NCBI RefSeq assembly: GCF_014048465.1 | Contig: NZ_PDLY01000003.1 | Coordinates: 1-64,000 of the forward strand | Source: Bombella mellum | GTDB lineage: Bacteria > Pseudomonadota > Alphaproteobacteria > Acetobacterales > Acetobacteraceae | Reading direction: 5' to 3' | DNA: 64,000 nt | In this document: in pieces, positions 1 to 64,000 of the stretch | How the letters are laid out: each line of letters opens with the position of its first letter | Numbering within the stretch: the stretch's first letter is position 1 | Program-made: the position numbers and the translations under genes | Notes under the pieces: model-generated | What the model was told of the DNA's origin: nothing | Seen by the model: only the letters and a program-made list of their open reading frames with translations | The model's database searches: none

Positions 1-48
1 AGGCTCATAACCTGAAGGTCGTAGGTTCAAATCCTACCCCCGCATCCA
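1..48 (+). tRNA. Initiator tRNA-fMet (CAT), 3' part only
   Basis: The 5' end lies outside the window; the visible part begins at tRNA position 29. The anticodon loop CTCATAA carries the CAT anticodon, and the variable loop, T-arm (GTAGG / TTCAAAT / CCTAC) and acceptor strand CCCCGCA match bacterial initiator tRNA, including A72, which leaves position 1:72 unpaired in this family. CCA is encoded. Two differences from the E. coli initiator are visible. The first of the three anticodon-stem G-C pairs is A29-U41, followed by G30-C40 and G31-C39. The discriminator base (73) is T instead of A. Confidence 0.9.
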
Positions 49-176
49 TCCATATACTCCCCCTCAAATATAAATCAGGTCGTCAGGCTCGAGCCAGAAA
101 TAAGGCTGCGTGGCATCACTCCACATACTCTCCAACCTATGCTATCCTCCCCGCGTAGACCGATGGTGTTGAGAAT
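49..176. other. Spacer between tRNA-fMet and CRISPR array
   Basis: These 128 bases contain no credible gene. In crRNA sense this is the upstream flank of the array, so it could act as a leader or carry a promoter, but I see no clear -35/-10 pair and no long AT-rich leader of the usual kind. No second copy of the tRNA 3' end was noticed in the window, so there is no evidence for a tRNA-borne attachment site. Confidence 0.4.
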
Positions 177-1070
177 GCCGTGGTTTCCCTACCGATTTGT
201 CTATGGTAGACTCGGTCACGAACTGCCCGGATGTCAACGTTGGCCGTGGTTTCCCTACCGATTTGTCTATGGTAGCCTCCCATCAATCGCAACCACTTGG
301 ATGAAGTTGCCGTGGTTTCCCTACCGATTTGTCTATGGTAGCCTAAAAGAAGCTCAGGGTCCAACGATAAAACAGCCGTGGTTTCCCTACCGATTTGTCT
401 ATGGTAGCCTACCAATGGCTTGCTTGGGGCAACAATCTGGGCCGTGGTTTCCCTACCGATTTGTCTATGGTAGCCTGACGGCTGCGGCTGTCCGTCCACC
501 AGCTGGGCCGTGGTTTCCCTACCGATTTGTCTATGGTAGCCTACATTCTCCCACCGGATATGAACGGAACGTGCCGTGGTTTCCCTACCGATTTGTCTAT
601 GGTAGCCTCTGGCACGGCAGTTCAAGGACAACTCCCCGGCCGTGGTTTCCCTACCGATTTGTCTATGGTAGCCTCCCCTAGTGTGGAAGCACTGTGTCCA
701 TACCGCCGTGGTTTCCCTACCGATTTGTCTATGGTAGCCTGGTCTTTGTTTTTCTGGACAATGGAGAGATGCCGTGGTTTCCCTACCGATTTGTCTATGG
801 TAGCCTACCGTAGAAATGCATTCAGTTCACCCCCGAGCCGTGGTTTCCCTACCGATTTGTCTATGGTAGCCTAACGCATGGGGGCAGCCCGTCTGGACTG
901 GGGCCGTGGTTTCCCTACCGATTTGTCTATGGTAGCCTTCAACAAGTTTTCAATGTACGCAGTGCATTGCCGTGGTTTCCCTACCGATTTGTCTATGGTA
1001 GCCTCTATTGACGCATGGGAAGGTTACTGCCCAGGCCGTGGTTTCCCTACCGATTTGTCTATGGTAGCCT
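177..1070 (+). CRISPR. Type II-C CRISPR array, 14 repeats of 36 bp, 13 spacers of 30 bp
   Basis: Repeats start at 177 and then every 66 bases to 1035. Each is 36 bp, begins GCCGTGG and ends GGTAGCCT. Thirteen repeats look identical; the first (177-212) has a single change, C to A at repeat position 34. All spacers are exactly 30 bp and differ from one another. The plus strand is taken as crRNA sense for two reasons: the repeat's 3' half (ATTTGTCTATGGTA...T) resembles the Campylobacter jejuni II-C repeat, and the plus-strand anti-repeat near cas9 is complementary to this strand. The repeat end TGGTAGCCT fits an extended -10 element, so each spacer may have its own promoter. The cas genes converge on the array. 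Confidence 0.98.
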
Positions 1071-1140
1071 AGCTTGAGCGTAACGGACTGATACTGCATG
1101 ATTTTTCGCTGTTTTGCGGCCGAAAATCATAGCAGTATCA
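1071..1140. repeat. Long imperfect hairpin between the array and the cas2 stop
   Basis: Arms 1089-1108 and 1121-1140 pair over about 19 bp with one bulged base on each side and a 12-base loop. The right arm covers the cas2 stop codon (1127-1129). CTGTTTTGCG occurs in the loop (1109-1118) and again just outside the stem (1142-1151). There is no T-run typical of an intrinsic terminator. It may end the converging cas and crRNA transcripts, or be part of the site where new spacers are integrated; both are inference. Confidence 0.7.
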
Positions 1141-1456
1141 TCTGTTTTGCGCCTGCTTGTTCGGCTTTTTTTGCAAGACCAAGCATTATTTCCATCCGTC
1201 CGTATTGTTTGTCCGTGACCTGAAGTGCCCGGACACTGCCTTCTCTGGGCAGGACTGAGCGCACACGACGCACATGTTTGTCCAGACTGTCCTGACCACG
1301 TCCGACACGGACATAGACAGAATATTGTAGCATGATGAAACCATCGTCCCGTAAAAAATTGCGGAAACGGGTGGCCTGTCGACGTTGGCTTTTTGTCCGG
1401 ACAGGGAGATCGAAAAAAATCATCAGCCACAAGAATCGGGCCTCCTCCGCTTTCAT
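1127..1456 (-). CDS. cas2: CRISPR-associated endonuclease Cas2
   Basis: 109 aa, the normal Cas2 size. The N-terminal beta strand LWLMIFFDLPV carries the conserved aspartate of the ferredoxin-like fold, followed by RFRNFLRDDGFIMLQYSVYVRV, typical of type II Cas2. With Cas1 it forms the adaptation complex that inserts spacers into the array. Its start codon overlaps the cas1 stop by 4 bases (ATGA), so translation is probably coupled. It is the last gene of cas9-cas1-cas2 and ends inside the hairpin next to the array. No cas4 or csn2 is present, as expected for subtype II-C. Confidence 0.96.
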   Translation of the reverse strand: MKAEEARFLWLMIFFDLPVRTKSQRRQATRFRNFLRDDGFIMLQYSVYVRVGRGQDSLDKHVRRVRSVLPREGSVRALQVTDKQYGRMEIMLGLAKKAEQAGAKQMILL

Positions 1457-2355
1457 GGGGTTGTTCCTCCCGTCGGGAGGACGGGCAACTGGAGCAGGGC
1501 CGCACTGCTATGCTCAAGAGCCTGTACCAGACTGGTGGCAATCTTTTCTGTGGCTGTCAGAATGCTTACAGTCTCCTGACCTATCAGAGCAGACTGTGAC
1601 AGAACACCAGTCATGAAATGGCGATCTTCGAGGGTAATGTCGCCTTCGTCAGGCTCCAGCTGATGACGTGCCACCATCTGGTCCACATAGGGGCGGAAAG
1701 GTTCGATAAGGTCATCCGCAAGATTGAAAGCATTCATGCGGGACGCATGATGGAGCCCCAGTGACGGTATCAGGCCTACCGCCACGCAGGCACGGGCGAT
1801 GGCGGCACGGAGGACGGCATAGCCGTAATTCAGTAATCCATTGCGTCTGTCAGCCCTGTCAGCCCGGGTAAAATCTGGAAAAAGATGGGACCAGTAGAAA
1901 CGTGCTGCCTGTGCTTCAATATTGTCCCGGTCGCCCGATGTGACCCGTCCCGTCATGTTTTGCAGCTGTCGGGCTTTTGGACATTCACGTGCTGCCAGAA
2001 CGGCCGCCTGATTGTTTATCTTGCTGATGACGATCTGCTGCCAGAGACGTTTCTGAAGTGGCTGCGAGGCGGAAATCTGGGATTGTATGATGTCCGCCTG
2101 AGCATAATGCTGGTGAAAGGGAAGAAGAAGCCCTGCCGGGTGATGTTTGTCATCCGGCACGGTCAGGATGAGGCCGTTGGTGGCAAAAGCGGAGAGCAGG
2201 GCTCCAGAGAAGGTGGCCTGTGGCGTATCCAGTATGCAGCAGGCCACATCCTCCAGTGGCAGGGCGATGGTATCGTCGCCCTGCGTGATGACGATCTGTC
2301 GGTCCTTCAGGCTCAGTCGGGCCGGACGGGAGATGTGCACACAACGCCATGCCAT
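1453..2355 (-). CDS. cas1: CRISPR-associated endonuclease Cas1 (type II)
   Basis: 300 aa integrase of the CRISPR adaptation complex. The catalytic-domain signature is clear: NGLLNYGYAVLRAAIARA, then GLIPSLGLHHASRMNAFNLA and DDLIEPFRP, containing the conserved metal-binding Glu/His/Asp region of the Cas1 family. The N-terminal beta domain is intact. The start MAWRCVHIS lies 43 bases inside the 3' end of cas9 in another frame; this start fits the family and no later one is better, so the overlap is probably real and implies coupled translation. The 3' end overlaps cas2 by 4 bases. Confidence 0.97.
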   Translation of the reverse strand: MAWRCVHISRPARLSLKDRQIVITQGDDTIALPLEDVACCILDTPQATFSGALLSAFATNGLILTVPDDKHHPAGLLLPFHQHYAQADIIQSQISASQPLQKRLWQQIVISKINNQAAVLAARECPKARQLQNMTGRVTSGDRDNIEAQAARFYWSHLFPDFTRADRADRRNGLLNYGYAVLRAAIARACVAVGLIPSLGLHHASRMNAFNLADDLIEPFRPYVDQMVARHQLEPDEGDITLEDRHFMTGVLSQSALIGQETVSILTATEKIATSLVQALEHSSAALLQLPVLPTGGTTP

Positions 2356-5300
2356 GTTCGTGTCTCCTTCCTGACAGGTGACAGCTCTCCAAAACGGTTG
2401 ATGGCCAGTTTCTGGACGTTATCCAGTGTCTTTATGCCGATACCTCTCTGGGGTGGCTTTTTGTTGGCAGGATCGGCCAGGGCAATGGCAGCCGTGGAAC
2501 GGTCACAGCCGGCAAAGTATCCCTCGATGATGGTATCCTTTTTTGTAAGACGCACATAGCTGCGGGGATAGAGACTGAACTGGAACTGGGCTTCAGGCCC
2601 CATGACAGGCCAGTGTTCTTCTGCCTTGCCGGAGGCCATGGCCCTGTCGGGTGGAGTCGGCCAGCGGGAACGGTTCATCACCTGATGACGATAGATGGGC
2701 ACCAGATACCATCTCACTTTGCCTTTTTTCCCAGTGACCCTGAAGACGTCGACCCGTGTCATCTCGCCTCTGTCCGCCATGCCGCCCCGAACGGGAACAG
2801 CCGGTTTTTTCCTTGTGGCAAGACGGACCTTGTGGATCAGATGGCCTTCATCTGCTGTGGCGCATGGCGTTCTTGGCGGGGTGTCCGCTGGTTTGCCTGC
2901 CTCTATCCAGGTACGGAGAGAGGTGATGAGACCGGCATTCCGGTCTGGGTCCTTGATGTTGGACAGGTCAGACAGGGTCAGTTTTTCAACGGGTTTGCGT
3001 TCATAGATGACAGGTCCGGTGTCTTCATCCCGCACCTGCCGTATGGTGGCGGCGTGGCCTTCCCCACGGGCACGTTGCCGTTCGGGACGGGCCACCAGAA
3101 TGGACCCGTATTTTTCCTCCAGCTGTTCCCGGAAACCGGCCCAGGGTGGGGCAATGTCCCGCATGGGGCGGGGAAGGCCCTGCTGTTCATTTTCCTGGAA
3201 GGATTTCGTGAGTTTCTGGATTTCTGCTTCACTGATGGCGGCAACGATGGCGGCATCCAATGCATGATGGCGGTCGTCACGGAGACGCTTTCCATCGACT
3301 TTCTTGAGGGATTCAACCCCCCAGGCATGGCGCAGGGCGGCTGTCAGGGCACCGGGACGGGTGAAGACCCGCCGTTTCCCTCCTTTTTCGGCCCGTTGGC
3401 CACGGGGGTAAAGCAGGCGTGCCGCCTCGGCCATGAGGCGTGCCGCATGGCGGGTGTCGTTGAGATTGCGGGTGCGGAAACGCTCTTCTGTTTCCTTGCT
3501 GCTTTTCAGAAGGAAATTGCGTTTTTTTAGCCCCTTCAGTTGCCTGTTGGTTTCCACGGTAGCCACAAACCTGTCCCAGGCCTCCTGCCCCCGTGTGCCA
3601 TGAATCCATTCATGAGGTGTCAGCCCCTTCTTGGCCTGGTTTTCTTTCGCAAAGCAGAGGCCCTTGTTGTTGTAGCTGTCATCGCCAAAACGTGACCAGG
3701 GGAGGATATGATCGACCTGGAGGCGGTTGTCCCGTGCCATGAGCAGGTCCGGTGGAATGGATTTCCCTGAGTAGCAGCAGTGCCCTTCCTGCTCCTTCCA
3801 GAGGCGGTATCGGAGCAGAAGGTCTGAAGGAACATCATCGATTTTCAGAAGGTCACGGATTTCCTGACGTTCCCTCTCACGCTGTCTGGTCGTGGCTTCG
3901 AGATTCTTCTCAATTTCCCGTCTTTTTTCGAGGCTGTTGCCGACATCACGGGCCAGCTCGATGCAGATCGCTCCGGGCAGGCCCCAGCGGTTGCGCATGG
4001 CCCAGAGCTGTTTCATGCCCTCGCTCAGGGCCTTTCTGGCAACCGGATTGGCAATGCTGTCACGAACGTCGTCCATGAGGGTCTGGAACCTGGCTCTGGT
4101 ATCCACAGTCTCCCGGCTGCTGAGTTTTGAAGCGGCATGATCGTACCCGACCCTTTCGCAGGCCTTGTCATATGTCAGCCCCTGCTGGAGAAAAGGGATG
4201 AGAGCCCGTGCGGCCTTGTCCGAGAGAGAGGAGGCACCCCTGAATTTTGCAAAGGGGTTCCTGTCACTCAGCAGGGCCTGACTGAGCAGGGCATGGGCTT
4301 CAGCGGGCAGGCCGATCTGGCCCAGTTTCTCAATGATGGTGTCGGCCAGCTCATGAAAACTTATGATCCATGCGGCCCGGTCGAGCAGTTCAGGCTGTGG
4401 CAGAAGCTGCCGCCACAGCGTTTCCCCCAGAATCTTGCGGAATGTGGCCGTACCGGCCAGAGCTTCGCCTGTCCTGCTGGTGATGTCCTGTTTTTCCTGG
4501 TCTGGCGAGATGGTGACGAAACGCTGGTCATCACGCAGGCCGATGAGTTTCCGTACGGCGTCTCCCGTCAGCCTGCGTGTTGTCCCGGCAGTCTCGCAGG
4601 CAAGGCGCAGCTCTTCTGAAGTCAGGGGCCGCTCTGTCGGACCGTCCGTGACACGCAGGTTCACGAGCCGGCAAAGAAGGCGGAACCGTTCGAATGAGGG
4701 GGAAAAACGGGATGACCGTTTTTCATCAGGTTCAAAAGGGCAGGCAGCCACGAGCGTGCCGCTGTCCTGCATGGGACGCTGCCGGAAGGCTATGCGGGTG
4801 AAGGCCTCTTCAAGGTCGGCACTGGCGACGGAATTGCCCAGGGCATGTTGCCTGCTGAAGAGGAGCTTTGTTTCATGTTCCAGATCATCCCGGCTCATCG
4901 TACGGTCAAAGAGGCCAGCCCGGTTGCGTCGCCGCTGAACATAGGCAGGATCACGGGCAAACATCTCACCGACCGTCCGGTATCGGGCTGACCGCTCCCT
5001 GGTTGTTGCCAGGGCTGCCAGCATCTTGCTGTCGTCAGATGGAGCATTGCCGTCGACACGTTTGGCTGCTGACCTGAAGCCCCGTCGTTTGGCGATATGG
5101 GCCAGTGCCACGGCAAATTCCTGAGGCGTCAGCGGGTGGTCTAGCCCTTTTGCTCTCATCTCCCAGGGGTCAATGGCAGGCTGGCGCAGGGCGTCCGGAT
5201 GTGACGTGCCGATCAGCCCATGTTCGGCGAAAAGGCGGCGGATCTCGGCCATCCTGTTGCGACGGCGGCGAAGAATGCGGCGCAGGAGACGGTTGGTGCG

Positions 5301-5474
5301 CCTGATCTGGTTGGTGGGTGTCCTCTCCTTGTCCGTTTCGGGAACATCGAAACACCAGCTGCCAAGAGCCTTGACGGCACCGTCTGTTCCTGATCGTTCC
5401 AGCACGGCCCATCCGCATGATCCAATACCGAGATCAATGCCAAAAAGGAGTGCTTCTGAAATTTGATGGCTCAT
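2313..5474 (-). CDS. cas9: RNA-guided DNA endonuclease Cas9, compact type II-C
   Basis: 1053 aa from ATG 5474, preceded by GGGAGGAAAC nine bases upstream. An upstream in-frame start would run through the tracrRNA promoter and anti-repeat and is rejected. Visible parts: RuvC-I with FGIDLGIGSCGWAVLE (D14), arginine-rich bridge helix around residues 55-80, REC lobe, RuvC-II AICIELARD (E506), HNH domain with LQVDHILPWSRF (D588, H589) and N612, RuvC-III RHHALDAA (H736/H737, D740), and a C-terminal PAM-interacting region. All nuclease residues are present, so both strands should be cut. Length and HNH spacing are very close to Neisseria meningitidis Cas9. PAM and guide length cannot be read directly. 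First gene of cas9-cas1-cas2. Confidence 0.97.
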   Translation of the reverse strand: MSHQISEALLFGIDLGIGSCGWAVLERSGTDGAVKALGSWCFDVPETDKERTPTNQIRRTNRLLRRILRRRRNRMAEIRRLFAEHGLIGTSHPDALRQPAIDPWEMRAKGLDHPLTPQEFAVALAHIAKRRGFRSAAKRVDGNAPSDDSKMLAALATTRERSARYRTVGEMFARDPAYVQRRRNRAGLFDRTMSRDDLEHETKLLFSRQHALGNSVASADLEEAFTRIAFRQRPMQDSGTLVAACPFEPDEKRSSRFSPSFERFRLLCRLVNLRVTDGPTERPLTSEELRLACETAGTTRRLTGDAVRKLIGLRDDQRFVTISPDQEKQDITSRTGEALAGTATFRKILGETLWRQLLPQPELLDRAAWIISFHELADTIIEKLGQIGLPAEAHALLSQALLSDRNPFAKFRGASSLSDKAARALIPFLQQGLTYDKACERVGYDHAASKLSSRETVDTRARFQTLMDDVRDSIANPVARKALSEGMKQLWAMRNRWGLPGAICIELARDVGNSLEKRREIEKNLEATTRQRERERQEIRDLLKIDDVPSDLLLRYRLWKEQEGHCCYSGKSIPPDLLMARDNRLQVDHILPWSRFGDDSYNNKGLCFAKENQAKKGLTPHEWIHGTRGQEAWDRFVATVETNRQLKGLKKRNFLLKSSKETEERFRTRNLNDTRHAARLMAEAARLLYPRGQRAEKGGKRRVFTRPGALTAALRHAWGVESLKKVDGKRLRDDRHHALDAAIVAAISEAEIQKLTKSFQENEQQGLPRPMRDIAPPWAGFREQLEEKYGSILVARPERQRARGEGHAATIRQVRDEDTGPVIYERKPVEKLTLSDLSNIKDPDRNAGLITSLRTWIEAGKPADTPPRTPCATADEGHLIHKVRLATRKKPAVPVRGGMADRGEMTRVDVFRVTGKKGKVRWYLVPIYRHQVMNRSRWPTPPDRAMASGKAEEHWPVMGPEAQFQFSLYPRSYVRLTKKDTIIEGYFAGCDRSTAAIALADPANKKPPQRGIGIKTLDNVQKLAINRFGELSPVRKETRTWHGVVCTSPVRPD

Positions 5475-5496
5475 GAAATGTTTCCTCCCGTTCAGA

Positions 5497-5525
5497 TTGA
5501 CAGAATTCAGCATGTTCCGTAGGAA
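5497..5525 (+). promoter_or_regulatory. Predicted tracrRNA promoter
   Basis: A perfect -35 TTGACA (5497-5502), a 17-base spacer and TAGGAA (5520-5525) lie on the plus strand between the cas9 start and the anti-repeat. A start 6-7 bases past the -10 would fall at 5532, the first base of the anti-repeat. It is divergent from cas9. Confidence 0.65.
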
Positions 5526-5531
5526 GGGAAC

Positions 5532-5645
5532 AGACAAATCGGTTGGGAAACCACGGTAACATGGTTTTCCATGTGAAGGATTACCTCTTCCTGCGTTTTC
5601 GTGGGGAGAGGGATTCCCTTTCCTGAAGGTTTCAGGGTCTGTCTT
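5532..5645 (+). ncRNA. tracrRNA of the type II-C system
   Basis: Bases 5532-5556 are an anti-repeat complementary to repeat positions 2-26 with one mismatch (at repeat position 14). Three hairpins follow: ACATGG-TTTT-CCATGT (5559-5574), a 12-bp stem with a TTTT loop (5584-5595 with 5600-5611, including G-U pairs), and CCTGAA-GGT-TTCAGG (5622-5636). This order, anti-repeat at the 5' end and hairpins behind it, is that of known II-C tracrRNAs. The 3' end is uncertain because no long T-run is seen; TCTGTCTT follows the third hairpin. The RNA would pair with pre-crRNA for RNase III processing and load into Cas9. Confidence 0.88.
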
Positions 5646-5666
5646 CCGTTGAAAATTGAGGTCTGG

Positions 5667-6614
5667 TCAGGGAGTGGCCCGGTAGATAATGAGGCCCCGT
5701 CTCTGCCTGACATAGTCATCCAGTGGACTGTCCACGACGTAACGATGTTCCGGCAGGGAGGAGGCGTTGCGGAAGTACAGACCGTGATTCTGCCATATGG
5801 CCAGCCCTATGTGGAATACATCCAGTCCCGGAAGAGGGCTGTAAATGCCGATCACGTCACCATTCCTGATGCGCCCGTGAATCCCGCCTGCTTTCAGGTC
5901 ATTCAGGAATGGCTGTGTTGGCAGGTAGGTGATGAGACGCTTCCTCAGGGGAAGGTCGGGCAGGTAACGGTCGGTTCCCGTGGGAGGCGTCCGGGCTTCG
6001 TGGGCCGTGGCCTGCGGGCGTTCGGGTGAGGCAGGCCCGTTCTGGTCACTGGAAGGCAGCTTCAGGTTCAGCGTCTTCTCCACATGTCTGGCATAGGGAA
6101 AATCCGGACTCAGATCATGGCAGAGAACGGGTGTTCCGTGCAGCCAGTCGCTCAGGAAATGGCGTCTTTCCCTAAAGGTGACGTGGTGATGGCTGTAGCG
6201 TGTGGCGATCAGGGCGTGGATGAACTGTTCCACGTCCTGGCTCAGGCTGGCGGCCAGAACGATCTCCACGAAGGTCATGCAGTTGACGCCCCGCCATGAG
6301 AGGACGAGTTCTTCCGGCACCGTGGCGGAGCCGATGAGGGGCTGGGCCAGATAGGGCGTGCCCTTCATGGCCTGTGAGATCAGGACGATGCGTTCCTGCC
6401 GGGACCTGTGGGGAGCGATCGAGACAAGATGACTGATCTGCTGGCGGGTCGAGGCTGACAGGGTGGCGAGAGCTGGTGCATCGGATGGAAGAGCGGCAGC
6501 AGTCCGTCGTCCGTTCCGTACGGGATGATGCCCGGTGCTGCCCGCCAGAGAAGGATCACAGAAAATCAGGCCTCCCGCACCAAGGCTGGTGAGGAAGGCC
6601 CGTCTCTTCAGCAT
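5667..6614 (-). CDS. DUF1460 family protein, predicted exported
   Basis: 315 aa from ATG 6614. The N-terminus MLKRRAFLTSLGAGGLIF has a twin-arginine-like RR-x-F-L motif and hydrophobic stretch, suggesting export. The core matches DUF1460 (N-acetylmuramoyl-L-alanine amidase-like, NlpC/P60-related fold): WRGVNCMTFVEIVLAA carries the likely catalytic Cys, and the C-terminal DVFHIGLAIW carries a likely catalytic His. A cell-envelope hydrolase role follows from the family only. A TTG start at 6641 would overlap the stop of the upstream phosphodiesterase gene and add nine residues before the RR motif. The gene lies 19 bases downstream of that gene and is probably co-transcribed; its 3' end converges on the tracrRNA. 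Confidence 0.75.
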   Translation of the reverse strand: MLKRRAFLTSLGAGGLIFCDPSLAGSTGHHPVRNGRRTAAALPSDAPALATLSASTRQQISHLVSIAPHRSRQERIVLISQAMKGTPYLAQPLIGSATVPEELVLSWRGVNCMTFVEIVLAASLSQDVEQFIHALIATRYSHHHVTFRERRHFLSDWLHGTPVLCHDLSPDFPYARHVEKTLNLKLPSSDQNGPASPERPQATAHEARTPPTGTDRYLPDLPLRKRLITYLPTQPFLNDLKAGGIHGRIRNGDVIGIYSPLPGLDVFHIGLAIWQNHGLYFRNASSLPEHRYVVDSPLDDYVRQRRGLIIYRATP

Positions 6615-6633
6615 GGGTACACAACGGCCTCTG

Positions 6634-7653
6634 TCAGACAAGGTAGCGTGCGCTCTGCTCTGCCATCATGAAGTGGATGCCGATGTCATTGCCATCCTGA
6701 AGTTCCCGGTAGATATGCTGGACCGGATGGCCGCCTTCATGGAAGGTTTCCTTCACATGGCTGACCAGCACTCTCAGGCCACGGATGTGGTGACGACCGC
6801 CACAGACATGGCCGAGATCACGCAGGCTCGCCAGAAGGTCCTTGGGGCGGAGCTGGCCGCACAGGGCCTCCTCCGGTTGTCCGTCAGGATAGGTGACCCC
6901 CATGATGATGGCGTGCAGCTTCTTCTCCCGGACCAGAGGGGCGACGGCCTTCCAGAGTTCATGGAGATTCTGTGGGCCGTCCGGCCTGTCAGCCTGGGTG
7001 TCTCCCAGATAGAGGATGGCCTGGCCATGATGCTGGATCAGGAAGGCGGTGGATGTCGTGCTGGCATGGGTGAGCGGCCAGGCGGTCACGTCCAGCCTGC
7101 TGTTCCCGATGGTCTGGCTCTGGCCCGGCTTCATGTCCCGGTAGGTGTACCTGCCTGTCCGGGGCTCCGGTCCTTTGTCGCCCATGACGCCCCAGACACG
7201 GCCATTGAAAAGATGCTCGGCCAGAATAGCGTTGGTCTGCGGCAGGGCATGGATGGGTTTCGGCGTGTCCTCCGGGGAGGACAGGACCAGCCCTGCCACA
7301 TGGTCGAGATGGGCATGGCTGATCAGATAGGCCCTGACAGTCTGCTTGAGGACATGTCCGGCCCGGCCCAGAGCGGAATCCGGCATGATGGGGATGTCGT
7401 CCAGGATACCCCGGGCCTCGGCCCGCTTCAGTCCATGCCCCAGCGTACCAGCATCACAGATGACAGCCTCGTTCGTGCCCAGGGGGCGCACCAGATAGGA
7501 GGACAGGTTGCCGTCGGCCACGCCACTCCGTACCCCAAGGGCCACGATCTCGAAGACGGGATGGCTGTCGGCAAAGGTGACGGGCGTCCCGGCCGATCCT
7601 GCCCGTGTCTTTCTCAGCCGGTCACGGAGCGTTTTCAGGTGATCTAGGGGCAT
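6634..7653 (-). CDS. Class II 3',5'-cyclic-nucleotide phosphodiesterase (metallo-beta-lactamase fold)
   Basis: 339 aa. The metal-binding motif HAHLDHVAGLVLSSPED is the class II phosphodiesterase variant of the metallo-beta-lactamase HxHxDH signature. NLSSYLVRP with the following ICDAGT and the later YLGDTQ and VSHVKE are further family positions. The protein probably hydrolyses cAMP or cGMP. No signal peptide is obvious, so it is likely cytoplasmic, although some relatives are exported. It is first of a two-gene minus-strand unit with the DUF1460 gene and diverges from the DUF3465 gene. Confidence 0.8.
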   Translation of the reverse strand: MPLDHLKTLRDRLRKTRAGSAGTPVTFADSHPVFEIVALGVRSGVADGNLSSYLVRPLGTNEAVICDAGTLGHGLKRAEARGILDDIPIMPDSALGRAGHVLKQTVRAYLISHAHLDHVAGLVLSSPEDTPKPIHALPQTNAILAEHLFNGRVWGVMGDKGPEPRTGRYTYRDMKPGQSQTIGNSRLDVTAWPLTHASTTSTAFLIQHHGQAILYLGDTQADRPDGPQNLHELWKAVAPLVREKKLHAIIMGVTYPDGQPEEALCGQLRPKDLLASLRDLGHVCGGRHHIRGLRVLVSHVKETFHEGGHPVQHIYRELQDGNDIGIHFMMAEQSARYLV

Positions 7654-7805
7654 GGTCTTGTCCTCCCTGACAGCAAGACGGGTGATGGGAGCATCCGGCT
7701 GCGAATGTGGTTGAGCCGTTACGGGTTCATCCAGTAATGATGAAGCCTGTCGAGGATACTCCCGCCTCGCCCACGGGGAAAGGGGGAAGAGGAGAAGGAG
7801 ATGCC

Positions 7806-8300
7806 ATGCGGTTCATTCATGCGGCCCTGAGACGGGCCGGGATTCTTGCGGTGCTTGTGAGCGGTGTTGCCTGCGTGCAGGCCCGTGCGGAGGCGACCAT
7901 GCCGGCACAGTGCGACAATGCCCGGTTCGTGCAGGATCAGGCGGCCTATGCCCGGCAGTTTGCGCACACGAACGTGCCTTATGGCCAGCATCTCGACCTG
8001 CCGGAGCATGTCTGCGGCACCGTCGTGCGGACATACCGGGCACGCCGCAGCCGGAGCGGGATGCACGGCTATTTCCTGATGGCCGTCGAAGGGGGGAAGC
8101 CCATCAGGGTCGTCTCCAACCTTGATGAGATGAAGGCCCCGTCCTGGCCGTGGGTGAAGGCCGGGGACCAGGTTGAGGTGCAGGGGCGGTATTATTTCGA
8201 CGGTCCCGGCCGGGAAGGGCTGGACTGGACCCACCACGGCACGAGCCGCAGGTGGCCGTGGGCGGGCTATGTCAGCGTGAACGGCCAGCATTACGAGTGA
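7806..8300 (+). CDS. DUF3465 family exported protein
   Basis: 164 aa from ATG 7806, preceded by AAGGAG six bases upstream. The N-terminus (RRAGILAVLVSGVACVQARAEA) is a signal peptide ending near residue 25. The remainder resembles DUF3465, whose C-terminal DWTHHGTSRRWPWAGYVSVNGQHYE is typical. In the family this is an OB-like small domain of unknown function; VVRTYRARRSRSGMHGYFLMAVEGGKPIRVV would fit OB-fold strands. It is monocistronic here, divergent from the phosphodiesterase and convergent with clpA (30-base gap). Confidence 0.7.
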   Translation: MRFIHAALRRAGILAVLVSGVACVQARAEATMPAQCDNARFVQDQAAYARQFAHTNVPYGQHLDLPEHVCGTVVRTYRARRSRSGMHGYFLMAVEGGKPIRVVSNLDEMKAPSWPWVKAGDQVEVQGRYYFDGPGREGLDWTHHGTSRRWPWAGYVSVNGQHYE

Positions 8301-8330
8301 AGATCGGCAGCCCGCTCCTGCCGGGCCGTG

Positions 8331-10661
8331 TCAGGCCGGAGCGAGCGTTCTTACGGGGCGGCGGCCCTTCCTGTCCGTGGGGGCCTGTGCCGTGGAGGAG
8401 ATGGCGAAGGTCAGCTGGCCGTCCCGTGCCCCGATCCTGACCGTTCCGCCTTCCGTCAGCCTGCCGAAAAGAATTTCTTCCGCCAGCGGTTTCTTGATGT
8501 GGTTCTGTATCAGGCGGCCCAGCGGGCGGGCACCATGGGTGCGGTCATAGCCATGCTCGGCCAGCCAGGCCCTGGCGGCTGCCGTGAGATGCAGGGAGAC
8601 ATTCTTGGCGGCCAGCATGGCGGTCAGCTGCTGGATGAACTTGTCCACCACGTGAGTGACGACGGCAGGCGTGAGCGGGGCGAAGGGGATGATGGCATCC
8701 AGCCTGTTGCGGAATTCCGGCGAGAAGAGCCTTTTTATGGCTTCCTCATCGTCCCCTGACCGTGCCGTGCGGGCAAAGCCGATGACCTCCTTGGAGAGGT
8801 CGGCAGCACCGGCATTGCTGGTCATGATGAGGATGACGTTGCGGAAATCCACTGTCTTGCCGGTGTTGTCCGTCAGCTTGCCGTGATCCATCACCTGAAG
8901 CAGGATGTTGAAGAGATCGAGATGGGCCTTCTCGATCTCGTCCAGCAGCAGGACGGCATGGGGGGTCTGGTCTATGGCACTGGTCAGCAGGCCGCCCTGC
9001 TCGAAGCCGACATAGCCGGGCGGCGTGCCGATCAGCCGGGATATGGAATGGGCTTCCATATATTCGGACATGTCGAAGCGTATGAGCTTTATGTCCAGCG
9101 ACCGGGCAAGCTGGCGGGCGGCTTCCGTCTTGCCGACGCCCGTCGGGCCGGAGAAGAGATAGCTGCCGATGGTTTTCTCGGCATCACGAAGTCCGGCCCG
9201 GGAGAGCATGACGGCGGAGGACAGGGCATCCAGAGCCGCATCCTGCCCGAAGACGGCCCTGCGGAGGTCCGAGGGCAGGTGACGGATGGCCGCACGGTCA
9301 TCGGTGGATAGGTGGCGGGGCGGGATGTGGGCGATGCGGGACACCGTGGCCTCGATGTCCTTCACGCCCACCGTACGTCGGCGGCGGCTGCTGGGGAGCA
9401 GGCGGCAGGCCGCTCCGGCCTCGTCAATCACGTCGATGGCCTTGTCCGGCAGCTTGCGGTCGTGGATGTAGCGGGCGGAGAGTTCCACGGCACTGCGGAT
9501 GGCCGGGTCGGTGAAGCGGATGTCGTGATGTTCCTCGTACCGTTCCTTCAGGCCCCGCAGGATGCGGATGGTGTCAGCCTGTGATGGCTCCTCGACGTCG
9601 ATCTTCTGGAACCGCCGTGTCAGGGCGTGGTCCTTCTCGAAATGCTTCCGGTATTCCTGATAGGTGGTGGAGCCGATGCAGTGCAGCTTGCCCGTGGCCA
9701 GGGCAGGCTTGAGCAGGTTGGACGCATCCATGGAGCCGTTGGTGGTGGCCCCCGCCCCGATGAGCATGTGGATTTCGTCAATGAAGAGCAGGCTGCCGGG
9801 ATTCTGCTCCAGCTCATTCATGATGGACTTGAGCCGTTCTTCGAAGTCTCCACGGTAACGGGTACCGGCCAGAAGGGCCCCGAGGTCCAGACTGTAGAGG
9901 CGGGCACCGGCGAGGATGTCGGGGACCTGTCCCTGCACGATTCTCTGGGCAAGCCCCTCGGCGATGGCCGTCTTGCCGACACCGGGGTCTCCGACCAGCA
10001 GGGGATTGTTCTTGGTGCGGCGGCAGAGGATCTGGATGACCCGTTCCACTTCCTTTTCCCGGCCGATGAGCGGGTCGATCCGGTTGAGATGGGCACGCTC
10101 GCTGAGGTTCGTGCAGTAGGTCTGGAGGGCGTCCCTGCTGTCGGCCTCGGCAGTGTCCGGGCTGTCCGCATGTTCCTTGCGGCTGTTCTTCGTTTTCCTG
10201 CCGCCGCGGTGCTCACGCTGCGGTCCGGCCGCCACGTCATCATGCTGCATGGCATGGATGGCATTGAGCCGCGTCAGGCCCCGCTGCTGGAGGAAGAAGA
10301 CGGCATGGCTCTCCTTCTCGGCGAACATGGAGACCAGAACATGGGCACCGGTCATGATGGACTGGCCCGCACTCTGGATGTGAACGGCCGCCCGCTGTAT
10401 GACCCGCTGGAAGGCTGCCGTCGGCTGGGGGGCGTCCTCCAGTTCGGGGCGGATGATGGCCTTCTGCTCGTGGGAAAGGAAGTGGTCGACATCCTGCCGC
10501 AGCTGTTCCAGATCAGTCTGGCATGCCGTGAAAATGGTCATGGCGTCACGGTCGTCACACAGGGCGAACAGGAGGTGCTCCAGTGTGATGAATTCGTGAT
10601 GATTCTGACCGGCAAGGATAAGCGCACGCTGGAGCGTCTGTTCAAGTGTGGAGGACAACAT
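8331..10661 (-). CDS. clpA: ATP-dependent Clp protease ATP-binding subunit ClpA
   Basis: 776 aa AAA+ unfoldase that feeds substrates to ClpP. Domains: N-terminal Clp_N double repeat (1-145), which binds ClpS; D1 with Walker A GDPGVGKT (224-231) and Walker [12 protein letters not shown]2 with Walker A GPTGVGKT (505-512) and [10 protein letters not shown]; then VIGFARTAR, the ClpP-docking IGF loop. The linker at 146-175 is charged and variable. The ClpB-type long middle coiled coil is absent, which separates it from ClpB. It lies downstream of clpS on the same strand with an 84-base gap, the classical clpS-clpA arrangement. No clpP is in the window. Confidence 0.96.
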
Positions 10662-10745
10662 AGGGCGCTCCTTGTGACATGAAGGAATGTCAGAATGATG
10701 AAATGGCGGTAGAGAAATCTGTCAGACCATTAGGTGGCGACGGGT

Positions 10746-11126
10746 TCAGGCTTTCTCAAGGGTACATTGCAGGGGATGCTGGTTCTTCTGGGCGAGGTCC
10801 ATCACCTGTCCCACCTTGGTTTCGGCAATTTCATAGGTGAAGATTCCACAGACCCCGCTGCCTCTGTTGTGCACCTCCAGCATGATGGCCCGTGCCTGCT
10901 CGGGAGACTTGTCAAAAAACTGCTCCAGCACGAAGACGACGAAGTCCATCGGGGTGTAGTCGTCATTCAGGAGGATGACCCTGTACATGGAGGGATAGAC
11001 AAGGTCCGTTTTCTGGGTGGTGAGGATGTCTTCCTGTGCGGCAAGGGTGGGATGGTCAACGGTCGTCCCCGCCACGGTGGAAGCCGTGGGGTGCCCATGT
11101 GTCATTGCATATGACCTGCGCTGCAT
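10746..11126 (-). CDS. clpS: ClpS adaptor (N-end rule recognin for ClpAP)
   Basis: 126 aa. The core [24 protein letters not shown] with the DDYTPM segment, then [20 protein letters not shown], is typical of ClpS, which binds bulky N-terminal residues and hands substrates to ClpA. ATG 11126 is chosen because AGGAG stands seven bases upstream; a second ATG at 11105 is possible. The 40-residue N-terminal extension is longer than the core needs. First gene of clpS-clpA. Confidence 0.95.
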
Positions 11127-11445
11127 GGGAACTCTCCTGATTTATGGTAAATATATCCTCTATTCTATCAGGAAAATGCAGGAATCATATGGTGTTGGGA
11201 GGGGGCGGAGCGGCCCGCCGGAGGAGGGGGCGGGGGTGGCCGTGGCGTTCTTCTGCTGTTTGTGACGTTTTTTTAAGGCGGTGTCCGTAACGGATTTGTG
11301 ATGAAGTGGATTTCTTTATTTAACCGTTCTCAGGTACATGTCGGGTCATGGATGAAAAATCTGGACATGGCAAGGAGTGGAACATTAAAGTCATCCCGGT
11401 TTTAGTCCTGTGAGTCTTTCGTCAATTTAAGGATAATGCCTTCTG
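11127..11445. other. Intergenic region between clpS and the carboxypeptidase gene
   Basis: These 319 bases separate two divergent genes and must carry both promoters. The clpS side has AT-rich stretches (ATATAT near 11150, ATAGAATAG on the minus strand) that could be a -10 region. The half nearer 11446 is also AT-rich compared with its surroundings. No hairpin with a T-run, RNA gene or supported small ORF was seen. Confidence 0.4.
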
Positions 11446-12432
11446 ATGCGTCCGTCTTTCAGTCGTGCCCTGTTTTCCTGTGTGGTCGTTCTGTCCACGT
11501 TTGCTGGTACGGCACGGGCGCAGTTCGCAGGTCACATTTCCTCACTGGTCATCAATGCCCGTACCGGGGCCGTACTTTCCGAGTCTGATGCGGACCTCCA
11601 GCGTTATCCGGCCTCGCTGACGAAGATGATGACGCTGTACATGACCTTCCAGGCCCTGGGGCGTGGCAGCATCACTCTCCAGGATGAGATGCCCGTGTCC
11701 ATCCATGCCTCCACGCAGGCTCCCTCCAAGCTGGGGCTGCGCCCCGGCACGCACCTTTCCGTGGAGCAGGCGATTCTGGCCCTGGTCACGAAATCCGCCA
11801 ATGATGCGGCCTGCGTACTCGGCGAGTATCTGGGGGGCGGAGATGAGACCCGTTTCGCCGCCCTGATGACCTATCAGGCCCGGCGGCTCGGCATGGGACA
11901 TACGACCTTCCGCAATGCGTCCGGCCTGCCGGACCCGGACCAGGTCACCACCGCCCGGGATCTGTCCGTCCTGGCCCGTGCGCTGCTGCGGGATTTCCCG
12001 GAATATTACCATTATTTCGGTGTGCGGGGTTTCCCCTTCCGTCGGGGCGTGATTCCCAATCATGACCCGCTACTGGGCGTGTATCAGGGGGCCGACGGTT
12101 TCAAGACGGGCTATACCGACCTTGCCGGGCACAATCTTGTCAGTTCGGCAGAGCAGGGGCAGGTCCGGCTGATCGGCGTCGTGCTGGGCGCACCCAGCAA
12201 CGAGAGCCGCAACCAGACCATGATCGCCCTGCTGGATGACGGCTTCTCCGCTTCCGGTCAGGCTCCGCTGCCCCTGATGAAACGGCCTGTCACCTACGCC
12301 GTGGCCAGACGTGGCGCAGGGCATCACTACCACATGCGCCGGGGTGTCGTGCTGGTGACGTACCGCTCGCATGGTGTGCCTCGTGGGCTGCATCATTCAT
12401 GGGCGTCCCGTCGGGGGCATCACCGCTCCTGA
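11446..12432 (+). CDS. D-alanyl-D-alanine carboxypeptidase, penicillin-binding protein 5/6 family
   Basis: 328 aa with a signal peptide (residues 1 to about 25, ending GTARAQ). The three active-site motifs of serine-type PBPs are present: SLTK (S57, K60), SAN (117-119) and KTG (220-222). The enzyme removes the terminal D-Ala of peptidoglycan pentapeptides in the periplasm. The usual C-terminal beta-rich domain and amphipathic membrane anchor of PBP5 are not evident: after the catalytic domain (about 270) comes a short basic, His-rich tail, so this is a short form. AAGGATAATGCC precedes the start. Confidence 0.88.
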   Translation: MRPSFSRALFSCVVVLSTFAGTARAQFAGHISSLVINARTGAVLSESDADLQRYPASLTKMMTLYMTFQALGRGSITLQDEMPVSIHASTQAPSKLGLRPGTHLSVEQAILALVTKSANDAACVLGEYLGGGDETRFAALMTYQARRLGMGHTTFRNASGLPDPDQVTTARDLSVLARALLRDFPEYYHYFGVRGFPFRRGVIPNHDPLLGVYQGADGFKTGYTDLAGHNLVSSAEQGQVRLIGVVLGAPSNESRNQTMIALLDDGFSASGQAPLPLMKRPVTYAVARRGAGHHYHMRRGVVLVTYRSHGVPRGLHHSWASRRGHHRS

Positions 12433-12608
12433 GGCGGCTTTTCCGTTACAGGGGGGCAGGCCGTTCCGCCGGTCCATGATGTTCTGACAGTGCGGCCATT
12501 TCCCGCAGGCTCTTGCGCTGCGGCGAGGCAGGGCGCATCCTGCGGGCAGTTCCGGCATATGGTCGAGCCGACAGCAACATCAGGATAACACAAGGGTTAC
12601 GTTACTTC

Positions 12609-13409
12609 ATGTCTTCTCAGGACGGGCGCAGCATCCAGCATTACACGACGGACGATTTCAGGCATCTCAAGGCAGCCGGGCAGCTGGCCGCCGCCACGCT
12701 GGACATGATCACCGAACATGTACGTCCCGGCATCACGACAGGTGAGCTGGACAGGATCATTCATGACTACACGCTGGAGCATGGGGCGACGCCCGCTCCG
12801 CTCAACTATCACGGTTTCCCGAAATCCTGCTGCATTTCCCTCAATCATGTCGTCTGTCACGGGATTCCCGGTGACAGACGCCTTCAGGAGGGGGACATCC
12901 TCAACATTGACGTCACTTCCATTCTGAATGGCTGGTACGGTGACACGTCCCGCATGTATGTCGTGGGCAAGCCGCCCCGCAAGGCCGAGAAGCTCATCGA
13001 CCTGACCTATCAGGCTCTCATGCTGGGGATCGAGCAGGTGCGGCCCGGGGCCACGCTGGGCGATATCGGTCATGCCATCCAGAGCTTTGCGGAGAAGAAC
13101 CGCCTTGGCGTAGTGCGGGACTTCTGCGGGCATGGCATCGGCCGTAGCTTCCATGAGGCACCGAGCGTCCTGCATTATGGTCGGCCCGGCCAGGGTACGA
13201 TACTGAAGGCGGGCATGGTCTTCACCATCGAGCCGATGCTCAACCTTGGCCGCCCGGACGTGAAGGTTTTGGCCGATGACTGGACGGCCGTGACACGGGA
13301 CCGTTCCCTGTCCGCCCAGTTCGAGCATCAGCTGGGCGTGACGGAGGATGGATATGAAATCTTCACCCTGTCGCCCCGTGGTTACACGAAACCGCCTTAC
13401 GCCCTCTGA
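12609..13409 (+). CDS. map: Methionine aminopeptidase, type I
   Basis: 266 aa from ATG 12609 (MSSQDGRSIQHY). The protein removes the initiator methionine from nascent proteins. Visible family positions: LNHVVCHGIPGDRRLQEGDILNID with the metal-binding Asp, GWYGDTSRMY with the second Asp, CGHGIGRSFHEAP with the metal His, MVFTIEPM with Glu, and the final AQFEHQLGVTEDG with Glu. All five dinuclear-metal ligands are present. An upstream in-frame ATG at 12513 would add 32 poorly conserved residues and is less likely; the RBS at 12609 is weak. ggt follows 29 bases downstream. Confidence 0.93.
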   Translation: MSSQDGRSIQHYTTDDFRHLKAAGQLAAATLDMITEHVRPGITTGELDRIIHDYTLEHGATPAPLNYHGFPKSCCISLNHVVCHGIPGDRRLQEGDILNIDVTSILNGWYGDTSRMYVVGKPPRKAEKLIDLTYQALMLGIEQVRPGATLGDIGHAIQSFAEKNRLGVVRDFCGHGIGRSFHEAPSVLHYGRPGQGTILKAGMVFTIEPMLNLGRPDVKVLADDWTAVTRDRSLSAQFEHQLGVTEDGYEIFTLSPRGYTKPPYAL

Positions 13410-13438
13410 AAACCGGTCCGTGGACAAGGAAGCCCGTC

Positions 13439-15262
13439 ATGATGGCATTGCGTAAACTGGCCGCCCGGCTGGCTCTGGGGAGCATGGTGCTGGGAAGCGT
13501 GGCCCTGTCTCAGGCCGAGACGCTGAGTGCGGCGCACGATCCGCTGGCCTATGGGCCGGACACCACCCGCCCCGGCACGCTGGTGAAGGGGGAGACGGGC
13601 ATGGTCGTCTCCGCCCAGCATCTGGCCTCCGAGGCGGGGGCGCAGATTCTGCGTGAGGGTGGCAATGCCGCCGACGCCGCCGTGGCCGTCGGCTATGCGC
13701 TGGCCGTGGTCTATCCGGCGGCAGGCAATCTGGGCGGTGGCGGCTTCATGACCCTGCGCCCCCCGCATGGTCCTGCGGTATTCATCGACTTCCGGGAACA
13801 TGCGCCCCTGCGTTCCCAGCCTGCCATGTATCTGGATGAGGAAGGCCGGGTGAAGCCGGGTCTTTCCACGGTGGGCTGGAAGGCCGTGGCCGTGCCGGGG
13901 ACGGTCGCCGGGCTGGAGGCCGTGCGGAAACGCTGGGGACGGCTGAGCCGGGCGAAGGACATGGCCCCGGCCATCGCCCTGGCTCGGGACGGTTTCGTTC
14001 TGGAGGAAGGCGACGTGGAGCTTCTGCACACGTCGACCGACTATTTCCGGCAGGATGAGTATGCCCGTGGCATTTTCCTGCGGCCTGACGGAACGGAGCT
14101 GGCCGTGGGGGACAGGCTGGTCCAGCCCGGCTTGGCCCGGTCGCTGGAGCTGGTCGCCCGGAAGGGGGAGGATGCCTTCTATCGTGGCCCCATAGCCTCG
14201 GAAATTCTCCGGGCCTCCCGTCTGGGTGGCGGGTTCCTGACAGAGGCGGATTTTCGTGCCTATAAGCCACGCTTCATGAAGCCGATCACCTGCCAGTATC
14301 GGGGTTACCAGATCGAGACGGCACCTCCGCCAAGCGGTGGTGGCGTGGCCCTGTGTGAGGTGCTGAACATCCTGTCCGGGTATGACATGGGCCGCCTTGG
14401 CCTGCACAGTGCGCCTGCCGTCCAGCTGGAGCTGGAGGCCATGCGTCATGCCTATTCCGACAGGCGGGACCTTGGTGATCCGGCCTTTGTCGTCAATCCG
14501 GTTTCCTATTTCCTGAACCCCACTTATGCCGGGCAGATACGGGCCGCCCTGCCCAGGGACAGGGCCGTGCCATCCGATGCGCTACAGGTCGGGCGTCCGG
14601 CCCCCGGCAGGGTCACGTCGACACCCGGCCCGGCCGTGGAGAAGCACGAGACGACCCATTTTTCCACGATCGATTCCCATGGCATGGCGGTGTCCACCAC
14701 CTATACGCTCAATGGCTGGTTTGGAGCAGGCGTCATGGGTGGGCGCACCGGCATCTGGATGAATGATGAGATGGACGATTTCTCCATCAAGCCGGGAGAG
14801 CCGAACATGTTCGGCATTGTCGGTTCGGTGGCCAATGCCATTGCACCGGGCAAGACGCCCCTGTCATCCATGTCCCCGACGATCGTGAGCCGGAACGGGC
14901 ATGTCGTGATGGTCACGGGCAGCCCTGGTGGCTCCCGCATTCCCACCATCGTGCTGTCCAGCCTGCTGGGCGTGGTGGATTATGGACTGGACCTGGCACA
15001 GGCGGTCGATCTGCCCCGTCTGCATGAGCAGTGGAAGCCCGACGATGTGGAGATGGAGACGGGTGCTTTGAGTCCGGACGTGCAGAGGACGCTGGAGCAG
15101 GAAGGATACCATTTCATCCCCCATCGTCCGTGGGGTATCACGGAGGCGATTCTGGTCGGGGGACCTAGGCTGGATGGTCAGGACCCGGCCCGGAAGGGGA
15201 TCGGCCCGTTCTATGGCGTGGCGGACCCCCGGCATCCCGGTGGTGCGGCCGTCGCTCCCTGA
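13439..15262 (+). CDS. ggt: Gamma-glutamyltransferase (autoprocessing precursor)
   Basis: 607 aa Ntn-hydrolase precursor. A signal peptide (residues 1 to about 28) directs it to the periplasm. ETTHFSTIDSHGMAVSTTYTLN contains the autocleavage Thr (about T406, in THFS), which becomes the N-terminal nucleophile of the small subunit. MSPTIVSRNGHVVMVTGSPGGSRIPT is the conserved glycine-rich loop of the active site. The enzyme hydrolyses or transfers the gamma-glutamyl group of glutathione and related compounds. AAGGAA stands seven bases before ATG 13439. It is downstream of map and ahead of the SRP RNA gene. Confidence 0.95.
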   Translation: MMALRKLAARLALGSMVLGSVALSQAETLSAAHDPLAYGPDTTRPGTLVKGETGMVVSAQHLASEAGAQILREGGNAADAAVAVGYALAVVYPAAGNLGGGGFMTLRPPHGPAVFIDFREHAPLRSQPAMYLDEEGRVKPGLSTVGWKAVAVPGTVAGLEAVRKRWGRLSRAKDMAPAIALARDGFVLEEGDVELLHTSTDYFRQDEYARGIFLRPDGTELAVGDRLVQPGLARSLELVARKGEDAFYRGPIASEILRASRLGGGFLTEADFRAYKPRFMKPITCQYRGYQIETAPPPSGGGVALCEVLNILSGYDMGRLGLHSAPAVQLELEAMRHAYSDRRDLGDPAFVVNPVSYFLNPTYAGQIRAALPRDRAVPSDALQVGRPAPGRVTSTPGPAVEKHETTHFSTIDSHGMAVSTTYTLNGWFGAGVMGGRTGIWMNDEMDDFSIKPGEPNMFGIVGSVANAIAPGKTPLSSMSPTIVSRNGHVVMVTGSPGGSRIPTIVLSSLLGVVDYGLDLAQAVDLPRLHEQWKPDDVEMETGALSPDVQRTLEQEGYHFIPHRPWGITEAILVGGPRLDGQDPARKGIGPFYGVADPRHPGGAAVAP

Positions 15263-15328
15263 AAGGGCATGGGGTGTGGTGGAAAGTAAGGGCTTGCCTG
15301 CCCCCCCTGTTCCTGTGCTAGAAGCCCG

Positions 15329-15429
15329 CTTGGGAGATCGGCCCCGGGCGGCTGACCTGCGAACCCGGTCAGGCCCGGAAGGGAGCAGCCGTAGTGGGCT
15401 CGTGTCGGGTCGGGTGTCCGGTCTCCTCC
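15329..15429 (+). ncRNA. ffs: Signal recognition particle RNA, small bacterial (4.5S) type
   Basis: The diagnostic apical region GGTCAGGCCCGGAAGGGAGC followed by AGCC (15367-15390) is the conserved Ffh-binding internal loop and GGAA tetraloop of SRP RNA. The outer stem pairs 15332-15340 with 15418-15426 (nine pairs, one G-U). Exact ends are approximate. It lies directly before dnaX, as in many bacteria, and an ORF read through it in the dnaX frame is not coding. Confidence 0.93.
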
Positions 15430-15504
15430 GATTGCCGTGCAGGCCCGTGTGCCTCCGGGGCGTCCTTTCCAGACGATGAAAGCTGTGGGAGGCACGTTGC
15501 AGCC

Positions 15505-17592
15505 GTGAGTGAAGAAGACATTCCCCTCCCGCCCGAAGGTGGAGCCGGTTTTTTCTCCGATGCTGCCCCAGCGGATGCCGTTCCTTCGGAACAGAAGGCA
15601 CCCTACCGTGTTCTGGCCCGCAAATACCGTCCCCAGACATTTGATGACCTGATCGGTCAGGAGAGCCTCGTCCGCATTCTGCGCCGGGCCTTTGCCGTGG
15701 GCCGTGTGGCCCATGCCTTCATGCTGACAGGGGTGCGGGGCGTGGGCAAGACCACCACGGCCCGGATCATCGCCCGTGCCCTGAACTGCACCGGCGTGGA
15801 TGGCACGGGTGGCCCGACGGCTGATCCCTGCGGTGTCTGCCCCAACTGCAAGGCCATTCTGGCAGACCGCCACCCGGATGTCCTGGAGATGGATGCCGCC
15901 TCCCGCACGGGTGTGGATGATGTGCGGGAGATCATCGAGGCATCCCGGTTCCGCCCCATGCAGGCCCGCATGAAGGTCTTCGTGATTGACGAAGTGCACA
16001 TGCTGTCCCGCAATGCCTTCAATGCGCTGCTGAAGACGTTGGAGGAACCCCCGGCACAGGTCACCTTCATCTTTGCCACGACCGAACTGCGGAAGGTGCC
16101 TGTCACGGTGCTGTCCCGCTGCCAGCGTTTCGACCTCCAGCGTGTGCCGCAGGCCACGCTGGCCGAGCATTTTGCCCGCATCGCCCGCAAGGAGGGCACG
16201 GAGCTGGAAGAGGGTGCCCTGGCCCTGATTGCCAGAGCCGCTGACGGATCCGTGCGTGATGGTCTGTCCCTGCTGGATCAGGCCATCGCACAGGGAGCGT
16301 CCGATACGGCCAGCGTGGCGGACATGCTGGGGCTGGCGGACCGTGGCATGGTGTTCGACCTGCTGGAGGCCGCCCTGCACGGGCAGGTGGCGTCCGTGCT
16401 GGAGATTGCCGGGCGGGCTTATGCCCGTGGGGCTGATCTGGGCGTCCTGCTGACGGACCTGATGGATGTGCTGCACCTTCTCTCCCGTATCAAGGCACTG
16501 CCGGAACTGCGTGACGGCCCAGAACTGCCGGAGATGGAAAAGGTCCGTGGCGGGGCGATCGTGGATCATGTGGGGGTCACGGTTCTGGGGCGGGCCTGGC
16601 AGCTGCTCCTGAAGGGGCTGGCCGAGGTGGAAGCCGCTCCGGACCGGCGGCAGGCGGCCGAGATGGTGCTGATCCGTCTCTGTCATGCCAGTCTCCTGCC
16701 CACACCGGACAGGCTGATCCGGCAGATGCAGGAGGCATCGTCTTCCGGTGCCATCCAGACCGAGGGACAGTCCGGTCCGCAGGGAAAGGCCGCTTCATCC
16801 GCCGCACATGGCGGAGGGGCGGCTCCGGCAGGGGGTGTGTCCTCATCCGTGTCCCGGTCCTCCCTTCCCCGGGGGCAGGAGGCGGGCGGGCCTTCGGCCT
16901 TCGTGCAGGGGGCCGGGACGATGGCCGGAGGGAGTGATGTGGTCCGTCAGGGCAGTACCGTCCTGAAGCCGCAGCTGGACGGGCCTGCCCCGGAGCCGGT
17001 TCCTGCGAGGCAGCCCCTGCGTCTGGCCACGGAGAATGGCACGGCCGTGTCAGCCCGTGATGAAGGGCAGAGGGCGGATGATTACGGTGCAGGCGAGACC
17101 ATTCCGCCCATGCCCCGCAGCTGGCGGGAGCTGGTCGCTCTGGTGGGGCAGCAGAAGGAAGCCCGTCTTCACGGAACGCTGCGGCATCTGGGGCATGTCG
17201 TGGAGTTCGAGCCGCCCCGTCTCGTGCTCCGTCTGGCTGAAAATGACCGGGAGCAGAAGCGGCAGGCCTTCCGTGCCCTGACGGCCCTGCTGGACAGGCT
17301 CTATCCCGGCCGCTGGCAGGTGATCGCCTCCGAGGAACAGGGTGAGCCGACACTGGACGAGCAGGGGGCGGAGATCATCGCCCTGCATCAGGACAGGGCC
17401 AGGCAGCATCCGCTTGTCCAGGCCATCATGCAGCGGTTCCCGCACGCCCAGATCGGCGAGGTGCGGGATCACACTCTGGATGATTACGGCCTGCCGCCGG
17501 AGACGGTGGTTCCTCTGGGAGAGGACGTGCCGCCTGATTTTGAATTTGCCCCGCCGGATGCCGACTATCCTGACGAGGACGACTTTTACTGA
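15505..17592 (+). CDS. dnaX: DNA polymerase III subunits tau/gamma
   Basis: 695 aa from GTG 15505 ([12 protein letters not shown]). The longer frame begins inside the SRP RNA and is rejected. Clamp-loader ATPase features: [12 protein letters not shown], Walker [10 protein letters not shown], a four-Cys zinc module (CTG...CGVCPNC), Walker [12 protein letters not shown], and the SRC motif ([11 protein letters not shown]). The middle is Pro/Ala/Ser-rich and poorly conserved (about 430-530), followed by the tau C-terminal domain. No A6G slippery heptamer was noticed, so the short gamma form may not arise by the E. coli mechanism. A ten-codon ORF (ATG 15476 to TGA 15506-15508) overlaps the GTG start by GTGA. 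ybaB and recR follow. Confidence 0.94.
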
Positions 17593-17645
17593 GCCGCAGG
17601 GACGGTCATGGTCCCGGCCCGGTTTCGCAACCAAGGAGTGACGTG

Positions 17646-17969
17646 ATGAAGAATCTTGCTGGCATGATGAAGCAGGCCACACAGATGCAGGCCCGCATGA
17701 AGGAGGTTCAGGCCAGGCTGGAGAGTGCGGAAGTTGATGGCGAGGCCGGCAACGGGCTGGTGCGGCTGACCCTGACGGGCAAGGGTGTGCTCAGGTCCAT
17801 CACGATTGATCCCAAGCTGGCCGACCCGGAAGACATGGAAACCATGCAGGACCTGATCGTGGCCGCATTCGCCGACGCCCGCAGCAAAACGGAGGCCATG
17901 AGCCGGGAAGAGATGAAGAAGGTCACTGGCGGTCTTCAGCTGCCGCCGGGCATGGACCTGCCTTTCTGA
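17646..17969 (+). CDS. YbaB/EbfC family nucleoid-associated protein
   Basis: 107 aa. [35 protein letters not shown] is the N-terminal helix, and [22 protein letters not shown] the central strands of the YbaB/EbfC fold, a small dimeric DNA-binding protein. AAGGAG precedes ATG 17646 by about six bases; a GTG one codon earlier is possible. dnaX-ybaB-recR is a conserved bacterial cluster linked to replication and recombination repair, and this gene sits between the two with short gaps (53 and 27 bases). Confidence 0.93.
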
Positions 17970-17996
17970 AAGCCGGAGCGAGGATGAGGGTCTGAC

Positions 17997-18593
17997 GTGC
18001 GCATAAGCCCCGAAATCGAAACCCTGATGTCCCGTCTGGCCCGCCTGCCCGGTCTTGGCCCCCGTTCGGCCCGTCGGGCGGCCCTGGCTCTCCTCCAGGC
18101 TCCAGAAACACGTCTCCAGCCCCTGATCGCCGCCATGCAGGCGGCGGCACGGTCTGTCCATACCTGCCCGCAATGCGGGAATCTGGACAGCTGCACGCCC
18201 TGCTCGCTCTGTGCGGACCCGCAGCGTGATCCGTCGGTCATCTGTGTGGTGGAAACCGTGGGTGACCTCTGGGCACTGGAGCGGGCCGGAATGCACAGGG
18301 GGCGGTATCAGGTGCTGGGTGGCGTGCTGTCGGCCCTGTCCGGTCAGGGGCCGGAAGACCTCAATCTGACGGGTCTCATGGAGCGTGTGCGGTCAGGCGA
18401 GGTGGAGGAGGTCATCCTTGCCCTCGGGGCCACGGTGGATGGTGCGACCACGGCCCACTGGCTTCAGGAAAAACTGGCCCCTCATCAGGTGGCGGTGAGC
18501 CGTCTGGGGCATGGTGTCCCGATGGGGGGTGCGCTTGATGTGCTGGATGAGGGGACGCTGGCGGCCGCCATGTCGTCCCGGAAGGTTCTGTGA
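17997..18593 (+). CDS. recR: Recombination mediator RecR
   Basis: 198 aa. The N-terminal helix-hairpin-helix LARLPGLGPRSARRAALALL, the four-cysteine zinc finger CPQCGNLDSCTPCSLC, the Toprim domain beginning ICVVETVGDLWALERAG, and the Walker-like C-terminal tail are all present. With RecF and RecO it loads RecA at gaps. The start is GTG 17997. The stop overlaps the possible GTG start of the following SDR gene (GTGA), suggesting translational coupling. Confidence 0.96.
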   Translation: MRISPEIETLMSRLARLPGLGPRSARRAALALLQAPETRLQPLIAAMQAAARSVHTCPQCGNLDSCTPCSLCADPQRDPSVICVVETVGDLWALERAGMHRGRYQVLGGVLSALSGQGPEDLNLTGLMERVRSGEVEEVILALGATVDGATTAHWLQEKLAPHQVAVSRLGHGVPMGGALDVLDEGTLAAAMSSRKVL

Positions 18594-19348
18594 GCATGTT
18601 CGGCCTGTCTCCCCATATGCCCCGTGTTGCGCTGGTGACGGGGGGCGCACGCCGCCTTGGCCGGGCGATGGTGGAGATGCTGGCCCGGGAAGGCTTCGCC
18701 GTGGCCATCCATTGTCGCCGCAGCCGTGAGGAAGCCGATGCCCTGCTGAAGCGGATTGGTGGTCATGGCTGTGTCGTGCAGGCCGATCTGGCGGAGGAGG
18801 CCGCCCTGCTGCCCCTGCTGGCGGAGGTGGAGGCAGGACTTGGGCCGGTCGGTGTTCTCGTCAACAATGCATCCGTTTTTGAACGGGATGAACTGGGCGG
18901 CGTGACCCGCGAAAGCTGGGATGCGCACATGGAGCCGAACCTGCGTGCCCCGTTCGTCCTGTCCCAGGCCGTGGCCGCCTCCCTGCCGGATGGGGCTGAG
19001 GGACTGATCCTCAACATGCTGGACCAGCGTGTCTGGAATCTGACGCCCCATTTCGTCAGCTATACCGTGGCCCGTTCTGCCCTGTGGAGTCTGACCCGCA
19101 GCATGGCCCTGGGGCTGGCCCCCCGCATCCGGGTGAATGCCATCGGGCCGGGGCCTGTCCTGCCTGCCGCAGGTCAGTCTCTGGAACATTTCGAGACGAT
19201 GTGCCGCCGTACGCCGCTTCAGCGGGGAGCGGACCCGGATGAGATTGCCGCCATCGCCCGCATGTTCCTGATGCTGCCATCCGTCACGGGGCAGATGCTG
19301 GCCCCTGACGGCGGGCAGCATCTGAACTGGTCGCCTGCGGCGTCCTGA
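18590..19348 (+). CDS. Short-chain dehydrogenase/reductase, FolM/pteridine reductase-like, with catalytic Lys replaced
   Basis: 252 aa (GTG 18590 overlapping the recR stop; ATG 18596 is an equally plausible start). The Rossmann motif TGGARRLG is of the arginine-containing TGxRRxG type seen in pteridine reductases and FolM, which bind NADPH. NNAS is present. The usual catalytic YxxxK is YTVAR here: the tyrosine remains but the lysine is arginine (codon CGT). NAIGPGPVLP follows. The substrate is unknown; a dihydropteridine or 3-oxoacyl substrate would be expected from the family. The 3' end overlaps the convergent UbiC-like gene by 65 bases. Confidence 0.82.
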   Translation: MSMFGLSPHMPRVALVTGGARRLGRAMVEMLAREGFAVAIHCRRSREEADALLKRIGGHGCVVQADLAEEAALLPLLAEVEAGLGPVGVLVNNASVFERDELGGVTRESWDAHMEPNLRAPFVLSQAVAASLPDGAEGLILNMLDQRVWNLTPHFVSYTVARSALWSLTRSMALGLAPRIRVNAIGPGPVLPAAGQSLEHFETMCRRTPLQRGADPDEIAAIARMFLMLPSVTGQMLAPDGGQHLNWSPAAS

Positions 19349-19898
19349 CCTCAAGGGCCGCCTCTTCATAGCGTTCGATGAGGGTGGCAAAGCCGCTGCC
19401 ATCCGTCCGGCGATGGAGGATGGCCCGGTTTTCCAGCACGGTTCCTGGGGGCAGCCCCGTGAGGCGGCTTTCAAGACGCTGGCGGGAGAAGGTGGCCTCA
19501 CCGACGGCCCTGCCGAAGGGCACATGGCTTCCTGCCAGTTTCCGGCGGGCGTCTGGGGTCAGGCGGTCAGGCAGATACAGGTTCCACGCTTCGGACCATA
19601 CCGCCCGCCCGCAGAGAAGCTGGACGTGCCGGACGACCAGCCGGGCCGCAGGGGAAGCCTGCATGGCCTGTCTTGCTTCCCGCTGGAGGGCCGGGGCTGC
19701 CTTTCCGTCCAACAGGTGGGCCGTGATGGGAAGGGGACAGTGCTGTTGCAGGGTGGCCGTGGCACTGTCACGCTGCGACAGGTCCTGCGCCAGGGCCGCC
19801 GGTGTGGCGGGACGGGGCGTCACGGTGCGGGGAAGACTGCCATCATGGGCCGGTGCCGTCCGGGGCAGGCAGAGACAGACCATACAGAAAAGCCGCAT
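19284..19898 (-). CDS. Hypothetical exported protein, weak UbiC/chorismate-lyase-like resemblance
   Basis: 204 aa from ATG 19898. MRLFCMVCLCLPRTAPAHDG looks like a signal peptide. The region from about residue 75 (RLVVRHVQLLCGRAVWSEAWNLYLP) through VPFGRAVG to LPPGTVLENRAILHR, then FATLIERYEEA, recalls the UbiC/UTRA-like fold (PLG-type turn, late Arg/Glu pair), but I cannot assign chorismate lyase activity, and export would be unusual for that. The longer frame to 20108 would run through the acidic tail of the FYDLN gene and is rejected. The start lies 76 bases downstream of that gene. The 3' end overlaps the SDR gene. Confidence 0.55.
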   Translation of the reverse strand: MRLFCMVCLCLPRTAPAHDGSLPRTVTPRPATPAALAQDLSQRDSATATLQQHCPLPITAHLLDGKAAPALQREARQAMQASPAARLVVRHVQLLCGRAVWSEAWNLYLPDRLTPDARRKLAGSHVPFGRAVGEATFSRQRLESRLTGLPPGTVLENRAILHRRTDGSGFATLIERYEEAALEVRTPQATSSDAARRQGPASAP

Positions 19899-19974
19899 CC
19901 ATGCAGGAATGCGGCTCTGACGCAGAGGGACGGACCACCGGAGGCGGCCGTTCCCATGAGAAGGGCGGCAGCCC

Positions 19975-20292
19975 TCATGAATCGTCGCGGTCATCCTTGT
20001 CGGTCGAGACTTCGATGTCCTTGCTGATATCATCGTCATCATCCAAGTCATCATCATCGGAAATGACATCATCGTCATCGCCGGTGTCGATGTCCACATC
20101 ATCCTCATGGTCTTCCTGGGCGAGATTCTTGTCCTTCTCGTCCGCCAGTTCCTCTTCCTTCTTCAGGCGGGAGAGGTTGGTCGGCTGGGTTGTCCCGCAT
20201 TTCGGGCAGACGGCAGGCACGCGGTTCAGATCATAGAAGCGTGCATTACAATCGACGCATGTCCGTTTCAGACCAAGTTCTGGTTTTGCCAT
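19975..20292 (-). CDS. TIGR02300 family protein (FYDLN acid domain)
   Basis: 105 aa from ATG 20292. MAKPELGLKRTCVDCNARFYDLNRVPAVCPKCG is the defining N-terminus: the FYDLN motif between two CxxC pairs that probably bind zinc. The remaining ~60 residues are very acidic (runs of Asp with DDDD blocks), probably disordered. The family is nearly confined to Alphaproteobacteria and has no established role. It is divergent from aroA with a 227-base gap. Confidence 0.9.
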   Translation of the reverse strand: MAKPELGLKRTCVDCNARFYDLNRVPAVCPKCGTTQPTNLSRLKKEEELADEKDKNLAQEDHEDDVDIDTGDDDDVISDDDDLDDDDDISKDIEVSTDKDDRDDS

Positions 20293-20519
20293 AATGTTGA
20301 ATGCCCGTATTGCCACAAAAGATGAAGTGTCTGGGCCATGCCACCGAAACGCCCCGCTGTCAAATATTTCTCCCTCTGGCGGAAGAGGGGGCAAACTCCC
20401 GCTCCCTGTCCTGTTCCCGCAGGCAGAATTGCCGCATGAAGGGGACAGACTTTTCCGGATGAATGGAGTAATCTGGTCTCACATGAAATGATCCACCCCT
20501 GATGATGTGAAGCAGGCCT

Positions 20520-21848
20520 ATGACAGCACAGCGTCCCTTGACCGTTTCTTCCGCCCCGGCCGGGCTGGCGGGACGGGTCCGTGTTCCCGGAGACAAATCC
20601 ATCAGCCATCGTGCGCTGATGTTTGCCGCCCTTGCCGAGGGACGGACCCACATTACCGGCCTGCTGGAAGGTGAGGACGTACTGCGGACCGCCGAGGCCA
20701 TGCGTGCCCTCGGGGCCAGTGTCGTGCGGGAGGAGACCTGCTGGGTCGTGGATGGCTGTGGTGTTGCGGGGCTGAAAGAGCCTGCGGACGTGCTGGACAT
20801 GGGCAATTCCGGTACGGCTGCCCGGCTGCTTAGCGGCGTTCTGGCGACGCACCCCTTCATGAGCATCATGACCGGCGACGCCTCACTGCGCAGCCGCCCG
20901 ATGGGGCGTGTCAGTGTTCCGCTGGCCGAGATGGGGGCACGATTCGTGACCCGTGCGGGCCAGAAGCTGCCCATGGCCGTGGAAGGAACGGGCAGCGGGA
21001 AACCGCTGCATTACCGTCTGCCGGTGGCCTCGGCGCAGGTGAAGTCCGCCATCCTTCTTGCCGGTCTGAACTGTGAGGGTGAGACGGTTGTGGAAGAGCC
21101 TGCCCCGACCCGTGATCATACCGAGAACATGCTGCGTCATTTCGGCACGGAGGTGAAGGTCGAGGAGCTGCCCGGAGCCGGGCGGCGCATCACGCTGAAA
21201 GGTCCGGCCCGTCTCGTGGCGCAGGACGTGCTGGTGCCGGGGGACCCGTCATCGGCGGCGTTCCCGGTCGTGGCGGCCCTGCTGGTGCCGGGGTCGGAGA
21301 TCGTCGTCGAGGCCGTGGGTCAGAATCCTCTGCGGACCGGTCTGTTCAGGACCCTGAAGGAAATGGGAGCCTCTCTGGAAGTCCGTGATGAACGGACTGA
21401 AGGTGGCGAGGTCATCGGGGACCTGCATGTGCGTGCAGGCCGGCTGAAGGCGGTCGATGTTCCGGCCGTGCGGGTGCCGTCCATGATTGACGAATATCCG
21501 GTTCTGGCTGTGGCCTGTGCGTTTGCGGAGGGCACATCCCGTCTGCGGGGTCTTGCTGAGCTGCGGGTGAAGGAGAGTGACCGTCTGGCCTCCACCGTGG
21601 CCCTGCTGGAGGCCAACGGGGCGAAGGTGCATGTCGAAGGGGATGACCTGATCATCGAGGGGCAGAAAACCCTGCCCGGTGGCGGCAGGGTCCAGACCCA
21701 CATGGATCACCGGCTGGCCATGAGTGCCGCCGTGCTGGGGCTGGCGGCAGAGAAGCCCGTCCATATTGATGACACAGCCTTCATCGAGACCAGTTTCCCC
21801 GGCTTCGTGTCCCTGATGAACGGCCTCGGTGCGGGGCTGGAGGCATGA
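20520..21848 (+). CDS. aroA: 3-phosphoshikimate 1-carboxyvinyltransferase (EPSP synthase)
   Basis: 442 aa, shikimate pathway: adds enolpyruvate from PEP to shikimate-3-phosphate. GDKSISHRALMFAALAEG is the N-terminal S3P-binding signature; LDMGNSGTAARLL is the second signature; LRVKESDRLAS and the final DHRLAMS are present. The 96-101-type loop reads MGNSGTAAR, and the SRP(M)GR stretch follows. The order aroA-cmk-rpsA is widely conserved; cmk begins within the aroA stop (ATGA). Confidence 0.96.
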   Translation: MTAQRPLTVSSAPAGLAGRVRVPGDKSISHRALMFAALAEGRTHITGLLEGEDVLRTAEAMRALGASVVREETCWVVDGCGVAGLKEPADVLDMGNSGTAARLLSGVLATHPFMSIMTGDASLRSRPMGRVSVPLAEMGARFVTRAGQKLPMAVEGTGSGKPLHYRLPVASAQVKSAILLAGLNCEGETVVEEPAPTRDHTENMLRHFGTEVKVEELPGAGRRITLKGPARLVAQDVLVPGDPSSAAFPVVAALLVPGSEIVVEAVGQNPLRTGLFRTLKEMGASLEVRDERTEGGEVIGDLHVRAGRLKAVDVPAVRVPSMIDEYPVLAVACAFAEGTSRLRGLAELRVKESDRLASTVALLEANGAKVHVEGDDLIIEGQKTLPGGGRVQTHMDHRLAMSAAVLGLAAEKPVHIDDTAFIETSFPGFVSLMNGLGAGLEA

Positions 21849-22498
21849 GCAGGCGGGGCATGAAATATCCGGTCATCGCCATTGATGGTCCCGCCGCAGC
21901 GGGCAAGGGCACGCTGGCCCGCCAGCTGGCGGACACGCTGGAGCTGCCCTATCTGGACACGGGGCTGCTGTATCGGGCCGTGGCCCGCCGGGTGCTGGAC
22001 CAGGGTGGCGACCCGGCCCATGACGGGCCGGAACAGGCCCGCCAGCTTGTCCCGGAGGACATGCGCCGGACCGACCTGCGGGAGCCGGAGGTGGATCGTG
22101 CCGCCTCCGCCGTGGCCCGTCATCCGGAGGTCCGGGAGGCCCTGCTGGAGCGGCAGCGTCATTTCGGGCGTGCCCGGGGTGCCGTTGTGGATGGAAGGGA
22201 CATCGGCACGGTCGTGTTTCCTGATGCCTCAGCCAAGTTTTTCATCACGGCGTCACCGGAGGTCCGGGCGCAGCGGCGGTACATGCAGCGTCATGGCCAT
22301 CCATGCACCGACTCGGCCGTTCTGGCGGAGGAGGTGGCGGCCATCAACGCCCGGGACCAGCAGGATGCGGCCCGTGAGACGGCCCCCCTCCGGCCTGCCG
22401 AGGATGCCGTGCGGATCGTCACGGATGATCTTGATGCTGCGGGCGTGCTGGACCGTGTCTGCCACATTCTGCAGGAGAAGGGCATCATCCGGCGCTGA
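21845..22498 (+). CDS. cmk: Cytidylate kinase
   Basis: 217 aa, phosphorylates CMP and dCMP. The P-loop IDGPAAAGKGTLARQLA is characteristic of cytidylate kinase (GPAxxGKGT). YLDTGLLYRAVARRVL binds the nucleotide, and VVDGRDIGTVVFPDA and FFITASPEVRAQRR are later family motifs. ATG 21845 overlaps the aroA stop by four bases, supporting coupled translation; ATG 21860 is an alternative that begins directly before the P-loop. Confidence 0.95.
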   Translation: MSRRGMKYPVIAIDGPAAAGKGTLARQLADTLELPYLDTGLLYRAVARRVLDQGGDPAHDGPEQARQLVPEDMRRTDLREPEVDRAASAVARHPEVREALLERQRHFGRARGAVVDGRDIGTVVFPDASAKFFITASPEVRAQRRYMQRHGHPCTDSAVLAEEVAAINARDQQDAARETAPLRPAEDAVRIVTDDLDAAGVLDRVCHILQEKGIIRR

Positions 22499-22756
22499 TT
22501 CATATCTTCGGTGTTGACAGCCCCCCCTTTATGCGTGTTGGTGAGGGTGTATGTGATGCCGTACAGCCCACGGCATCGTGGCCCTTCGTGCCGTCCGGCA
22601 TGGGGCAAGTGATTGATGACGACTTCCGCTCCGGGCTGTGGAGCCGGGAGGAGACGTCGTTTTTTCCGGTCCGTCCTGATTTCTGCGTGGCCGGGGGATG
22701 CGGCGCATGGCTGGGTGCCGGGCACAGGCTGCGGCACTCTGGAATGCTGGAAATAC
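22499..22756 (+). promoter_or_regulatory. rpsA leader region with hairpins
   Basis: 258 bases between cmk and rpsA. A perfect TTGACA stands at 22514-22519, without a convincing -10 at the proper distance. GATGCCGT (22555-22562) pairs perfectly with ACGGCATC (22570-22577) around a seven-base loop, and CTCCGGGCT / AGCCGGGAG pairs with one mismatch near 22630-22651. In E. coli the rpsA leader folds into hairpins used for autogenous control by S1; the same role here is inference. Confidence 0.45.
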
Positions 22757-24466
22757 ATGGCTTCTGCCACTCAGAATACACCGGAACACGGTAAAGAAGA
22801 TTTTGCTGCTCTGCTGGAAGAGACACTGGGCAGCGACAGTGCGTTTGACGGTACCGTCGTACGCGGTCGTGTCATCCGTCTGACAGACGATCACGCCATT
22901 GTCGATGTCGGCCTGAAGAGCGAAGGGCGTGTGGCCCTGCGTGAGTTCGGCCCTGTGGGCACGACCCCGGATGTGAAGCCGGGTGACGTGTTCGAGCTGT
23001 TCATCGAGCGTTACGAGGACCGTGACGGTTCCATCGTGCTCTCCCGTGAGAAGGCCCGCCGTGAAGAGGCATGGACCGCTCTGGAGAGTGCCTTCGCTCA
23101 CAACCAGCGTGTCAACGGCACGATCTATGGCCGTGTGAAGGGTGGCTTCACGGTCGATCTGGGTGGTGCCATGGCCTTCCTGCCGGGCAGCCAGGTGGAC
23201 ATCCGCCCCGTACGTGACGTCGGGCCGCTGATGGGCCAGCCGCAGCCGTTCCAGATCCTGAAGATGGACCGTGCCCGTGGCAACATCGTCGTGTCACGTC
23301 GTGCCGTTCTGGAAGAGACCCGTGCCGAGCAGCGTTCCGAGCTGATCCAGGGCCTGAAGGAAGGCATGATCCTCGATGGTGTCGTCAAGAACATCACCGA
23401 TTACGGTGCGTTCGTTGATCTCGGCGGCGTTGATGGCCTGCTGCATGTCACCGACATCGCCTGGAAGCGCATCAACCATCCGTCTGAAGCCCTTCAGATC
23501 GGCCAGCCTGTCCGTGTGCAGGTGATCCGTTTCAACTCCGACACGCAGCGCATCTCCCTGGGCATGAAGCAGCTCGAGGCTGATCCGTGGGAGAACGTGG
23601 CCGTCAAGTATCCGGTCAATGCCCGCTTCACGGGCCGCGTGACCAACATCACGGACTACGGTGCATTCGTCGAGCTGGAGCCGGGCGTTGAAGGTCTGGT
23701 TCACGTCTCCGAAATGTCCTGGACGAAGAAGAACGTCCATCCGGGCAAGATCGTGGCCACCTCCCAGGAGGTCGAGGTCATGGTGCTGGATGTGGACAGC
23801 GCAAAGCGTCGCATCTCCCTGGGCCTGAAGCAGGTTCAGCGCAACCCGTGGGAGCAGTTCGCTGAGGAGCACAAGGTTGGCTCCGTCATCGAAGGCGAGA
23901 TCCGTAACATCACCGAGTTCGGTCTGTTCATCGGCCTGTCCGCCGACATCGACGGCATGGTCCACATGTCCGACCTGTCCTGGGATGAGTCCGGCGAAGA
24001 GGTCATGAAGCGTTACGAGAAGGGCCAGGTCGTCCAGGCCAAGGTTCTCGACGTGGATGCCGAGAAGGAACGCATCTCCCTGGGCATCAAGCAGCTTCAG
24101 GAAGACCCGGCTGCCGATGTTCTGGACCGCATCAACAAGGGTGATGTCGTCACCTGCGTCGTGACCGCCGTCCAGAGCAACGGGATCGAGGTCAAGGTCG
24201 ATGACGTCCTGACGGGCTTCATCCGCCGTGGCGAGCTGGCCCGTGACAAGAGCGAGCAGCGTCCGGAACGCTTCGCCGTTGGCGAGAAGGTCGATGCCAA
24301 GGTGGTCGGTCTGGACCGTTCTTCCCGCAAGCTGTCCCTGACCATCCGTGGTCGTGAGGTCGAGGAAGACAAGCAGGCCATCAGCGAGTACGGCTCTTCT
24401 GACTCCGGTGCGTCCCTCGGTGACATCCTTGGTGCGGCCATCCGTCGTCGCAGCACGGAAGACTGA
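22757..24466 (+). CDS. rpsA: 30S ribosomal protein S1
   Basis: 569 aa from ATG 22757 (MASATQNTPEHGKEDF). Six S1 (OB-fold) domains can be followed, for example VRGRVIRLTDDHAIVDVGLKSEG, VVKNITDYGAFVDLGGVDGLLHV, VTNITDYGAFVELEPGVEGLVHV and IRNITEFGLFIGLSADIDGMVHM. It binds mRNA upstream of the start codon and helps structured or SD-poor mRNAs enter the ribosome. Codon use is markedly more biased than in neighbours, as expected of a highly expressed gene. A longer upstream frame is unsupported. A strong terminator follows at 24524. Confidence 0.97.
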   Translation: MASATQNTPEHGKEDFAALLEETLGSDSAFDGTVVRGRVIRLTDDHAIVDVGLKSEGRVALREFGPVGTTPDVKPGDVFELFIERYEDRDGSIVLSREKARREEAWTALESAFAHNQRVNGTIYGRVKGGFTVDLGGAMAFLPGSQVDIRPVRDVGPLMGQPQPFQILKMDRARGNIVVSRRAVLEETRAEQRSELIQGLKEGMILDGVVKNITDYGAFVDLGGVDGLLHVTDIAWKRINHPSEALQIGQPVRVQVIRFNSDTQRISLGMKQLEADPWENVAVKYPVNARFTGRVTNITDYGAFVELEPGVEGLVHVSEMSWTKKNVHPGKIVATSQEVEVMVLDVDSAKRRISLGLKQVQRNPWEQFAEEHKVGSVIEGEIRNITEFGLFIGLSADIDGMVHMSDLSWDESGEEVMKRYEKGQVVQAKVLDVDAEKERISLGIKQLQEDPAADVLDRINKGDVVTCVVTAVQSNGIEVKVDDVLTGFIRRGELARDKSEQRPERFAVGEKVDAKVVGLDRSSRKLSLTIRGREVEEDKQAISEYGSSDSGASLGDILGAAIRRRSTED

Positions 24467-24523
24467 GAGAGCATCTCCTAGATAAGGGAAAATACAGGAT
24501 TATTTTCTCTGGATCGGGATAAT

Positions 24524-24556
24524 AAAAGGGTGGTCCAACGACCACCCTTTTATTGT
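24524..24556 (+). terminator. Intrinsic terminator after rpsA
   Basis: A perfect 12-bp stem AAAAGGGTGGTC (24524-24535) / GACCACCCTTTT (24540-24551) with a four-base loop, followed by ATTGTTT. It ends the aroA-cmk-rpsA unit and isolates the glycosyltransferase cluster downstream. Confidence 0.95.
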
Positions 24557-24697
24557 TTCACGCTGGTAATGGTGATAAATCCCTGTCAGGAGCGTGCTCC
24601 ATAAGAGGGTGTTTTTGTTGTAATTAAGCCGTTATTGCGGTCTGCCAGGTGCGGGCGGGCTGTAAGATAGGGTCTGCTTCATGGTGTGGGGTTATTA

Positions 24698-27600
24698 ATG
24701 GCAATTATCTATAATACAAATTATACCCATAACCCGAATGCTTATCTGACACTTGCGATACAGCGTGCGGCAGAAGAGCTCTTTGGGAAAGAGAACATTT
24801 TCGTCGCTGACAACATGAGCCTGGCAGGTGCGGCGGCCTCCGGCCAGCATGACACCCTGCTCTGCATCGACGGGCAGCGTCTCAACCAGGCTCTGATCCG
24901 CCGCGTGCGGTCCGCCTTCAAGACCGTGATCCTGTGGACGTTTGAAGACCCGTTCATGCAGGACGTCAACGCCCAGCTCGTGCCGCTTTTCGATTACATT
25001 TTCACGAATGACCCCGCCTCCGTGGAGGTCTATCAGGGCAAGGGGCATTATCTGCCACTGGCCGCCAGTCCGAGCCTGCACGAACGCCCGGTCAGGAACA
25101 GGGCGGACTGTGACTATGACCTGTTCTTTGCCGGCACGATGTGGCCGAACCGGGTGCGCACCCTGCGGCGTGTTCTGGCCAGTTTCCCGGACGTGCGGCT
25201 GAAACTCGTCTGCCCGAGCAACGAATATCTGCCGCCCCTGCCTGATGACATTGCCGCCCTGGCTCTCCAGCGGCCTGTCAGCCATGAGGCGTTCATCGAC
25301 TTTGCCAATGTCAGTGCCGTGACGCTGACCATGTTCCGTGACTATGCCAGCCACGGTGATGTCAGCCAAGCGACGGCCCCCGGCCCACGCTACTTCGAGC
25401 TGGGTCTGGCCGGTACGGCGCAGGTAGTCGAGGTTGCCTCCGGCATGGATGTTGAGCACTTCAGGAGTGTGGATGGCATTCATCTGGCGCATGATGATGA
25501 TGAGGTTGTCGAGCAGATTGCGAAGCTGCTGGATGACAGCAAGCTGAGGCAGCGTTCCGCCACGGCGGCCCAGAAGTCGGTGCTCAGCCAGCATCTCTAC
25601 ACGCACCGTCTCAAGGCCATCCAGACGGTGACGGAGGCGGATTTCGGCCGCTGTGCACCATCCAAGGTCGTGCCGACCCCACGGCGCAACCGGCTGCGGG
25701 TGCTCTTCTGTACGCATTCCACCATCCATGAGCAGGTCTGGGGTGGGGTCGAGGTCTACCAGCGGGAGCTGTGTTCCTTCCTTGGCCGGGACGTCGAGTT
25801 CTTTTTCTGGCTGCGCCGGGGCACGTACTGTCGTCTTCTCTCGGCCAACGGACATGAACTGGAGCGTTTCGACATCGTCGAGCGTGGCTGGGACGACATC
25901 GTCTGCGATGCACAGGAGGAGACGGCCTTCTCCAGCGTCCTGAGCCAGTATAATGTGGATGTCGTCCACTTCCAGCATCTCGGGCATCATGCCCTGTCAC
26001 TGCCGCTCATCGCCAAGGCCAGCGGGGCGGGTGTCCTGTTCTCGGCCCATGATTTCTGGCTGGTCTCTTCACGCTACAATCTCCTGAATCAGGACATGCG
26101 CTATTCCGAGGGAGAGTTCGGCTCCGTTCTGGCGATGGACATCATGCTGAAGCTAGCCGAGGGGATCGAGTATGGCGGGGAGCAGACACGCCGTGCCTTC
26201 GTGGACCGGATGCTGCATCATGTGGATGCGATCATGTTCGGGACGAAACATTCCCGTGATTTCTTCCACCATGTCTACCCTGTGCTGGACCGGAAAATCA
26301 GCCTGATAAACGGCATTCCCAGCCCTGACGTGACGCTGCCGGTCGTCCCCAACGAGTACCGGCCTCTGGATGGCCGCCCCATGGGTGTGGCGGTGGTCGG
26401 CAACTTTGCCCGTACCAAGGGGGCTGACAGCATCATCTCCCTGATCGAGGCGGCCCATCCGGAGCATTTCCACTTCCACATCCTCGGCTACATCCATCCG
26501 GACTACCAGACCGTCATGGAAAGCATGATGAGCCGACCCAACGTGACGGTTCACGGGCGGTATGACGTCGGCAACACGGATGTCATGAAAAAGGCTGACG
26601 TGGCCCTGTTCCTGTCCATATGGCCCGAGACGTACTGCATTTCCCTGTCCGAGGCCTGGCAGTACGGGCTTGTGCCGATCGTGACGAATGTCGGTGCCCT
26701 GGATGATCGGGTGAAGGATGGTGTCAACGGCTTCAAGGTGCCCATCAGCCGCCCGGACAGGGTGCTGGAGCGTCTGGAGCTTCTGCGGTCGTCCGAAGAC
26801 ATCCGCAAGGCGATGATGAAAGCCATCACGCCCGACCTGTGGACGCATGAGGGTGAGTATACCGAGGGCCTGCTGAAGCTCTATCATGACCTGGCCCCAC
26901 GGCGGCTGCTTGGTGTCTCCGACCTCATGCTGGATGCTGGCCAGATCAACCTTCTGCCCATTTCCTCATGGAAGAACCAGGCTCCGCCCCGGCACATCTT
27001 TGACCCGCCGCTGGTGCGGGACCTTGCCATCAGCCTGCCGCCGCATATCAATGACTGGTTCGCCATTCAGGGGGCAAACTGCTATCTGGATGACATCTGC
27101 CACCACGTGCTGGTCGAGGGTGCGGAGAAGACCTTCCAGCCGGCGGACGAGTTCCATCTCCGTGGCTGGCTGTTCCTGCCGGGCGTGACCACGTCAGGGC
27201 AGATTCATGTCGTGCTCATCAACGGGGACAGGAACAGCCCGCTCATCTTCCTGAAGAGCGAGCGTGAGATCCGTACCGACATTTCGGACCTGTTCGGCAA
27301 CGACGTTCCCCGCCGGTCCGGCTTCTCCGCCAAGGCGGCCCTGCGGGGCAAGTGGTGTGAGGGGTGGTACCGCATCGGTGTCATCAATTCCATCAATGGC
27401 CGGGGTGCGTTCCAGATGCTGTCCTACGGTCTTGAGGTCGAAGGCGGCAAGATCAAGAGTATCCGGGCATGCAGGCCGGACAATGACATCATCCTGAGCG
27501 ACTTCCACAGGGTCGTGAATGACGACACCGTGCTGCGGGGTGTTCCGCTCGCCCGTTTCCCGCGGGGACGTCTGTTTGCGCAGGAGCAGGGGGTCCAGTT

Positions 27601-28087
27601 CCACTTCATCGACCGGCTTGAACTCATCACGGCCGGTGAGGAAGCGGAGGCGGTGGACGTGACCGCCCTGACTGACGATCTGGGTGGCGTGGAGCTGCGG
27701 GGCTGGAGCTTCATGGCCGGGCATGGCCGTGCCGGGATGGTCTATACGGCCATGGTGAGCGATGACAGGGACGAGGTCGTCCTGTTCGCCATGTCGCGTT
27801 TCGCCCGTGATGACGTACGGCGTGCCCACCATGATGCACCGCTCTGCTCCGGGTTCGAGGGGACGCTGCGCCCCTGGAAGGGCCGCACCGCACCGATGAC
27901 CGGTGTCTGGCGTCTGGCCATCGTGAACGTCATCGGGGAGAATTTTGCCCTGGCCGTGACGGACATCTGCCTGCATGTGGAAGGTGTACGCTGCCAGGCC
28001 ATCTATCATGAGGAGGCGACGGAAGAGCAGCAGGCCCGCATCAGGCGGCTGGTGCTGGACCTGTCTGACCGACAGTCCAGCCAATGA
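24698..28087 (+). CDS. Two-domain glycosyltransferase with duplicated C-terminal module
   Basis: 1129 aa from ATG 24698. Residues 1-310 form a CgeB-like GT-B domain (LWTFEDPF, FFAGTMWPNRVRTL, GPRYFELGLAGTAQVVE). Residues about 330-735 form a second GT-B domain of GT4 type (WGGVEVYQREL, VVHFQHLGHH, VAVVGNFARTKG, ETYCISLSEAWQYGLVPIVTN). After a linker come two related beta-rich modules at about 818-918 (FHLRGWLFLPG ... SGFSAKAAL ... WYRIGVINSING) and 998-1096 (VELRGWSFMAG ... SGFEGTLRP ... WRLAIVNVIG). No membrane segment is seen. Donor and acceptor are unknown. The stop overlaps the next gene by ATGA. Confidence 0.85.
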   Translation: MAIIYNTNYTHNPNAYLTLAIQRAAEELFGKENIFVADNMSLAGAAASGQHDTLLCIDGQRLNQALIRRVRSAFKTVILWTFEDPFMQDVNAQLVPLFDYIFTNDPASVEVYQGKGHYLPLAASPSLHERPVRNRADCDYDLFFAGTMWPNRVRTLRRVLASFPDVRLKLVCPSNEYLPPLPDDIAALALQRPVSHEAFIDFANVSAVTLTMFRDYASHGDVSQATAPGPRYFELGLAGTAQVVEVASGMDVEHFRSVDGIHLAHDDDEVVEQIAKLLDDSKLRQRSATAAQKSVLSQHLYTHRLKAIQTVTEADFGRCAPSKVVPTPRRNRLRVLFCTHSTIHEQVWGGVEVYQRELCSFLGRDVEFFFWLRRGTYCRLLSANGHELERFDIVERGWDDIVCDAQEETAFSSVLSQYNVDVVHFQHLGHHALSLPLIAKASGAGVLFSAHDFWLVSSRYNLLNQDMRYSEGEFGSVLAMDIMLKLAEGIEYGGEQTRRAFVDRMLHHVDAIMFGTKHSRDFFHHVYPVLDRKISLINGIPSPDVTLPVVPNEYRPLDGRPMGVAVVGNFARTKGADSIISLIEAAHPEHFHFHILGYIHPDYQTVMESMMSRPNVTVHGRYDVGNTDVMKKADVALFLSIWPETYCISLSEAWQYGLVPIVTNVGALDDRVKDGVNGFKVPISRPDRVLERLELLRSSEDIRKAMMKAITPDLWTHEGEYTEGLLKLYHDLAPRRLLGVSDLMLDAGQINLLPISSWKNQAPPRHIFDPPLVRDLAISLPPHINDWFAIQGANCYLDDICHHVLVEGAEKTFQPADEFHLRGWLFLPGVTTSGQIHVVLINGDRNSPLIFLKSEREIRTDISDLFGNDVPRRSGFSAKAALRGKWCEGWYRIGVINSINGRGAFQMLSYGLEVEGGKIKSIRACRPDNDIILSDFHRVVNDDTVLRGVPLARFPRGRLFAQEQGVQFHFIDRLELITAGEEAEAVDVTALTDDLGGVELRGWSFMAGHGRAGMVYTAMVSDDRDEVVLFAMSRFARDDVRRAHHDAPLCSGFEGTLRPWKGRTAPMTGVWRLAIVNVIGENFALAVTDICLHVEGVRCQAIYHEEATEEQQARIRRLVLDLSDRQSSQ

Positions 28088-31000
28088 GCTCGGTCGTGTC
28101 AGGCCCGGAGGCCACGCCGGCAGGGGGGCTGTCCCCCCGCTGGCTAGAATTTCATGACGAATGGTATCTTCTGCGTCATGCCGACGTGAAGGAGCTGATG
28201 CATCAGTACGGATACAGTGATGCACGGCTCTTTTACGAGGAGATCGGCTGCCACAGGGGCCATTCTCCCAACCGGTATTTTGACGAGGTCTGGTATCGCC
28301 AGACCTATCCGGAAGTCCGTCGTGCCCTGCTGGAAAAACGCTGGAAATCCGGCTTCGAACATTACTGCATGGAGGGGTTCCGCAGCCTCTCCCCGCACTG
28401 GCTGTTTGATGAGGTTGCCTACCGTCGCCGCCATCTGGAACTGACGGATCAGCATCTGGCCGAACGTGGCTTCTGCAACGGATATGACCATTACCTGTCC
28501 TATGGTGAGGCCCACGGTTTCCGGGCCGGGCCGTTTGTTGATGTCGGTCTGCTCCAGAAGATGGCCCGGCATCATGCGGAGTGGTTCGGGCCGGAGGGGC
28601 TGCTCGCCTCGTGGCTGGTCCTGCCTGCGCATGTCGCTGATTCCATGCCGATGTCGTGGTATTTCGATGCGGCGTGGTATCTGGAGACCTATCCGCAGGT
28701 GAAGGAGGCCATTGCCGCCGGGGAGTATGGCAACGCCCTGCATCATTACCTGACCAATCCGACACCGGATGAGTTCAGCCCCTCTCCCTGGTTTGACGAG
28801 GCCTATTACCGCCGGACCTCCCCGGACATCCTTCCGTCCCTCGGTGCTGGCGGGCTGCGGAACGGCTATGAACATTTTGTCCTGTTCGGTGCCCATGAGG
28901 GACGGTCTCCGGCAGAGGGGATCGACCTGGCCCTTTACAGACGCCATCCGCTCGTCTGGTCGGATTGCGAGGGAGGTGTCCATGACAGTCCTTTCGCCCG
29001 TCTGGTGGCGGAGAAGCATGGTCAGGCCGTTCCGGTCGGGCAGGAAGAGCCGCCGCTGGATGAGGACCAGACCCGTCAGCTGTTCCGGGATGAGGCGGCC
29101 CTGTATCTGCCCGCCCTTGCCCGTCAGAAGCTGGATTTCCGGGTGCGGGGGATGGCGGAGGTCAGCGTCATCATGGTCGTGCATGACCAGATCGATCTGA
29201 CCCTTCAGGCTCTGGCGTCCCTTCGGGCCGGGTATGACGGGGCGATCGAACTCATCATCGTCGATTCAGGGTCCCGTGATGAAACGTCCGGGCTGGAAGA
29301 GCTTGTGGAGGGAGCCATCATTCTGCGCCACAGGGTCAATGTCGGGTACCTGCTGGGTTGCAATGAGGCACTGGAGCATGTCACGGCTCCGGCCGTCCTG
29401 TATCTCAACAACGATGTCCGGCTCTATCCCGATGCCCTGCATCATGCCCTGAAGCGTCTGTACCGCCTGGAGACCACGGGAGCCGTGGCGGCCCGGCTGG
29501 TGCGGACCAACCTGTATCTTCAGGAGGCCGGGTCCATCATCTGGAGGGACGGGGCGACCTACGGCTACCGGCGGCAGGACGATCCCAACATTCCGGAGGC
29601 GAGTTTCAGCCGTGAGGTCGATTACGGCTCGGCGGCGTTCCTGCTGGTGAGAACGGGGCTGCTCCGGCGGCTTGGCGGGTATGACACCCGGTACTGGCCT
29701 GCCTATTTCGAGGATACGGACCTGTGCGTCCGGCTCCAGAAGATCGGAGCACGCATCGTCTATGAGCCTCTGGCGATGGTCGAACATCTGGAGTTCGGCA
29801 GCTCCGGGCAGAGTGGTTCCCATCAGCTGATCCAGCGGCACTGGAAGGTGTTCGCCCAGCAGCATCAGGAATTCCTGCGGCAGCAGCAGCCCCAGCATAT
29901 CCGCAATGCCCTGCTGGGGCGTGAGCGGCGCAGGCCGGAGCGTCAGCGTGTCCTGCTGATCGAGGACCGCATCCCCCTGCGGGGGCTGGGGTCGGGCTAC
30001 GTGCGGTCGAATGACATCGTCCGGGCACTGGTGGCACTGGACTATCACGTGACGGTCTTTCCTGTCATGCGGGAGGAGGTGCGGCCGTTCCTGCTCTATC
30101 GTGACTTCCCGGAGGAGGTGGAGCTGGTCTTCAATCAGGACATGTCCACCCTGCTGGCCTTTCTGGAAGAGCGGGCGGGCTATTATGACCTGCTCTGGGT
30201 GGGGCGGACCCACAACATGGCCCGTCTCCTGCCCCTGCTGAACGAGGCAAGCCGCTTCCTGCCGCATTGTGGCTCCGTGCTGGATACGGAAGTGGTGGCG
30301 GCTCCGAGAACGCTTCTCCAGCAGAAGGTGACGGGCCTGACGCCGGACGGACAGCCCGCACGGGTCATGACGGCCGATGAGGAGGAAAAGGAGCTGGACC
30401 GGCTGCTGGCCGAGGAGCTGCGCTGCGCCCATTACTGCCAGCAGATCGTGGCCGTGACGGAGCATGATGCGGAGCTGGTCCGCCGTGCCGGTTATCCGAA
30501 CGTGATGGTGCTGGGGCATGGCATGAAGCCTGCTCCGACATCCCGGCTATATGGGGAGAGGAAGGACATTCTTTTCCTGGGGGCCTTCCATTGTGAGCGA
30601 TCCCCAAATTATGACAGTATGATGTGGTTCGTGGAGGAGGTCATGCCCCTCCTGAAGGCTCTGCCCGAGGATGTCTGCCTGCATGTGGCCGGTCATGTCC
30701 ATCCTTCGGTGGACATGACTCCACTGGGCCGTCATCCCCGTGTCGAGATTCTGGGGGCGGTGGACGATCTGGATGCCCTGTTCGACCGGTACAGGGTGTT
30801 CGTGGCACCGACCCGTTTTGCCGGTGGACTGCCTTTCAAGGTGCACGAAGCGGCGGCACGGGGCCTGCCCATGGTCGTGACCGACCTGCTCCAGCAGGAA
30901 GTGGGCTGGAAGGCCGGGGAGAGCCTGCTCTGTGCAGCGGCGGATGACCCGGCAGGCTTTGCCGCTGCGGTGGAGCGTCTCTATGGTGATGGAGCACTCT

Positions 31001-31104
31001 GGCAGCGTGTCCGCCAGTCCGCCCTGGAGGCGGTAAGGCGTGATACTGATCTGGAGCAGTTCAGAAACAGATTGAAACAGATTGTGGATGCCTCCCTGAA
31101 CTGA
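28084..31104 (+). CDS. Multidomain glycosyltransferase: N-terminal repeats, GT2 domain, GT4-like domain
   Basis: 1006 aa. Residues 20-285 contain about four copies of a module of the form F-D-E-x-W-Y-x-x-x-Y-P-x-V ... H-Y-x-x-x-G (YFDEVWYRQTYPEVRRAL; WLFDEVAYRRRH; WYFDAAWYLETYPQVKEA; WFDEAYYRRTSPDI). Residues 359-600 are a GT-A (GT2) domain: VSVIMVVHDQIDLTLQALAS, IIVDSGSRDET, LYLNNDV as the DxD-type site, YFEDTDLCVR. Residues 620-1000 are a GT-B domain: ILFLGAFHCERSPNYDSM, FVAPTRFAGGLPFKVHEAAARGLPMV. Such proteins occur in surface-polysaccharide and glycoprotein loci; the product here is unknown. It is translationally coupled to the preceding gene. Confidence 0.85.
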   Translation: MSSVVSGPEATPAGGLSPRWLEFHDEWYLLRHADVKELMHQYGYSDARLFYEEIGCHRGHSPNRYFDEVWYRQTYPEVRRALLEKRWKSGFEHYCMEGFRSLSPHWLFDEVAYRRRHLELTDQHLAERGFCNGYDHYLSYGEAHGFRAGPFVDVGLLQKMARHHAEWFGPEGLLASWLVLPAHVADSMPMSWYFDAAWYLETYPQVKEAIAAGEYGNALHHYLTNPTPDEFSPSPWFDEAYYRRTSPDILPSLGAGGLRNGYEHFVLFGAHEGRSPAEGIDLALYRRHPLVWSDCEGGVHDSPFARLVAEKHGQAVPVGQEEPPLDEDQTRQLFRDEAALYLPALARQKLDFRVRGMAEVSVIMVVHDQIDLTLQALASLRAGYDGAIELIIVDSGSRDETSGLEELVEGAIILRHRVNVGYLLGCNEALEHVTAPAVLYLNNDVRLYPDALHHALKRLYRLETTGAVAARLVRTNLYLQEAGSIIWRDGATYGYRRQDDPNIPEASFSREVDYGSAAFLLVRTGLLRRLGGYDTRYWPAYFEDTDLCVRLQKIGARIVYEPLAMVEHLEFGSSGQSGSHQLIQRHWKVFAQQHQEFLRQQQPQHIRNALLGRERRRPERQRVLLIEDRIPLRGLGSGYVRSNDIVRALVALDYHVTVFPVMREEVRPFLLYRDFPEEVELVFNQDMSTLLAFLEERAGYYDLLWVGRTHNMARLLPLLNEASRFLPHCGSVLDTEVVAAPRTLLQQKVTGLTPDGQPARVMTADEEEKELDRLLAEELRCAHYCQQIVAVTEHDAELVRRAGYPNVMVLGHGMKPAPTSRLYGERKDILFLGAFHCERSPNYDSMMWFVEEVMPLLKALPEDVCLHVAGHVHPSVDMTPLGRHPRVEILGAVDDLDALFDRYRVFVAPTRFAGGLPFKVHEAAARGLPMVVTDLLQQEVGWKAGESLLCAAADDPAGFAAAVERLYGDGALWQRVRQSALEAVRRDTDLEQFRNRLKQIVDASLN

Positions 31105-31137
31105 CGCAGGGTGAGGAGTTGTGGGGGTGAATGACAG

Positions 31138-32163
31138 ATGAGTGCAGGTAAGAAGCAGGCCGCCGTGACGGACAGTCAGAAAAACGCTAAGGCCAGGAAG
31201 ACGCACAGGGTTCTCCTCTGTAGCGGTGGCCGTTATGAGAGCCACGCCAATGCCCAGGTGCGGGCCACCATCATGGATGGTCTGGAAGACTGCTTCGGCA
31301 AGGGGAACGTGATTGCCGTGCATGTGACGACGGCTGCCGCAGCCATCGACACCCTGAAGCCGACCCTGGTCTTTGCCATGGGGTCTTACCTGCCGGAGAG
31401 TACCTATTACGGCGAGATTTCCCGTGCCGCCAAGAAGGTCGGGGCCGTGACGACGTTCTGGGCGACCGAGGACCCCTACGAGCAGGATGCTCATTATCAG
31501 ATCAGCAATGATTTCGACGTGATCTTTTCCTGCGATCACTGGGGGCATCACTTCTACCAGCGTGACCGGGTGTTCCATCTGCCGCTGGGGGCCTGCCCGA
31601 AGCTGCACTACGTGCCGATCGACCGGCAGGTGGAGAAGACCATCGACGTGCTTTTCTGCGGTGTGGCTTTCAGCTCCCGCAAGGAGGTCATCGGCAACCT
31701 GATGCCGGTTCTCCAGCAGCTCAACATCCGCATCATCGGGCCGGGCTGGGGCGAGATGGGGGTCGGTTTCTCTGATGCCCGGATCGAGAAGCAGCAGCTA
31801 ATCGATCTTTACAGCCGCTCCCGTCTTGTCCTGAATCTGGGGCGTTCCCTCCATTTTGAGAACAAACGCTTCATGATTTCACCGTCCACACCGGGGCCAC
31901 GCACGTTCGAGGCTGCCGCTGCCGGGGCGTTCCAGGTGTTCCATGAGGAAACGTATGAGCTGCGCCGGTATTATGATGCGGACGAAATTCCGGTTTTCTC
32001 GAACCGGGATGATTTCGAGCGGATCGTGAGGCTGTACCTCAATGATGACAGGAAGCGTTTCGAGATGGCCAAGAAGGCGCAGGAACGCACCATGAAGGAA
32101 CATCTGTATGGCAATCGTATCCTTCAGGCGGTGGAATATCTGATGGAAGAGAAGCTGCTCTGA
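31138..32163 (+). CDS. CgeB-like glycosyltransferase
   Basis: 341 aa. Relevant stretches: FAMGSYLPESTYY, VTTFWATEDPYEQD (compare LWTFEDPF in the first gene), FDVIFSCDHWGHHFY, VLFCGVAFSSRKEVIG and STPGPRTFEAAAAGAFQVFHE, together typical of the CgeB/glycosyltransferase family protein 1 group. It therefore appears homologous to the N-terminal domain of the 1129-aa enzyme. A basic N-terminal segment (about 20 residues) precedes the fold. No membrane segment is seen. It lies 33 bases after the second gene and closes the cluster before a bidirectional terminator. Confidence 0.82.
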   Translation: MSAGKKQAAVTDSQKNAKARKTHRVLLCSGGRYESHANAQVRATIMDGLEDCFGKGNVIAVHVTTAAAAIDTLKPTLVFAMGSYLPESTYYGEISRAAKKVGAVTTFWATEDPYEQDAHYQISNDFDVIFSCDHWGHHFYQRDRVFHLPLGACPKLHYVPIDRQVEKTIDVLFCGVAFSSRKEVIGNLMPVLQQLNIRIIGPGWGEMGVGFSDARIEKQQLIDLYSRSRLVLNLGRSLHFENKRFMISPSTPGPRTFEAAAAGAFQVFHEETYELRRYYDADEIPVFSNRDDFERIVRLYLNDDRKRFEMAKKAQERTMKEHLYGNRILQAVEYLMEEKLL

Positions 32164-32203
32164 TTCACGGCGTTCCGTGAGCTGGAATTTGCCGGAAGGC
32201 ATG

Positions 32204-32234
32204 AAAAAAGGGCACCCGGTTTGGGTGCCCTTTT
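32204..32234. terminator. Bidirectional intrinsic terminator between the GT cluster and the M16 peptidase
   Basis: AAAAGGGCACCC (to 32217) and GGGTGCCCTTTT (32223-32234) form a perfect stem with a five-base loop. A-tract and T-tract make it usable on both strands, as suits these convergent genes. Confidence 0.93.
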
Positions 32235-32261
32235 CTGTTCTGATGCAGGGTGGAGAGGCCC

Positions 32262-34985
32262 TCATCTGGTCGGGGCAGGTCCCATGATGATGCGGGACAT
32301 GTCCGCCGGGCGGATCCACCGGGCGAAGGCCTGCTGCACGTCCACGGCCTTCATCTCGTAAACCGCCTTGGCCGCCTGGTCCGGGCTGTCCAGCGGCAGG
32401 TCCAGATCAATGAGGGAGAGCCAGAGACCGGCAAGGGAGTCGAAGCTGGCCCGGTTCATCGGGAAGCTGCGGAGCAGGCTGGCCTTGGCGAGGTCCAGAG
32501 TCTCGTCAGAAACCGGTTTTGTCCTCAGCCTGTTCAGGTCCTTCATGGCGAGGGCCTGGGCTGCGGAGACCTTGGCCGGGTCCGCCCCAAAGGTGATGGA
32601 AAAGCTGCTGCGCGTACGGCCATAGGTCAGGCCGCTGCCTACACCATAGACATAGCCGGTCCTGACACGGAGGTCCTGCATCAGGAGGGAGGAGAAGCCA
32701 TCCCCCAGGATGGTGTTGCCCACGGCTAGGGCATGGCGGTCCTGATTGGTGACGGTCAGCCCCAGTGTCTCGGTCAGGGTCACCTTGTCCTGCGAGCGGC
32801 CCGGGTCGGCCACGACGGCCCTGCTGGCACGGCTCGGGGGCACGGGTGGCAGATCGACCTGCGGGGCCGTGCCTTTGGCCTGCCAGCCGCCAAAGGCAGC
32901 CGTGATTTTGCTGACGGCCTCTTCAGGCGTGATGTCGCCGATGATGACGATGGTCGTCAGGTCAGGCCGGTAGGCCAGCCTGTAATAGGCGTTCACGTCA
33001 CTGAGCCGGAGTGCCCGGATGGTCTCAGGCGTGGCCTCCCGCAGGGTGGGGTCCTTGGCCGGGACCAGAGCCTTCTTGATGGCCCGTCCGAAATGGTAGG
33101 CGGGGGATTTCAGCGTCCCCTGCTGGCTGCTGGCCTCCTGCTCCCGTGTGATGGTGAAGGCCTGTTCGGGGAAGGCAGGGTGCAGTTCATGCTCGGCCAG
33201 CAGGGACAGGCCCTGGCTGAAAGAGTCCGTCAGGGTACTGAGGCTGAAGCTGCTGCCCGCTTCCTCCTCGGCAGAAATGTCATCAAGGGCACGGGCCAGA
33301 GCCAGACGGTCATGCTGCGTGCTGCCATACAGGAAGAGCCGGTCCGTCAGGGCGGCCACGCCTTCCTTGCCCGGGGGCTGCTCCAGGGCGGGATTCTGGC
33401 GGATGGTGCCGTACAGCTCGATCGTGTGGCTCACATGTTCGGGCTGGACGATCAGCCGCAGGCCGTTTGGCAGCGTCGTGGCGTAAGGCTGGGGAGAGGC
33501 CGGTGGCAGGGTCAGGCGGGCGAGGGCTTTCTCGGCCCAGTCCGGCAGGGTGACATGCTCCTTGGGCGGGTTGGCAAAGGATTCAGCTCCGCCGAAGCCC
33601 TTGTCCGCCAGCGGCTTGCCGGAGTTGCTGGGCGTCAGCGTGGCACTGATGGCGTGGTTGGGGTCCAGCCATTCCTGGGCCAGGGCGTCAATGTCCGCCT
33701 TGGTGACCTTCTGGAAGGCCCGGATCATGTCACGAGGATTGTGCAGATGCTGGATGGCCACGGCCTGTGACCAGCTTTCGGCCTGCCCGCTGATGCTGTT
33801 GGCGTTGAATTCCAGTGCGGCGATCTCACGCCGCCGGGCTGCCTCGATGAGGTCCGAGGGCAGGCCGGAGGAGCGGTAATTTTCCAGAATGGAGGCCATC
33901 TTCACCCGGACGGGGTCGGGGTCGCCGCCCTGCGGGAACACGGCATAGGCCGTGGCGATGCCTCCCTGTGCTTCCGGATCGTACATGAAGCCCGTCTCAA
34001 GGGCCTTGCCCTGCGGCACCAGGGCGAACAGGTCGCCACGCTGGCTGGCCAGCACGTCCGCCAGAAGGGTTGCTGCGGCAAAGCGGGGATCACGCTGCCC
34101 GGGCATCTGCCAGGCCAGGGTGACCAGTCCGGCGGGCAGGTCCGTCGGCAGGGAGAGGGCCTGATGGGTGACGGGTTTCGGCGTGACCTGCGGGCGGTCC
34201 GGCAGGGTGCGGGCCGGGAGGGTACCAAAGGCGGCTTCCACCTTCTTCAGGGTCTCGGTCGGGTCCACATCCCCGGTGATGACCAGCACGGCGTTGTTCG
34301 GAGCATACCAGCTCTCGTAGAACTTTCGCAGCTGGTCAATGGTCGTGCTGTCGAAGGATGGGCGGCTGCCCAGCGCATCGGCCTCGTAGGGCGTGCCCTT
34401 GTAGAGCAGGCCCCGCACCTGCGAGAGATAGCGGTAGATCGGGCTGGAGAGGTCACGGGAGACTTCCTGCTCGATGGCACCCCGTTCATGCGCCCATTCA
34501 TCTCCGCTCAGGGTCAGGCCCTCCATGCGGCCTGCCTCGATGCGCAGGAGGATGTCCAGATCACTGGCAGGGGCGGTGAAGTAATACTGGGTGACATCCG
34601 CCGTCGTGTCGGCATTGTCGTTGTTGCCGAGCCGTGCGCTGAGTGCGGCAAGCTGGTCCCTGCTGAGGGACTTCGAGCCATTGAACATCATGTGTTCCAG
34701 CGCATGGGCCGTGCCGGGGAACCCTTTCGGGGCATCGACGGACCCGACCTCGTAATTCATCATGGTCTGCACGACCGGGGCCAGATGGTTCTGGACGATG
34801 ATGACACGCAGGCCGTTTTTCAGGGTGGCCCGTGTGACGCCTTCCTCATCACTGGCGGTGGTGGTGGCCTGCCCGGGGGCAGGCTGGGCTGCCGTATCGG
34901 CCAGGGCGGGCAGGGCCGTGAGGCCCGTGGTGAGAAGGGTGGCCGCAAGAAGGGCCGGACGGAGCAGTGAAGCGGGCAGAGCCAT
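32262..34985 (-). CDS. M16 family zinc peptidase (pitrilysin-like), exported
   Basis: 907 aa. A signal peptide covers residues 1 to about 30 ([23 protein letters not shown]). The inverted zinc motif HxxEH is intact: HALEH (H94, E97, H98), and the distal Glu lies in [12 protein letters not shown]. Two M16 halves of the usual N-domain/C-domain type follow, the second without the zinc motif (starts near residue 500, [26 protein letters not shown]). Such one-chain forms degrade peptides in the periplasm; the substrate is not known. It is monocistronic. Confidence 0.9.
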
Positions 34986-35131
34986 GAGGGCTACGCATCC
35001 TTTCAGCAGGGGAAGGTTGTCGTCTGTTTTCGGTGTGTCGGTTACATATCGTCAAGAGGGCGTGTTCTGTTATAGTCCAGACCAGCGCAGATCATGCTGG
35101 ACGGGCATGATACCAGAGAAAAGGAGACAGG

Positions 35132-35662
35132 ATGAAGGAGGGGTTTCTTCAGGCACTGGATGATTTCATTCTGGACAGGCTGTTCCAGCCCGTGGCGGAC
35201 CGTCTGCCCGAGAGCGTGTCGGCCTGGAGCGTCGGCATCAATTTCGAGCTGGGGTCCGTCATTCTTCAGGTTGCCTGCCTGTTTGCGCCACTGGTGATTT
35301 ATGGGGCCTCCATCAGCGAGAGTGTGGAATCCGTCCTGGTGCTGCTGTGCAGCATCGTGCTGTTCATAGGGTTCCAGCGGTTCCGGCCGCTGGTGAGGCC
35401 CGGCACGCTGAATCCCCTCCGGCCGCTCATGTTTAGCCTGCGGCTGATCTGTCTGGCCTTTCTCGTTTATGAGACCATTTCCGTTCTCGTGTCGTCGGCC
35501 TCGCCGTCCATGTGGCTGTGGAACCGTCTGGGGCTGCTGTCGCAGCTGGCGTTCGTGACGGGCCTGTATTTCATGGCCTGCCAGCCCCGGCCGCCGGGCG
35601 GGGAGCGCAGGGCGGAGAAACGTCTGGCCGAACTTAGGGGAGTTGCGACTGATGGTATCTGA
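35132..35662 (+). CDS. Small integral membrane protein of unknown function
   Basis: 176 aa. I do not recognise the family. Four hydrophobic segments are visible: about 42-62 (VILQVACLFAPLVIYGASI), 66-84 (SVLVLLCSIVLFIGF), 103-125 (LMFSLRLICLAFLVYETISVLV) and 133-151 (LGLLSQLAFVTGLYFMAC). The N-terminus is amphipathic and the C-terminus is basic. AAGGAGACAGG directly precedes ATG 35132. The 3' end overlaps the MliC-like gene by 11 bases, so the two are probably expressed together. Confidence 0.7.
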   Translation: MKEGFLQALDDFILDRLFQPVADRLPESVSAWSVGINFELGSVILQVACLFAPLVIYGASISESVESVLVLLCSIVLFIGFQRFRPLVRPGTLNPLRPLMFSLRLICLAFLVYETISVLVSSASPSMWLWNRLGLLSQLAFVTGLYFMACQPRPPGGERRAEKRLAELRGVATDGI

Positions 35663-36206
35663 CAGGGTGAGGATGATGTCCCTGTGCGGGCTGCTTCTGG
35701 GGTTGTCCGGTCCGGGAAACATGGCTCTGGCGGATGGTGTGGCTGGCCCGTCCGGGAACGGTCAGGCCCAGCCCGCCCCGCAGGAGAAGCGGGTGGCACA
35801 CGGGGCCTCTCATGACAGGGCGGGCGCAGCACGCCGGGGAGGCAATCATCTGCTCATTCCCCTGCCGACCGATGAGGTCGTGGGGCGGCAGGATGTCGAG
35901 TACACATGCAGCCTTGATGAGAAGAAGGCGGGGGATGATGTCCGGTCCTTGCGGACCTCCCTGCCTGGTGGCCGTTTTACCGTGACCTATCTGAGTGCGG
36001 ACATCATGGCTCTGGCCGTCCTGCCCGTGGATGGTCGGGTGATGGTCTTCGCCAATGTCGTAGCGGGGGACGGGGCGAAATATGTGGGGGACCGTTACAG
36101 CTGGTGGGCCAGAGGTGATGAGGTCACGTTCGCCCGGGAGGACAAGGAGGGCGTGTCCTTTACCTGTCATGTCGTGCCCGCTGCCGGGAAACCCGCTGAA
36201 CACTGA
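35652..36206 (+). CDS. Exported protein with MliC-like (lysozyme inhibitor) domain
   Basis: 184 aa from ATG 35652. An N-terminal signal peptide (MMSLCGLLLGLSGPGNMALADG) and a low-complexity stretch rich in Gly/Ala/Gln to about residue 60 precede a domain starting VEYTCSL. The pattern YTC, a central ALAVLPVDGRVMVF, DGAKYVGDRYSWWARGDEVTF and a closing FTCHV matches the MliC/PliC group of periplasmic c-type lysozyme inhibitors, where the SG-rich loop before the aromatic motif binds the lysozyme active site; that loop is not conserved here (VVAGDGAKY). ATG 35673 is an alternative start. The start lies inside the preceding membrane-protein gene. Confidence 0.65.
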   Translation: MVSDRVRMMSLCGLLLGLSGPGNMALADGVAGPSGNGQAQPAPQEKRVAHGASHDRAGAARRGGNHLLIPLPTDEVVGRQDVEYTCSLDEKKAGDDVRSLRTSLPGGRFTVTYLSADIMALAVLPVDGRVMVFANVVAGDGAKYVGDRYSWWARGDEVTFAREDKEGVSFTCHVVPAAGKPAEH

Positions 36207-36238
36207 TCTGCCCGTGATCTGACATCTGGTGCCAGCAG

Positions 36239-36268
36239 AAAAGGGCTCCCCGGTGAGGGAGCCCTTTT
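36239..36268. terminator. Intrinsic terminator after the MliC-like gene
   Basis: AAAAGGGCTCCC (36239-36250) / GGGAGCCCTTTT (36257-36268) with a six-base loop. Symmetrical A and T tracts allow use from either side. Confidence 0.93.
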
Positions 36269-36273
36269 CATGT

Positions 36274-36348
36274 GGGGGAGACTGTTTTAAATCGCCCCCG
36301 GAACCCGGCTTCATTGGATGGATCGTGCTAGGTAACGAAGCCGGGTCC
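36274..36348 (-). terminator. Hairpins downstream of metE
   Basis: On the minus strand after the metE stop, GGACCCGGCTTC (36348-36337) pairs with GAAGCCGGGTTCC (36312-36300) with one bulge and a 24-base loop, followed by GGGGG / CCCCC (36299-36295 with 36278-36274) enclosing TTTAAAA. There is no simple T-run; it may be a terminator or an mRNA 3' stabiliser, backed up by the terminator at 36239-36268. Confidence 0.45.
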
Positions 36349-36363
36349 CATCTCTTTCAGCCT

Positions 36364-38694
36364 TCAGCCACGCAGGATCTCGGCAGCCTTGACCATGTTG
36401 GTGATGGCCGGGCGGACTTCCTTCCAGTTGCGGGTCTTCAGGCCGCAATCCGGGTTCACCCAGAGCTGGCGGCGGGCGACTTTCTTCTCTGCCGCACGCA
36501 GCAGCTCGACCATTTCCTCGACGGACGGGACACGGGGGGAGTGAATGTCATACACGCCCGGGCCGATCTCGGCAGGGTACTTGTGGTCGGTGAAGGCTTC
36601 CAGCAGTTCCATCTTGGAGCGTGCCGTCTCGATGGAGATCACGTCAGCATCCATGTCGGCGATGGCCTGGATGATGTCGTTGAACTCGGAGTAGCACATG
36701 TGGGTGTGGATCTGTGTCTTGTCCTGCACGCCGCTGGCCGTGACACGGAAGCTTTCCACGGCCCAGTCCAGATAATGCTGCCAGTCCTTGCGGCGCAGGG
36801 GGAGACCCTCACGCAGGGCGGCTTCGTCAATCTGGATGACGGGGCAGCCAGCCTTTTCCAGGTCCTGCACTTCGTCACGGATGGCGAAGGCGATCTGGCG
36901 GCATGTCTCGGAGCGTGGCTGATCGTCACGGACGAAGGACCAGTTCAGGATCGTGACCGGGCCTGTCAGCATTCCCTTGACCGGCTTCCTGGAGCAGGAC
37001 TGTGCATACTGCCACCAGTCGAGCGTCATGGCTGCCGGGCGGGAGACATCACCAAAGATGATGGGCGGGCGGACATAGCGGGAACCGTAGGACTGCACCC
37101 AGGCATGTTTGGTGAAGACGAAGCCTGAAAGCTTCTCACCAAAATACTGCACCATGTCGTTGCGCTCGAACTCGCCATGCACGAGGACGTCCAGCCCGAC
37201 CTCTTCCTGCCACTTGATGGCGGATGCCGTCTCCTTCTGGAGGAAGGCCACGTAATCCTGCGTGGAGAGTTCCTTCTTGGCGTGGCGGGCACGGGCCTGA
37301 CGCACTTCCTTCGTCTGCGGGAAGGAGCCGATGGTGGTGGTGGGGAAAAGCGGCAGCTTCAGGGCCTCTTCCTGCGCCTTCTGGCGGACAGGGAAGGCGG
37401 ACTGACGCTGTGTCAGCTTGGCATCCTTCTGGGCGGCACGCTTCTTCACATCCTGATTATGGATGCGTGTGGAGGTACGGCGGCTCTCGGCAGCAGCATC
37501 GGAGGCGTCCAGAATGGCCTTCACGCTCTCATGACCTTCATTGAGGGCCTTGGCGATGGTGGCGAGTTCGGCAATCTTCTGCACGGCAAAGGCCAGCCAG
37601 TTCTTCACCTCGGCATCCAGCTGTGTTTCACGCTCCAGATCAATCGGCGTGTGCAGCAGGGAGCAGGACGGAGCCACGATGATGTCACGCTTGGCGGCAA
37701 CCGGAGCGATGTGCTTCAGAATTCTGGAAAGGTCGGCCTTCCAGATGTTCCGGCCATCAATCACGCCGAGGGAGAGCAGCAGGTCCGGACGTGCCTTGGC
37801 AACGACGTCCTCCAGCTGGTGCGGGGCACGGACCAGATCGACATGCAGGCCATGAACCGGCAGGGACAGGGCCGTCTTCAGATTGTCACCTAGCCCGCCG
37901 AAATAGGTCGTCAGCAGCAGCCTGATGTCAGGAACGGCACTGGTGAGGCTCTGATAGGCCAGGGCAAAAGCCTTGCGGGCGGCATCATCAAGGTCCAGCA
38001 CCAGGGTAGGCTCATCAATCTGGACCCATTCGGCTCCGGCCTGACGCAGCTCACGCAGCACCTCGGTATAGACGGAGAGCAGCCCCGGCAGCAGGTCCAG
38101 CTTGTTGAAGGCTGCACCGTGGGCCTTGCCCAGCAGCAGGAAGCTCACCGGTCCCAGCAGGACAGGGCGTGTCTCGATGCCCTGGGCCTTGGCTTCCCTG
38201 TATTCGTCAATGATCTTGGTGGAGGAGAGGCTGAAGCTCTGCCCCTCTTTGAATTCCGGCACGAGGTAGTGATAGTTCGTGTCGAACCACTTCGTCATTT
38301 CCGCAGCGGGAACATCGGTGGCGGCATGGTGATGACAGGAACAGTCGTGGGCATGGTCCCCGGCCTCTTCCCCACCGGCGACCTGACGGCCACGGGCGAT
38401 GGCGAAGTAGGTGGTGAGGTCCACCTTGCCACCCTTGTGGCCATAGATGTCCGGCACGGCTCCGACCAGGGCACTGGTATCCAGCACATGGTCATAGAGG
38501 GAGAAATCGTTGGAGGGGATGATGTCCGCTCCCTGCTCCTTCTGGCGGGTCCAGTTCTCCTTGCGGAGGCTGGCGGCGGTCTGGAGCAGCTCGGCCTCGC
38601 TGCTGTTGCCGGCCCAGAAACTTTCCAGAGCCTTTTTCAGTTCACGGCGGCCACCGATACGGGGAAAGCCCAGTGTTGCGACGCGTACGGTCAT
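36364..38694 (-). CDS. metE: Cobalamin-independent methionine synthase
   Basis: 776 aa from ATG 38694, with AGGAGG seven bases upstream. The enzyme transfers the methyl group of 5-methyltetrahydrofolate (polyglutamate) to homocysteine. N-terminal FPRIGGRRELKKALESFW, and zinc ligands H665 and C667 in HTHMCYSEF, E689 in ISIETARS and C750 in NPDCGLKTR. Unusual: residues 105-128 form an insert with DHAHDCSCHHH (113-123), just before AAEMTKWFDTNYHY, where E. coli has a short linker. It is divergent from the ArsR-methyltransferase/metF pair around a palindromic operator at 38942-38965, which should control both. The leader is about 250 bases. Confidence 0.97.
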   Translation of the reverse strand: MTVRVATLGFPRIGGRRELKKALESFWAGNSSEAELLQTAASLRKENWTRQKEQGADIIPSNDFSLYDHVLDTSALVGAVPDIYGHKGGKVDLTTYFAIARGRQVAGGEEAGDHAHDCSCHHHAATDVPAAEMTKWFDTNYHYLVPEFKEGQSFSLSSTKIIDEYREAKAQGIETRPVLLGPVSFLLLGKAHGAAFNKLDLLPGLLSVYTEVLRELRQAGAEWVQIDEPTLVLDLDDAARKAFALAYQSLTSAVPDIRLLLTTYFGGLGDNLKTALSLPVHGLHVDLVRAPHQLEDVVAKARPDLLLSLGVIDGRNIWKADLSRILKHIAPVAAKRDIIVAPSCSLLHTPIDLERETQLDAEVKNWLAFAVQKIAELATIAKALNEGHESVKAILDASDAAAESRRTSTRIHNQDVKKRAAQKDAKLTQRQSAFPVRQKAQEEALKLPLFPTTTIGSFPQTKEVRQARARHAKKELSTQDYVAFLQKETASAIKWQEEVGLDVLVHGEFERNDMVQYFGEKLSGFVFTKHAWVQSYGSRYVRPPIIFGDVSRPAAMTLDWWQYAQSCSRKPVKGMLTGPVTILNWSFVRDDQPRSETCRQIAFAIRDEVQDLEKAGCPVIQIDEAALREGLPLRRKDWQHYLDWAVESFRVTASGVQDKTQIHTHMCYSEFNDIIQAIADMDADVISIETARSKMELLEAFTDHKYPAEIGPGVYDIHSPRVPSVEEMVELLRAAEKKVARRQLWVNPDCGLKTRNWKEVRPAITNMVKAAEILRG

Positions 38695-38941
38695 GACAAT
38701 GCCTCCTGGCGTTGGGTGGGCACCGTTCCATTTGCCTTCCACCACCCTGCGGGATGTGCCGCCGGGGGAGAAAGGCAAACGGGCGGGCGGTATCTGCCCC
38801 ACCGATGAGATCGGGACTGCCTTCAGGAGGCAGCCGGGAAAAGCGTCCGGCCCGTCCCCCGCACGGGGCGGGAAGACAGGCCGGGCTGTGCTTCGGGAAC
38901 CAGAAGTGACAGGGCTTTTTAAATGTGTCAACAGATATTGC
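38695..38941 (-). promoter_or_regulatory. Long metE leader
   Basis: 247 bases lie between the operator and the metE start. They are GC-rich and capable of pairing, for example CTGCCT / AGGCAG around a five-base loop near 38820 and GC-rich arms near 38860. I looked for cobalamin, SAM-II and SAH riboswitch cores and could not find the conserved boxes. If transcription starts at the palindrome, this is an unusually long untranslated leader. No protein-coding frame is supported. Confidence 0.35.
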
Positions 38942-38965
38942 ATATATAATGAAGTCATTATATAT
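38942..38965. promoter_or_regulatory. Perfect palindrome, probable operator of the metE / metF divergent unit
   Basis: ATATATAATGA (38942-38952) and TCATTATATAT (38955-38965) are exact inverted repeats separated by two bases. TATAAT occurs at 38945-38950 on the plus strand and again on the minus strand (38962-38957), so the operator contains a possible -10 box for each direction. It lies seven bases before the ArsR-type regulator. ArsR-family repressors bind AT-rich palindromes of this sort; control by S-adenosylhomocysteine is inferred from the SahR family. Confidence 0.78.
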
Positions 38966-38972
38966 AGTTCGC

Positions 38973-39941
38973 ATGGATCGTGCTCTTATAATCTTTCAGG
39001 CTCTCGCAGAGCCGACGCGTCTGAGAATTTTGCGCCTGCTGCGCGAAATGGAGTTGTCAGTTGGCGAACTGGCCCAGGTTCTGGGCCAGAGCCAGCCGCG
39101 GGTTTCCCGGCATGTGAAGGTGCTGGCGGAGGCCGAACTGGTGGAACGCCGCAAGGAAGGAAGCTGGGTTTTTCTTGCCCTCGGGGACGAGAATGACCTG
39201 GAGCCCATCTTTGCAGCGTTGGACCATTGGCGGCGTTATCACGAGGAGGATGATGACGAGATGGGCCGGGCGGACCGGCAACGCCTCCAGGCCGTGCGGA
39301 ATGTCCGCATGGGTGAGGCCGAGGACTGGTTTGAGGTTCATGCAGCGGAGTGGGATGCGATTCGCTCCCTGCATGTCTCGGAAGAATCGGTCGAGTCGGC
39401 CATCATGAAGCTGGTGGGTGACGGGCCGCTCGGGCGTGTTGTGGATATCGGGACCGGCACCGGGCGTATGCTCGAGCTTCTGGCCCCGCAGTGTGAAAGT
39501 GCCATCGGGTTTGATCGCAGCCCCTCCATGCTGAGGCTGGCCCGGGTCAAGCTGGAAGAGAACCGGACGGTGGATGGCGAGGAGATCAAGCTGCGGCAGG
39601 GGAATTTCTACGCCCTGCCACTGGCCGCAGGCTCGGCTGATCTGACCATCCTGCATCAGGCGTTGCGCTATGCGCAGCACCCGGCCGCCGTCATTGCCGA
39701 GTCGGCCCGGATTCTCAGCCCTGGCGGGCGTCTGCTGGTGGTGGATTTTGCCCTGCATGACCGTGAGGAACTCCGCACGCGGGATGCCCACATGTATCTC
39801 GGCTTCAGTGATGAACGCATGCAGCAATGGTTCGAGGCGGCAGGGCTGGAGGTGGATCCCCCTGTCTCCCTCGACGGAGAATTGACGGTGAAGCTCTGGA
39901 TGGGCCGCTTGCCGTCGGATCAGCAATCAAGGGTTACGTAG
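38973..39941 (+). CDS. ArsR-family regulator fused to SAM-dependent methyltransferase domain (SahR-like)
   Basis: 322 aa from ATG 38973. Residues 1-95 form an ArsR winged helix (FQALAEPTRLRILRLL, VGELAQVLGQSQPRVSRHVKVLAEAELVERRKEG). Residues about 145-300 form a class I methyltransferase fold with motif I VVDIGTGTGRMLELL and later LSPGGRLLVVDFALH. No heavy-metal Cys motif is visible in the HTH. Proteobacterial SahR regulators of methionine genes are ArsR proteins fused to such a domain and sense S-adenosylhomocysteine. Position beside metF, divergent from metE and next to a palindrome, supports this. Upstream in-frame ATGs would lie in or before the operator and are less likely; the 5' UTR would be short and no clear SD is seen. 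Confidence 0.85.
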   Translation: MDRALIIFQALAEPTRLRILRLLREMELSVGELAQVLGQSQPRVSRHVKVLAEAELVERRKEGSWVFLALGDENDLEPIFAALDHWRRYHEEDDDEMGRADRQRLQAVRNVRMGEAEDWFEVHAAEWDAIRSLHVSEESVESAIMKLVGDGPLGRVVDIGTGTGRMLELLAPQCESAIGFDRSPSMLRLARVKLEENRTVDGEEIKLRQGNFYALPLAAGSADLTILHQALRYAQHPAAVIAESARILSPGGRLLVVDFALHDREELRTRDAHMYLGFSDERMQQWFEAAGLEVDPPVSLDGELTVKLWMGRLPSDQQSRVT

Positions 39942-39967
39942 AACCGTATGTAAAAGGAACCGGCATC

Positions 39968-40846
39968 ATGCCTGAGGTCTCATTTGAATTTTTCCCGGCG
40001 AAGACGGATGAAAAGGCCGCAGCCCTGCTGCGTGTCGCCCAGAGGCTTACCGCCTACGAGCCTCGTTTCATGTCTGTCACCTATGGGGCTGGTGGGTCCT
40101 CCCGGGACCGCACCATCGAGACCTTGCGGCAGATGTCGAAGAAGGTCTCCACGCCACTGGCCGGGCATCTCACCTGCGTGAATGCCTCCCGTGGTGAGGT
40201 GGACGACGTGGCCCGGGCCTACTGGGATGCCGGGGTGAAGCACATCGTGGCCCTGCGGGGGGACCCGCCGGTGGCCAAGGGAGCGGCGGCTGCGGCCTAT
40301 GCGCCGCATCCGGACGGCTATCACTATGCGGCGGACCTCGTGGCGGGACTGAAGAAAATCGCTCCTTTCGAGATTTCCGTGGCGGCCTATCCCGAAACCC
40401 ACCCGGAGGCGGTTTCATCCAATTCCGACATCGAGCATCTGAAAGAGAAGTTCGATGCGGGGGCAGACAGGGCCATCACGCAGTTTTTCTTCGATCCCGA
40501 AAATTTCTTGCGGTTCCGGGACCGTGCGGTGAAGGCTGGCATCACCCGGCCCATCGTGCCGGGGATTCTGCCGATCGGCCGGGCGTCGCAGGCGTGGCGT
40601 TTCGCCCGGATGTGCGGTGCTTCCGTCCCGGAGGAACTGAAGGCCCTGTTTGAGGGGGTGGATGATCTGGCTCCGATCCGTTCCCGCCTGAGTGCCGTGG
40701 TGACGGACCGCATCTGCCAGCGTCTGAGTGCGGAAGGGGTGGATCATTTCCATTTCTATACGCTCAACCAGAGTGCGCCGACCTCGACACTCTGCACCCT
40801 TCTGGGGCGGCAGCGGTCCCATGCGCTGGTCGAGAACGTGGCCTGA
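39968..40846 (+). CDS. metF: 5,10-methylenetetrahydrofolate reductase
   Basis: 292 aa from ATG 39968, preceded by AAAGGA. It makes 5-methyltetrahydrofolate, the methyl donor of MetE. VSFEFFPAKTDE is the conserved N-terminus; FMSVTYGAGGSSRDRTIETL, HLTCVNASRGEV, IVALRGDPP and ITQFFFDPENFLRFRDR follow in family order, including the FAD-binding positions. It starts 26 bases after the regulator gene and is probably co-transcribed. A longer upstream reading frame overlaps the regulator and is rejected. Confidence 0.96.
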   Translation: MPEVSFEFFPAKTDEKAAALLRVAQRLTAYEPRFMSVTYGAGGSSRDRTIETLRQMSKKVSTPLAGHLTCVNASRGEVDDVARAYWDAGVKHIVALRGDPPVAKGAAAAAYAPHPDGYHYAADLVAGLKKIAPFEISVAAYPETHPEAVSSNSDIEHLKEKFDAGADRAITQFFFDPENFLRFRDRAVKAGITRPIVPGILPIGRASQAWRFARMCGASVPEELKALFEGVDDLAPIRSRLSAVVTDRICQRLSAEGVDHFHFYTLNQSAPTSTLCTLLGRQRSHALVENVA

Positions 40847-40871
40847 CCGGCAGGCGGCGGAAGCCGGACTG

Positions 40872-40909
40872 AAAAACCCCCGACCCTGAGGACAGGGCCG
40901 GGGGTTTTT
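40872..40909. terminator. Bidirectional terminator between metF and infC
   Basis: AAAAACCCCCG-A-CCCTG (from 40872), a four-base loop AGGA, then CAGGG-C-CGGGGGTTTTT (to 40909). A strong stem with A- and T-tracts between convergent genes. Confidence 0.94.
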
Positions 40910-40954
40910 CATGAGATGATCCCTGCGGCGGCCCTGACTGGGCCGCCATGAGGC

Positions 40955-41515
40955 TTACTTGGCGTCCCGCTGCTTGCTGGGGGCCAGGATCATGATCATC
41001 TGACGGTTTTCCAGACGGGGCATCTGCTCGGCCTTGGCGATGTCCTCCACGGATTCACGGATGCGGTGCATCATCTTGGCCCCGAGGTCCTGATGGGCAA
41101 CCTCACGGCCCTTGAAGCGCAGGGAAACCTTGACCTTGTCGCCGTCTTCCAGAAAGGAGCGCACGGCCTTGGCCTTGGTCTGGAAGTCATGCTCACCCGT
41201 ACCTGGGCGGACCTTCACTTCCTTGATCTCGATGACCTTCTGCTTCTTGCGGGCTTCGTTACGTTTCTTCTGCTGTTCGTACTTGAACTTGCCGTAATCG
41301 AGGATCTTCGCAACCGGAGGCTCCGCCGTCGGGCTGATTTCCAGAAGGTCCAGCCCTTCGGAGAAGGCACGGGAAAGGGCCTCACGTGTCGGCATGATGC
41401 CGATCATCTCGCCTTCGGCATCAATAACACGTACCTGCGGCACCCGGATCTCTTCATTGACACGTGGCCCATCGCGGTTCGGGGCGGCGTGAAACGGCGG
41501 TCTAGCTATGGTCAT
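40955..41515 (-). CDS. infC: Translation initiation factor IF-3
   Basis: 186 aa if read from ATG 41515. RVNEEIRVPQVRVIDAEGEMIGIMPTREAL is the N-domain, followed by the lysine-rich linker KKRNEARKKQKVIEIKEVKVRP and the C-domain (DHDFQ-type segment EHDFQTKAKAVRSFLEDGDKVKVSLRF). IF3 discriminates initiator tRNA and start codons. AGGAG abuts ATG 41515 with no spacing, which is too close; two codons later an in-frame ATA (41509) stands six bases from AGGAG, the usual distance. infC in E. coli starts with AUU and is autoregulated, so an AUA start (184 aa) is a real option. thrS lies upstream on the same strand (114 bases). Confidence 0.93.
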   Translation of the reverse strand: MTIARPPFHAAPNRDGPRVNEEIRVPQVRVIDAEGEMIGIMPTREALSRAFSEGLDLLEISPTAEPPVAKILDYGKFKYEQQKKRNEARKKQKVIEIKEVKVRPGTGEHDFQTKAKAVRSFLEDGDKVKVSLRFKGREVAHQDLGAKMMHRIRESVEDIAKAEQMPRLENRQMIMILAPSKQRDAK

Positions 41516-41629
41516 CTCCTGTTGATGCTGCGGCCCGATCACAATGGACAAGCGACGGGACTCAAACTACCTGTTCAGATTCATAGCCCCCGCACCTTCA
41601 TGGTGCAAGGGGGGCAGGGAGAGTGGAGA

Positions 41630-43576
41630 TCAGGCCGTTTTCTGGGAGGCGGCCCGCAGGAGATCCGGCGGCGTGGCTTCCCTGGCGAGGGCCGGGATGA
41701 TCTCGTCGGTGGCCATGACGTTCTGGGCCTGTTCGCCAAGGCGGCGGACGCTGACGGTGCCTTCCTCGGCTTCCCGGCGGCCGACCACGAGCATGACCGG
41801 TACCCGGGCCAGACTGTGCTCACGCACCTTGGCATTGATCTTCTCGTTGCGGATGTCCGCCTCGGCGTGAAGACCGGCCTTGCGCAGACGCTCGGTGACT
41901 TCCAGTGCATAGTCGGCGGCATCGGTGACGATGCTGGCCACCACGACCTGCGTCGGAGCCAGCCAGAGCGGGAACTTGCCCGCATACTGTTCGATCAGGA
42001 TGCCCAGGAACCGCTCGAAGCTGCCAAGGATGGCCCGGTGCAGCATGACGGGGCGGTGGCGGGCACTGTCCTCGCCAATGTAGGAGGCGTCCAGCCGTTC
42101 CGGCAGGACGTAGTCCACCTGGAGCGTGCCGCACTGCCAGTCACGCCCGATGGCATCGGTCAGGACGAATTCCAGCTTCGGACCATAGAAGGCCCCTTCA
42201 CCGGGATTCAGCTCATACTCCATGCCGACCATCTCGCAGGCCCGCTTGAGGGCACCTTCGGCCCGGTCCCACACTTCGTCAGACCCGGCACGGGTTTCGG
42301 GACGGTCGGAGAATTTCACACGGAAGCTCTCGAAGCCGAAGTCCCTGTAGACCTCGCCCAGCATGGTGACGAAACGGGCCGTCTCTTCGGCGATCTGGTC
42401 ATCCGTGCAGAAGATGTGGGCGTCATCCTGCGTGAAGCCCCGCACCCGCATGATGCCATGCAGGGAGCCGGACGGCTCGTACCGGTGGCAGGCACCGAAT
42501 TCCGCCATGCGCAGGGGCAGCTCACGGTAGGAGCGCAGGCCGTGACGGAAAATCTGCACATGGCAGGGGCAGTTCATCGGCTTGAGGGCGAGGGTCTTGT
42601 CCTCATCCTCCACCGTGGCGATGAACATGTGTTCACGATACTTGTCCCAGTGGCCGGAGGCTTCCCAGAGGGTCCGGTCCACCAGCTGCGGGGTGCGGAC
42701 TTCCTGATAGTCGTTCCGGTTCTGGGCACGGCGCATGTAGTCCTGCACCGCCGTGTAGAGACGCCAGCCCTTCTGGTGCCAGAAAATCTGCCCGACCGCC
42801 TCTTCCTGAATGTGGAAGAGGTCCATGTCCCGGCCGATGCGGCGGTGATCCCGCTTTTCGGCTTCCTCAAGCCGCAGGAGATAGGCCTTCAGTTCCTTCT
42901 TGTCCCGCCATGCCGTGCCGTAGATGCGGGTCAGCATGGGGTTGCGGTGGTCGCCACGCCAGTAGGCCCCGGCCACCCGCATCAGCTTGAAGGCGTTGCC
43001 GACATCCGACGTGCTGCGGAGATGCGGCCCCCGGCAGAGGTCCAGCCATTCGCCCTGACGGTAGATGGAGATTTCCTCACTTTCCGGCAGGTCCCGGATC
43101 AGCTCGGCCTTGAACTTTTCACCACGTTTCTCGAAGAAGGCGATGGCCTCGTTCCGGTCCCACACCTCACGGGTAAAGGCATCGCCTCGTGTGATGATCT
43201 CGGTCATCTTGGCTTCGATGGCCTCAAAGTCGGCCGGCGTGAAGGGTTTGTCCCGGAAGAAGTCGTAATAGAAACCGTCCCTGATGCTCGGGCCGATGGT
43301 GACCTGCGTGCCCGGCCAGAGTTCCTGCACGGCCTCGGCCATGACATGGGCGGCATCGTGGCGGATCATCTCCAGCACGTCATCATCCTTGCGGGTGATG
43401 AAGCGGACGGTGCTGTCCTTGCTGATCGTGAAACCAAGGTCCACGGCCTTGCCATCAACTTCCATGGCCATGGCGGCACGGGCGAGGCCCGGCCCGATGG
43501 CCTCGGCGATCGTTGTCCCGGTCACTGCCCCATCGAAGGTGCGAATGCTTCCATCGGGCAGGGTAATGGCGGGCAT
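41630..43576 (-). CDS. thrS: Threonyl-tRNA synthetase
   Basis: 648 aa from ATG 43576 with AAGGAG eight bases upstream. Domains in order: TGS ([20 protein letters not shown]), SAD/editing domain ([17 protein letters not shown] and [17 protein letters not shown]), class II catalytic core with [10 protein letters not shown] (zinc Cys), [32 protein letters not shown] (motif 2), [18 protein letters not shown] and [22 protein letters not shown] (motif 3), and the anticodon-binding domain at the end. It charges tRNA-Thr and edits Ser. thrS-infC is a common pair. The start used here avoids a 37-residue N-terminal extension that lacks family similarity. Confidence 0.97.
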
Positions 43577-43733
43577 GGAGGAACTCCTTGGTCGTTGGTC
43601 AGAATGAGAATGCCGTGTTCCTGATGGAACAGGAATGACGGCAGAAATGGTGCGGCAAAAATGGCCTTTTATGACTTCATTCTGCAAGCCCTAATATGCA
43701 GGCCGTGGGCTGGCTGGGTGTTTACGGCCGTTT

Positions 43734-44669
43734 TCAGGCCATTCCCGAGGGAAACTTCCAGTCCCGGACAAACCGTATGACCCGGCCCGGAGGCAGGGCG
43801 GAGAGGTCCGTGCTGTCCAGCACCCGGCTCCGTCCGGGGGTGATGCTGAGGGGAGCGCAGCGTCTCGGGTCACTGTCGGCGGAAAAGAGGGTCAGGGTCG
43901 GGCAGTCCATCGTGGCGGCCATGTGCATCGGGCCGGTATCGTTGCCGATACAGAGCATGGCCCGGTGGAGCAGCCCGGCCAGGGCGGGAAGGTCTGTCCG
44001 GTCTGTCAGGTCCAGGGCCTGTGGAACACGGGAGTGGATGATGTCCGCCAGCGGACGGTCAGCCGCACTGCCGATGATGACGGGCTGACAGCCCCATGTG
44101 GCGAGGGCCTGTGCCAGCGTGGCGAAATGGAGCGCAGGCCAGCGTTTTGCCGGACGGTGTGGGGCGGCCCCGGGGACGAGCACGGCATAGGGTGCGGGAA
44201 GATGTGGCCCCCGGTCCGTGAGGAAGTCCGGGACGGTGCGGGGCAGTGAGGGGATTCCTGCTGCCCGGAGCTGGTCGGCCTGCCGCATGAGCGTGTGCAT
44301 CTGGCGGGCCTGTGGATTGAGATGGGGCAGGCTGGCCCGCCTGTTCTGGCCGGACCAGACGGTGCCGGGACGGGCAAGATGGAAATAGCGGGCCGTCCGG
44401 CCGGAATTCTGGAGGTCGAACACCATGTCCATCTGCCGCAGGAGGCGACGGATTCGCAGCCAGTGGGGCAGGTCCGTCACGGGGGGGCGGTCATCCGTGA
44501 CGATGGCATCAAACCACGGGCAGCATGAGGCCAGATCACGATAGGGGCTGGCTGTCAGGAGGGTGACATGGCTGCGGGGAAAGGCGTGGCGGATGGAGGC
44601 GAAGGCTCCAGACGCCTGGAACAGGTCTCCCAGAGCACCATGACGGATGATCAGTATCTTCTGCGGCAT
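43734..44669 (-). CDS. Glycosyltransferase family 9 (heptosyltransferase-like)
   Basis: 311 aa from ATG 44669. N-terminal MPQKILIIRHGALGDLFQASGAFASIRHAFP is the GT9 signature; VLVPGAAPHRPAKRWPALHFATLAQAL and CIGNDTGPMHMAATMDCPTLTLFSADSDP are the C-domain nucleotide-sugar-binding motifs. The family transfers heptose or related sugars to lipopolysaccharide cores. No heptose biosynthesis gene is in the window, so the donor is unproven. It follows grpE by 26 bases on the same strand, probably as one transcript, a context unrelated to its presumed role. Confidence 0.87.
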   Translation of the reverse strand: MPQKILIIRHGALGDLFQASGAFASIRHAFPRSHVTLLTASPYRDLASCCPWFDAIVTDDRPPVTDLPHWLRIRRLLRQMDMVFDLQNSGRTARYFHLARPGTVWSGQNRRASLPHLNPQARQMHTLMRQADQLRAAGIPSLPRTVPDFLTDRGPHLPAPYAVLVPGAAPHRPAKRWPALHFATLAQALATWGCQPVIIGSAADRPLADIIHSRVPQALDLTDRTDLPALAGLLHRAMLCIGNDTGPMHMAATMDCPTLTLFSADSDPRRCAPLSITPGRSRVLDSTDLSALPPGRVIRFVRDWKFPSGMA

Positions 44670-44695
44670 AGGGCTCCGGGTGACCGCTCCGGGGG

Positions 44696-45334
44696 TCAGT
44701 CCTTCTTTTCGGGCGGCCTGCCTGTGGAGGAGGCGTTGGAGACGATGACCATGGCTGGTTTCAGCAGGCGGTCCTTCAGCATCCATGTGGGTGTCCATGC
44801 CTGCACGACATGGTTGGGCGGCAGATGGTCGACCTCCTGTTCCTGCATGGCTTGGTGCAGGTTGGCATCGAACGGCTCATGCGTCGGGTCCAGCTTCGTG
44901 ATGCCGTGACGTTCCAGAATGGACAGGAAGGAGCGTTCCGTTCCCTCGAATCCTTCACGCAGGCGGGTGATCAGCCCGTCCTCGCCTTCCTCATGCGGCG
45001 GCAGGGCGGAAAGACCGCGGCGGAGATTCTCGGCGGCCTCGACCACGTCACGGGCGAATTTCTGGACGGCGTAATGGCGGGTGTCCTCGATCTCGCGCTT
45101 GTGGCGGGCACGGAGATTCTGGCTGTCCGCTTCGGACCGCTTCCAGCGGTCTTCCATCTCGGCCAGCTGCTCCTCAAGGGCGGCGATGCGCTCCTCGGCA
45201 CTGCCAGCCGCAGCCTGGCCGTCCTCGCCGTGAAGGTCGGACTGTTCCGTATGTGCCGCCGCCTCGTGCGGCTGGGCTTCATGCTGGGGGGCGTCGGTCT
45301 GCGGCGTTTCGGTATGAGACGTTTTTTCTGTCAT
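44696..45334 (-). CDS. grpE: Nucleotide exchange factor GrpE
   Basis: 212 aa. An acidic, low-complexity N-terminus rich in His/Glu/Ala (residues 1-45) precedes the long coiled coil (ERIAALEEQLAEMEDRWKRSEADSQNLRARHKRE) and the head domain (ILERHGITKLDPTHEPFDANLHQAMQEQEV ... HVVQAWTPTWMLKDRLLKPAMVIVS). It releases ADP from DnaK. An alphaproteobacterial heat-shock-like promoter lies upstream. dnaK/dnaJ are not in the window. Confidence 0.95.
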   Translation of the reverse strand: MTEKTSHTETPQTDAPQHEAQPHEAAAHTEQSDLHGEDGQAAAGSAEERIAALEEQLAEMEDRWKRSEADSQNLRARHKREIEDTRHYAVQKFARDVVEAAENLRRGLSALPPHEEGEDGLITRLREGFEGTERSFLSILERHGITKLDPTHEPFDANLHQAMQEQEVDHLPPNHVVQAWTPTWMLKDRLLKPAMVIVSNASSTGRPPEKKD

Positions 45335-45438
45335 GTCGTGACCCTGTTTTTCGTCCTGGCGGGCCGGTTTCTGCGGCTCTGTACCACCGGCCGGATGGTC
45401 GGTATGGCAGGGCAGCCGGCCCCTTTTCTGACCCTAGG

Positions 45439-45466
45439 AGATAGTGTTCCATGCCATAAAAACAAG
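45439..45466 (-). promoter_or_regulatory. Heat-shock (RpoH-like) promoter of grpE
   Basis: On the minus strand, CTTG (45466-45463) is followed after 18 bases by CTATCT (45444-45439). This resembles the alphaproteobacterial RpoH pattern CTTG-N17/18-CTAT-T. It stands about 105 bases upstream of the grpE start, a gene expected to be heat-induced. The match is short, so confidence is moderate. Confidence 0.5.
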
Positions 45467-45511
45467 GGGGACGGAGGTTTTGAGAAAAGGTTAAGTAAAA
45501 ATTGAACAGGA

Positions 45512-45534
45512 GTGTAAAACTCGATATTTTACAC
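45512..45534. repeat. Perfect 8-bp inverted repeat upstream of chvI
   Basis: GTGTAAAA (45512-45519) and TTTTACAC (45527-45534) are exact inverted repeats with a seven-base spacer. They could be an operator for grpE or chvI, or a weak hairpin. No regulator can be assigned from the sequence. Confidence 0.6.
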
Positions 45535-45690
45535 AATGGGCTGGCGTAATTATAAAAATTCAATATATAATGTTGTCAGAATAGTGGCGTGTGTTAGCAG
45601 TCGTCTTCCTGTTAATATTTGTCGTGAATTGTCTTAACTTTATGTTGAGATTTTTTATTGCTTGTCATTCCGAAAGAGACAGGAGTTTGC

Positions 45691-46467
45691 ATGAAGAAGA
45701 CCCTTTTCCCTCCCGTGACTTCGTCTCACACGGAAGAGAAACATGGTTCAAAAGCGCAGCAGGTCCCCGTTATTGCACTAGTGGACGACGACCGTAATAT
45801 TCTGACATCCGTTCAGATGACGCTGGAAGCCGAGGGATTTACGGTTCATGCCTATACGGACGGGGAGAGTGCCCTCCAGGGCATCCTGTCCCGTTCGACG
45901 TCTCTGGCCGTGCTGGATGTGAAGATGCCCCGCATGGACGGGATGGAGCTGCTGCGTCGGCTGCGCATGCGCTCCAGCAGCCTGCCGGTCATTTTCCTGA
46001 CCTCCAAGGATGAGGAGATGGATCAGCTCATGGGGCTGCGCCTCGGGGCGGATGACTACATCACCAAGCCATTCTCCGTCCGTCTGCTGGTTGAGCGGAT
46101 TCGTGCCCTTCTGCGGCGGCATGAAGTCAGTCAGGCGGAAATCACGGGGGAGGCCGGGGCAAGCAGCAGCATTCTTGTCCGTGGCGCACTGGCCCTGGAT
46201 GAGGCACGCCACCAGTGCCTCTGGAACGGGCAGGAGGTCGCCCTGACAGTCACGGAATTTCTCCTTGTCAAGGCACTGGTCGTGCGTCCGGGGCTGGTGA
46301 AGTCCCGTGACCAGCTGATCGATGCGGCCTACGGGGACAGCATCTATGTGGATGACCGTACGATCGACAGTCATATCAAGAGGGTCCGCAAGAAGTTCCG
46401 TCGGGTGGATGAGTGTTTCAATCACATAGAGACCCTGTATGGCGTCGGGTACCGGTACCGGGAATGA
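45691..46467 (+). CDS. chvI: OmpR-family response regulator ChvI
   Basis: 258 aa from ATG 45691, with AGGAG five bases upstream. An N-terminal extension of about 25 residues precedes the receiver domain: [20 protein letters not shown], phosphoacceptor D76 in [20 protein letters not shown] and ADDYITKPF. The C-terminal winged helix includes [17 protein letters not shown] and the [16 protein letters not shown] recognition region. ChvI controls acid and envelope-stress responses in Alphaproteobacteria. The gene pairs with chvG 83 bases downstream. Confidence 0.93.
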
Positions 46468-46550
46468 GGTGATCTCATGACCTGTTCTGGAGAAATGATG
46501 CCTGTCGGCTCTGGTGTGGTTCCGTGCTGATAGACGGACAGGATGAACTG

Positions 46551-48272
46551 ATGGGGCCCCTGCGGGGTGTCTGGGGTCGCCTGCGGTCCGTCCGGCTGCA
46601 GCGGTGGGTCTCGCCGCTGACGAGCCGGCTGCTGATGGTCAATTTCCTGCCGCTGCTGTTCATGGGGGGGCTGCTTCTCTCCATCAATGCGGTGCGTAAC
46701 ACGCTGTTGAGTGACAGCGTGGATGCCCTGCGAGAGCAGGCCCGCATCTATGCGTCCGTGCTCCAGCAGGCTCAGAAGGCCAATCCCGAGGACGGAAAGA
46801 TCGGGCTGGATGCGAAGGCCGCCCATCTTTTTCTGGATGACATGATCCGCTTCAGCAGCAATGCGCAGGTACGGCTTTATGCTCCCAACGGGTCCGTGCT
46901 GACGGAAAGCAGCAGAGGGCCTTTCACGCTGTCCGGTGCCCGCTGGCAGCCGAACGTCAATGTGGTCGACCGTATCTATGCTTGGGTCCTGTCCCTGATC
47001 CCTCTCAGCACCAGGGAGGGGGATGTTCCTCTGGACAATTCGACGACATCCCAGAATTTCGGGCAGGATACGGATGAGGACGTCCATCTCAGTGCCCAGG
47101 GAGAGCTGCCGCCCTACATCAGGCAGACGGGCCAGCATGAGCTGGTCATGACCGTCGTGGAGCCTGTCGTGGTGAATGGCGAGACGGTCGGCGTTCTCCA
47201 GCTCACCCGGTACAATACGGGCATCGACCGGGCCATCATAAAGGTGCGGTGGGTCATCGTCATCATGATGCTGATGAGCATGGGAGCGGCCGTGCTGCTC
47301 TCGTGGTATTTTGCGATGACGCTGGCCCGTCCCCTGCGTCGGCTGGTGGTGAGGTCGCGGGAAATGCGGGAGCCGGGGCAGGGGCGTGTCGATGGTCTCC
47401 CCTATGCCCTGCTCAGCCGCCGGGACGAGATCGGCGAGCTGGCCCGTGCCCTGCGGGAAAGTGCGCTGGCCCTGTGGGCCAGAATGGATGACGTGGAACG
47501 GTTCGCAGCCGAGGTCAGCCATGAGCTGAAGAATCCCCTGTCTTCCATCCGGTCTGCTCTGGATACGCTGCCCCGGATTACTGACGTGCAGGCACGGGAC
47601 AGGCTTCTGTCCATTCTGGGAGGGGATGTCCGGCGGCTGGAACGGCTGATCTCGGACATTTCCCTGGCCAGCCGGGTCGAGGGAGAGCTTCAGCGTGGCG
47701 AACGGGCGGCGGTTGACGTCGTGGCCCTCCTGAGCCTGTTCGTGGAAGTGAACCAGGCCACACGCCGGGAGCAGTCCGTCCGGCTGGTCCTGTCCGTGCC
47801 GGAGGGCGGCGAAGCCCTCTGCGTGCTGGTGGCGGGGGACGGGCTGGTGCAGGTGCTGCACAACCTGATCGGCAATGCCGTGTCCTTCTCTCCACCGGAG
47901 GGCACGATACGGCTCGTGGTCCGCACCGTCATGGGGCCTCCGAAGCTCGAGGAAGATGGGAGCATCACGCCGGGTGGCCCGGCCATCGAGATTGCCGTGG
48001 AGGATGAGGGGCCGGGCATCCCGGAGGCCAAGCTGGACAGCATTTTTGACCGGTTCTACTCGGAGCGTCCCGTCGGTGAGAGCTTCGGTCAGCATTCCGG
48101 GCTGGGGCTATCCATCAGCCGGCAGATCATTCTGGCTTTTGATGGCAGCCTCCATGCCGAGAACCGGGAGGAGATCGATCCGCAGACGGGCCAGTCCCGC
48201 ATCTGCGGTGCCCGCTTCGTCATCCGGCTGCCCCGCTGTTCCCCTGCTCCCGGCCCCGCCACCATGAGGTAG
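46551..48272 (+). CDS. chvG: Sensor histidine kinase ChvG
   Basis: 573 aa from ATG 46551 (AGGA seven bases upstream; GTG 46524 is less supported). It is an inner-membrane kinase: TM1 near residues 25-47, a periplasmic sensing domain to about 230, TM2 (VIVIMMLMSMGAAVLLSWYFAM), HAMP (LARPLRRLVVRSREMR), H-box EVSHELKNPLSSIRS with phosphorylated H324, and an ATPase domain with GNAVSFSPPEG, VEDEGPGIPE and HSGLGLSISRQI. It phosphorylates ChvI. RapZ follows after 93 bases. Confidence 0.92.
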   Translation: MGPLRGVWGRLRSVRLQRWVSPLTSRLLMVNFLPLLFMGGLLLSINAVRNTLLSDSVDALREQARIYASVLQQAQKANPEDGKIGLDAKAAHLFLDDMIRFSSNAQVRLYAPNGSVLTESSRGPFTLSGARWQPNVNVVDRIYAWVLSLIPLSTREGDVPLDNSTTSQNFGQDTDEDVHLSAQGELPPYIRQTGQHELVMTVVEPVVVNGETVGVLQLTRYNTGIDRAIIKVRWVIVIMMLMSMGAAVLLSWYFAMTLARPLRRLVVRSREMREPGQGRVDGLPYALLSRRDEIGELARALRESALALWARMDDVERFAAEVSHELKNPLSSIRSALDTLPRITDVQARDRLLSILGGDVRRLERLISDISLASRVEGELQRGERAAVDVVALLSLFVEVNQATRREQSVRLVLSVPEGGEALCVLVAGDGLVQVLHNLIGNAVSFSPPEGTIRLVVRTVMGPPKLEEDGSITPGGPAIEIAVEDEGPGIPEAKLDSIFDRFYSERPVGESFGQHSGLGLSISRQIILAFDGSLHAENREEIDPQTGQSRICGARFVIRLPRCSPAPGPATMR

Positions 48273-48365
48273 GAGCCGGATGGTGCGGTTTCTTGCCCAC
48301 TGGAGACTGTGTTATGTCTGTGGCCACCATGGTAGTTTTGCCATCGTGACGCAGGGAAGCAGAAC

Positions 48366-49304
48366 ATGGGCATGAAGACGCAGGAACGGTCTTCACGGAA
48401 TATCGTGCTGGTGACGGGGCTGTCCGGTGCAGGAAAGGCGTCCATTCTCCGCATGCTGGAAGACCTCGACTACGAGGTGGTGGACAATCCGCCGCTTGAC
48501 CTGTTCGATGCCCTGGTGACCCGCTCCGGCTCCCGTCTGGCCATCGGGGTGGACGTGCGGAGCCGGGGGTTTGAGTCACACCGCATCGTCGACCTGCTGA
48601 CACTGGCCCGGCGGGAGCCGGGCTGTCTGGTGCAGCTCGTGTTTGCCACGGCGGATTATGATGTCCTGCTGCGCCGCTTCACGGCCACGAGGCGACGGCA
48701 TCCGCTGGCGGGGGAAGGCGGCGTGCGACCGGCCCTGGAGCAGGAGGCCGGACTGCTCGAGCCGCTGCGTGCCCTGGCGGACCTTGTCGTCGATACCAGC
48801 GATCTTCCCCTGCCGGACCTGCGGCAGATGATCGAGGCCCGCTTCAGTGCCGGGGTGGGCACCATGCTGTCCGTGGCCCTGATGTCCTTTGCTTATCCGG
48901 CTGGTCTGCCACGGGAGGCCGACATCGTGCTGGATGCCCGTTTCCTCCGGAATCCCCATTATGACGAGGCTCTGCGCCCCCATACGGGGCTGGATGCCGA
49001 CGTGGCGGAGCATGTGAAGGCAGATCCGTTCTACAGGCCGTTCTATGAACATGTTCTGGGTCTGGTGCAGACGGTACTGCCCCGTTTCGCCCAGGAGGGC
49101 AAGAAATACGTCACCATTGCCGTGGGATGCAGCGGTGGTCGTCACCGGTCCGTCACCGTCGTGGAGGCTCTGGCGCAGGACCTTGCGGCCGACCCGATGA
49201 TCGGGGAGCTGCGGGCACCCGTCATGGTGCTGCACCGGGAGCTGGCCCGCAACGGGCTGACATCCTGCCGCTGGGCCGTCCCGCCCGTGGGCGGGTCATC
49301 ATGA
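48366..49304 (+). CDS. rapZ: RapZ-family nucleotide-binding RNase adapter
   Basis: 312 aa. N-terminal P-loop region IVLVTGLSGAGKASILRMLEDLDYEVVDNPP and C-terminal KKYVTIAVGCSGGRHRSVTVVEALA identify the RapZ/YvcJ family. The P-loop residue after Lys is Ala (GKAS) rather than Ser/Thr. In E. coli RapZ controls GlmZ decay and glmS, balancing glucosamine-6-phosphate; in other bacteria its role is less clear. In many Alphaproteobacteria hprK lies between chvG and rapZ and PTS genes follow; here neither is present. The last gene, zur-like, overlaps by ATGA. Confidence 0.92.
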   Translation: MGMKTQERSSRNIVLVTGLSGAGKASILRMLEDLDYEVVDNPPLDLFDALVTRSGSRLAIGVDVRSRGFESHRIVDLLTLARREPGCLVQLVFATADYDVLLRRFTATRRRHPLAGEGGVRPALEQEAGLLEPLRALADLVVDTSDLPLPDLRQMIEARFSAGVGTMLSVALMSFAYPAGLPREADIVLDARFLRNPHYDEALRPHTGLDADVAEHVKADPFYRPFYEHVLGLVQTVLPRFAQEGKKYVTIAVGCSGGRHRSVTVVEALAQDLAADPMIGELRAPVMVLHRELARNGLTSCRWAVPPVGGSS

Positions 49305-49849
49305 CGGCAGGACGTGGTGTGGCCCGTGACCCGGAAGGGGATGGGCCTGATTTCAGCACGGAGGTTCTGGCACGTCTGGAGGATGTGGCCCACTGGTGCC
49401 AGCATCATGGGCAGAGGCTGACCGCCGTCCGGCGGCTGGTGCTCGGGCTCATCCTGTCGGAGAACAGGCCGCTCGGGGCCTATGACATTCTCTCCCTGCT
49501 GCGTGTCCATCAGCCACGGGCCGTCCCGCCAACCGTGTATCGTGCGCTCGACTTCCTGCTGGAGCAGGGGCTGATCCATCGCATTGAGCGGCTCAGTGCC
49601 TTCGTGGGGTGCCGCCATCGTCTGGACTGTGAGGACTGCTGCACGTCCCACAAGGCATGGGGGGTGCATCGGGCGCAGTTCCTGATCTGTCGTGACTGTG
49701 GCCAGGTGCAGGAGCTGGAGCAGGATGTCGTGGCGGCCGTGCTGCTCCAGTCCGCCCGGGGGCAGGGGTTCCGGGCGGAGGCGGCCACGGTGGAGATTGA
49801 GGGACTCTGTGCCCGCTGTCACGGGAAGGATGGGACGGCAGAACATTGA
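49301..49849 (+). CDS. Fur-family metal regulator, Zur-like
   Basis: 182 aa. The winged helix includes GQRLTAVRRLVLGLILSENRPLGAYDILSLLR and PPTVYRALDFLLEQGLIHRIERL. CRDCGQVQELE and the final CARCHG are the paired CxxC structural zinc site of Fur proteins. HRAQFLICRDCG fits the Zur subgroup better than Fur or Irr. Additional cysteines (FVGCRHRLDCEDCC) precede it. It probably represses zinc-uptake genes, none of which are in the window. The start overlaps the rapZ stop (ATGA). Confidence 0.85.
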   Translation: MTAGRGVARDPEGDGPDFSTEVLARLEDVAHWCQHHGQRLTAVRRLVLGLILSENRPLGAYDILSLLRVHQPRAVPPTVYRALDFLLEQGLIHRIERLSAFVGCRHRLDCEDCCTSHKAWGVHRAQFLICRDCGQVQELEQDVVAAVLLQSARGQGFRAEAATVEIEGLCARCHGKDGTAEH

Positions 49850-50042
49850 GGCCCGACCGGCCTTTCCGCCCCGATGAAGAGGCCGGATGCCGCCCTGAAA
49901 GGTGCGGCGGATCGGGAGTATTTTCAGGCTCGCATAACTGTGATCTGCCAGTAAGAGGTAGCCTATAGGGTAAACTGTTTTTTATGATAGGGATGATTCC
50001 ATTCAGTGGAGGGCATTCCTCCGGCAAAGAGGTCCAAATGTT

Positions 50043-51443
50043 ATGAACAGGACAACCGAGTCTCCCCGTCCCGTTATTGATCCTGCCGCAAGACGGCGCG
50101 TGCTGCTCATCTGTATTCTGGCCTCTCTGGCCGGGCTGATGTGCGGTATGGATATTGGTGTCATTTCCGGCGTGCTGCGTCCATTTGGGCTTCAGTTCCA
50201 TGCCTCCACCGTCGCCCTGGAGTGGATCGTGGGCGGGATGCTGGTCGGTGCCACCATCGGTGCCCTGACGGGTGGTCAGCTGACCCAGCGTCTGGGGCGC
50301 AAATACACCCTGACGGTCGCCGCCGCCTTCTTCTCCATCGGGGCGGCTGGATGTGCCGCCTCCCAGTCCGTCGCCATGATGATCATCTGCCGCGTTCTGG
50401 TGGGCGTGGGCATGGGGCTGTCCGATTTCTCCACCCCGCTCTATCTGTCCGAGGTTGCCCGCACGGAGCAGCGTGGGGCGATGGTGTCCCTCTACCAGCT
50501 TCTCAAGACGATCGGCATCTTCCTTGCCTTCTTCTCCAACAGCTGGTTTGCCGTGTCCGGGGCATGGCGGTCCATGCTGGTGGTCGAGGCCGTTCCGGCC
50601 GTCGTCTTTCTGGTGATCTTCCTCTGCCTGCCGCAGAGCCCACGCTGGCTGATGATCCAGGGACGTGAGGAAGAGGCCCTGGAGACGATGACCAAGCTGC
50701 GTGATGCCCCGGCCCAGGCCCGGCAGGAGCTTGCTGCGATCGGTGAGCAGCTCCAGACGAAGGAAGAAGGCTGGAAGCTGCTGCGGACCAACAGCAATTA
50801 CCGCCGCTCCCTCGGCCTGGGAATGCTGCTTCAGATCATGCAGCAGTTCGCCGGAATCAACATCATCATGTATTACGCCCCCCGCATCCTGGAGGCCGCC
50901 CACTTCAGCCTTGAGGCTCAGATGTGGTGCACGGCCCTGATCGGTCTGGTCAACGTGCTGATGACCTTCGTTGCCGTGGGCTATTCCGACCGCTGGGGCC
51001 GCAAGCCGATCCTGTATGCCGGTTATGTGAGCATGGCTGCCAGCATGGCCATCCTTGCCTTCCTGCTCTGGTACGGCACGGTGAGCCTGCCGCTTCAGCT
51101 TCTGGCTCTGGCCATGATCATCATTTTCGTGGGCGGGTTCGCCATGTCCGCCGGGCCGCTCATGTGGGTCATCTGCTCGGAGATCCAGCCTGCTGCGGGT
51201 CGTAGCCTGGGGATTTCCATTTCCACCGGAACGAACATGATGAGTAACCTGCTGATCGGGACGACCTTCCTCAGCGTGATGGAGCTGATTGGTGGCCCCA
51301 ATACTTTCTGGCTGTTTGCCGCCTTCAATGCCCTTGGTGTCGCATTACTCTATCTTTTCGTTCCAGAAACAAAAGACGTCTCTCTGGAAACTATTGAGAA
51401 ACGTCTCATGAGTGGTGTAAAACTGCGTGACCTTGGTCGTTAA
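50043..51443 (+). CDS. MFS sugar:proton symporter (sugar porter family, GalP/XylE type)
   Basis: 466 aa with 12 predicted membrane segments. Sugar-porter signatures: GMDIGVISGVL in TM1, GGQLTQRLGRKYTL (GRR/K loop), the TM4-5 LYLSEVARTEQRGAMVSLYQLLKTIG, LPQSPRWLM after TM6, LQIMQQFAGINIIMYYAP in TM7, DRWGRKPIL, and the closing VPETKDVSLETIE. It moves a hexose or pentose with protons. Identity of the sugar cannot be read. AGAGG is about ten bases before ATG 50043. A close paralogue follows. Confidence 0.92.
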   Translation: MNRTTESPRPVIDPAARRRVLLICILASLAGLMCGMDIGVISGVLRPFGLQFHASTVALEWIVGGMLVGATIGALTGGQLTQRLGRKYTLTVAAAFFSIGAAGCAASQSVAMMIICRVLVGVGMGLSDFSTPLYLSEVARTEQRGAMVSLYQLLKTIGIFLAFFSNSWFAVSGAWRSMLVVEAVPAVVFLVIFLCLPQSPRWLMIQGREEEALETMTKLRDAPAQARQELAAIGEQLQTKEEGWKLLRTNSNYRRSLGLGMLLQIMQQFAGINIIMYYAPRILEAAHFSLEAQMWCTALIGLVNVLMTFVAVGYSDRWGRKPILYAGYVSMAASMAILAFLLWYGTVSLPLQLLALAMIIIFVGGFAMSAGPLMWVICSEIQPAAGRSLGISISTGTNMMSNLLIGTTFLSVMELIGGPNTFWLFAAFNALGVALLYLFVPETKDVSLETIEKRLMSGVKLRDLGR

Positions 51444-51595
51444 GTAAAAGGTCGGCCCTTTTCATCTGCTGTCGGGCGGGGGGATGCACCAGGCGTCTTC
51501 CCGCCCGGGCTGTCATGTCCGACTGATGGGGCCGTGTCACGATGCCGGCCGTTTCGGGTCGGCCTGTCAGTTTCAGAGAGGTTGTGCTCCTTAAC

Positions 51596-53029
51596 ATGGT
51601 AGATGAAGTCGATCCCCGCACCGTGCCTGCCGGCATGGGCGATGATGGTGACGGTACGTCATTTTTCGATCCAACAAAGTTCAAGATTCTGGTCATCGGC
51701 ATTGTGGCCGCGCTGGGTGGACTGATGTCCGGCATTGATATTGGCGTGGTTTCCGGTGCCCTGGATCTCTTCTCACGGGAGTTTCATCCCTCCACAATTG
51801 CCCTGTCCTGGGTCGTCAGTGCGATGATGGCCGGGGCGGCCCTCGGGTCCATCAGTGCCAGCAAGCTGGCACAGAAGGTGGGTCGCAAGCGGGCACTGAT
51901 CTGCGGTGCGGGCGTGTTCGTGGTGGGGGCATTGGGCTGCTCCCTGAGCTGGTCCATCCCCTCCATGATCTCGTTCCGTGTGGTGATGGGGTATGCTGTC
52001 GGCCTTTCCGCCTTCACGGCCCCGCTCTATCTGTCCGAGATCGCAAGTGAGGAATCCCGTGGAGCCATGATCTCCACATATCAGCTCATGCTGACGATCG
52101 GGATTTTCGCTGCCTTTCTGGCGGACACCTATTTCTCATATCGTGGGAGCTGGCGGGGCATGTTCGGTTTTGCCGCAGCCCCGGCGGTGATGTTCTTCAT
52201 CGGTGTGCTGTTCCTGCCCTACAGCCCGCACTGGCTGGTCATGAAGGGACGCCACAGGGAAGCCCGCAGGATTCTGCTGGACCTGAGGAACGACCCGCTG
52301 GAAGCCGCCAAGGAAATTCAGGCGATCCGCCAGCAGCTGGAAACGAAGCAGGAGGGCTGGTCCCTGCTGCGCCGCAATAGCAATTTCCGCCGGTCGGTGC
52401 TTCTGGGGGTTGTGCTTCAGGCCATGCAGCAGCTGGCTGGCATCAACATCGTCATGTTCTACGCCCCCAAGATTCTTCAGGCGGCTCATTTTGATTCACA
52501 TGCCCAGATGTGGTGCACTGCCATCATCGGGCTGGTGAACATGCTGGCAACGTTCGTGGCGATCGGGCTGGTGGACAGGTGGGGACGCAAGCCCATCCTT
52601 TATGTCGGTTTTTCCGTCATGGCCCTGACGATGGGAGCCTTGGCTGGTCTGCTGCATGAGGGCATGGCGGAGCAGGCCTCCCAGATGATCGCCGTCTTCG
52701 TGCTGATGGTCTTTTGCGCGGGCCATGCCATGTCGGCCGGGCCGCTGATGTGGGTGCTGTGTGCAGAGATTCAGCCCATCCAGGGGCGCAATTTCGGCAT
52801 GTCCGTTTCCACCCTCACGAACTGGCTGGCCAACATGGGGGTCAGCGTCAGTTTCCTGCCCCTGATGGAGATGTTCGGGGCGTCCGGCACGTTCTGGCTT
52901 CTGGCTGTGCTGAACTTCATCTTCATTGGCCTGACATTCCTTTACGTCCCGGAGACGAAGGGCATGTCTCTGGCCACGATCGAGGAACGTCTGATGAGTG
53001 GTGTGAAGCTGCGCAAACTGGGCCGGTGA
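51596..53029 (+). CDS. MFS sugar:proton symporter, paralogue of the preceding gene
   Basis: 477 aa from ATG 51596. It shares extended blocks with the first porter: LVNMLATFVA, ISTYQLMLTIGIF, EGWSLLRRNSNFRRS, AQMWCTAIIGLVN, ERLMSGVKLRKLGR. Sugar-porter motifs GIDIGVVSGAL, KVGRKRAL, YSPHWLV, AGINIVMFYAP, DRWGRKPIL and VPETKGMSLATIE are intact. The two probably arose by tandem duplication; different sugars or affinities are possible. A longer N-terminus starting at 51542 has no similarity and is not used. A terminator follows at 53102. Confidence 0.92.
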   Translation: MVDEVDPRTVPAGMGDDGDGTSFFDPTKFKILVIGIVAALGGLMSGIDIGVVSGALDLFSREFHPSTIALSWVVSAMMAGAALGSISASKLAQKVGRKRALICGAGVFVVGALGCSLSWSIPSMISFRVVMGYAVGLSAFTAPLYLSEIASEESRGAMISTYQLMLTIGIFAAFLADTYFSYRGSWRGMFGFAAAPAVMFFIGVLFLPYSPHWLVMKGRHREARRILLDLRNDPLEAAKEIQAIRQQLETKQEGWSLLRRNSNFRRSVLLGVVLQAMQQLAGINIVMFYAPKILQAAHFDSHAQMWCTAIIGLVNMLATFVAIGLVDRWGRKPILYVGFSVMALTMGALAGLLHEGMAEQASQMIAVFVLMVFCAGHAMSAGPLMWVLCAEIQPIQGRNFGMSVSTLTNWLANMGVSVSFLPLMEMFGASGTFWLLAVLNFIFIGLTFLYVPETKGMSLATIEERLMSGVKLRKLGR

Positions 53030-53101
53030 TGGCCGGTTTCGCTGTTCCGGCAGGAGTTTGGCCTGTCGGGAGCAGCGTGGTGCCGGAAACGGCCTGATGT
53101 G

Positions 53102-53141
53102 AAAAAGGCTCACCCTCCATGATGGGGGGTGAGCCTTTTTT
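53102..53141. terminator. Bidirectional terminator after the second sugar porter
   Basis: AAAAAGGCTCACCC (53102-53115) / GGGTGAGCCTTTTT (53127-53140) with an 11-base loop. It separates the porter gene from the convergent glycosyltransferase gene. Confidence 0.94.
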
Positions 53142-53170
53142 GGTGGACTGTGTATCTGGAGCGGCCGGTC

Positions 53171-54697
53171 TTACAGGATGAACGGTGACAGGGCACCCAG
53201 ACAGCCACGCAGCTCCCTGAGCTGTAGCTCATCGAGATGCACGGCCAGCAGCGGAAGGAGCCATGCCGTGGTCTTGCGGTCGATCTCGGCCAGGGCGGCG
53301 ATGGTTTCCAGAGAGAAGGACGGGGACTGGAGGGCCATTTCTGCCAGATGGAAGGCAGGCAGGCTCAGCCATGAGGTCCCGGAGGGCATCGTGTCCTGCG
53401 GGATGGCCAGGAAACATTCCCAGAGATCAGCCTTCATCCGGTTGGGCATGAGGGGTTCCCTGGGGGCGGAACAGAGGAACTGCCCCCGGTGGAAGACATT
53501 GCCCCGCTGCCTCAGGGCAACGGACGTCTGTTCGACGACAGGCAGGATGTCATAGCGGGGCAGGCCGGTCAGCCGGCCATCCTGAAGGATGAAGAAGTCC
53601 TTGATCCGCTGTGCTCCGTCCAGACCGAAGAGGAAGGCGGCTCTCGGGTGCTGCTGGCTCTGGAGCATGAAGAGCTGGAAATCGTCATGTTCCCTGGTGG
53701 GTTCTCCCGTGTCGTAAAGTAGGTCGTCCTTCACGGTGATGCGGCGCATTTCCCTGGGGTACAGGGCAAACATCTTGAACCAAGTGGGTTTCTGTTTCGG
53801 GCAGGGAGGTGTGAAATCGCCCGTGGAGGGATGCAGCTGGCGTATCTGCTCAAGAGCCATGACACAGCCCGACATGACGACGGGTTTCATCCAGCGTAGG
53901 GTGTCGGTCGTCCTTTCCTGAGGGGACGTGTCCTCGATTTCGTTCCACTGGTCAAGCTGGTGTTCGGAGAGTGACAGCCCGAGGTCCCTGTGGTTGCGGG
54001 CATGCTCCACGAACTGTTCCAGGCTCTTGTTCCGGAAGTGCATCAGGCTGGCAACGGACCAGTCCGGCCGGCCCTTCGTGATGCCAGGCGTGTCGGACCA
54101 GTCGAGCGGCTGGCCGGACGGGGTGACATAATTGCCCAGTTTCAGCGGGAAGTAATGCGTGTTGCCCCATTCGCCTTCCTGCCAGCAGGACGGGCGGATG
54201 AAACTTTTCACATGACGGTTGATGTCATCATCGAACGGGCTGTGACGGCTGAAACTGTGGAAAGGTGGGAGGCTGGGGGTCGTGATGTGGCCATTGTGAC
54301 CGTATGTCTGCCAGCTGAAAGCCACGGCTCCGACATCCGTCCCCATTGAATCGAGGAGCATGCCCAGCGTGTCGTGCGTGCGCAGCCGGACATATTCGTC
54401 CGTGTCCAGAAAACCGACCCAGTCATAATGGTCGCCAATGGCGGCGAGGGCATCCAGATACACCTGCCGCCTGCGGTTCGTGCGTCCCTGTTCCGTCAGG
54501 TCAAGGCTGTGTTCCGTGATGTGAAACAGGCGTATGTCCCAGTGCAGGCAGGCTGCCTTTATGAGGTCTCGTGTCCCGTCCTGTGAGTCGTCATCAAAGA
54601 GGATGAAACTGTCAACGCCAAGCAGGGCATGCCATGCCAGCCAGTACAGGATGTCGTGGGCTTCGTTCTTGATGATGCCGACCAGAGCGATTTTCAT
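53171..54697 (-). CDS. Glycosyltransferase, GT2/GT92-like (Glyco_tranf_2_4 type)
   Basis: 508 aa from ATG 54697. MKIALVGIIKNEAHDILYWLAWHALLGVDSFILFDDDSQDGT (DDD at 35-37) and WVGFLDTDEYVRL (DTD at 98-100) are the GT-A nucleotide-sugar site of this group, which contains GT2 and GT92-like enzymes. WQTYGHNGH and HFRNKSLEQFVEHA follow. The C-terminal half (from about 290) is not recognised. No membrane segment is seen. It starts 31 bases after pyrD on the same strand, an odd partner, and may share its promoter. Target unknown. Confidence 0.82.
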   Translation of the reverse strand: MKIALVGIIKNEAHDILYWLAWHALLGVDSFILFDDDSQDGTRDLIKAACLHWDIRLFHITEHSLDLTEQGRTNRRRQVYLDALAAIGDHYDWVGFLDTDEYVRLRTHDTLGMLLDSMGTDVGAVAFSWQTYGHNGHITTPSLPPFHSFSRHSPFDDDINRHVKSFIRPSCWQEGEWGNTHYFPLKLGNYVTPSGQPLDWSDTPGITKGRPDWSVASLMHFRNKSLEQFVEHARNHRDLGLSLSEHQLDQWNEIEDTSPQERTTDTLRWMKPVVMSGCVMALEQIRQLHPSTGDFTPPCPKQKPTWFKMFALYPREMRRITVKDDLLYDTGEPTREHDDFQLFMLQSQQHPRAAFLFGLDGAQRIKDFFILQDGRLTGLPRYDILPVVEQTSVALRQRGNVFHRGQFLCSAPREPLMPNRMKADLWECFLAIPQDTMPSGTSWLSLPAFHLAEMALQSPSFSLETIAALAEIDRKTTAWLLPLLAVHLDELQLRELRGCLGALSPFIL

Positions 54698-54728
54698 GGG
54701 GAGATACGGTGTCCTGCGTGACGGTGTT

Positions 54729-55787
54729 TCAGCGGCGGAGGGTGGCAAGGCTGCGGATGCCTGCCCGGCTCATTTCCTGCAGAAGCTCCTGTTTCAGCCG
54801 TGTCAGAAGGCCGGGTCCCTCATAGATGAAGGCCGTGTAGACCTGCACGAGGTCCGCTCCCATCCTGAGCCGGTCGAGAACATCCCGCCCGGTCTCGATG
54901 CCCCCGGAGGAAATGAGGCAGAGGCGGCGGGCGTTGAGCTGGCTCACGAGTCCGAGCACGTCCCGTGCCCGTTCGGCCAGCGGTGCCCCAGAGAGGCCGC
55001 CCGTCTCTGCTTTGTGGGGGCTGCGGAGGCTCGTGGGGCGGGCCAGTGTCGTGTTCGTCAGGATGAGGCCGTCGGCTCCACCGTCAATGGCGGTCTGGAG
55101 GATGGGTGCATAGGCCCTGTCGCCAAGGTCGGGTGCCAGCTTGACCAGCAGCGGGGGCCGGTCGGGATGGGCGGTCTGGATGGCCTCCAGCAGGCGGCCC
55201 AGCATGTCCGCCGCCTGAAGGTCCCGGAGGCCGGGCGTGTTCGGTGAGGACAGGTTGATGGTGATGTAGCTGGCGTAGGACTTGGTCCGGCCCACCAGGG
55301 CGGGGTAATCGACAAGAGGGTCGGCATCCGTCTTGTTGATGCCCAGATTGATGCCCAGCGGTGCGCTGGCAGGCTGGACGTGGCCCTTCCTGTCGGGGTG
55401 GAACAGCGGGGCCAGATTCTGGCAGAACCTGTCAATGCCACAGCTGTTGAAGCCCATGCGGTTGATGATGGCCCGGTCTTCGGTCAGCCGGAAGAGTCGG
55501 GGGCGAGGATTGCCGGACTGGGGACGGGGCGTGACCGTGCCGGTTTCCACGAAGCCGAATCCCAGGCTGGCCAGCCCCCGTACGGCACGGGCGTTCTTGT
55601 CAAAACCGGCCGCCAGACCGATCGGATTGGGAAAGGACATCCCCAGCACGTCGGTCCGCAGGGCCGAGTGATCGGGCCGTCCCCGCCCTGCGAGGCCATG
55701 GGCGATGCTGTGGATGGCAAGCTCATGTGCAGTTTCGGGATCAAGACGGCGCAGAAGCCATGTGGCTGTTTTTCCGATATCGAGCAT
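54729..55787 (-). CDS. pyrD: Dihydroorotate dehydrogenase (quinone), class 2
   Basis: 352 aa. The enzyme oxidises dihydroorotate to orotate with membrane quinone. The N-terminal amphipathic segment (ATWLLRRLDPETAHELAIHSIAHGL) is the class 2 membrane-binding hairpin. NPIGLAAGFDKNA, VETGTVTPRPQSGNPRPRLFRL, INRMGFNSCGID, INLSSPNTPGLRDLQ (catalytic Ser), LLVKLAPDL, LTNTTL and GGIETGRDVLDRLRMGADLVQVYTAFIYEGP (FMN site) are present. Confidence 0.96.
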   Translation of the reverse strand: MLDIGKTATWLLRRLDPETAHELAIHSIAHGLAGRGRPDHSALRTDVLGMSFPNPIGLAAGFDKNARAVRGLASLGFGFVETGTVTPRPQSGNPRPRLFRLTEDRAIINRMGFNSCGIDRFCQNLAPLFHPDRKGHVQPASAPLGINLGINKTDADPLVDYPALVGRTKSYASYITINLSSPNTPGLRDLQAADMLGRLLEAIQTAHPDRPPLLVKLAPDLGDRAYAPILQTAIDGGADGLILTNTTLARPTSLRSPHKAETGGLSGAPLAERARDVLGLVSQLNARRLCLISSGGIETGRDVLDRLRMGADLVQVYTAFIYEGPGLLTRLKQELLQEMSRAGIRSLATLRR

Positions 55788-55926
55788 TCACTCTTCCCTT
55801 ACTGGCGGTTAAAAAACCTTTCAGAACGCATGGCCCCTCTTGTCAAGGAAATTTGCGGTACTGTCGGCAGTGGTGCGCCGTGGCGATGAAGGATTATGAG
55901 ATGTCGAGACGTCAGGAGCAAGGATC

Positions 55927-56208
55927 ATGAGCTGGGATGAACTGTATCTGGAGACCTGCTGTCGGTCGGCCCTGCACCGGCTGGTGCTGAGTGGCGGGAC
56001 GGGCCGCCCGGTCGGGCCTCCGCCGGAAGGGCGGATGCCAGACTTCCGTGCCCCCCTGAAGGACCGATCCTGTCTGGTCCGGCTGGCCGAGATGGGGTTG
56101 GCCAGACAGAGGAAGGACGGCCGCTTCGAGATCACCCCGGATGGTGAGCGGCGGCATGAGCGGGAGATTCTGTCCATGCGGCGGGCACGCCGCCGCAGAC
56201 AGGGGTGA
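55927..56208 (+). CDS. Small winged-helix-like protein of unknown function
   Basis: 93 aa, basic. I do not recognise a named family. The segment [34 protein letters not shown] resembles the C-terminal part of a winged-helix domain (helix, then L-A-x-x-x-G-x-F-x-I-T-P-x-G). The tail RRARRRRQG is strongly basic, fitting nucleic-acid binding. GGAG... upstream is present (AGGAGCAAGGATC before ATG 55927). It lies 89 bases before dusB, in the same direction. Confidence 0.6.
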
Positions 56209-56297
56209 GGCTGGCGGATGTTTGCTCTTTGGATGGCCGGTCGGTAAAATCCCCGCCCGATCCGCTCCACCGAAGACCTGACAGGTACCCGACATCC

Positions 56298-57347
56298 ATG
56301 CCACATCCGATTTCTCTGCCGCCCATCACTCTGGGCCCGGGCTGCGTGATTGATGACCCCGTCATCCTCGCCCCCATGTCCGGCGTCACGGACTTGCCTT
56401 TCCGCAGGCTGACCAGGGAGCTGGGAGCGGGGCTTGTCATTTCGGAGATGATCGCCTCCTGGGCGATGGTGCGGGAGAATGAGCGGACCCTGAGCATGGC
56501 CCGCAGTGCCGGGGCCGGTGGCGTCAATGCCGTCCAGCTGGCGGGGTGCGACCCGCAGGCCATGGGAGAGGCGGCGAAGATCGCCGTGGCGGGCGGTGCG
56601 GATGTCGTGGACATCAATTTCGGCTGTCCGGTGAAGAAGGTGGCGATCGGCCAGATGGCCGGATCGTCCCTCATGCGGGACGAGACTCTTGCCGCCCGCC
56701 TGCTGGAGGCGACGGTAAAAGCGGTGGACGTGCCCGTGACGCTGAAGATGAGGATGGGCTGGGACCATGAGAATCTCAATGCTCCTGCCCTGGCCCGCAT
56801 TGCCGAGGATGTCGGCATCCGCATGATCACGGTGCATGGGCGGACCCGCCAGATGTTCTACAATGGCCGGGCGGACTGGAAGTTCGTCCGCAGGGTCAAG
56901 GAGGCGGTGAGGCTTCCGGTGATCGTCAATGGTGACATCGTGAGCATGGCCTCGGCCCGTCAGGCCCTGGCGGATTCGGGGGCGGACGGCATCATGGTGG
57001 GGAGGGGGTGCTACGGGCGGCCCTGGTTCCTCGCCCAGCTGACCCAGTCCCTGCGGAGTGGCGTGGACGTGCCGGACCCTGATCTCGCAACGGAGAAAGA
57101 GATCGTCCTGAAGCATTATCACATGATGATGGACCATTTCGGGGAGCGGCCGGGGCTGCGCCTCGCCCGCAAGCATGTCTCCTGGTATTCCGCCGGTCTT
57201 CCGGGGTCGGCGGCCTTCCGGGCGGAGGTGAACCGGCTGGATTCCGCTCCTGCCGTCATCACCCTGCTGGAGCGGTTCTATGATGACGCCATCGCGGCCG
57301 GTATCGTGCGTGACCGTGAAGCTGCCCTTGCCCGGCATGTGGCGTGA
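56298..57347 (+). CDS. dusB: tRNA-dihydrouridine synthase DusB
   Basis: 349 aa from ATG 56298. FMN-dependent reduction of uridine in the D loop of t[21 protein letters not shown] is the N-terminal barrel, [40 protein letters not shown] includes the active-site Cys (GCP), [18 protein letters not shown] and [15 protein letters not shown] and [17 protein letters not shown] follow. It heads the Ntr gene group in Alphaproteobacteria; here it overlaps the degenerate NtrC gene (TGATG). Confidence 0.95.
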
Positions 57348-58087
57348 TGGGCGAGCAGACGGCCCGTGAGGTCCGGGCCATGCGGCCCCTCTTTCTTTAT
57401 GGTGCCAGCTCGCAGGAGCGGCTGGATGTGGCCCAGAGGATTCACGCCCACAGCCCGTGCTCCGGGGGAGCGTTCGTCGTTGCGGGGCTGACGGCCGTTC
57501 CCCGTGCCCTGCGGGAAGAGCGGCTCTTTGGTACGGCAGGCAATGGCTGGCTGGAGCAGGCCCGGGGCGGCACGCTCCTGCTGGATGAGCTGGACTGTCT
57601 GTGCCCGGAGCTTCAGAGGCGTTTTGCCGCATTTCTGGCGCACAGGTCCCAGGCGAGGCGGGAGGAAACGGTGCGTGTCGTCGTGGCCAGCCGCCATGAT
57701 CAGGCCACCCTGCTGCGGCATGGTGAGCTGGAAGACGGGCTGAAACACTGGCTGGCGTCTCTCCCGGCGGCACAATGCCTCGGGCCGGAGCGGCTGCGGG
57801 CCGTCCGTGCCCTGTCCGGTGACCGGAGCGGAGGACTTGCGGCCATGTTCGAGCCTGTCATGCGGAGCTATGTGCGGGCCGGACTGGAGGCGGGGAGCTG
57901 CAACCTGCATGGCAGCGTGGTGGGAGCCGTGGAGCGGCCTCTCATTGCGATGGCCCTGCAGCATACGGGTGGCAACCAGCTGCGGGCCGCTTCCCTGCTG
58001 GGGCTGAACCGCAACACGCTGCGCAAGCGCATAAAGGAATTGCACATTGCGGTTCCCCGGTCCGGTTCCCGGTCAGGGGATCGCTGA
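57347..58087 (+). CDS. Degenerate NtrC-like protein: eroded AAA+ core plus Fis-type HTH
   Basis: 246 aa. The position after dusB and before ntrY is where ntrB-ntrC normally lie. PLFLYGASSQERLDVAQRIHAHS aligns with the NtrC Walker A region, but the G-x-G-K is lost (GASSQERLD). EERLFGTAGNGWLEQARGGTLLLDELDCLCPELQRRF retains a Walker B-like LLLDELD yet replaces the GAFTGA loop that contacts sigma-54. No receiver domain precedes it. The C-terminal helix-turn-helix VERPLIAMALQHTGGNQLRAASLLGLNRNTLRKRIKEL is well kept. It is unlikely to hydrolyse ATP or activate sigma-54 but may bind DNA. An intact frame of 246 codons suggests selection. Confidence 0.8.
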   Translation: MGEQTAREVRAMRPLFLYGASSQERLDVAQRIHAHSPCSGGAFVVAGLTAVPRALREERLFGTAGNGWLEQARGGTLLLDELDCLCPELQRRFAAFLAHRSQARREETVRVVVASRHDQATLLRHGELEDGLKHWLASLPAAQCLGPERLRAVRALSGDRSGGLAAMFEPVMRSYVRAGLEAGSCNLHGSVVGAVERPLIAMALQHTGGNQLRAASLLGLNRNTLRKRIKELHIAVPRSGSRSGDR

Positions 58088-58101
58088 AAGGGGGCGGTAT
58101 C

Positions 58102-60462
58102 GTGATGATCAGACGACTTGCCGCCAGGGTGCGTGCGTTTCTCGGGAGACTGACCAGCCCGGATGGCGTGGTGATCCTGACGGTCATTGCGCTTGTCCTG
58201 ACATTCGTGACCTTCATCGTGCTGGCGGGCGGGGTGTCCCTTGCCCGGGTGCCACGGGCGCAGGCCCTGCTGTTCCTGCTGGATTTCATCACGATCATGC
58301 TCATCGGGGCGGCGGCCGTGAGGCAGATCGGCCGTATGCTGGCCGAGCGGCGCATGGGGCAGGCAGGGGCACGGCTGCACAGCCAGCTCGTCATGCTCTT
58401 TGGCGTGGTGGCGGTGGCCCCCACCCTGATGGTGGGTGCCCTGTCAGCCCTGTTCTTCCATTATGGTGTGGAAATCTGGTTCTCGAACCGGGTCAACACG
58501 GCCCTGAGCGAGGCCCGCTCCGTGGCGGCGGGCTATCTGCGGGAGCATAACGAGAATACGAGGACGGAAGCCTTCGCTCTGGCCAACACGCTCCTGACGG
58601 TCCAGAATGACGAGATGTTCGCCCACGGGACGGACCTCTTCCATGACCAGTCCCGTCTTCAGGCCCTTCTGGAAGATGAGGTGACCGAGCGTGGGCTGAA
58701 TGATGCGATCATCTTCAATCCGATCACCTACAAGATCATCGCCACCGGCGGTCTCCTGGCCATCCGGGCGGGAGACCCGGAGAAGGAGCTGCCGCCCCGG
58801 TCCGTCGCCGCCATGGCCCGGACGGGTGAGGTCGTGCTGCTGGACCAGCCGGAGGCGCAGGTGGTGCGGGGTGTGGTCTCGCTGGGCGGAAATTCCGGCC
58901 TCATGCTGGTCATCACCCGGCCGGTGGACCCCGAAATCCTTCATCACATGACCCGGACGAACACGCTGGTGCAGGATTACCAGCGGATGCTCAACAACCG
59001 TGGCAAGACACAGCTGACGCTTGTCGTGCTTCTTGCCCTGATGGGCCTGCTGGTGCTGGCGGTGGGGATGCTCAGCGGTCTGTCCCAGGCAAATCGCATC
59101 ACCCGGCCGCTCAGCCTGCTGATCCGGGCGGCCCGCCGCATTTCCAGAGGTGACCTGACGGCCCGTGTCCCGGTGGAAAGCCGTGGGAACCGTGAGGATG
59201 AGCTGGTGGCCCTGTCCCGTGCCTTCAACCTGATGGCCAGCCAGCTGGCCAGCCAGCGGTCCGAGCTGATGATGGCCTATGACCAGATCGATGAACGCCG
59301 CCGCTTCACGGAGACCGTCCTGGCCGGCGTGTCCGCCGGGGTGATCGGGCTGGATCACGACCAGAATGTCGAGCTGCCCAACCGGGCCGCCTCCTTCATT
59401 CTCCAGCGTGATCTGGAGCAGGCCAAGGGGTGTCCCCTTGCCGATCACGTGCCGGAATTTGCGGCACTTCTGCGGGCCGTGAGGGAGCATCCCGAGAAGG
59501 AGCATGGGGCGGAGATACAGATCGACACGGAGGGAGCCCGTGCGCCGGGCGGTCCGGGCAGTGGTGGCGGGGCCGGAGCGGGCCGGACCCTGCTCGTCTG
59601 TGCTGTGGCGGACCAGAACGCCCATGAGGACAGGGGCGGCTATGTCGTCACCTTCGATGACATCACCCTCCTTCAGGTGGCGCAGCGCAAGGCGGCCTGG
59701 GCCGACGTGGCCCGCCGCATTGCCCATGAGATCAAGAATCCCCTGACCCCCATCCAGCTGGCGGCAGAACGGCTGAGGCGGCGTTTCCGCAAGGAGATCG
59801 CCAGAGATCCGGAGATTTACGACCAGCTCATCAGCACGATCGTGCGGCAGGTCGGGGACATCGGCCGCATGGTGGACGAGTTCTCGTCATTCGCCCGGAT
59901 GCCAAGGCCGGAAATGGCCGAGCATGACCTCGTACGCCTGTGTCGGGATGCCCTGTTCCTCCAGCAGAACGCCCATCCGGAGATTGCCTACCGGCTGGAT
60001 GTTCCGGCTGGCGGGCCGGTCATGGTACGGTGCGATCATCGCCTGATTGGTCAGTCCCTGATCAATCTGCTACAGAATGCGGCGGATGCCATTCTCATGA
60101 CAGGACGTCATGTCACGGAGGGTCGGCCCGTGGTGGGCTGGATCGTCCTCAGCTTGACGCTCGAGGATGGAGCGGCAATCATTGGCGTGGCGGACAATGG
60201 TGTGGGTCTGCCTGCCGGAGAGCATCAGCGTCTGACCGAGCCTTACGTGACCCACAAGGAAAAGGGGACGGGGCTGGGGCTGGCCATCGTGCACCGGGCA
60301 ATGGAGGCCCATCAGGGACGGCTGCATCTGCGTTCCCTGACAGAGGAGGAACGGCAGGCGTTTGCCGCTACTTGGGACAAGGGGACAGCTGGCACATTGG
60401 TTTCATTGAGTTTCCCGCTGCCGGACGGGCGTCCGGCGGCAGAGGGCGTGAGCGGATCATGA
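58102..60462 (+). CDS. ntrY: Nitrogen-regulation sensor histidine kinase NtrY
   Basis: 786 aa from GTG 58102 (ATG 58105 possible). Three N-terminal membrane segments (ILTVIALVLTFVTFIVLAGGVSL; ALLFLLDFITIMLIGAAAV; LVMLFGVVAVAPTLMVGALSALFF), an extracytoplasmic region, a further TM (LTLVVLLALMGLLVLAVGML), HAMP (RITRPLSLLIRAARRIS), PAS-like region, H-box AHEIKNPLTPIQLAAERLRRRF (H542) and ATPase motifs NLLQNAADAI, VADNGVGLP and GTGLGLAIVHR. It phosphorylates NtrX. It lies 14 bases after the NtrC-like gene. Confidence 0.94.
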   Translation: MMIRRLAARVRAFLGRLTSPDGVVILTVIALVLTFVTFIVLAGGVSLARVPRAQALLFLLDFITIMLIGAAAVRQIGRMLAERRMGQAGARLHSQLVMLFGVVAVAPTLMVGALSALFFHYGVEIWFSNRVNTALSEARSVAAGYLREHNENTRTEAFALANTLLTVQNDEMFAHGTDLFHDQSRLQALLEDEVTERGLNDAIIFNPITYKIIATGGLLAIRAGDPEKELPPRSVAAMARTGEVVLLDQPEAQVVRGVVSLGGNSGLMLVITRPVDPEILHHMTRTNTLVQDYQRMLNNRGKTQLTLVVLLALMGLLVLAVGMLSGLSQANRITRPLSLLIRAARRISRGDLTARVPVESRGNREDELVALSRAFNLMASQLASQRSELMMAYDQIDERRRFTETVLAGVSAGVIGLDHDQNVELPNRAASFILQRDLEQAKGCPLADHVPEFAALLRAVREHPEKEHGAEIQIDTEGARAPGGPGSGGGAGAGRTLLVCAVADQNAHEDRGGYVVTFDDITLLQVAQRKAAWADVARRIAHEIKNPLTPIQLAAERLRRRFRKEIARDPEIYDQLISTIVRQVGDIGRMVDEFSSFARMPRPEMAEHDLVRLCRDALFLQQNAHPEIAYRLDVPAGGPVMVRCDHRLIGQSLINLLQNAADAILMTGRHVTEGRPVVGWIVLSLTLEDGAAIIGVADNGVGLPAGEHQRLTEPYVTHKEKGTGLGLAIVHRAMEAHQGRLHLRSLTEEERQAFAATWDKGTAGTLVSLSFPLPDGRPAAEGVSGS

Positions 60463-60471
60463 AGGTATCCC

Positions 60472-61899
60472 ATGGAGCATGAAATTCTGATCGTTGATGA
60501 CGAGCCGGATATCCGCTTCCTGCTGGCCGGGATTCTGGAGGATGACGGCTACGTCACCCGGAGTGCCGCAGAGTCCGACGAGGCCATTCGTGCCTTCCGG
60601 GAGAGCCGTCCCTCGCTCGTCATACTGGACATCTGGCTCCAGAACTCCCGTCTGGACGGCATGGCCCTGCTGCGCCTGTTCCGGGAGGAGCAGCCGGACG
60701 TGCCAGTCATCATGATCTCCGGTCATGGGACGATCGAGACGGCGGTGTCCAGCCTGCATCAGGGGGCCTATGATTTTCTGGAGAAGCCGTTCCAGTCCGA
60801 CCGTCTTCTGGTCATTGTCCGCCGTGCGCTGGAGGCGGCACGGCTGCGCAAGGAGAATGCCGAGCTGCGCCTGAGGGCGGGAGAGCAGAGCACCCTCATG
60901 GGCAGCAGTGCGCTCGTCAATGCGCTGCGGGGGCAGATCAGCCGGGTGGCTCCCACCAATTCCCGGGTGCTGATCACCGGTCCTGCCGGGGCGGGCAAGG
61001 AAGTGGTCGCACGGCTGATTCATGCGGAATCCAAGAGGGCGGAAGGCCCTTTCGTGGTGCTGAACTGTGCCGCTCTGGCTCCCGACCATCTCGAGGAGGA
61101 GCTTTTCGGGGTCGAGGGCACGGATGACCAGCCGGGCCGTCCCGGGCTGCTGGAGCGTGCCCACAAGGGCACCCTGCTTCTGGATGAAGTGGCCGACATG
61201 CCGCTGGAAACACAGGGCAAGATCGTGCGGGCCTTGCAGGTCAACACGTTCGAACGTCTGGGGGGCAGGCACAGCGTCAAGGTGGATGTCCGTGTCCTGG
61301 CCACCACCAGTCGTGACCTCCAGGCCGAGATCGCCAGACGTCGCTTCCGGGAAGACCTGTATTACCGGCTGGCGGTCGTGCCCCTTCAGGTGCCGGCCCT
61401 TTCGGAGCGTCCCGAGGACATCCCGGTCATGGCCCAGCATTTTCTGGAGAGCTGCGCCCGGTCCTCCGGCCTGCCGGTCCGGACGCTTGCCGTCGATGCG
61501 CTGGCCTGTCTCCAGACCTATGAATGGCCGGGGAATGTCCGGGAGCTGCGGAACCTGATGGAACGGATGCTCATTCTGGCCCCCAGCGGGGATGGGGACG
61601 GGCAGAATGTCATCCGGGCGGACATGCTGCCGGAAGTCGTGCGGGAGGGGGCACCCTCCATGACATGCCTGACCCCAGATGCCGACGTGATGAGCCTGCC
61701 CCTGCGGGAGGCTCGGGACCAGTTCGAGACGCAGTATCTTCAGGTCCAGCTGATGCGCTTCGGTGGCAACATCAGCCGGACGGCGAATTTCGTCTGCATG
61801 GAGCGGAGTGCCCTGCACCGTAAGCTCAAGCAGCTTGGCGTGACGCAGGAAGACCGTTCCACGGCCCTTTCGGGGCGTGACGGGCAGGATGGAAAGTGA
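60472..61899 (+). CDS. ntrX: Response regulator NtrX
   Basis: 475 aa. Receiver domain (residues 1-120) with [21 protein letters not shown], phosphoacceptor D53 in VILDIWL and the Lys of FLEKPFQSD. Central AAA+ domain with Walker [18 protein letters not shown] and Walker [25 protein letters not shown] replaces the sigma-54-contacting GAFTGA loop, as is usual for NtrX. A Fis-type HTH ends the protein ([26 protein letters not shown]). It follows ntrY by nine bases, with hfq downstream. Confidence 0.94.
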
Positions 61900-61910
61900 T
61901 GAGGGAAGCC

Positions 61911-62138
61911 ATGTCGGAACAGACGGAACGTGACGTGCAGGAGCAGTTCCTGGCCCATGTGCAGCAGCGGGAAGAGCCGGTGACGGTCTTTCTGGTCAAC
62001 GGGGTCAAGCTCCAGGGGGTCATCACACGGTTTGATGCCCATAGCGTGCTGCTCCGCCGGGACGGGCATGTGCAGCTCGTCTACAAACATGCCGTCAGCA
62101 CCATCATGCCCGTGGCGGCCCTGTCGGACCTGTCCTGA
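61911..62138 (+). CDS. hfq: RNA chaperone Hfq
   Basis: 75 aa from ATG 61911 ([14 protein letters not shown]); ATG 61899 overlapping the ntrX stop is possible. The Sm1 and Sm2 motifs are clear: [44 protein letters not shown], with KHAVST equivalent to the conserved YKHAIST. The protein forms hexamers that pair small RNAs with mRNAs. ntrYX-hfq-hflX is a conserved order in this class. Confidence 0.95.
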
Positions 62139-62252
62139 CACGTCTTTCCCGCCCTGCCGTGTGGGGGTGCTTGTGCCCCGCTGGTCTCCGCCCCATATGA
62201 GGCGGGCCTGAAGAAGGCCGATACAGGATTTTGAAGACAGGATGTTCCGGAT

Positions 62253-63575
62253 TTGAGACGTCAGCCCAAGGAAACCGCCCGCAAGCCCACACTCGCCGCC
62301 GTCATTCTCCCTGCGGAGAAGCAGGCCTTCGCTGAAGGCCGGGCTGCGGAAGCCCGGCTTGAGGAGGCGGTGGGTCTGGCGGCCTCCATCGGGCTGGAGA
62401 TCGTCCATACGGCCATCTATCCGCTGCGGACGAAGCGTCCGGCGACCCTCCTCGGTGCGGGACAGCTGGAGGAGCTGACGGAGATCGTCAGGGCGGAGTC
62501 CGTGGGCGTGGTGGTGGTTGATGCCCGTCTTTCGCCTGCCCAGCAGCGCAATCTGGAAAAAGAGATGGGCTGCAAGGTGGTGGACCGGACCGGCCTGATT
62601 CTGGACATTTTCGGAGCCAGAGCCGCCACACGGGAAGGTGTGCTGCAGGTGGAGCTGGCGCATCTGGAATATCAGCGGTCCCGTCTCGTCCGGCTCTGGA
62701 CGCATCTTGAGCGGCAGCGTGGTGGGTTCGGCTTCCTTGGCGGCCCGGGTGAAACGCAGATCGAGGCGGACAGGCGGATGTTGGATGAACGTCTGGTCAA
62801 GCTGCGGAAGGAGCTGGAACAGGTCCGCCGGACCCGTGGCCTGCACCGTCATGCCCGCCGCAAGGTTCCGTTCCCGGTCGTGGCTCTGGTGGGTTACACC
62901 AATGCGGGAAAATCCACCCTGTTCAACCGGATCACCGGGGCGGGTGTCCATGCGCAGGACCAGCTCTTCGCCACGCTGGACCCGACCATGCGGAACCTGA
63001 CCCTGCCTTCAGGCCGCCGGGTCATCCTGTCCGACACGGTGGGATTCATCAGCGACCTGCCGACCGAGCTGATCGCCGCCTTCCGGGCGACGCTGGAAGA
63101 GGTGGCGGAGGCGGACATCATCCTGCATGTGCGTGATGTCGCCCATCCGGACAGTGCCTCCCAGCGGGAGGACGTGCTGTCCGTTCTGGGTGACATGACG
63201 GCCGACGGGATGCTGGATGAGGCGTGGCCGGAACGGACGATCGAGGTACTGAACAAGGCTGATCTTCTGGGCGGTACGGAAGCCGTGCCCCGCCGTGAGG
63301 GCAGCGTGGCCGTTTCCGCCCTGACGGGGGAAGGGCTGCCGGACCTCATGGAGGTTCTGGATGCTTTCATGACACGGTCCATGAAGCAGTTTTCGGTGCA
63401 GGTTCCTGTCGCGGATGGGGCCGCACTGGCATGGCTGCATGAGCATGGGGAGGTGATGGAACGGCTGGATGATGAGGAGAGGCTGGATCTTCGGGTCCGT
63501 CTGTTCCCGGCGGACCAGCAGCGTTTTGTCCGACAGTTTCCGGCCCTGGCCCTCATGCCGGAACAGGACGGCTGA
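62253..63575 (+). CDS. hflX: Ribosome-associated GTPase HflX
   Basis: 440 aa from TTG 62253 (the longest start; no good SD is placed for it). N-terminal HflX domain (RPATLLGAGQLEELTEIVRAESVGVVVVDARLSPAQQRNLEKEMGCKVVDRTGLILDIFGARA), helical linker GGFGFLGGPGETQIEADRRML, then the G domain with G1 ALVGYTNAGKSTLFNRIT, G2 DQLFATLDPT, G3 LSDTVGFISDLP and G4 LNKADLL. It splits stalled ribosomes, especially after stress. It follows hfq as usual. Confidence 0.95.
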   Translation: MRRQPKETARKPTLAAVILPAEKQAFAEGRAAEARLEEAVGLAASIGLEIVHTAIYPLRTKRPATLLGAGQLEELTEIVRAESVGVVVVDARLSPAQQRNLEKEMGCKVVDRTGLILDIFGARAATREGVLQVELAHLEYQRSRLVRLWTHLERQRGGFGFLGGPGETQIEADRRMLDERLVKLRKELEQVRRTRGLHRHARRKVPFPVVALVGYTNAGKSTLFNRITGAGVHAQDQLFATLDPTMRNLTLPSGRRVILSDTVGFISDLPTELIAAFRATLEEVAEADIILHVRDVAHPDSASQREDVLSVLGDMTADGMLDEAWPERTIEVLNKADLLGGTEAVPRREGSVAVSALTGEGLPDLMEVLDAFMTRSMKQFSVQVPVADGAALAWLHEHGEVMERLDDEERLDLRVRLFPADQQRFVRQFPALALMPEQDG

Positions 63576-63580
63576 TCATG

Positions 63581-63614
63581 AAAAACCCCGGCGAGGTCAT
63601 CCTGCCGGGGTTTT
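63581..63614. terminator. Bidirectional terminator after hflX
   Basis: AAAAACCCCGGC (63581-63592) / GCCGGGGTTTT (63604-63614), 11-base loop. It separates hflX from the convergent SulP gene. Confidence 0.94.
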
Positions 63615-63643
63615 CCGTATCCGGGCTACCGGTCGGGCCTTCT

Positions 63644-64000
63644 TCAGATGGTGAAGGCCTTTTCATCGGACTGCTCGGTGAGGATGCCATGCTGGGCATG
63701 GTCCAGCCCGCAGACGGTCACCTCCTTGCCGTGCTTGCGGAATTTCTCGACAATCTTCTCCAGGGCCTGCACGGCCGTGATGTCCCAGAAGCGGGCGTGG
63801 GAGAGGTCCAGCGTCACCCGGTGGGCATGGGTGGTGTAGGTCATGGCCTCGGCCATCAGGTCTGCTGAGGCAAAGAATATCTGACCCTGTATATGGTAGG
63901 TCAGTATGTCATGCTCTTCCGTGGAGCGGACCTGCACCAGCCGGGCTGTATGCCATGCAAAGAACAGGCCGGAGAGCAGGACGCCCACGAGCACGCCAGC
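63644..64000 (-). CDS. SulP-type anion transporter, C-terminal fragment with STAS domain (cut by window edge)
   Basis: The frame is open to the end of the window, so only about the last 118 residues are visible. The hydrophobic segment GVLVGVLLSGLFFAWHTARLVQV is the last membrane span. It is followed by a STAS domain: EEHDILTYHIQGQIFFASADLMAEAMTY, LDLSHARFWDITAVQALEKIVEKFRKHGKEVTVCGL, the usual position of the conserved DxT/S motif being WDITAVQ. This arrangement is typical of SulP sulfate/bicarbonate transporters. Substrate unknown. Confidence 0.8.
   Translation of the reverse strand, partial: AGVLVGVLLSGLFFAWHTARLVQVRSTEEHDILTYHIQGQIFFASADLMAEAMTYTTHAHRVTLDLSHARFWDITAVQALEKIVEKFRKHGKEVTVCGLDHAQHGILTEQSDEKAFTI

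Follow-up and report, generated by a model that had tools for sequence, protein, structure and literature searches.

The analyzed window is a 64-kb stretch of DNA at the start of contig C5 in a genome of 2.07 Mb, and it contains a complete type II-C CRISPR-Cas9 locus of a Bombella-like acetic acid bacterium. From left to right, the window includes a cut tRNA, a CRISPR array (177–1070, crRNA sense on the plus strand), cas2, cas1, and cas9 on the minus strand, and a divergent tracrRNA. Type II-C systems are defined by cas9, cas1, and cas2 without csn2 or cas4, and this set of three genes was recognized in the window with NCBIfam and Pfam profiles. The cas2 gene (1127–1456) encodes a protein of 109 aa (TIGR01573, PF09827). 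The cas1 gene (1453–2355) encodes a protein of 300 aa, matches the type II Cas1 profile TIGR03639 with 291 bits, and overlaps the ends of both cas9 and cas2. All three cas ORFs are open, and the flanking ORFs at 5667–6641 and 6634–7653 showed no match to a cas family in NCBIfam. A second rRNA-operon end of the same genome (L021, G000:C4:388396-390284) has the same tRNA stretch and a flank near-identical to positions 1–212 of the window. It bears a lone CRISPR repeat without spacers (gene names assigned by eye). The window array appears to be located at one of the copies of a duplicated rrn flank.

The cas9 gene (2313–5474, minus strand) starts with the ATG at 5474, which is directly preceded by GGAGGAAA, and encodes a protein of 1053 aa. 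The protein matches the Cas9 profile TIGR01865 (NCBIfam) with 566.7 bits against a cut-off of 100, and includes the Pfam domains HNH_4 and RuvC_III. The residues D14 (RuvC-I), E506 (RuvC-II), H589 (HNH), and H736-H737/D740 (RuvC-III) are kept in 14 of 14 aligned sequences, in agreement with the first-pass annotation, which had described a Cas9 of this length with intact RuvC and HNH residues. Its description as probably uncharacterized is also supported; no characterized close homolog was found. Among solved structures, the top matches belong to the Nme1Cas9 type (6jdq, e-value 3.7e-126; best phmmer score 426 bits), and the closest genomic relatives, from Bombella favorum and B. intestini, are 76% identical. 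Cas9 proteins with 67–70% identity are encoded by B. saccharophila, Saccharibacter sp. 17.LH.SD, and genome G398. In the phmmer alignment, Asp991 (codon at 2502–2504, minus strand) aligns with H1024 of Nme1Cas9, a contact for PAM base 5. An AlphaFold model based on a 5-sequence alignment was discarded (mean pLDDT 39.8, pTM 0.25).

On the opposite strand from cas9, an anti-repeat (5532–5556) pairs with the repeat over 25 nt, with 24 of 25 positions complementary and a single U-U mismatch. Outside the array, nothing in the 64-kb window matches the reverse-complemented repeat better (26/36; runner-up 21). The complementarity noted at first pass is confirmed. The promoter proposed there, TTGACA (5497–5502), N17, and TAGGAA (5520–5525), is literally present, and its two halves fared differently. 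The −10 hexamer TAGGAA is poor, and a consensus promoter scan of positions 5200–5900 detected none. TTGACN is found 28–31 nt upstream of the anti-repeat in all 20 aligned loci, in 17 of them as TTGACA. Because this position is conserved while the intervening bases are variable, the tracrRNA promoter is accepted despite the poor −10 box and the empty scan. The alignment was derived from tracrRNA candidates in 22 of the 27 named loci examined, leaving out G245, a near copy of G276, and G149, which is divergent and has no TTGAC there.

Folding of the window sequence predicts three hairpins (z −3.5), the number given by the first-pass annotation; the first two are conserved and covarying across the 20 aligned loci. 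Hairpin 1 (5559–5574) shows two-sided changes in 5 of 6 pairs, with 73% of cells paired. Hairpin 2 (5578–5617), with GGA/TCC closing pairs, has such changes in 10 of 11 pairs, and in its long helix 96% of cells are paired; on the aligned sequences it is the better supported of the two, and together with the T-rich tail that follows, it probably constitutes the terminator. Across the whole tracrRNA structure, two-sided changes are observed in 15 of 20 pairs. The proportion of paired cells (89.4%) exceeds those of both shuffles (69.2%) and slid versions (40–59%); the structure was drawn from the alignment and the window fold, so it should to some extent surpass the slid versions in any case. The third hairpin (5621–5637) has −6.5 kcal/mol in the window; for B. 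favorum, B. intestini, and B. saccharophila, values at the same place are between −0.5 and −1.3. Other, unrelated hairpins occupy this place in a few distant loci (Tistrella −8.7, G276 −7.0, G394 −7.5, G102 −10.4). By this sequence comparison, the third hairpin does not belong to the shared tracrRNA, which is defined by two hairpins, and it may be a back-up terminator. An Rfam search of positions 1–8000 found no tracrRNA family and only the cut tRNA. The overall picture, a compact and intact II-C Cas9 whose guide-RNA architecture is complete, is supported.

The array consists of 14 repeats of 36 nt and 13 spacers of exactly 30 nt. The repeats are identical except for one base in the terminal first repeat (177–212); their 3′ ends are TGGTAGCCT, and that of the terminal repeat is TGGTAGACT. 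The crRNA strand is opposite to the cas genes and carries this variant terminal repeat, an arrangement that was compared with the Neisseria-type layout. Because the terminal repeat differs by one base, the leader would lie at the other end, the 3′ end of the crRNA strand, with its side at 1071, adjoining cas2. In the parts of PMC7038990 covered here, an extended −10 in the repeats starts crRNA transcription in Neisseria and is noted in Clostridium cellulolyticum. By analogy, the extended −10 TGGTAGCCT at each repeat end is probably a crRNA promoter, and 30-nt spacers read from an in-repeat promoter would give guides of ~24 nt.

The crRNAs could instead come mainly from one long transcript processed by RNase III, and the −10-like repeat end TAGCCT is indeed a weak match, while the repeat ends may be conserved for the insertion of spacers by Cas1-Cas2. 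This origin appears less likely, however, since TGNTA(G/A)NNT ends most related repeats (the exceptions being one mini-array of strain 17.LH.SD and the lone repeat of B. saccharophila), as in the C. cellulolyticum and Neisseria repeats of PMC7038990, and since the leader would be at the 3′ end of the crRNA strand.

Three spacers of the window array match prophage-like DNA of Bombella genomes, and C is found at position 5 of the 3′ flank in all of them. W11 matches a capsid-like gene in G010 exactly (flank TTAGCCAG), W03 matches a repressor-like gene in G004 with 2 mismatches (flank CGAGCAAG), and W06 matches DNA beside tail-like genes in G007 with 4 mismatches (flank TCCTCCAG); these gene names were read from translations by eye. 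For W06, two sites were tied at 4 mismatches (TCCTCCAG and TCTTCCAG), and one was counted. A 44.7-kb IMG/VR prophage includes sites for W03, W06, and W11 (2, 6, and 2 mismatches; L147, L187, and L188), again with C. The copies of the W11 target in other phages represent one conserved gene and hence are non-independent. The window's own genome carries a prophage-like capsid gene (L256, G000:C1:65500-68000) in which W11 matches at 5 mismatches, again followed by C at position 5.

The matches of W05 (C at position 5) and W07 (4 mismatches, G at position 5) are in other genera and may be due to chance. A pattern scan with W05 is uninformative on the PAM because the pattern required C at position 5, and its two matches were dropped, with 10 and 12 mismatches. 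Sites in viral contigs found through 18-mer ends of W13 and W09 were dropped as chance, with 8–10 mismatches over the full spacer, and no exact 18-mer ends of W12 and W02 were found in viral contigs. The window array gave one weak match and no protospacer among phage records, and the Tistrella array, one weak match, and no protospacer among plasmid records.

The N4C hypothesis was set from these window flanks before a residue rule for Nme1Cas9 orthologs was brought in. According to the parts of PMC9433092 covered, Asp at the position of Nme1Cas9 H1024 corresponds to C at PAM position 5, and His or Asn to a purine. The window Cas9 has Asp991 at this position, the residue of the N4C (Nme2Cas9-like) group. 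Asn is found in B. favorum, B. intestini, and B. saccharophila, and His in G276 and G023. Because position-5 C was proposed from the window's own flanks, only the contrast with relatives is a fresh test. When the rule came in, the known flanks of relatives were A for B. intestini I3 (exact match) and I2 (5 mismatches), and T for B. favorum F2. All 6 cases found later at ≤4 mismatches agreed with the rule, which comes from a different Cas9 clade: G for I1 of B. intestini (Asn), G for each of three G276 spacers (His), all within GCAA, and A for both of two G023 spacers (His).

The PAM comparison used one flank per spacer and a cut of ≤4 mismatches that was set after seeing the matches. C is at position 5 for 4/5 spacers with Asp versus 0/8 with His or Asn (Fisher p 0.007), and 7 of these 8 have a purine. 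The p value is 0.006 without W05 and W07, and 0.018 when self-matches are also removed; position-5 C was the best of 56 position-base tests each time, and these p values are uncorrected for the 56 tests. Matches with ≥5 mismatches were omitted, namely I2 (A), G023_7 (T), the own-genome W11 site (C), and a 6-mismatch G024_4 match. Among the 5-mismatch cases, I2 fits the rule and G023_7 does not. F2 of B. favorum, with Asn and an exact match in its own chromosome, has T and runs counter to the rule. F2 and two of the G023 spacers match their own genomes, a situation that does not require a functional PAM.

These comparisons predict, from a small sample, NNNNC as the PAM of the window Cas9, perhaps NNNNC(C/A)AG. 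The same II-C system could read a PAM other than N4C(M)AG, longer or different, with position-5 C a coincidence of three phage sequences; the good spacers number only three, W07 misfits, and so do F2 and the 5-mismatch G023_7. Against the best position of 56 tests and a rule from another clade that held in every later case at ≤4 mismatches, such a coincidence is improbable, with something like one chance in a few.

No usable protospacer was obtained for the arrays of G079 and G144. The arrays of G276 and B. favorum showed only weak matches to plasmids besides the Tistrella array, that of B. intestini showed weak matches to phages, and that of G023 no match to phages. Spacers of B. intestini match plasmid-mobilization-like DNA (L107, G010:C16; judged from ORFs by eye) and a conjugation-gene region on a plasmid of Gluconacetobacter diazotrophicus (L200), not phages. 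A 37-nt spacer of B. favorum (L014 array; its neighbors are 30 nt) matches its own chromosome exactly (L085), with the flank GAGTTGGT, and is possibly tolerated because this flank fits neither of the predicted PAMs.

Across the family, Cas9 matches at E ≤ 1e-100 were found in 28 of 397 genomes, including the present one. Within the genus, Cas9 is present in 6 of 11 genomes, likewise counting the present one. Interrupted cas9 genes, with a stop or frame break, were observed in L005 and L018 (Parasaccharibacter apium) and in L006/L011 (G009); a tracrRNA-like stretch is retained, with a single repeat as the only one seen next to cas9. In Saccharibacter sp. 17.LH.SD (L017), two-repeat mini-arrays at 4410–4511 (plus strand) and 9396–9498 (minus strand) flank cas9, in contrast to the statement in PMC12282179, as far as covered, that this strain has no array. 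Decay of the window system to an inactive state is very unlikely, although two of the six genus genomes having cas9 carry a broken copy (G005 and G009) and the window's own genome retains the capsid gene in which W11 matches at 5 mismatches next to a position-5 C. None of the three cas ORFs is interrupted, a single base in the terminal repeat is the only difference among the 14 repeats, and spacers match phage regions.

Among the known systems closest to this one are those of Bombella apis and its relatives. The covered parts of PMC12282179 report both I-E and II-C systems from 16 Bombella genomes; a tracrRNA appears in the scheme, and spacers are found to match Bombella prophages. The genus, a II-C locus with tracrRNA and array, and prophage-matching spacers are shared with the window. 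The supposition that the locus was unreported is not supported; Bombella II-C systems with tracrRNA are already published there, without a PAM. The word PAM is absent from the main text, and the parts covered include no comparison of the tracrRNA promoter or hairpins, unlike the present analysis. The literature search, within main texts outside subscription papers and supplements, found no PAM or biochemistry study of a Bombella Cas9. II-C systems are also mentioned for Acetobacter, in the part of PMC11270541 covered, with short motifs only. In a catalog of 79 orthologs (PMC7606464), the main text includes no Acetobact-, Tistrella, or Gluconobacter.

The Cas9 of the Tistrella mobilis plasmid pTM3 is 58% identical to the window Cas9 and shares the repeat family, the tracrRNA architecture, and Asp at the key position, whereas its locus is plasmid-borne. 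Papers matching Tistrella mobilis and Cas9 were on other subjects by title and abstract. Among characterized Cas9s, GeoCas9 has the PAM N4CRAA and ThermoCas9 has N4CNR. Nme1Cas9 and its orthologs (PDB 6jdv; PMC9433092, in part) are compact II-C Cas9s in which base 5 is linked to the residue at the H1024 position, as in the window, but the sequences are distant (426 bits) and the bases predicted at PAM positions 6–8 differ from N4GATT and N4CC. The small II-C CcCas9 of C. cellulolyticum has a similar extended −10-like repeat end, while its PAM, N4GNA, is unlike the prediction (PMC7038990, parts covered). N4C is a known PAM group in the covered text of PMC9433092, and the predicted NNNNC falls inside it. 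The suggestion that this Cas9 could carry a new PAM thus gains only partial support.

It is likely (probability roughly 0.85) that the locus is a complete type II-C CRISPR-Cas9 defense system of a Bombella-like bacterium working as follows. The cas9-cas1-cas2 genes would be transcribed leftward, and the tracrRNA divergently from the TTGACA promoter, starting at or near the anti-repeat. The crRNAs would be read rightward, probably from the extended −10 closing every repeat, and would pair with the tracrRNA over 25 nt, the tracrRNA hairpins being bound by Cas9. The complex would cut phage DNA in which the protospacer is followed on the 3′ side by NNNNC, probably NNNNC(C/A)AG, the C being read by Asp991.

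The system is likely a well-preserved one of a known kind, to which the sequences add a PAM prediction supported in two ways and a likely PAM switch among close relatives. The window has Asp with C, and relatives with Asn or His have a purine for 7 of 8 spacers; different PAMs are therefore probably read by close relatives whose guide RNAs differ little. In its full form, the switch would lie within one bee-symbiont genus, among Cas9s ~76% identical with near-interchangeable guide RNAs (same repeat core and tracrRNA plan), and would change position 5 between C (Asp; window) and a purine (Asn; B. favorum and B. intestini), while a related genus would show GCAA (His) as a third state; this reading has slightly better than even odds. 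If true, it would offer a natural set of Cas9s in which to follow PAM turnover by a single residue, and the D/H/N rule would then reach into the Acetobacteraceae. The compact Cas9, its readable dual guide RNA, and the PAM prediction are a starting point for a tool and for bee-symbiont genetics. The comparison suggests that the one-residue PAM rule of Nme1Cas9 orthologs may also apply to a distantly related clade of Cas9s, in which case the base at PAM position 5 could be deduced from sequence. It further suggests that a PAM can change with little alteration of the guide RNA.
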